Positions 1 to 22,429 of a stretch of DNA of 22,429 nt are shown one piece after another. Below the pieces are notes generated by a model. The model saw only the letters and a list, made by a program, of their open reading frames with translations, was not told the DNA's origin and searched no databases. The stretch spans positions 1 through 22,429 of the IMG/VR virus record IMGVR_UViG_3300035438_000431; one strand, given 5' to 3'. Position numbers and translations under genes: made by a program. Source of the DNA: a virus. The first letter of the stretch is position 1, and the number at the start of each line of letters is the position of its first letter.

Positions 1-663
1 GGCACAGCACAGTGGGTAAACAGCGATGTTTCCTCCTTGGCTGTTTCGTCCTTTAATGGACTCACTGGCGCAGTCACGGGTGTCACGGTGGGTGGTGCAA
101 ACACCTTCACGGAACTCAATAGTTTCAATGCAGGTGTTTCTGCATCTGCTCTTACAGTTTCAGGTGGAGCAACCTTCTCAGGTAATGTGTACTTGGGAGA
201 TTCCGCAACAGGAGTTACTGCCGAGTCAAATGATTTTGTGAGAATACTGGGAGGCACAGGAAGTGCAGCGTTCAAGTCTGGTTTTTACCAAACATATAAA
301 GTACTTGCTGGATCTACAACTGGTGTTATATGTGCAACTCCAGAATTTAATTCTAATACCACTAGTGGTAGTTCTACTTTGGAAATTACTATATCATATA
401 CTCACCTTGTTGCTGGTCCCGTTTATACGACACCTATTGTTCATAAAATTATAATTCCTCTGATTTTTAGTTACGATGGTCTAATAGTTCTGGGTGATTA
501 TACGGAGTCAATTGTTAAAGGGGACTCTGGTTACTCACCACTCACTTTTACCATAGGTACGGAGGGAGGTTATTATAACAGATTAAAAATTTCTACCACT
601 ACACCAGCAGATGCTAAATTTACTTCTGGTCGGGGATTCCGAACAACAGTACAGGTACACTAA
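1..663 (+). CDS. Tail fibre-like protein, 5' partial
   Basis: The frame is open from base 1, so the gene starts upstream of the window; the visible part is 220 residues. A TTG at 37 could be read as a start, but the upstream residues (WVNSDVSSLAVSSFNGLTG) run straight into the fibre-like sequence, so a partial gene is more likely. The motif SSFNGLTGAVTGV and the following Ser/Gly/Thr-rich segment (ELNSFNAGVSASALTVSGGATFSG) are typical of modular phage fibre proteins and resemble modules in the genes at 1084 and 4279. The C-terminal half is beta-rich and unrecognised. It is followed after one base by the next gene. I infer a structural role at the tail or baseplate; the receptor is unknown. 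Confidence 0.75.
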   Translation, partial: GTAQWVNSDVSSLAVSSFNGLTGAVTGVTVGGANTFTELNSFNAGVSASALTVSGGATFSGNVYLGDSATGVTAESNDFVRILGGTGSAAFKSGFYQTYKVLAGSTTGVICATPEFNSNTTSGSSTLEITISYTHLVAGPVYTTPIVHKIIIPLIFSYDGLIVLGDYTESIVKGDSGYSPLTFTIGTEGGYYNRLKISTTTPADAKFTSGRGFRTTVQVH

Positions 664-664
664 A

Positions 665-1084
665 ATGATAAGCAAAAAGTACACAGTAAACTCAGTAGAC
701 TCAACTAATTTGCAAATCAGTGATATTACTGCAACCGATACTACCGCTGAAACTACCACGGCAGTATACTCATTCACCATTGGAGAAGTACAGGGAGTGG
801 TGTATCTAGTGCCACGAGAAGGAGTTTCTCATGTTGTGTTTGAAGCACTAAATAACTTTGTGCAGTCTCTAGAAGACGCAGAAACTAATTTTAATGCTCA
901 CACATTTTTCCGATTCATTATGGCAGCAGCAATACACCACCAAACAGAAACAGGCATAGTGTCTCTTATATACAAGACCAAATCTGCACAGAAGCACAGA
1001 ATTTATCAACTAATGTCTACACGCACGGGAATTCCTGCTGTGAACGAGTGGGAAGCAGAAATGACTGAAGGGGGTGTTGACTAA
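665..1084 (+). CDS. Hypothetical 139-residue protein in fibre cassette
   Basis: I chose the ATG at 665, one base after the upstream stop. A longer version from 611 would overlap the preceding fibre gene by 53 bases. Ribosome binding is weak (CAGG about 11 bases upstream), so translation may be coupled to the preceding gene. The N-terminal part is Thr/Ser-rich (TATDTTAETTTAVYSF). The C-terminal part is more globular with an HHQTETGIVSLIYKTKS segment. No family recognised. Its TAA overlaps the next ATG by one base. Position between two fibre genes suggests a structural or assembly role, such as a small tail or fibre-attachment protein, but this is inference from location only. Confidence 0.7.
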   Translation: MISKKYTVNSVDSTNLQISDITATDTTAETTTAVYSFTIGEVQGVVYLVPREGVSHVVFEALNNFVQSLEDAETNFNAHTFFRFIMAAAIHHQTETGIVSLIYKTKSAQKHRIYQLMSTRTGIPAVNEWEAEMTEGGVD

Positions 1085-1827
1085 TGGCAGTAGTTTCATA
1101 CAATTCCGTTGGTGGGTACTCCACTGGTCTAACAATGACCGCTGTGATTGATCCCACTGCTAATATTACTGGTGTTGGTGCAACATTCACAGGAACCTTT
1201 AGTGGCACAACAGGATCATTCTCTAGACTACTGACTGCAAGTGCGGGTATCACCACATCATTCATATACGCTTCCACAGGATCTACCTTTGGTGCACGAG
1301 TCGATGTTGCTGGCATTCTTGATGTTGTTGGTGGAGTCACACTAGAATCAACTCTTGATGTAGTGGGTGTTTCTAGATTTGCTGGTGGTGTGACTTTTGC
1401 AGGAACACTTCAAGGAGCAACAGCATCTTTTAATAGATTAGTAAGTTTTACCGCAGGACTGTCGGGAACAGGCATTACACTCAGCGGAAATCTGTCTGCT
1501 GCCACAAAGTCATTCGTGATTCCCCATCCAACCAAGCCGCACATGACACTGCAACACGGTTCGTTGGAAGGACCAGAAAACGGCGTGTATGTTCGTGGTC
1601 GGCTCACAGACACGGATACTATTCCGCTTCCTGAGTACTGGCATGGACTCGTTGACAGCAGCACCATTACAGCATCTCTTACGGAGATCGGCAACTGCAA
1701 CCACCACTGGATAGCCGCAGTGGAGGGCTATACAGTCACAGTGAACAGCGAGAGTGGTGCTATTGACTGCTTCTATACCGTGTGGGGTGAACGAAAAGAT
1801 GTGGGCAAAATGCCTGTGGAGTATTAA
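1084..1827 (+). CDS. Tail fibre protein with conserved C-terminal domain
   Basis: A 247-residue protein. Residues 30-140 are repeats of the form GT(F/L)(S/Q)G(T/A)T(G/A)SF(S/N)RL, with ATFTGTFSGTTGSFSRLL near 33-50 and GVTFAGTLQGATASFNRL near 102-119. The domain at about 142-247 carries KSFVIPHPTKPHMTLQHGS, then LEGPENGVYVRGRL (161-174) and PEYWHGLVD (183-191). This C-terminal signature recurs on structural proteins of marine T4-like phages; I know no proven function. The start overlaps the previous stop (TAATG) and is preceded by an AGGGGG Shine-Dalgarno. The repeat modules are shared at DNA level with the gene at 4279. Likely a fibre or fibre-tip component. Confidence 0.8.
   Translation: MAVVSYNSVGGYSTGLTMTAVIDPTANITGVGATFTGTFSGTTGSFSRLLTASAGITTSFIYASTGSTFGARVDVAGILDVVGGVTLESTLDVVGVSRFAGGVTFAGTLQGATASFNRLVSFTAGLSGTGITLSGNLSAATKSFVIPHPTKPHMTLQHGSLEGPENGVYVRGRLTDTDTIPLPEYWHGLVDSSTITASLTEIGNCNHHWIAAVEGYTVTVNSESGAIDCFYTVWGERKDVGKMPVEY
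1207..1236 (+). repeat. Fibre module repeat, copy in 1084 gene
   Basis: Thirty bases matching 4711-4740 at 27 positions; encodes the TTGSFSRLL module. A second module pair is 1381-1436 against 4674-4729. Confidence 0.65.
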
Positions 1828-1829
1828 TC

Positions 1830-2531
1830 ATGGCTGTGCAATACAATGCTGGCACTATAGCCACTGATGGACTCGTTATTCTGATTGATCCAGGTTCGGA
1901 GCAATCATATAATGGTTCTGGTGTAACCATGACCAACCGTACAGGAAACGGACTGAACGGAACGCTGACCAATAGCCCCACATACACTTACGCTAATGCG
2001 GGATCGTACATCACTACGGATGGTTCCAACGACCGCATTCAGTTTCCTGATAGCAGTCAGTACCAATTCCTGGGAACATCACCCTTTACCATTGATATGT
2101 GGATATATCCACTTGCAGTTGGTGGATATCAGCGAATACTAAACCGTGAAAGCAATCCTGGTGGTCTTCGTGATGGTTATACTGCATGGTTTTTAGTAAG
2201 TACGGGAGTTTATTATATTGGATTTGAGCGATTCGGTGCTAATGTGAATGGGGGAATTAGTACCACCATTAGTAACCCAATAGGAATATGGCACAATTTT
2301 TCTTTTGTGTACAACGGAACCACTCTAACAATATATCAGTCTGGATTGCAAATCGCAGCCGCCACCTCAAGCCCAAGTATTACCAACACAACAGAATTGT
2401 TGGCTTTTGGTGGAGCAATAACATACGGTTCGTACTCAAACAACAGATTCGGACAGATCAAAGTGTATAACCGTGGTTTATCCGCAACCGAAGTATATAA
2501 CAACTACACCGCTATACGAGGAAGGTACTAA
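1830..2531 (+). CDS. LamG-like jelly-roll domain protein, copy 1
   Basis: A 233-residue protein that is essentially one concanavalin A/LamG-like jelly-roll domain. Landmarks in order: DGLVILIDPGSEQSYNGSG (13-31), TDGSNDRIQFP (63-73), FTIDMWIYP (86-94), WHNFSFVYNG with TIYQSG (154-172), and the closing strand IKVYNRGLSATEVYNNY (210-226), ending RGRY. These are the usual conserved positions of the family, which binds glycans or proteins in a beta sandwich. It is the first of three tandem paralogues and has a TGGAG ribosome-binding site. Likely a virion adhesin or decoration protein. Ligand cannot be told from sequence. Confidence 0.82.
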   Translation: MAVQYNAGTIATDGLVILIDPGSEQSYNGSGVTMTNRTGNGLNGTLTNSPTYTYANAGSYITTDGSNDRIQFPDSSQYQFLGTSPFTIDMWIYPLAVGGYQRILNRESNPGGLRDGYTAWFLVSTGVYYIGFERFGANVNGGISTTISNPIGIWHNFSFVYNGTTLTIYQSGLQIAAATSSPSITNTTELLAFGGAITYGSYSNNRFGQIKVYNRGLSATEVYNNYTAIRGRY

Positions 2532-2536
2532 CTCTA

Positions 2537-3259
2537 ATGGCTCTTCAACACTCACCACAAATACCTGGGGACGGCATCATCTGGTTCATGGATGGGGCTA
2601 ATTATCGCTGTTATGCTGGTACAGGTTTAACTGCTTCAGACATAAACACAACCACAACAAAATATTCTGGTTCTTTGGTGAATGGGGCAACATTTAGCAG
2701 AGAAGGTGGTGGATGTTTTGTGTTTGACGGCACTAATGACTATATTACAGCAGGAGATGTTCTAGACCAAACCGCATCTGATATCTCTTTGGTATGTTGG
2801 GGAAACCTGCCGACTTTAAATAGTAGCGCATCACAGGTGAATGCATTCATTCACAAGTTTGGGGCAAACGGCAACTACCGCTTATATGTAAGCGGTGTAT
2901 CTCCAGCAACTAGTGGTAGTTTAAACTATCAGATACGAAACAGTGTGAGCACAATTGATGCTATAAGCAATTATGTGGGGCTTCCAACCGTTACAATAAA
3001 TACATGGAATCATATGGTGCTTACTCACTCGTATGCTTCCCGTGCTGTGCGGTTGTATCTGAATGGAACTCTTCGGAGTAGTTGCACATTTGGAATAGAT
3101 CGTGGAGATACAGCGGCAACCCTTGACTTGGGTTACGCATCAAACAACGCTGCGTATCTTAATGGAAAGATAGCCGTTGCTATGATATACAATCGTGTGC
3201 TTTCGGCAGATGAAGTTTCCCTTATGTACACATCTACGAAAGGCAGGTTTGGACTGTAA
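2537..3259 (+). CDS. LamG-like jelly-roll domain protein, copy 2
   Basis: A 240-residue paralogue of its two neighbours. Shared landmarks: IIWFMDGANYRCYAGTG near the N-terminus, VFDGTNDYI, DISLVCWGNL, WNHMVLTHSYASRAVRLYLNGTL, and the closing IYNRVLSADEVSLMY followed by KGRFGL. The jelly-roll fold is clear from this order of strands. A GAGGAAGG stretch lies upstream of the ATG. The stop overlaps the next start (TAATG). Divergence between the copies is concentrated in the segments between the conserved strands, where ligand-binding loops of this fold lie. Likely a virion surface adhesin; binding target unknown. Confidence 0.82.
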   Translation: MALQHSPQIPGDGIIWFMDGANYRCYAGTGLTASDINTTTTKYSGSLVNGATFSREGGGCFVFDGTNDYITAGDVLDQTASDISLVCWGNLPTLNSSASQVNAFIHKFGANGNYRLYVSGVSPATSGSLNYQIRNSVSTIDAISNYVGLPTVTINTWNHMVLTHSYASRAVRLYLNGTLRSSCTFGIDRGDTAATLDLGYASNNAAYLNGKIAVAMIYNRVLSADEVSLMYTSTKGRFGL

Positions 3260-4008
3260 TGGCAATACACGCAGGACCAGATACAACTGATTCAAATATC
3301 ATATTTCAGTTTGATGCGCGTAATACTCGCTCGTATCCTGGATCGGGTTCTGTTTTATCTGATTTGGCTTCGCAGTTTTCTGGTAGTACGCTTACTAATG
3401 GTGCGGTGTACAGTCAGGAATCTTATGGAAGCATTTTGTTTGACGGAACAAATGATAATATAGAAACACCAATACGAGCAGAAACATATGTACCCGCTCT
3501 TTCTAGTTGGTCTATGGCGTGTTGGATCAAAGTCACTAATTTTCCAACTGGTGGCGCAACAAATAGAGAGGGAATGGTGTTTGGTAGCGCGTACTATTCG
3601 GGAACAGGAATTTATTTTTCTTGTACTCCAGCAGGAGACTTTAGAGTTCGTGGGTATATTCGAGGACAAGATCAGCAAAGGATTACTAGTAATTACAGTT
3701 TAGTATTGAACAAAGCGCACAATCTGTGTATTGTTAATGATCGTTCTGATACAACCTTCAAACTGTATATTGATGGAGTATTGAAAGAATCAATAACTAG
3801 TGCTAGTCAGCAATACAATCCAGCATTAGCCATAGCACCAAATTTTGAAAATATTCGTATAAACAGAAATCAAATTGATGGTGGTGGAGATCAAACATAC
3901 ACATACTTTCAAGGTTATGGATATCAGGCAAGCATTTATAACAAAGCACTTTCTGCGTCAGAAGTGCTTTCAAACTATAACGCACTACGAGGGAGATTTG
4001 AACTATGA
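3259..4008 (+). CDS. LamG-like jelly-roll domain protein, copy 3
   Basis: A 249-residue third paralogue in the tandem set. Landmarks: IIFQFDARNTRSYPGSG, ILFDGTNDNIETP, WSMACWIKV, HNLCIVNDRSDTTFKLYIDG, and the closing ASIYNKALSASEVLSNY followed by ALRGRFEL. The start overlaps the preceding stop by one base, and its own stop overlaps the next start as ATGA, so translation of the run is probably coupled. The order of conserved strands supports a LamG/concanavalin A-like beta sandwich. Like copies 1 and 2 it has no signal peptide, which fits a virion component assembled in the cytoplasm. Confidence 0.82.
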   Translation: MAIHAGPDTTDSNIIFQFDARNTRSYPGSGSVLSDLASQFSGSTLTNGAVYSQESYGSILFDGTNDNIETPIRAETYVPALSSWSMACWIKVTNFPTGGATNREGMVFGSAYYSGTGIYFSCTPAGDFRVRGYIRGQDQQRITSNYSLVLNKAHNLCIVNDRSDTTFKLYIDGVLKESITSASQQYNPALAIAPNFENIRINRNQIDGGGDQTYTYFQGYGYQASIYNKALSASEVLSNYNALRGRFEL

Positions 4009-4259
4009 GTTATGAAAACAGAGAATACCTGATTTTTAACGCTAGTGATGTGGGTACGGTGGACTTCAACGAGGTCTTGGAGACTTCGGCTGAAACTCTT
4101 CGCTATTCCACAGACACAACCCGTACATTCATTAAGTGGGAGGGAGAAACGGCTCCCGCTTTCACGGGATCACTTACTGGAGTCTCAGGACCGTACACTC
4201 ATAGCGAAATCCTAAATATACTGTCAACCGAAGAGTGGTCACGGGCTGAAATTGAATAA
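4005..4259 (+). CDS. Small structural-cassette protein (84 residues)
   Basis: Starts inside the previous stop (ATGA) with a GGGAG ribosome-binding site. The segment FIKWEGETAPAFTGSLTG followed by HSEILNILSTEEW resembles the C-terminal end of the 409-residue fibre downstream, which has VKWSGGSAPVLTNTANKTD and ILNFLTYDGG. I read this as a stand-alone version of the same small beta module. A late-promoter box overlaps its stop codon at 4256-4262. Function unknown; a fibre-associated or capping piece is a reasonable inference. Confidence 0.7.
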   Translation: MSYENREYLIFNASDVGTVDFNEVLETSAETLRYSTDTTRTFIKWEGETAPAFTGSLTGVSGPYTHSEILNILSTEEWSRAEIE

Positions 4260-4262
4260 ATA
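4256..4262 (+). promoter_or_regulatory. T4-type late promoter (ATAAATA)
   Basis: ATAAATA matches the T4-superfamily late -10 element TATAAATA. The expected start point, about six bases downstream (near 4268), leaves an 11-base leader holding AGGAG (4270-4274) before the ATG at 4279. The box overlaps the stop codon of the preceding gene. Confidence 0.6.
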
Positions 4263-4278
4263 AGGATATAGGAGTCAC

Positions 4279-5508
4279 ATGGCTAACAGCGACAAAAATA
4301 TCATCATTACACCGTTTATCAGTGGTGTAACACAGCCACAAATGAAATTTGTTGGACAGGGTAATGATCCAATTTACCTGAAAGTTCTTGATGGCATCAC
4401 AGGAACGGGAGCCACCGCAGGAGGAGCACTATCGGTTGAAGGCTCCGCAGGACAACTGTTTTCCATCGTGAATCGTTTGGGTACTGGCAGTATTTTCTCG
4501 GTGAATGATATTTCTGGCATTCCCATTATTGACGCAAATGCCAACGGAAATATCTCTCTTGCAGGATATTTTGGTAATGTTGGAGTAGGATTAACTGCTC
4601 CAACAGAGAAGTTTCAAGTACTCGGCAACATATCCGCAAGTGGGCTTGTTACCGCAGTGTCTGGCATTAGTGCTGCTGGTGGTGTAACTCTTGCAGGAAC
4701 ACTCCAAGGAACAACAGGCTCATTCTCTAAACTGCTGACTCTTTCTGGTGGATTGAGTGCTTCTGGTGGAATTACATTCTCAAGTCCAATAGTATTGCCA
4801 ATCAACACTGCTCCCGCAATCACAATTGGAACTCATTCAACAAGAAATCTTATTCTGTCATGCGTTGATAGTGTGGGACTCATAGAAGTAGGAGGAAATA
4901 CAACAGCATCACTAACAGTTCGTCAGGCAAGTGGTGGACCTGTCCTAGTTGGTGGACCAACCAACGCATATCTTGCACTATATGAAGACGATAATAATGC
5001 CTATTTACAAAGCACAAATCTATTTATTGGAGATGCTGATGGTGTGGCAAATGGTAACTACATTCATATTGATGATGCGTCTACGACCATCACCGCTACT
5101 TGTGGTAGTTTTGGTGTGAGTGGTCGTCTTGATATGAATGGTGGGTACTCCGAAGCGGGTGCCACTGCTACACAGGCAACAAACACCATAACATTCAATG
5201 CTGTTTCAGGAAACACACAGAAGTTTGTTCCTAGTGCGGTGGTCAACACCGTTAATTTTACTAACATAAATACCGCCTCAACACAATGCACATCCGCAAC
5301 TCTAATATTCCTTCACGGTGCAACTCCTTACGGACTTACTACGGGAACATTCTCTGTGCAACTAGCAGGAGTAACCAAAACTGTGAAGTGGTCTGGCGGA
5401 TCCGCACCAGTACTCACAAACACTGCAAACAAAACAGATATTCTTAACTTCCTGACATATGATGGTGGAACTACTTGGCTTGGATTTGTTGGAGGGCTGA
5501 ATTTCTAA
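4279..5508 (+). CDS. Modular tail fibre protein (409 residues)
   Basis: N-terminal part (residues 10-110) carries TPFISGVTQPQMKFVGQG and the segment FSVNDISGIPIIDANANG (73-90), a pattern common on fibre proteins of marine phages. It is followed by GNVGVGLTAPTEKFQVLG. Residues 113-170 hold GGVTLAGTLQGTTGSFSKLL, the same repeat as the gene at 1084. The C-terminal part (about 295-409) ends in VKWSGGSAPVL and ILNFLTYDGGTTWLGFVGG, a putative fibre-tip beta module related to the 84-residue protein upstream. It has its own late promoter and an AGGAG site. Likely a virion fibre or baseplate-associated protein. Confidence 0.8.
   Translation: MANSDKNIIITPFISGVTQPQMKFVGQGNDPIYLKVLDGITGTGATAGGALSVEGSAGQLFSIVNRLGTGSIFSVNDISGIPIIDANANGNISLAGYFGNVGVGLTAPTEKFQVLGNISASGLVTAVSGISAAGGVTLAGTLQGTTGSFSKLLTLSGGLSASGGITFSSPIVLPINTAPAITIGTHSTRNLILSCVDSVGLIEVGGNTTASLTVRQASGGPVLVGGPTNAYLALYEDDNNAYLQSTNLFIGDADGVANGNYIHIDDASTTITATCGSFGVSGRLDMNGGYSEAGATATQATNTITFNAVSGNTQKFVPSAVVNTVNFTNINTASTQCTSATLIFLHGATPYGLTTGTFSVQLAGVTKTVKWSGGSAPVLTNTANKTDILNFLTYDGGTTWLGFVGGLNF
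4674..4740 (+). repeat. Fibre module repeat, copy in 4279 gene
   Basis: This stretch joins, in one place, sequences related to two separate places in the 1084 gene: 1381-1436 (GGVTFAGTLQG part) and 1207-1236 (TTGSFSRLL part). It encodes GGVTLAGTLQGTTGSFSKLL. Confidence 0.65.
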
Positions 5509-5912
5509 TGTTTCCATCAAAGGTAGGTTTTCACTCCTCTATTCTTGTTCCCAGGATCACCAGCACTCTTGTGGCTGCAAGTTTTTTATATTCAACTAAA
5601 GGAACGATTGGATATGTTCGTACAAACAATTTAAACAAACGCGAAAGACTTTTTGTAACATTGACTAATAACTTTATTAATATTAAAGCAGAAATTACGA
5701 GTACATCAGCAGATCCTTTTACTAGATTTTCTCAAGGAACAGATGCTTTTACTACTCCTATTGAAGTAAAGATCAACAATGGAGAATATATGCATATTCA
5801 TGTAACGGGAATGTCTGTCGGCAGTGGAACTTTATCCGTGCGTTCAGGTAGTTCCACGGGACAAGTTTTGGTAAGCGTTGCGTATACAGTTACTGGCGGA
5901 TTTGAAGAGTAA
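5508..5912 (+). CDS. Hypothetical beta-rich protein at end of fibre cassette
   Basis: I chose the ATG at 5508, overlapping the upstream TAA by one base with GGAGGG as ribosome-binding site. A longer frame from 5475 would run inside the previous gene. The 134-residue product has alternating hydrophobic and Thr/Ser strands (KRERLFVTLTNNFINIKAEI, LSVRSGSSTGQVLVSVAYT) and no recognisable domain. It is the last gene before the terminator, so it probably belongs to the same structural transcript. Function unknown. Confidence 0.72.
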   Translation: MFPSKVGFHSSILVPRITSTLVAASFLYSTKGTIGYVRTNNLNKRERLFVTLTNNFINIKAEITSTSADPFTRFSQGTDAFTTPIEVKINNGEYMHIHVTGMSVGSGTLSVRSGSSTGQVLVSVAYTVTGGFEE

Positions 5913-5943
5913 ACTATAAACCAAATAATCATCCGAATACTTT

Positions 5944-5967
5944 AGAGGGGCGAAAGCCCCTCTTTTT
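5944..5967 (+). terminator. Rho-independent terminator with GAAA tetraloop
   Basis: Perfect 8-bp stem AGAGGGGC / GCCCCTCT (5944-5951 and 5956-5963) closed by a GAAA tetraloop, followed by a T run to 5967. It lies 31 bases after the last fibre-cassette stop and ends that transcript before the reductase gene. Confidence 0.92.
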
Positions 5968-6015
5968 GTTATGATTTGCTCTACATACTCTACCTAATCA
6001 ACACAGGAGTTCGCT

Positions 6016-7935
6016 ATGAAATCACTTCCCACGCTGTACCAATCTTTCATTCACCTTTCCCGCTATTCCCGTTGGCTTGAAGCCGAAGGGCGGCGTGAGT
6101 CATGGGAGGAAACCGTTGACCGCTATTTCCGCTTCTTTGATGAACACTTTGCGGAAAAGGGTGTAAAACTAAATAAGACTATACGCGATGAGTTGCGTGA
6201 TGCAGTTTTAAATTTGCAAGTAATGCCTTCTATGCGCTCTCTCATGACCGCAGGAGAAGCACTGAAGCGTGACAACACGGCAGGATACAACTGCTCGTAT
6301 GTTGCCGTAAACAAGGTTCGTGCCTTTGATGAGATTCTGTATGTTCTCATGTGTGGCACAGGAGTCGGCTTTAGTGTAGAAAGGCAGTATGTTGAAAAAC
6401 TTCCTACAATTGCTGAAGAGTTTACACAAAGCGATACGCTCATTGTGGTCAAAGACTCCAAAGAAGGTTGGGCAAAAGCCTACCGCGAGTTGGTGTCCCT
6501 ACTTATTGGAGGTCAAATCCCCCGATGGGACACCTCTAAAATTCGTCCTCTTGGTGCGCGTCTCAAAACTTTCGGTGGACGCGCAAGTGGACCGCAACCA
6601 CTGGAAGACCTCTTCCGATTTACCGTCAGTACTTTTAAGAAAAGTGCTGGCAGAAAACTCACATCTATCGAATGCCACGACATTATCTGTAAGATTGCGG
6701 AAATTGTCGTGGTCGGCGGAGTGCGTAGATCTGCTCTTATCTCTCTCTCGAACCTCACCGATGAGCGAATGCGTGATGCTAAAGTGGGGCAGTGGTGGTT
6801 GGAAAACCCACAGCGAGCGTTAGCGAACAATTCGGTTTCATACAAAGAGAAGCCAGAGATTGGCGTGTTCATGGAAGAGTGGCTATCACTCTACAAGTCC
6901 AAGAGCGGTGAACGCGGCATCTTTAATCGTCAGGCTGCACAGAAAACTGTGGAGAAACTTGGTGATCGCCGTGACCCTACCTACGAGTTCGGAACCAATC
7001 CATGTTCAGAAATTATTTTGCGTGACAAGGAGTTCTGTAATCTCAGTGAAGTCATTGTTCGTGCAGACGATACTCCCGAAACTCTAAAGCGCAAGATTCG
7101 TCTTGCCACCATTCTTGGCACATGGCAAGCCTCTCTCACGAATTTCCCGTACCTGTCAAGTGAGTGGAAGAAGAACTGCGAAGAAGAGTGCTTGCTTGGT
7201 GTTTCGCTCACAGGCATTCTTGACAACAAACTCATGCGTGATCAGGGTGCTGAATTGGAAAGACTGCTTGCTGGTCTTCGTGCCACTGCTGTTGAAACCA
7301 ACAAGGAGTGGGCAAAGAAGATTGGTATTAATCCTGCTGCTGCGATTACTTGTGTGAAGCCTAGTGGAACGGTGTCTCAGTTAACTGATTCTGCAAGCGG
7401 TATTCACGCTCGTCACAACGAGTACTACATTCGTACTGTTCGTGCAGATCGCAAGGATCCCATGTGTCAGTTTATGATTGACAAGGGATTCCCTGCTGAA
7501 CCGTGTGCCATGCGCCCTGATCACACAATGGTGTTCTCGTTTCCGCAGAAGGCAGTGGGATCGGTTACGCGTACAGACTTGACTGCTATTGCTCATCTAG
7601 AGTTGTGGCTGACCTATCAGCGGCACTTCTGTGAACACAAGCCGTCCATTACCGTGACTGTCAAGGAGTACGAGTGGATGGCGGTGGGTGCGTGGGTGTA
7701 CGATCACTTTGATGAAGTGTCAGGTGTGAGTTTCTTGCCCCACTCCGATCACTCCTATGTTCAGGCTCCGTATCAGGACTGCACCAAAGAGGAGTACGAA
7801 GCAGCAGCAGCAAAACTGCCCCTGTCTATTGATTGGAGCGAGTTGACTAAGTACGAAAAGGAAGACACTACCAAGGGCACACAAACCTTTGCGTGTAGTG
7901 CTGGCTCATGTGAAGTAGTAGATCTGACTAATTAA
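6016..7935 (+). CDS. nrdJ: Adenosylcobalamin-dependent (class II) ribonucleotide reductase
   Basis: Reduces ribonucleotides, probably triphosphates, to deoxyribonucleotides in the cytoplasm for phage DNA synthesis. The 639 residues match the monomeric class II enzyme (Lactobacillus leichmannii type, about 740 residues). Seen: GYNCSYV with redox Cys93; NPCSE (328-332) with thiyl-radical Cys330 and the family's Glu332; partner Cys341, 11 residues on as in the Lactobacillus enzyme (408/419); KPSGTVSQ phosphate-binding loop (448-455); and the C-terminal pair Cys627/Cys632 (CSAGSC) that re-reduces the active site. All key residues are present. It depends on host cobalamin and thioredoxin (family knowledge). 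An AGGAG site precedes the ATG. It stands alone between a terminator and the protease gene; I see no convincing promoter in the 48 bases before it. Confidence 0.95.
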   Translation: MKSLPTLYQSFIHLSRYSRWLEAEGRRESWEETVDRYFRFFDEHFAEKGVKLNKTIRDELRDAVLNLQVMPSMRSLMTAGEALKRDNTAGYNCSYVAVNKVRAFDEILYVLMCGTGVGFSVERQYVEKLPTIAEEFTQSDTLIVVKDSKEGWAKAYRELVSLLIGGQIPRWDTSKIRPLGARLKTFGGRASGPQPLEDLFRFTVSTFKKSAGRKLTSIECHDIICKIAEIVVVGGVRRSALISLSNLTDERMRDAKVGQWWLENPQRALANNSVSYKEKPEIGVFMEEWLSLYKSKSGERGIFNRQAAQKTVEKLGDRRDPTYEFGTNPCSEIILRDKEFCNLSEVIVRADDTPETLKRKIRLATILGTWQASLTNFPYLSSEWKKNCEEECLLGVSLTGILDNKLMRDQGAELERLLAGLRATAVETNKEWAKKIGINPAAAITCVKPSGTVSQLTDSASGIHARHNEYYIRTVRADRKDPMCQFMIDKGFPAEPCAMRPDHTMVFSFPQKAVGSVTRTDLTAIAHLELWLTYQRHFCEHKPSITVTVKEYEWMAVGAWVYDHFDEVSGVSFLPHSDHSYVQAPYQDCTKEEYEAAAAKLPLSIDWSELTKYEKEDTTKGTQTFACSAGSCEVVDLTN

Positions 7936-7960
7936 AAAATCTGGACATTTTTACTCGACA

Positions 7961-7989
7961 GCCTCTTCTAAATAATAGTATGAAGAGGC
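7961..7989. repeat. Inverted repeat spanning late promoter and protease start
   Basis: Perfect 8-bp arms GCCTCTTC (7961-7968) and GAAGAGGC (7982-7989) flank a 13-base loop holding most of the late-promoter box and the first bases of the ATG. It could act at DNA level on the promoter, or at RNA level on read-through transcripts by hiding the start. Confidence 0.6.
7968..7974 (+). promoter_or_regulatory. T4-type late promoter (CTAAATA) abutting start codon
   Basis: CTAAATA with the expected start point about six bases on, at 7980, which is the A of the protease ATG. No Shine-Dalgarno sequence lies upstream, so the transcript would be leaderless. Confidence 0.55.
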
Positions 7990-8744
7990 GCGTAGTCCAA
8001 TCTCTTCTGCTGGCTCTAGCACTCGTCTTGCTGCAAGCCTGTGTTCAAGATATAACTGCCGCTGCGCCGAAGAGCGTGGAGCCGCCGAAGAGCGGGGCAG
8101 TCGATCCAATGGCAGAAGCCCCTGTGGAGACTCAGTTCTTCATGAGGGGTTTCTCGCCGTTGGCGGCAGACGAGGAAGCCGCTGTGGGGCATCTAGAGGG
8201 CGAGAACGGGGAAGTAATAGGCAGTGCGGTTCTCATTGCTCCCGATGAAATCCTTACCGCAGGACACTGCCTAGACGATACGGGGGCAGCGTGGTTCTCT
8301 ACAGGCAACCACTGCTACAGAATAAGCAAATCCACCACCCATCCCCTTTATAAAATTGGTGACACCATGCTGTACGATGTGGCAGTGGCGTGGCTAGAGG
8401 AACCTTGCGGTGTTCAACCCCTTTGTGTGGTGACAGCACCCCATTATTTCACTCGTACCGAACCACTCACCGTTATAGGATTTGGTGGGGGTATTAAGCG
8501 TAGGAGCAATCCCAACACATTCCACTACTTTGGAACGGTGGTGGAAGACCCCACATACTTTAAGTTTATTCCCTTTGAGGGCACCGTTTGGTTTGGTGAC
8601 TCAGGTGGTGCGGTACTAGACTCCACAGGAGTACTTGTAGGAATTGTGTCATCATTCACAATATTCAACGGTCACCTGTACGAAAACTCCGCAACTCGTT
8701 TGGATCTCGTAAGCGATTGGATCGCAGAACAGAAGGGCAAATGA
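7980..8744 (+). CDS. Trypsin-like (S1) serine protease lipoprotein
   Basis: N-terminus MKRR, a hydrophobic stretch (9-18) and lipobox LQAC with Cys21 form a lipoprotein signal, so the mature enzyme should be lipid-anchored and face the periplasm or surface. A low-complexity Pro/Ala/Glu linker covers about 22-60. The catalytic domain has TAGHC (His96), DVAVAW (Asp133) and GDSGGAV (Ser208), a complete chymotrypsin-family triad, plus four Cys (97, 112, 143, 149) that could form disulphides after export. At 254 residues it is of normal size. The start is fixed by the signal peptide. There is no ribosome-binding site; a late promoter abuts the ATG. The stop overlaps a miniprotein start. Exported S1 proteases are unusual in phages; roles in superinfection exclusion, lysis or host-surface change are possible. 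Substrate unknown. Confidence 0.9.
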   Translation: MKRRVVQSLLLALALVLLQACVQDITAAAPKSVEPPKSGAVDPMAEAPVETQFFMRGFSPLAADEEAAVGHLEGENGEVIGSAVLIAPDEILTAGHCLDDTGAAWFSTGNHCYRISKSTTHPLYKIGDTMLYDVAVAWLEEPCGVQPLCVVTAPHYFTRTEPLTVIGFGGGIKRRSNPNTFHYFGTVVEDPTYFKFIPFEGTVWFGDSGGAVLDSTGVLVGIVSSFTIFNGHLYENSATRLDLVSDWIAEQKGK

Positions 8745-8827
8745 AACTCACCCAAATTCAGCGTGTGCTTCTTGGTGCTTGCAGTTTTTTAGTTGGTGTT
8801 TTACTGGCTCGCGCAGTAGGTTTCTAG
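8741..8827 (+). CDS. 28-residue membrane miniprotein
   Basis: ATG at 8741 overlaps the protease stop (ATGA). The peptide begins MKLTQIQRVLLGACS and continues as one hydrophobic helix (LLGACSFLVGVLLARAVGF), long enough for a single membrane span with a basic N-terminal end. Coupled translation with the protease is likely, since no separate ribosome-binding site is clear (AGAAGGG lies 4 bases upstream). Such small genes are hard to prove. If real, it may work with the lipoprotein protease, for example as a membrane partner or inhibitor. Confidence 0.4.
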   Translation: MKLTQIQRVLLGACSFLVGVLLARAVGF

Positions 8828-8836
8828 TATTGCACC

Positions 8837-8843
8837 ATAAATA
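8837..8843 (+). promoter_or_regulatory. T4-type late promoter (ATAAATA) abutting start codon
   Basis: ATAAATA, with the predicted start point about six bases downstream at 8849, the A of the resolvase ATG. No Shine-Dalgarno sequence is present between box and ATG, so a leaderless transcript is predicted. Confidence 0.55.
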
Positions 8844-8848
8844 CTTAC

Positions 8849-9427
8849 ATGATAGTAGCGGGAATAGATTACTCATTGTGTGGACCAGCCGTGTGCCTGT
8901 TCAAGTCGAACGCCACGGGGAAATTTTCATACAGTGGATGCTCATTTTTTTTCCTTACTGAGAACAAGCGGCAATCGGAAATTCGTTGCATGAATGTGTT
9001 TGGTGAGCGGCTGAGTGATTGGAACTCAGACGAACACCGCTACGAAAGCATTGCAGATTGGGCTGTGGACATTGTAATGGGCTGCTCCCATGTGGCTCTT
9101 GAAGGCTACGCGTACTCCGCTAGTGGCAGGGTGTTTCAGATTGCCGAGAACACAGGCATCTTAAAATATAAACTGTACCTGTTAAGCATTCCTGTTACGG
9201 TGATTCCTCCCACCGAAATAAAGAAGTTCGCCACAGGCAAGGGTAATGCAGACAAGAACGCCATGTACGCGGCGTTCTCGCATGAAACAGGAGTTAATCT
9301 AAAGTCGGTGCTGACACCAAAACGAGCAGACTCAGTGAGTCCTGTTTCGGATATTGTTGACTCGTACTACATCTGCAAGCGAATGTTTGAATCGCTTCCT
9401 GAAGACTTGCGCTGCGAAACCGATTAA
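8849..9427 (+). CDS. RuvC-like Holliday junction resolvase
   Basis: A 192-residue RNase H-fold nuclease expected to cut branched DNA before packaging. The four acidic residues of the RuvC active site are visible: Asp7 in AGIDYSL, Glu85 in ALEGYAYS, and Asp168/Asp171 in SDIVDSYYI. GKGNADKNAM (130-139) matches the conserved Lys-containing GNADK motif before the last acidic pair. The start cannot be further downstream because Asp7 lies in the first strand. T4 itself uses endonuclease VII for this job, so a RuvC-type enzyme would be a replacement. The gene ends on TTAA, sharing four bases with the stop of the convergent gene on the other strand. A late promoter abuts the ATG. Confidence 0.88.
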   Translation: MIVAGIDYSLCGPAVCLFKSNATGKFSYSGCSFFFLTENKRQSEIRCMNVFGERLSDWNSDEHRYESIADWAVDIVMGCSHVALEGYAYSASGRVFQIAENTGILKYKLYLLSIPVTVIPPTEIKKFATGKGNADKNAMYAAFSHETGVNLKSVLTPKRADSVSPVSDIVDSYYICKRMFESLPEDLRCETD

Positions 9428-9726
9428 GGAGTCGGCAAGTCTACAGTGTTTGGAGTTGATACGGGAGCAGCCTTTGGAGTTTTGGGGGCAGCGTTGTCTC
9501 GCTTGCGACCAAAGAATTCCTTCCACGCCCACGCCACAACCAAGAACACAATGGGAAGATACCACAGGATCCATCCCCAATTGCCGACAATCTTGTCGCC
9601 GCTCAGGATGTCGTGCTTGAGTTTCAGCATAACAGGACTGTCTGATGTGGTATCAGGAATAATAATGGGGGAGGTGTTGCATCCCGCAAGGAAGAGCAAA
9701 CAAAGAATATAGTTTAGTTTAGACAT
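9424..9726 (-). CDS. Lipoprotein with C-terminal TM, candidate unimolecular spanin
   Basis: I chose the ATG at 9726 (AAAGGAG six bases upstream), giving 100 residues; a frame from 9768 would overlap the upstream gene and spoil the signal. MSKLNYILCLLFLAGC is a lipoprotein signal with Cys16. A short polar region follows (17-47), then a strong membrane span at 49-68 (NWGWILWYLPIVFLVVAWAW), a basic stop-transfer stretch (KEFFGRKRD) and a Pro/Ala-rich tail. An outer-membrane lipid anchor plus one inner-membrane span is the layout of unimolecular spanins such as T1 gp11, which fuse the two membranes at lysis. It follows the holin candidate after 10 bases. The periplasmic part, about 32 residues, is short for this role. 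No sequence family recognised. Confidence 0.72.
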   Translation of the reverse strand: MSKLNYILCLLFLAGCNTSPIIIPDTTSDSPVMLKLKHDILSGDKIVGNWGWILWYLPIVFLVVAWAWKEFFGRKRDNAAPKTPKAAPVSTPNTVDLPTP

Positions 9727-9736
9727 GGCTTCTCCT

Positions 9737-10174
9737 TTAAGACTTGTTTGAAGCAGCGGCTGAACCAAAGTAGAAGCCTACAATGCTCACCAAGATTTGA
9801 CGAGTTTCAGACGCAAACAAGAATCCGTTGATCTCAACAAAATACTTGCGGGTTGATTGCGGAATAAGTCCAAACAGCCCTTCGGGTGTGGTAGCGTCTA
9901 CTTCAACGAATGTGGGCAAACCAAAGAACGGCAGAATGAACGGAGCCAGCATAGTAGCAAACAGCACTGCAAGAACAATGAGTTGGCGAATGCCCCTACC
10001 CACATCCATAGGAACACGCTGTGCTGCCTTGTCTTGGTTATCTGTGGTCTGCTTGTTCGCAGCAATAAGCCGCTCAAAGATTTCTTTTTGATCCTGACTC
10101 TTCTGAGCCATGTAACGAAACAAGAATCCTGTAGCCGCTCCTCCAACCAATGAAATCAATTCGGTACTAATCAT
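9737..10174 (-). CDS. Three-TM membrane protein, candidate holin
   Basis: A 145-residue protein with three likely membrane segments: about 5-21 (ELISLVGGAATGFLF), 64-84 (QLIVLAVLFATMLAPFILPF) and 125-141 (RQILVSIVGFYFGSAAA). A charged helix (22-60) lies between the first two. The closing GFYFGSAAASNKS resembles the end of three-TM holins of the gene-transfer-agent type, where FG and a final basic residue are usual. Size and topology suit a holin that permeabilises the inner membrane at lysis. It sits just before a spanin-like lipoprotein. A late-promoter box lies 38 bases upstream; the ribosome-binding site is weak (AAAGGCAG). Other small membrane roles are possible. Confidence 0.72.
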   Translation of the reverse strand: MISTELISLVGGAATGFLFRYMAQKSQDQKEIFERLIAANKQTTDNQDKAAQRVPMDVGRGIRQLIVLAVLFATMLAPFILPFFGLPTFVEVDATTPEGLFGLIPQSTRKYFVEINGFLFASETRQILVSIVGFYFGSAAASNKS

Positions 10175-10211
10175 TTCAATCTGCCTTTCTATAGCACAAC
10201 TGCACTACTGT

Positions 10212-10400
10212 TTATTTAGGCTTCATCTTCTTCCTACGAGCAATATTTGATTTGAGTCTTGGGTTGCCAGTCGGCATATCAGGAGGCAAACCTGCAATGC
10301 TGCCTCCTCCTGCGGTATTTGTGGGTGGTGGCGATGCCATTGGAGGTGGAATTTCTTCTGAAATAAATTTGAAGAATGGTTTTAGTTTACTGTGTGCCAT
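10212..10400 (-). CDS. Small Pro/Gly-rich conserved protein (62 residues)
   Basis: I chose the ATG at 10400 with GGAGGAA nine bases upstream, overlapping the previous gene by 14 bases. A TTG at 10418 would include that ribosome-binding site in the coding sequence. The N-terminus MAHSKLKPFFKFISEE is helical. It is followed by a Pro-rich stretch and TNTAGGGSIAGLPPDMP (27-43), then a strongly basic tail (ARRKKMKPK). The AGGG-x-IAGLPPD pattern recurs in small proteins of marine T4-like phages from my recollection; function unknown. Its last codons (CCT AAA TAA) contain the late-promoter box for the next gene. Confidence 0.7.
   Translation of the reverse strand: MAHSKLKPFFKFISEEIPPPMASPPPTNTAGGGSIAGLPPDMPTGNPRLKSNIARRKKMKPK
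10213..10219 (-). promoter_or_regulatory. T4-type late promoter (CTAAATA) inside a stop codon region
   Basis: On the minus strand CTAAATA overlaps the final Pro-Lys-stop of the 62-residue gene. The predicted start near 10207 gives a leader of about 33 bases for the holin candidate at 10174. Confidence 0.5.
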
Positions 10401-12597
10401 TAATAGTTCTTCCTCCAAACACCATGAAGTTTATGCGCTGTGTTCTTCCGCGTTGATAGTGTACAGATTGTGTAGACCATGCACCAGCACCAGGAATTTG
10501 TCTGCGAGAAGTAATTGTGAATAGACCAACCTGTCGTTGGATGTCTACTGTAGAGGACATGGAATTTTGTATGGTGTCTAGCGTGAATTCATCGGTGGGA
10601 GGAATACTGCCAGCAGCACCAAGAATAGTAGATTCAGGCAAATTCACTGTTTCCTGTTCTGTTCCAAGAATCACGCAGTAAGTCTCAACATCCATCTTGT
10701 CTGTGAAATATACATCGAAATGGGAGTTGTCTCGCGCAACCACCTTTTTTACTCCGTATGCGCCTTCCAAGTACGCACTAACCGTACTGCTACTGTATAG
10801 AGTGCCTTTATTCGGAGGAATAACAATTGTTCCCCATGCAGTGGCTTCTCGTCTGCTCCGTAATTGTGATGGAGTGGATTGGTAGGTTAGCCCTGCAACA
10901 CGAGTGAATTGGGTTCCAACAGCAGCCGAAGTAGTTCTGGTGTACGGACTCAAAACTGTTCCCCGTTCTAGTTGCGCTCCCCATATCAAAATTCCACTGC
11001 CGCTTACTCCTGCATACGATGGACCGTATATTCCAGTACCTTCCCCCAACATACCCATTGTGGCTCCGTTGTTTGGAGCAAAGCCTGGAGTGATTGCGTT
11101 GTTTGGCGGAGCAAGATTCTTAAAACTCACGGCAACTCTCCACCATCCATTACCAGCATTCTGAATGATTGGAGTTCCCACGGATCTGCCAATGATTGGA
11201 GTGTTTTCTGTTACAGTTCCGTTTTCTAAATCCACAACCACACGACCAATTGAACCGTAACTAAAGTCTGCAAACGCCAAGTGCTTTCGTTCTGCTGATT
11301 TTGCGTAAACTGAAAGCGTCCAAGAGGTCAACTGTGCAGTTGAACCAGCAATCGAAGGTGAAGGGTAGATTGATTTATAGTATGCACCAGTACTAGTAGG
11401 AGCAGCATCAGCAGGATCTAATTCCACTAGTTTCATTGCTGTTGTGGTTCCGTCAGGAGCAACATACCCTCCCGCAGATACTCCTACTCTTGTTTTAGTC
11501 CAAGCCGCATTGGTAAAGGTTTGGCTTTGTGTAAGCAGATTCTGAAAACTGCGCTGCCCTAGTCCTGATGCACCAGGAGAAAAACTAATCAAGGCATCCT
11601 GATTTCCGTAAACAGGAGAAGTTCCCTCTGTTTTGATGTACGGAGTAACAGCAGAGCCTTCTTCTAGTTGTGCTCCAAACACCAAGAAATCATTTTTGTC
11701 AAATGCGGATTGCACCAGTGGTGCTGGTGAGTTTGCAGGATTAAACGCCATTGATATTCTGTTCCAACCATTACCCAATCTAGTTATTTTTGCATTTGAA
11801 CTAGAGTTCGATGGAAAACCTCCCACAACAGCAGTAGTTGTGCCAGCCCCTGTGCCCCCTAGATTAAACTGAGTGCCAAAGTTGTTGTTGCCGCCGCCGC
11901 AAAGCAAAGTTAATGTTGCGCCTGTTATTACTTTTGCAAAGACCGAAAATGTATAGGTTACTCCTATACTGCCGCGACCTTGTGAGAAGAAAGCATTGGC
12001 ATAAGTTGAGCCGTTAAATCTAAAAACTCCAGCGGTTGCACCAAAGGGATTTGCTTCGTTTACGGAAGTAAGCGATGCAGGACTTCCTGGTTGAGTCCAA
12101 AAAGCAGTAAAATTTTCACTTCCCGTAAAGAAGTTTGCCACAGCAGGTTTACGAGTATCGGAATCACTTCTAAGGCAGAAAAATGCTGCATTGGTTCTCA
12201 CCTTCCATGTATTAGAAGAGTCCGTATAGTCTTGGGGGGTGGTGGCTACAGTGGGAAGATTGGGGAATCCCATGTGGTGTATATCACACGATCCACTCGC
12301 ACCAATTGCCAATGGAGAACCGTCTGATGCATTTCCGTGAACTCGATGAGTTCCGTATCCACCTGGCACACCGCCAACTTCTTCCTGCACCAATCCCACA
12401 TACGCTCCGCTTCCAAACCGTTCGGGATTTGTAAAGTTTACTCGGAAAATTCCTTTTGAAATATAAGTGACACTACTCACTCCCACCGAATCCAAAATAA
12501 TAGGATTTCTGTTGGTGTCGCATTCATAAACACACCAAGCATCCGCTGTTGGACGAGGCGTGGTAGAGTTTCCAAAAGAACCAGTAGTACTATTCAT
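10387..12597 (-). CDS. Large tail/structural protein with two carbohydrate-binding-like repeats
   Basis: A 736-residue protein without signal peptide. Two related beta-sandwich modules are visible. Module A (about 155-325) runs from FFTGSENFTAFWTQPGSP through VTYTFSVFAK to LGNGWNRISMAF and GAQLEEGSAVTPYIKTEG. Module B (about 350-556) runs from NLLTQSQTFTNAAWTKTRVG through TLSVYAKSAERK to NGWWRVAVSF and GAQLERGTVLSPYTRTT. This 'NLL-x-S-x-x-F...W...YA K...GAQLE-x-G-x-x-(T/S)PY' pattern is a common carbohydrate-binding-like module on phage tail and fibre proteins. Flanking modules at 21-75 and 588-650 share a VxxVxx...FxVxFT pattern. The start overlaps the upstream stop (ATGA). Likely receptor-facing virion protein. 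Confidence 0.82.
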   Translation of the reverse strand: MNSTTGSFGNSTTPRPTADAWCVYECDTNRNPIILDSVGVSSVTYISKGIFRVNFTNPERFGSGAYVGLVQEEVGGVPGGYGTHRVHGNASDGSPLAIGASGSCDIHHMGFPNLPTVATTPQDYTDSSNTWKVRTNAAFFCLRSDSDTRKPAVANFFTGSENFTAFWTQPGSPASLTSVNEANPFGATAGVFRFNGSTYANAFFSQGRGSIGVTYTFSVFAKVITGATLTLLCGGGNNNFGTQFNLGGTGAGTTTAVVGGFPSNSSSNAKITRLGNGWNRISMAFNPANSPAPLVQSAFDKNDFLVFGAQLEEGSAVTPYIKTEGTSPVYGNQDALISFSPGASGLGQRSFQNLLTQSQTFTNAAWTKTRVGVSAGGYVAPDGTTTAMKLVELDPADAAPTSTGAYYKSIYPSPSIAGSTAQLTSWTLSVYAKSAERKHLAFADFSYGSIGRVVVDLENGTVTENTPIIGRSVGTPIIQNAGNGWWRVAVSFKNLAPPNNAITPGFAPNNGATMGMLGEGTGIYGPSYAGVSGSGILIWGAQLERGTVLSPYTRTTSAAVGTQFTRVAGLTYQSTPSQLRSRREATAWGTIVIPPNKGTLYSSSTVSAYLEGAYGVKKVVARDNSHFDVYFTDKMDVETYCVILGTEQETVNLPESTILGAAGSIPPTDEFTLDTIQNSMSSTVDIQRQVGLFTITSRRQIPGAGAWSTQSVHYQRGRTQRINFMVFGGRTINGTQ

Positions 12598-13103
12598 ATG
12601 ACTACCACCTGTAATTGATAAGTGCCACTCGCTGCGGATCTATTGAGGATTTCTCCGAAGGCAGGACGGTTTGTTATGCCAGTCGCATAATAACCATCCG
12701 TAGTAGAGTTAATAAGAAATCCAAAACGAACCCAAAATCCGTTTACTGTTTTTGGATACTGTGTGGTGTCTAGTGCGTGGGTAAACATATGAAGTGGTGT
12801 TGGAGATCCACAACTTCTAGGCTGACAGAATATTTTATACTGTGTGTTGGGCATGGGAGTAATGAATTTGAAAGGAATTGCTCCTGTAGACAACCCTTGT
12901 TGAGATGTACCACTGGTTATGGCAGGACTTGCTGCAAATTTCACATCATCCAACACAAGGTTGTAACCGTTTATGTGGTTGTTTCTCAGATATGGTGCTA
13001 TAGGATATGCGGGGGTGGCGACATTAGGATTGAATCCAGTTAAACACCATCCCCGCACGGTTTGCCCTTTGCCGACCAATCCTAGCATAGAACTATTAGC
13101 CAC
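12594..13103 (-). CDS. Hypothetical structural protein (169 residues)
   Basis: Starts at GTG 13103, overlapping the upstream TAG by one base, with a perfect AGGAGG site five bases before it; that strong site decides the unusual start. The product is beta-rich with Gly/Thr/Pro content. Its order of segments (GYNLVLDDVKFAAS, IPFKFITPMPNTQYKIFCQ, NGFWVRFGFLIN) recalls the 'VxF...F-x-x-(P)MP-x-x-x-Y-x-I' modules of fibre proteins, including the flanks of the large downstream protein. No named family. Coupled to the 736-residue gene by an ATGA overlap, so the two probably act together in the virion. Confidence 0.75.
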   Translation of the reverse strand: MANSSMLGLVGKGQTVRGWCLTGFNPNVATPAYPIAPYLRNNHINGYNLVLDDVKFAASPAITSGTSQQGLSTGAIPFKFITPMPNTQYKIFCQPRSCGSPTPLHMFTHALDTTQYPKTVNGFWVRFGFLINSTTDGYYATGITNRPAFGEILNRSAASGTYQLQVVVI

Positions 13104-13486
13104 TATAACCTCCTAAGTATCTCTGCTAGTTTGCCGTCCATCGGTATGTCCGAGACTACGATGCCGTCAAAAATCATCCGCTCATCTATGTATTCCAAAT
13201 ACAGGAGAACGGTCTTCAGTGCAGGGTAGATGTCGGCTTCCAATTTATGAAACAGCATACGAGACGCTGCCGCACGACCAAACACATTCCCAAGCACCAT
13301 GATGTGGTTCAGGAGAAGAATGGTTCGCAGAGTGCCGCATCGGTTGTACCGCTTCAGCAACCGCTTTACATATTTGATTTTTGAAATATCTTCCAAGAAT
13401 TCATCCATCCCCATGCAATCAGGATTGGTGTAGTTTCCCATTGCATAGAGAGAGAAGTTGTCTTTGGTCAATATATTAATGTCCAT
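13103..13486 (-). CDS. Conserved phage hypothetical protein (127 residues)
   Basis: Mostly helical. The pattern NFSLYAMGNYTNPDCMGMDE followed by FLEDISKIKYVKRLLKRYN, then LRTILLLNHIMVLGNVFG, matches a small family I recall from marine T4-like phages (Y-x-N-P-x-C, KY-x-KRL, LNH-x-x-V-x-x-NVFG). No function is known to me. The start at 13486 keeps the conserved N-terminus; no good ribosome-binding site precedes it, and it follows the upstream stop by 15 bases. The last residues (ILRRL) encode the AGGAGG site of the next gene. Confidence 0.75.
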   Translation of the reverse strand: MDINILTKDNFSLYAMGNYTNPDCMGMDEFLEDISKIKYVKRLLKRYNRCGTLRTILLLNHIMVLGNVFGRAAASRMLFHKLEADIYPALKTVLLYLEYIDERMIFDGIVVSDIPMDGKLAEILRRL

Positions 13487-13501
13487 GATAAAAGTATTCG
13501 C

Positions 13502-14881
13502 TTACCAGCGCATACCGTACTTGTTTAGTCTGTCTTTAATGGCGTGGCTTTTAGCACTTTGTTCTGCTCCACCTGGTGGAGTAGTCCGCTTCTTCATAGT
13601 CTTCTTTGGGGTCTTTGCGGCTTCATCCACAACCTTCTTGATGCGCTTGGTTCCCTTGCCGCTTTGATCAGCAATGTTTGATCCAAGAGCAGGATCCATG
13701 ATTGGAAGACCTGTGGTGAATTCTGTGGTTACATCTTCCTTTACAGACTTCTTGGAGCGAAGCAGTTTAAAGTCTTGCGAGTCAAGCCGCTTGTTCTTGT
13801 TTGCATCAAGTTTCTTCTGACCGCCAACAAGTTCTTCCTTGACACCCATAGCCGTTTTGATGCCCTTTACGGCATTGGCTTGCTTTTTACCCGTGAGTGA
13901 ATTGTAGTTCTTGTCAGAACCGTACTTCATGGACGACAGTTGTGATCCACGCTTGGCAACATACGCGTCCTTGGTCGCCTTGCTCAACTCGTCAATCTGC
14001 TCTGCATCTTCCTTTACAACCTTGCCGCCCTTGCCGTACATTTTCTTGGCGAAAAATTCATTACGATCTTTCGACAGGATACTGTTGTACTTTTTCTTTG
14101 CTGCGGGTTGATCACCAACTTTGTTGCGTATCTTGCTGGCAACCGTATCCAACTTTCCTTGCATTTCCTTGACTCGCGCAGGAGTCTGTGCCATCTCAGA
14201 AATGATGTCGCCGTCAGTCTCCACGCCTTCTTCAGCCACCACAGGCTGTTCCTTTGGTGAAACAAAAGCGGTTACACGGTACATGGAGTCATCGCCCAAT
14301 TCAACTTTAACGGTAAGCGTGAACTCTTGGAATCCGTCTTGGCTACCTGCGCGACCATCAAAGCGAATTCCGCCAGTCAGTGCATCGTATCCATCAACAC
14401 GACCAAAGCGTGTCAGCGGAAGAGTAAACACACCAACCACAGAACTGTTTTCTCCTGGTGCAGCAGGTGGAACCTGTGCGTATCCTGACCACACGCGTGG
14501 TGTCCACGGGAAGTCAAGCAGCAGCACATTCAGCCGTGCACGAATCTTCACCAGTGCATCGGTGGTACTCAAGTACGAGTACTTTGAAAGAGCATTAAGC
14601 ATGGCATTGGCGTTGGCAATGAACTGTGCGTTGAACTTGATTGCGCCAACATCAGTATCAAGTGAACGATTAGGATAGCCTGTAAGGGTTTCCTTGTACT
14701 CGCTCTCGTTGAGGGTGTTGCGGAACGCTTTGAATTGTTTGGTTTCTTTCATGTGCTTTGCCTTTGAAATTTCGATGGCAGCCAGTTGCTTCTGTGCCTT
14801 CTCTTTGGATGGGTGAGTTCCTAGAATTTTGGAACCTGTAGAATCAGTGACTACGAATTTGCTTCCGCTTTTCTTTATCAT
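13502..14881 (-). CDS. Multidomain Lys-rich phage protein with EF-hand-like loop
   Basis: A 459-residue mosaic. Residues 5-40 (KFVVTDSTGSKILGTHPSKE, then QLAAIEISK) form a small module found at the N-terminus of many phage proteins. QFKAFRNTLNESE (49-61) resembles the FRKTLGGE ends in the upstream gene. Residues 70-215 form a globular beta-rich domain. The rest is Lys-rich and partly disordered: EDAEQIDELSKATKDAYVAK (291-310), a motif widespread in marine T4-like phages, and KLDANKNKRLDSQDFKLL (357-374), an EF-hand or dockerin-like calcium loop (Asp359, Asn361, Asn363, Asp367, Asp370). The ATG follows the upstream stop by three bases without a clear ribosome-binding site. It could be a head-internal or core-associated protein, but nothing proves it. 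Confidence 0.75.
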   Translation of the reverse strand: MIKKSGSKFVVTDSTGSKILGTHPSKEKAQKQLAAIEISKAKHMKETKQFKAFRNTLNESEYKETLTGYPNRSLDTDVGAIKFNAQFIANANAMLNALSKYSYLSTTDALVKIRARLNVLLLDFPWTPRVWSGYAQVPPAAPGENSSVVGVFTLPLTRFGRVDGYDALTGGIRFDGRAGSQDGFQEFTLTVKVELGDDSMYRVTAFVSPKEQPVVAEEGVETDGDIISEMAQTPARVKEMQGKLDTVASKIRNKVGDQPAAKKKYNSILSKDRNEFFAKKMYGKGGKVVKEDAEQIDELSKATKDAYVAKRGSQLSSMKYGSDKNYNSLTGKKQANAVKGIKTAMGVKEELVGGQKKLDANKNKRLDSQDFKLLRSKKSVKEDVTTEFTTGLPIMDPALGSNIADQSGKGTKRIKKVVDEAAKTPKKTMKKRTTPPGGAEQSAKSHAIKDRLNKYGMRW

Positions 14882-14884
14882 GGT

Positions 14885-16330
14885 TTAGTCTGTTGTCGTG
14901 GTTGAACGGTAGTCTGCATCACCTGAGCGGCGGCGTTGACTTGTCTTGGTGTCTTTGGTGCGCCGATCCTTTGCCCACTCCATCTTTTTACCTTTTCCCA
15001 TACGAGCCATTGGATTCGTTGATCCACGAGCAGGTGGAATAGGCTTGCGAAGTTCTTCGGCGTGTTTCGCGTAGTCTGCTTTAAGACCCTGAAGTTTTGC
15101 AGTGACTTCACTGGCTTCATTCACTTTCTTCTTGACGATAGGTCTTTCTATTTTTCTCGCGTGTTTCAAATCGGCTTTTAATTCTCGATCCTTGAGTTGA
15201 TTTGAAGTACTATTTTTTGGGTTGTATTTCAAATCTGGATGTTCTTCAGCGGTTCTTTTGTCTGATGGTTTACCCATCATTTTAATTAAGTCAACTCTTC
15301 TCATTCTTGCGTGTGCGATCTTAGAATCCCTAAGTCCTTTACTTGAATAATCATCTTCATCAGTAACACGATTGGCATCACTTGTTGCTTTACTCTTAAT
15401 TTTGTCCAACGCGGCTCTTCTTGCAGGAGTAATTCTATAAATTTCAGTAACCTCACTGGCTTCTTTCACTGGCTTTGGCTTTGGCAACTTTTCGGATTCC
15501 ATTTCATCGCGCAGTTTACGAGCCTTCTCTCGCGCAGTAGCATTTTCCTTTGGACTCTTGCGGTTCATGGTGGTCATGTACTCATTCAGTTCACGCTGAA
15601 GGTCAAAGAAAGTCTTGCCTTCGCTCACACTTTTCCAACCGCCGCCTTGTTCGTTGTACCACTTAACAGCCCAACCGTTGGCGTAGGCAGAAGGGTACAC
15701 ATCAAACTTGCTACGAGCCTTGGATTTCGCTTGTGACCACAGTTCAGGATTTGTTGGCTTGTTCTTTTCCATTAGTTCCTGTGCGGCTTCAACCAAACCA
15801 AACTCGTCCATGCTTTCGGTGTTTGGTGTCTCGAATGATTCCTCAACAGTTTCTCCACCAAGAGTCTTGCGGAAAGCGTTGAACAGAACAGGTGATCCTG
15901 TAATCTTCTTTACCATTGAGTCCATCATGTCAATCATGAGGTCGCGGTACACTTTGGATGCACCCATCTTGATGGCTGTCTCAGGAGACTGCAAAGCGCG
16001 GCGAGCCACGATTACATCCTTCTTCTTTACAAGACCGCTACGAAGCAGGGTCTTTGTGCGTTCGCCTTCAACACTTTCGGTGGTGATATTAGATTCCTTG
16101 GACAGACTAGTGCGGAGAGCGGTGTACAGGTTGCGGTTATTCAGTACACGATCCACCACATCCACAAGAATTTCCTGCATAAGCATACGGTATGCGGGAT
16201 TCTTCATTGCTTTGTCGGGGTCTTGGAACAGAACCGCTGCACGGCGAATATTGTTCTTGGAAACAAGACCAAGCCGCAGCAAGGTGTTGAGTTTCGATGT
16301 GATTCCGCTATCGTGTCCGATTCCGTCCAT
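14885..16330 (-). CDS. Multidomain Lys-rich protein with internal duplication
   Basis: A 481-residue protein. Residues 16-77 and 94-157 are tandem copies: TLLRLGLVSKNNIRRAAVLF against TLLRSGLVKKKDVIVARRAL, ending LYTALRTSL and LFNAFRKTL. Residues 198-233 (WSQAKSKARSKFDVYPSAYA, NGWAVKWYNEQGGGW) form a short domain I recall from many marine phage and giant-virus proteins. The rest is charged and probably disordered, with EASEVT at 290-295 and 405-410. A late promoter (16351-16357) and GGGAG site give a leader of about 15 bases, so it is probably made late. A virion or head-internal role is inferred; no catalytic motif seen. Confidence 0.75.
   Translation of the reverse strand: MDGIGHDSGITSKLNTLLRLGLVSKNNIRRAAVLFQDPDKAMKNPAYRMLMQEILVDVVDRVLNNRNLYTALRTSLSKESNITTESVEGERTKTLLRSGLVKKKDVIVARRALQSPETAIKMGASKVYRDLMIDMMDSMVKKITGSPVLFNAFRKTLGGETVEESFETPNTESMDEFGLVEAAQELMEKNKPTNPELWSQAKSKARSKFDVYPSAYANGWAVKWYNEQGGGWKSVSEGKTFFDLQRELNEYMTTMNRKSPKENATAREKARKLRDEMESEKLPKPKPVKEASEVTEIYRITPARRAALDKIKSKATSDANRVTDEDDYSSKGLRDSKIAHARMRRVDLIKMMGKPSDKRTAEEHPDLKYNPKNSTSNQLKDRELKADLKHARKIERPIVKKKVNEASEVTAKLQGLKADYAKHAEELRKPIPPARGSTNPMARMGKGKKMEWAKDRRTKDTKTSQRRRSGDADYRSTTTTD
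15103..15470. repeat. Direct repeats bounding a 345-base segment
   Basis: Two 23-base direct repeats, 15103-15125 and 15448-15470, agree at 20 of 23 positions (core TCACTGGCTTC). They encode the two EASEVT motifs and bound a segment coding for about 115 charged residues inside the 481-residue protein. Confidence 0.5.
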
Positions 16331-16349
16331 AGTAGAGTCTCCCTTTTCC

Positions 16350-17402
16350 TTATTTAGACGATTTCAAGTGGCTAGTCATGCGGGGGGCGTTTCCTTTTCC
16401 GCTTTGCTGTGTTTCTGGTTCAACTCGTCTTTTTTGAATTACAGCGCGTTTTCTCTCTTTGGGAGTCATTTCTCCCACCGTCTCAGGAGTCTTGCTGCTT
16501 ACTTTGTTTGCAGGACGGCATTTAGGGTATTTACCCTTGGAGGTGTCGGATCGACCACATGGGGGGTATTCCCCCGTCTTGGGGTCTTTCTTGCCGCCAA
16601 TGTCCACCCACTTCTCTTTGAACCACCGCGAAAGGTCTTCGTCCATTTTACATGGAGGCGTGGGAAATATTTTATTGTGCTTGGAGAAGCCCCCTGTTTG
16701 ACCAGGAGTATCGGCTCTTCGCTTTTTCTTGTCGCTCTCAAGCAGTCGTTCTGCGGCGGCACGGTAAATATCTGTGTAGTTAATGCCTTCTTTAATCACC
16801 GTTTTCATACCCCGTTGTAGGTCTTGGTACAAGTCTTTAACATCAGAAGCATTGGCTTGGCGGGGCATTCCACTCTTGAAAGTCTTGAAGTCGTTTGCGG
16901 CGGCAGCAGCACGAAGTTTCGATGCGCTCATGCCCTGCACACCTGTTGCGTTCTCGTCTCGCTTTCCTGCACCCACAATCGTCAGGCTCTTTAGTTTAAG
17001 GCGGTCTTTTCTGCGAGTGGAACTCATCAAGTCTTTGAAAGCCTCGTATTGTCCTTGGCGATCCTCTCCACCAACGAGATGCACATGATCGTATCCCTTT
17101 TCGGCAAGCCAGTACAGCATCTCCACAGGGTTCTTGATTGTGTTCAAGTCCTTGAAGTTTGCGTCAGGAAAGAACCGCTTCAGGTACTTGAACTTTTGTC
17201 GGGGGGTGAGTGGGTTCTTCTTGGGGTCGTTTGTGCGACTGCTGAACATTGCGTACTCTGCGCCCAAACTCTTTGCCGTGCTAATGACCTTATCGACTAG
17301 CAGTTGGTGACCTGATGTGGGGGGTTGAAAGCGACCAAAGGCAACAACGATAGACTTGCCTTTAGTCTTGGGTTTAGCAATATCCCGAACTTTTTTTTCC
17401 AC
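16350..17402 (-). CDS. HxGH-type nucleotidyltransferase fused to Cys-containing domain
   Basis: I prefer GTG 17402 over GTG 17411: GAGGTGA lies five bases before 17402 but overlaps the earlier codon. The product has 350 residues. Residues 17-35 (SIVVAFGRFQPPTSGHQLL) hold the (T/H)xGH nucleotide-binding motif of adenylyl/cytidylyltransferases. HVHLVGGEDRQGQYEAF and MSASKLRAAAAANDF (158-172) match the later Asp-containing strand and the SxSxxR motif of the NMN/pantetheine-phosphate transferase fold. The reaction is nucleotidyl transfer to a phosphorylated acceptor; the acceptor is unknown. A separate C-terminal region (about 250-350) has RWFKEKWVDIG, then YPPCGRSDTSKGKYPKCRP and a Lys/Arg-rich end, a small module recalled from other viral proteins. 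It follows the KWDG protein after 42 bases. Confidence 0.85.
   Translation of the reverse strand: MEKKVRDIAKPKTKGKSIVVAFGRFQPPTSGHQLLVDKVISTAKSLGAEYAMFSSRTNDPKKNPLTPRQKFKYLKRFFPDANFKDLNTIKNPVEMLYWLAEKGYDHVHLVGGEDRQGQYEAFKDLMSSTRRKDRLKLKSLTIVGAGKRDENATGVQGMSASKLRAAAAANDFKTFKSGMPRQANASDVKDLYQDLQRGMKTVIKEGINYTDIYRAAAERLLESDKKKRRADTPGQTGGFSKHNKIFPTPPCKMDEDLSRWFKEKWVDIGGKKDPKTGEYPPCGRSDTSKGKYPKCRPANKVSSKTPETVGEMTPKERKRAVIQKRRVEPETQQSGKGNAPRMTSHLKSSK
16351..16357 (-). promoter_or_regulatory. T4-type late promoter (CTAAATA) at end of nucleotidyltransferase gene
   Basis: Minus-strand CTAAATA overlaps the final Ser-Lys-stop (TCT AAA TAA). The predicted start near 16345 gives a leader of about 15 bases carrying GGGAG (16343-16339) before the ATG at 16330. 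Confidence 0.6.
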
Positions 17403-17420
17403 TGTGATCACCTCTTTATT

Positions 17421-17448
17421 GTTACACCAGACACCAACTGCCAGTCAA
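17421..17448 (-). promoter_or_regulatory. Possible sigma70-type promoter (TTGACT-N16-TGTAAC)
   Basis: TTGACT (17448-17443) and TGTAAC (17426-17421) are spaced by 16 bases upstream of the nucleotidyltransferase gene. The -35 box matches consensus at 5 of 6 positions, the -10 box at 4 of 6. The -35 box contains the TGA stop of the preceding gene. Confidence 0.3.
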
Positions 17449-18662
17449 GGTTTAGTCCAAGTCTTTTCTGTGGTCAGATTGCTGCGTGAAAAATCCAATC
17501 GGTCTACCAATTTAACTGCCTTGTTGCTCAAGCGGTCGATTGCAACAAATCCTTCAGGAGTAGTAACTCGGTATCCGCTCTTGTCCTTGATAAAGGTTCC
17601 TACGCCTGTTTGCGCGGAAGCCGTGGAAGCCATCTTCTGAAGAATCGTGAGTTTCAACTGAGCAAGCGCATTATGTAGTGCAAAAACACGAGCGAGTTGG
17701 TTTCTATTGGTACGAACCCAATCAATTGATGGAGTAGTTTTTGTGCTTGCTACTTTGCGTTTACCTTGTGCGCGGTCAAGCATGAATTGCAGGAGTTGAT
17801 TCACATCAGCATGAGAAGTAGCAACTCCTCCACGCACCAATCCGTTGATGTAGGTTTTCATGTCTATTTTAACTCCCTCGTTCTTGCCAATGCCGTTCAA
17901 GACAACACGCAAGTCAGCAGCAGTCTTGGTAAGACTAGCAATAGAGTTTTCAATTGTGCTGCGGTCGGAAGCGGAGAAGAGTCCTGATCCGTTTGCAAAC
18001 TTCATTGTGGCGTTATCAAACCAAACATCATTTACTTTTTTCATGTAACTAATATCGGGATTGAATCGTGCAGTCATGGTTTGAATGGATTCACCCTCGT
18101 ATGCGGTATGAAACACAATGCCAATCTTTGCTGCTGCCATGCGTTTTCCCAAATCACTTTTTGGATCCACGGCGTATTTAATAGTATTTGCTTGAAAGGT
18201 AAGGTAACTCTTGCCGTCAATAAGTTCCCGTTGCTTTGATTCAGAGTAGAACAACATATCGCCTTGCAGCACCCCACGAATACCAAGTTTGGAAAAATGC
18301 TTTAGCGCAAGTTTAAGTTTTAAGTTCAGTCCCTCTTGGGGATGGTTGGTATCAATATCTGAATTGGTGAAGTTTAGTTTGGGGATTGCATTGAACACAC
18401 TCTTTGTGCCAACAAAAAATCGACCGCTTTGGGGGTCGATTCCACAAATAATGGCGGGTGCGCCATCCCACTTTACCGTGATGTCGTATGCACTGGGCGC
18501 GTTTGCTGTGAGAGCCTCCACAACGCCCCGTAAAGCCTTTATGGCGCGTCCGAACCCTGCGTAGCCGCTGTTGAGGATCTCGTCCTCAATATGCTCCAAA
18601 TGGACATTCTTTCCACTTGATTTTTTAAATGCTTCGACTAGGTGTTCGGTAAATGCTCTCAT
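17445..18662 (-). CDS. DUF6267-like protein with ligase-type KWDG motif
   Basis: A 405-residue protein matching a family I know as DUF6267 from T4-like phages. Hallmarks: LEHIEDEILNSG (22-33), TVKWDGAPAIICGIDP (63-78), FFVGTKSVFNAIPKLN (82-97), GIRGVLQGDMLFYSES (127-142), LTFQANTIKYAV (154-165) and AKIGIVFHTAYEG (178-190). K64-W-D-G67 looks like motif I (KxDG) of covalent nucleotidyltransferases (DNA/RNA ligases, capping enzymes), where Lys takes AMP or GMP. VGTKS and GVLQGD fall about where motifs Ia and III would be. This is inference from pattern; no activity is known to me. A late promoter (18681-18687) with AGGAG in a 13-base leader precedes it, and an HxGH nucleotidyltransferase follows. 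Confidence 0.82.
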   Translation of the reverse strand: MRAFTEHLVEAFKKSSGKNVHLEHIEDEILNSGYAGFGRAIKALRGVVEALTANAPSAYDITVKWDGAPAIICGIDPQSGRFFVGTKSVFNAIPKLNFTNSDIDTNHPQEGLNLKLKLALKHFSKLGIRGVLQGDMLFYSESKQRELIDGKSYLTFQANTIKYAVDPKSDLGKRMAAAKIGIVFHTAYEGESIQTMTARFNPDISYMKKVNDVWFDNATMKFANGSGLFSASDRSTIENSIASLTKTAADLRVVLNGIGKNEGVKIDMKTYINGLVRGGVATSHADVNQLLQFMLDRAQGKRKVASTKTTPSIDWVRTNRNQLARVFALHNALAQLKLTILQKMASTASAQTGVGTFIKDKSGYRVTTPEGFVAIDRLSNKAVKLVDRLDFSRSNLTTEKTWTKP

Positions 18663-18672
18663 AATTCTCCTG

Positions 18673-18692
18673 TGCTTCTCTATTTAGAAGCA
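18673..18692. repeat. Inverted repeat around late promoter
   Basis: TGCTTCT (18673-18679) and AGAAGCA (18686-18692) form a perfect 7-bp inverted repeat with a six-base centre that contains most of the minus-strand CTAAATAG box. Confidence 0.5.
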
Positions 18693-19345
18693 TAGGAGTT
18701 CCGCTCGGAGCGATAGAACTTGATTGCATCTGCCAAATCTGCAATATATTCCCGTGGATCGGCTGTAAACACCTGACAGCCACCTTGTTCCACACCAATC
18801 AGAATGGCAATATTTCGGAGTTCCACTCCTGTGCGATCCTGCCACATAAGCGAATACGCCGTGGCTTGCATGAAGTAGTCTTGGATTGCGTCTTCGCTTT
18901 TCGGATATGTGGAAGACTTAAAGTCGATAACCGACGGCTTGTCATCAAAAAATCCAATGCAGTCCGTCCTTCCCGCCAATCCCACACGCTTCGACCACAG
19001 CGGAACTTCGATAGCGTGGATCGTGCCGATGCGGTCGATAGACTCCTGCATTTCGAAAAATAGGTCAGACTCGCAAGTCCCCGCATTCGTCTGTACGGAA
19101 CTGTGATCGTTTTTGAGATACGACTCGATAATTGAGTGAAGTTTCGTGCCACGGCTAAGTACTCTCTTTGATTCTTCGGGGTTTTCTCGCCGCCACTTGG
19201 CAAAGAAGGCTCGCTTCTTCCATCCCGTAACGGTGGTAACAGAGGGAAAAACGCCATCAGGGGTCTGATAGCGTCTGCCGCCGTCTGTGTCTACGCTGTT
19301 TACATTTTCGTTTAGCGTCACTAATTCATGATGAAAGGTTTTCAT
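18680..19345 (-). CDS. PD-(D/E)XK exonuclease (RecB/Cas4/MGME1-like)
   Basis: A 221-residue nuclease expected to degrade or trim DNA ends. Seen: PSVTTVTGWKK near the N-terminus (34-44), RGTKLHSIIESYL (65-77) with His70 and Glu74 as in RecB-type nucleases, AIEVPLWS (111-118), GLAGRTDCIGF (122-132) with metal-binding Asp128, SVIDFKSS (138-145) with the core Asp141/Lys143 pair, and QATAYSLMW (160-168), the QxxxY helix. The order and spacing fit the MGME1/Cas4-like branch that recurs in T4-like phages. The ATG follows the preceding stop directly (TAAATG), so translation is probably coupled. The gene end (TCT AAA TAG) carries the late promoter for the next gene. Confidence 0.87.
   Translation of the reverse strand: MKTFHHELVTLNENVNSVDTDGGRRYQTPDGVFPSVTTVTGWKKRAFFAKWRRENPEESKRVLSRGTKLHSIIESYLKNDHSSVQTNAGTCESDLFFEMQESIDRIGTIHAIEVPLWSKRVGLAGRTDCIGFFDDKPSVIDFKSSTYPKSEDAIQDYFMQATAYSLMWQDRTGVELRNIAILIGVEQGGCQVFTADPREYIADLADAIKFYRSERNSYASK
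18681..18687 (-). promoter_or_regulatory. T4-type late promoter (CTAAATA) at end of exonuclease gene
   Basis: Minus-strand CTAAATA overlaps the exonuclease Ser-Lys-stop codons. The predicted start near 18675 leaves a 13-base leader containing AGGAG before the ATG at 18662. Confidence 0.6.
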
Positions 19346-19528
19346 TTATTCGTCTGGTGTTTCTTCAATGATCTCCGTGCCTTCAGGCAATTCGTCATCG
19401 CGTTTCTGCTGCGGAGGGGGAGTAATGGGAGTCTGATTGCGATTCTGTTGTCGCTGTGCAGCCTTCCACTGTGGATTGTTCTGCTGATTCTGCTGTATCC
19501 AACTCAAATAATTTCTCATGTTGCTCAT
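19346..19528 (-). CDS. Q-rich small protein (60 residues)
   Basis: ATG at 19528 with AAGGAG seven bases upstream and a good promoter just before it. The sequence is dominated by Gln and Asn (WIQQNQQNNPQWKAAQRQQ), then a Pro-rich stretch and an acidic tail (LPEGTEIIEETPDE). It is probably disordered. No family recognised. Its TAA is followed directly by the exonuclease ATG, which suggests shared translation and perhaps an accessory role to that nuclease; this rests on position alone. Confidence 0.65.
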   Translation of the reverse strand: MSNMRNYLSWIQQNQQNNPQWKAAQRQQNRNQTPITPPPQQKRDDELPEGTEIIEETPDE

Positions 19529-19540
19529 AGTAGTCTCCTT

Positions 19541-19568
19541 AGTATATAGGGTGAATGCTCAAAGTCAA
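19541..19568 (-). promoter_or_regulatory. Sigma70-type promoter (TTGACT-N16-TATACT)
   Basis: TTGACT (19568-19563) and TATACT (19546-19541) each match the sigma70 consensus at 5 of 6 positions with a 16-base spacer. It lies before the Q-rich protein and exonuclease genes and would let host polymerase transcribe them early. The -35 box contains the TGA stop of the upstream gene. A start seven bases after the -10 would remove part of the AAGGAG site, which is a point against it. Confidence 0.5.
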
Positions 19569-20380
19569 GAATCAGATCCAAGTATTTCTTCGTGAGCGTC
19601 TAGGAACTCTTGAGACGCAGTAATGTACTTGGATGTGGTTTTAGAAAACTCCGCGAATATTCGCTGAGTGAACGGATGGGTATTTCCGAATTGCACAATA
19701 CACGGAAGCAGAATAGCATTAGCGGCTTCTTGTATGTAGGAGTGCTTTACATCAAATCCTCTTCCACCTTCTTGCTGCTTTGCTTCCAACAGCCCAATTG
19801 CTTGGATGAACGGTTGCTGTTTCTTTTCGCTCAGTAGGGGAAGCGCAGCAGTTGCAGCAGAAATAATATCACGAACGCAGTTCACGCACGAACTTCTAAT
19901 GCTGTAGTCACACTCTTCTTTAATAGACAAGAACTCGAATGGCATGGTGTTCTCACGAATCTTCTTCAGCACATCACGGCTTTTAAAGAATTGAATGTCT
20001 TCGTTCTGAACTCGCACCAAGTCGTACTTCTGCATGGCAGCAGACATACTGCACACGCGATTAAAAAGATCACGGGAGGAAAACGCTTCCGCATACACTG
20101 ATTGAGAGTCCTGAGTCCAACACCTAAACATCTGTGCAATCTTTGGTTTGTATCGCAACTGAGTGTTGTCTGCTTCCACCACAAGCACAGAAGGGTGGTA
20201 TCGTTCGACTAGATTCTCTACAACAACACCTGCAAGGTGGGAAGAAGATCCCGCCGAGACTCGACATTGTAGTGATAGGGGTTGTGTTGGATTAGAGCAA
20301 GCAAAGGTTAATACGGCAAATCCTTCGGTTGTCTTCACACGAACCGATCCACATCCATCGGTTTGTTCATATTCAATCAT
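19565..20380 (-). CDS. Unrecognised 271-residue Cys-containing protein
   Basis: No family recognised. The N-terminal third looks beta-rich (GCGSVRVKTTEGFAVLTFAC, VVVENLVERYHPSVLVVEAD). The remainder is mainly helical (FNRVCSMSAAMQKYDLVRV, IRSSCVNCVRDIISAATAAL). Eight or so Cys are spread through the chain, including a CVNC pair, but without a clear zinc-finger spacing. No signal peptide or membrane span. The ATG follows the upstream stop by three bases; the ribosome-binding site is weak, so translation is probably coupled. Its TGA stop lies inside the -35 box of the next promoter. Confidence 0.7.
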   Translation of the reverse strand: MIEYEQTDGCGSVRVKTTEGFAVLTFACSNPTQPLSLQCRVSAGSSSHLAGVVVENLVERYHPSVLVVEADNTQLRYKPKIAQMFRCWTQDSQSVYAEAFSSRDLFNRVCSMSAAMQKYDLVRVQNEDIQFFKSRDVLKKIRENTMPFEFLSIKEECDYSIRSSCVNCVRDIISAATAALPLLSEKKQQPFIQAIGLLEAKQQEGGRGFDVKHSYIQEAANAILLPCIVQFGNTHPFTQRIFAEFSKTTSKYITASQEFLDAHEEILGSDS

Positions 20381-20383
20381 TTG

Positions 20384-20923
20384 CTATTTCTTCTTTCGTG
20401 GTCGTATTCCGAATGTTAACCGCTTACGCATCGAGAGTTTTCGTTTTCTGTTTGCCTGTCCTCGTTTCGATCTAGCCTTTCGCGCAGATCGTTTGGAACG
20501 GAACTTTAGTTTTCGCAACTGGCTTACATTGCGGCGAACACAGGTACGCGCTCCGCGTTTCATGAATCCTGGTCCGCACTTGAACAGGATTCTTTTCTTG
20601 CCCTTGCGAACCACAATCTTGCGCTTTGCAGCAACCTCGTTCAGCATTTCACTCTCAATGTCAACCGATTCTTCTATGTCTTCGGAGTCATCGTCTTCAA
20701 TAGTGATTTCGGCTTCTTCCACGGGATCAAGAATGTAAATAACACCGTCCTTCTCTTCCCACTCAACATCATTATCTTCTAGATACGCAACCACATCTTC
20801 GTATGATAGGTTGGGCATATCAAGCACAATCTTTTCCTCTGTGAGTTCGGCATCAAACTCTTCGAAGATGATTCGCTGTAGTGAGCAAAAAGCGTGGTCG
20901 CGTAAGTCTTTGAATGGTTTCAT
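20384..20923 (-). CDS. Acidic/basic bipartite protein with Arg/Lys-rich tail
   Basis: I chose ATG 20923, which overlaps the upstream TGA as ATGA; a longer frame from 20959 runs inside the previous gene. The product has 179 residues. Residues 1-66 look globular, 67-95 are strongly acidic (EEAEITIEDDDSEDIEESVD), and 100-179 are strongly basic. The basic part holds FKCGPGFMKRGARTC (114-128) with two Cys, then SKRSARKARSKRGQANRKRK. The basic region resembles a tail I recall in other T4-like phage hypotheticals. DNA or RNA binding is likely from charge; no enzyme motif is visible. Confidence 0.72.
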   Translation of the reverse strand: MKPFKDLRDHAFCSLQRIIFEEFDAELTEEKIVLDMPNLSYEDVVAYLEDNDVEWEEKDGVIYILDPVEEAEITIEDDDSEDIEESVDIESEMLNEVAAKRKIVVRKGKKRILFKCGPGFMKRGARTCVRRNVSQLRKLKFRSKRSARKARSKRGQANRKRKLSMRKRLTFGIRPRKKK

Positions 20924-22005
20924 AGTGCTATTCCTAATTTGTCTTTGACCACATCCCAACGATACTTACTACGAAACATGAACTTTGCTTCAGTATAGTC
21001 TTCAAGTTTCTTGACTGTCCACGAAGGAACTCCATTAATCAAATCCAATTTAATTACACTAAGATCATTAAAAAGGACTCTTAGAAACGGAGAACAGTCA
21101 AAAACACCGTCTTTGTTTGCGTCAACGATAAACATTCCAAGACCGTATGCAATGTTATTACCTGTATATTTCTTACGCCCCTCGGTATATGCCTTCTTTG
21201 TAGGATCAGGCATTTTCGTTCTAGGAACTATGTAGTTGTCCATGAAGTAGTCAATCTTTCCTGTGCCTGTTACTCCCATTTTGTCTATAGTGGTGGTTCG
21301 CTTGGACTGCATGGTGACAGCAATGTCAGCCCAATTTACACTACTCATAGCATCTCTAACAGGTTTGGACATTTTTGATGGAAATTTCTTTGCACCAACA
21401 ATCATTCCTGTTACAAGAAAAAGACCTTCTATTATGGAATGTTCTCCAAGAGCCTTCATTACATTACGACCAAATATTACTTCTTTATTGGTTGTATTGA
21501 TTTTACTCTTTTCGATTCGTTCAGATATAACAGTAGGAGTCATTGTATTTGAAACTCCAGCACCAGTCTTTGAACTGTATCCAATGTACTTACCGTTTCT
21601 TTCCATGAAGAAGTCGAATAACTGGTAGTTTGTTCTGACAGGAAACACCACATTGTCGTATTTAGAACCACTGTTAACACTTATAAGGTGACACGGACCA
21701 AGTACTTCTCCAAAGTACTTTTCAATTTCGGTTTCCCAAACTTTTTCTCCGTGAGCATTCGCGGTTTCTATTAGTAGTTTTTTATTGTTTTTCTTCTCTT
21801 CGTAGTCAACAAGTTCCTTTAAGTACTTCTTGTAAGCAGCAGGAATGTTTGCTTTGCCCACAAGCGTCTTCAACTTGGTAGTGTACTCACTTACAGGAAC
21901 TACTATAAACTTGTCGTTTGGTTTTTGTACGAGACTACCTATTTCCTTCGCTGTTACAGAAGAAAATATTGCAGCAGGACCAAGTGCTAGATCAAGATCA
22001 GCCAT
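20920..22005 (-). CDS. Hypothetical protein, possible PD-(D/E)XK-like nuclease
   Basis: A 361-residue protein with a GAGGAG site before the ATG. Residues 88-150 show WETEIEKYFGEVLGP (90-104), then YQLFDFFMERNGKYIGYSSK (127-146) followed by TGAGVSN. A glutamate-rich helix, then an Asp on a strand (Asp131), then a short turn and SSK (Lys146) is the layout of many PD-(D/E)XK nucleases, but with Ser in place of the usual acid before Lys. DANKDGVFD (295-303) resembles an EF-hand loop but lacks the closing acid. I do not recognise a named family; nuclease is a weak inference. It overlaps the next gene by ATGA. Confidence 0.72.
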   Translation of the reverse strand: MADLDLALGPAAIFSSVTAKEIGSLVQKPNDKFIVVPVSEYTTKLKTLVGKANIPAAYKKYLKELVDYEEKKNNKKLLIETANAHGEKVWETEIEKYFGEVLGPCHLISVNSGSKYDNVVFPVRTNYQLFDFFMERNGKYIGYSSKTGAGVSNTMTPTVISERIEKSKINTTNKEVIFGRNVMKALGEHSIIEGLFLVTGMIVGAKKFPSKMSKPVRDAMSSVNWADIAVTMQSKRTTTIDKMGVTGTGKIDYFMDNYIVPRTKMPDPTKKAYTEGRKKYTGNNIAYGLGMFIVDANKDGVFDCSPFLRVLFNDLSVIKLDLINGVPSWTVKKLEDYTEAKFMFRSKYRWDVVKDKLGIAL

Positions 22006-22015
22006 GAATTACTCC

Positions 22016-22429
22016 TCACTTCTTTGCTTGGGCATTCGTCTTCTTGTTCATGGTTTCGCGTTGCTTTACATCAACCTTCCACAGATCCCAATCAGACAGT
22101 TTTCGATTCTGTGGCATCTTGGATTCGGTTTCAGTAATGCAGATCATACCAACATCGGTAAAGTCAGCAGACTCCCAAATCATATCATTGCCACGATCAA
22201 GCACCATGCGGCGGGTCTTCTTATTTATGATCTGCAAGCCAGTACCTGCAACATTCAGTTCTACTTGATTAGCACCCATCATGAATACAACGGATCCCAT
22301 TACGCGAGTCTTCTTGATCTTGACTGAAGTTTCCTTGCCGTCCTTCTTGCCGTAGATTTCAAAGGTTGTTCCCTCTGGCTTCTTGTTTGCAAGTGCAACT
22401 AGATCCGCAGCAGTCTTTTCGTTCTTCGC
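22016..22429 (-). CDS. Hypothetical protein, 5' partial at window edge
   Basis: The frame is open to the end of the window (138 codons including stop), so the start lies beyond 22429; the internal ATG at 22300 is not the true start. The upstream residues (NEKTAADLVALANKKPEG, then TTFEIYGKKDGKETSVKI) run smoothly into MGSVVFMMGANQVELNVAG. The C-terminal part has KTRRMVLDRGNDMIWESADF and ends in a basic, probably disordered tail (MNKKTNAQAKK). No family recognised. It lies 10 bases upstream of the 361-residue gene and probably shares its transcript. Confidence 0.72.
   Translation of the reverse strand, partial: AKNEKTAADLVALANKKPEGTTFEIYGKKDGKETSVKIKKTRVMGSVVFMMGANQVELNVAGTGLQIINKKTRRMVLDRGNDMIWESADFTDVGMICITETESKMPQNRKLSDWDLWKVDVKQRETMNKKTNAQAKK

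Follow-up and report, generated by a model that had tools for sequence, protein, structure and literature searches.

The cI mRNA of phage lambda is leaderless. Leaderless mRNAs also occur in mycobacteria (PMC4633059). In bacteriophage T4, the boxes of gp55-dependent late promoters (TATAAATA) lie at positions -13 to -6 (PMC1524935), and the late genes e, soc, 49 and I-TevI have start sites sequestered in hairpins (PMC3014915, PMC2988022). We found no description of leaderless late genes in T4-like phages in the open-access literature, and one may exist elsewhere. Here we analyzed a viral contig in which a serine protease gene and a ruvC gene each start immediately downstream of a T4-type late promoter box. 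From sequence comparison, we consider it highly probable that both are expressed as leaderless late mRNAs from gp55-type promoters, and that they belong to a recurrent class of such genes.

Late promoter boxes in the window

The window, the whole stretch of DNA analyzed, is a virus contig of 22,429 bases from a T4-like phage. The longest nearly identical contig, G001 (113,197 bases), carries homologues of T4 gp55, gp33, gp45, gp17, gp18, gp20 and gp23 as detected by tblastn; the genes for the gp55 sigma factor, the gp33 coactivator and the gp45 clamp lie in G001 outside the window. For the DUF6267 protein of the window, Methylophilales phages and cyanophages came up first. A search for the host by an exact tRNA-Glu match found nothing, and no Rfam match was found in the window.

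Features of the locus are listed in Table 1, where N followed by a number gives the nucleotides between box and ATG (N5, a 5-nt gap). The window boxes conform to the T4-type late promoter core, in which the T at -13 is often replaced (by C in Aeh1). Direct reading of the sequence agreed with the original prediction that two boxes stand at exactly N5 before ATGs without a Shine-Dalgarno (SD) sequence, as no SD core was found upstream of either. The three boxes cited for comparison were likewise confirmed to leave leaders with SD sequences. The protease and ruvC genes have neither an SD nor room for one between promoter and start, as expected of leaderless genes. Another late box, at 10213-10219 (-), lies 38 nt before a 145-aa gene (start 10174) with an AAGG core.

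Table 1. Coordinates of features at the protease-ruvC locus and of comparator promoters in the window
Feature	Position	Strand	Details
Conserved element GACATTTTT	7944-7952	+	Upstream of the box, at an unvarying 15 bp, in most protease homologues
Inverted repeat, left arm GCCTCTTC	7961-7968	+	Around the protease box; missing from RNA starting at 7980
Protease late promoter box CTAAATA	7968-7974	+	Followed by ATAGT and ATG 7980; predicted +1 at 7980
Lipoprotein trypsin-like serine protease gene, predicted leaderless	7980-8744	+	ORF; Pfam Trypsin, Trypsin_2; lipobox
Inverted repeat, right arm GAAGAGGC	7982-7989	+	First base is the G of ATG; pairing with the left arm confined to read-through RNA
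Small ORF, 28 aa, membrane-type (MKLTQIQRVLLGACSFLVGVLLARAVGF)	8741-8827	+	Start overlaps the protease stop (ATGA)
ruvC late promoter box ATAAATA	8837-8843	+	Followed by CTTAC and ATG 8849; predicted +1 at 8849
RuvC-like Holliday junction resolvase gene, predicted leaderless	8849-9427	+	ORF; phrog_159, E 4e-30; tblastn to annotated phage RuvC
Leadered comparator box	4256-4262	+	N16, AGGAG, ATG 4279
Leadered comparator box	16351-16357	-	N20, GGGAG, ATG 16330
Leadered comparator box	18681-18687	-	N18, AGGAG, ATG 18662
Hairpin around the 18681 box, DUF6267 gene	18667-18698	-	Arms 18698-18686 and 18679-18667

If the annotated starts were wrong, the true starts could lie elsewhere and have ordinary leaders. 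In some relatives a further in-frame ATG, two codons upstream, does overlap the box, but we regard misannotation as very improbable. As had been claimed, the starts are tied to protein features: the protease lipobox (LQAC) and the catalytic Asp7 of the RuvC-like protein (in MIVAGID) both lie close to the ATG, and MKR, like the lipobox, is invariant in the homologue profile A1. Nearby alternative starts in the window lack an SD, no in-frame ATG, GTG or TTG occurs upstream of the window RuvC (7 codons to a stop), and an independent annotation, that of phage HTVC008M, agrees with flush starts at 12 genes (see below).

The small ORF between the two genes is probably translated by coupling to the protease. 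It seems to have counterparts in relatives, some of which (e.g., L043) show an LLARAVG-like sequence before ruvC.

Taken on its own, the window is weak evidence for flush promoters, because near-matches to the box are not unusual in it (22 observed versus 15.2 expected) and one of its three TAAATA-N5-ATG occurrences is intragenic. This match, at 21651 (-), is out of frame with the gene that contains it and was treated as chance. We therefore relied on comparisons with related phages.

Box spacing in protease and RuvC homologues

Protease homologues collected with profile A1 (identity 41-100%) yielded 37 distinct upstream sequences. The box HTA[AG]ATA was located at N5 from the ATG in 35 of them and at N6 and N8 in one each, and none of the 37 contained an SD. 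Most of these genes are directly preceded by an intrinsic terminator. The sequence between terminator and box is variable, except for an ATTTTT tract whose distance from the box stays at 15 bp; this element (GACATTTTT in the window) could be a -35-like or an upstream element.

The tract, which lies near -30, and the occurrence of the variant box CTAGATA among the protease homologues would fit another reading, in which the box is the -10 element of a sigma-70-type (early or middle) promoter, giving an RNA that is leaderless but not late. We judge this unlikely, given that the ATTTTT element was not seen at ruvC in the window sequence, that the variant HTAGATA also precedes a few leadered, SD-bearing genes in these contigs, and that the N5 genes of HTVC008M are mostly virion genes, which are late genes in T4. 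A gp55-type late promoter thus remains the preferred assignment.

The RuvC sample was more heterogeneous. Among 52 distinct upstream sequences (identity 45-100%), the box was found at N5 in 26, at N4 in 3 and at N8-9 in 8, and 15 had no box nearby. Homologues with at least 73% identity were mostly at N5, with one subclade at N8-9, for which the predicted leader would be about 3-4 nt. An SD-like core was present in only 1 of the 37 sequences with a near box versus 9 of the 15 without one (Fisher p 1e-5). What lies upstream of ruvC varies by lineage: in some it is the protease operon, in others a divergently oriented gene that carries an SD of its own, and in others a terminator (L048, L087-L089 and L092-L094). 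The box and its spacing persist despite these changes. The conserved spacing expected from the original prediction, as opposed to an SD with varying distance, therefore held in relatives for the most part: throughout nearly all protease homologues, and for ruvC in the N5 half of the sample, with the N8-9 subclade and the SD-bearing sequences without a near box counting against it.

Flush boxes across T4-like phages

Using a simple gene caller, we tallied the gaps between HTAAATA and candidate ATGs in 13 T4-like genomes or contigs; gene calls outside deposited annotations were made in this analysis. In eight of these (G001, G004, G005, G006, G008, Melnitz, HTVC008M and Mosig), 36 boxes were found at N5, none at N3, 5 at N4 (all in G008) and 2 at N6. 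Of the N5 starts, 34 of 36 lacked an SD, whereas boxes at N12 or more mostly came with one. The same tally found no boxes at N3-N6 in T4, Aeh1, Syn9, DSL-LC02 or G007, and raw pattern counts, made without the gene caller, were 0-5 in Cr30, DLP_6, S-PM2 and KVP40.

When all candidate starts in the eight genomes or contigs were considered, 37 boxes lay at exactly N5 versus 1.67 expected from the box rate 60-200 nt upstream (Poisson p 3e-36, a value that overstates independence because related phages share some genes), a difference that rules out chance. Twelve other A4T2 hexamers used as controls gave at most 3 each at N5, and the N4-N6 genes fell into about 30 separate protein groups by blastp. 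The start codon at N5 was ATG throughout, except for one GTG in G007, which fits leaderless initiation, though ATG is common anyway. In many copies an intrinsic terminator lies immediately before the box, so that there is no space for a leader.

By sequence comparison, three cultured marine phages share the predicted N5 arrangement, as do dozens of uncultured relatives, with the spacing almost exact. The original prediction, that leaderless late mRNAs are used for chosen genes, thus appears sound for protease and ruvC but was too narrow in scope, as the genes would form a recurrent class in several phage lineages.

G008 is an AT-rich relative with about ten N4-N5 starts (L208-L213), several of them for proteins of more than 700 aa. 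Since N4 is as common as N5 there, its transcription start point may be shifted by one base. At 20624-20638 of G001 (L020), a CTAAATA-N5-ATG opens a 27-codon ORF, which is followed by a gene with an SD; this is possibly a leaderless upstream ORF, possibly a chance match. The 553-aa N5 gene of G001 was considered as a terminase and rejected, the protein being tail-fibre-like.

Phage-encoded bS21 was rejected as an explanation of the leaderless class by the distribution of its homologues, which are present in Melnitz, HTVC008M and Mosig and gave no significant match in G001, G004, G005, G006 and G008 (some of which are partial contigs). Permuted tmRNA genes were observed in L024 (2595-2872), L188, L206 and L215; the Melnitz tmRNA also matches the alphaproteobacterial tmRNA model, and the host of Melnitz belongs to Methylophilales.

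HTVC008M, a cultured Pelagibacter phage annotated by others, offered independent gene starts. Twelve of its deposited CDS starts are N5 ATGs (6280, 7562, 11972, 16007(-), 18916(-), 18943, 19456, 31132, 49760, 75559, 75830 and 142360), including those of gp2 (DNA end protector), gp4 (head closure), the tail tube cap, a baseplate wedge subunit, a tail completion protein and the tape measure. The gp2 and gp4 genes are divergent, with two boxes placed back to back in the 26 nt between them, so that any leader would have to begin within the opposite gene. Late promoter prediction was attempted without success in a 2020 survey of SAR11 myophages (PMC7029224). Flush boxes may, we infer, partly explain that failure. 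For a dozen annotated genes in this SAR11 phage, core virion genes included, transcription starts are now predicted with single-base precision.

Hairpins and read-through RNA

The inverted repeat around the protease box would act only in RNA that reads through from upstream. Such RNA would fold over the start codon with a z-score of about -3 relative to mononucleotide shuffles, in which only the upstream 30 nt were shuffled. A conserved hairpin inside the first protease codons was dismissed, being no stronger than synonymous recoding (mean z -0.14). The repeat has a leadered counterpart in the DUF6267 gene starting at 18662, where the hairpin would mask the AGGAG in read-through RNA and not in late RNA (z -5.2, measured in the G001 twin). 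Box-spanning hairpins are not general among leaderless starts: z fell below -3 for 6 of 41 leaderless starts versus 8 of 125 leadered ones, and the window ruvC has none. At Mosig 92996 (-), in L273, the late box occupies the loop of an almost perfect inverted repeat (GTTGCATAC...GTATGCAAC; z about -7 to -8), the right arm of which contains the start codon.

Co-transcription from upstream is conceivable, as the protease gene closely follows an RNR gene and ruvC follows the protease in most window-like contigs. Ribosomes could then initiate without an SD on the AU-rich, unstructured leader of a longer transcript, and the box would be incidental or would serve only genes further down. This is improbable, even more so than a sigma-70-type promoter: an intrinsic terminator directly precedes the box in many relatives, the upstream RNA of HTVC008M gp2 and gp4 would be antisense, N5 boxes far exceed the chance level (37 seen against 1.7), and read-through RNA at the protease would fold over the start codon.

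Proposed mechanism and relation to known systems

In the reading we favor, a gp55-like sigma factor would recognize both window boxes as T4-type late promoters. Since the T4 box occupies -13 to -6 and +1 is the sixth base after it, +1 at N5 would be the A of AUG, so that the leaders of the protease and ruvC late mRNAs would be 0-1 nt long and initiation would proceed by recognition of the 5'-terminal AUG instead of an SD. A T4-like +1 is an assumption for these diverged gp55 proteins, and the RuvC N8-9 subclade and the frequency of N4 in G008 count against a leader of exactly zero everywhere. Late genes of these phages would accordingly fall into two classes, those with an SD-bearing leader and those whose start codon directly follows the box. 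The recurrence of the flush arrangement suggests that ribosomes translate a set of late genes with no ribosome-binding leader. As read-through RNA has no SD and its start codon is sometimes buried in a hairpin, we propose a timing lock as the benefit, whereby protein would be made only from late-promoter transcripts. Position of +1, leaderless initiation and timing lock are all inferred. More tentatively, and with some doubt, leaderless initiation might be a second general route of late expression, in which the flush promoter ties translation to gp55 transcription and keeps upstream read-through silent, perhaps alongside a late shift in which mRNAs the host ribosomes select. Between related phages, late genes are predicted to change from leadered to leaderless or back, so that the purpose of a leaderless mRNA becomes testable.

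Compared with T4, the window phage shares the core box, the phage group and, through G001, homologues of gp55, gp33 and gp45, and there is no evident -35 element at ruvC. It differs in placement, since none of 27 T4 boxes lies 3-6 nt from an ATG, whereas the two window boxes are flush with the start codon. Like lambda cI and the leaderless mRNAs of mycobacteria, the transcripts proposed here would have a 5'-terminal AUG, no SD and starts that are almost only ATG; unlike those, they would be linked to a phage late sigma promoter and would come from a group of late genes spread over several lineages of T4-like phages. The hairpin at gene 18662 is of the same type as those of T4 gene e and I-TevI (PMC3014915, PMC2988022). 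In those T4 genes the hairpin contains or adjoins the late promoter and only read-through RNA folds, as predicted here for gene 18662 (SD) and the protease (AUG), both of which have an inverted repeat around the late promoter. The T4 hairpin genes, however, are leadered, with the SD and/or the start codon hidden, whereas the protease hairpin would hide the start of a predicted leaderless gene.
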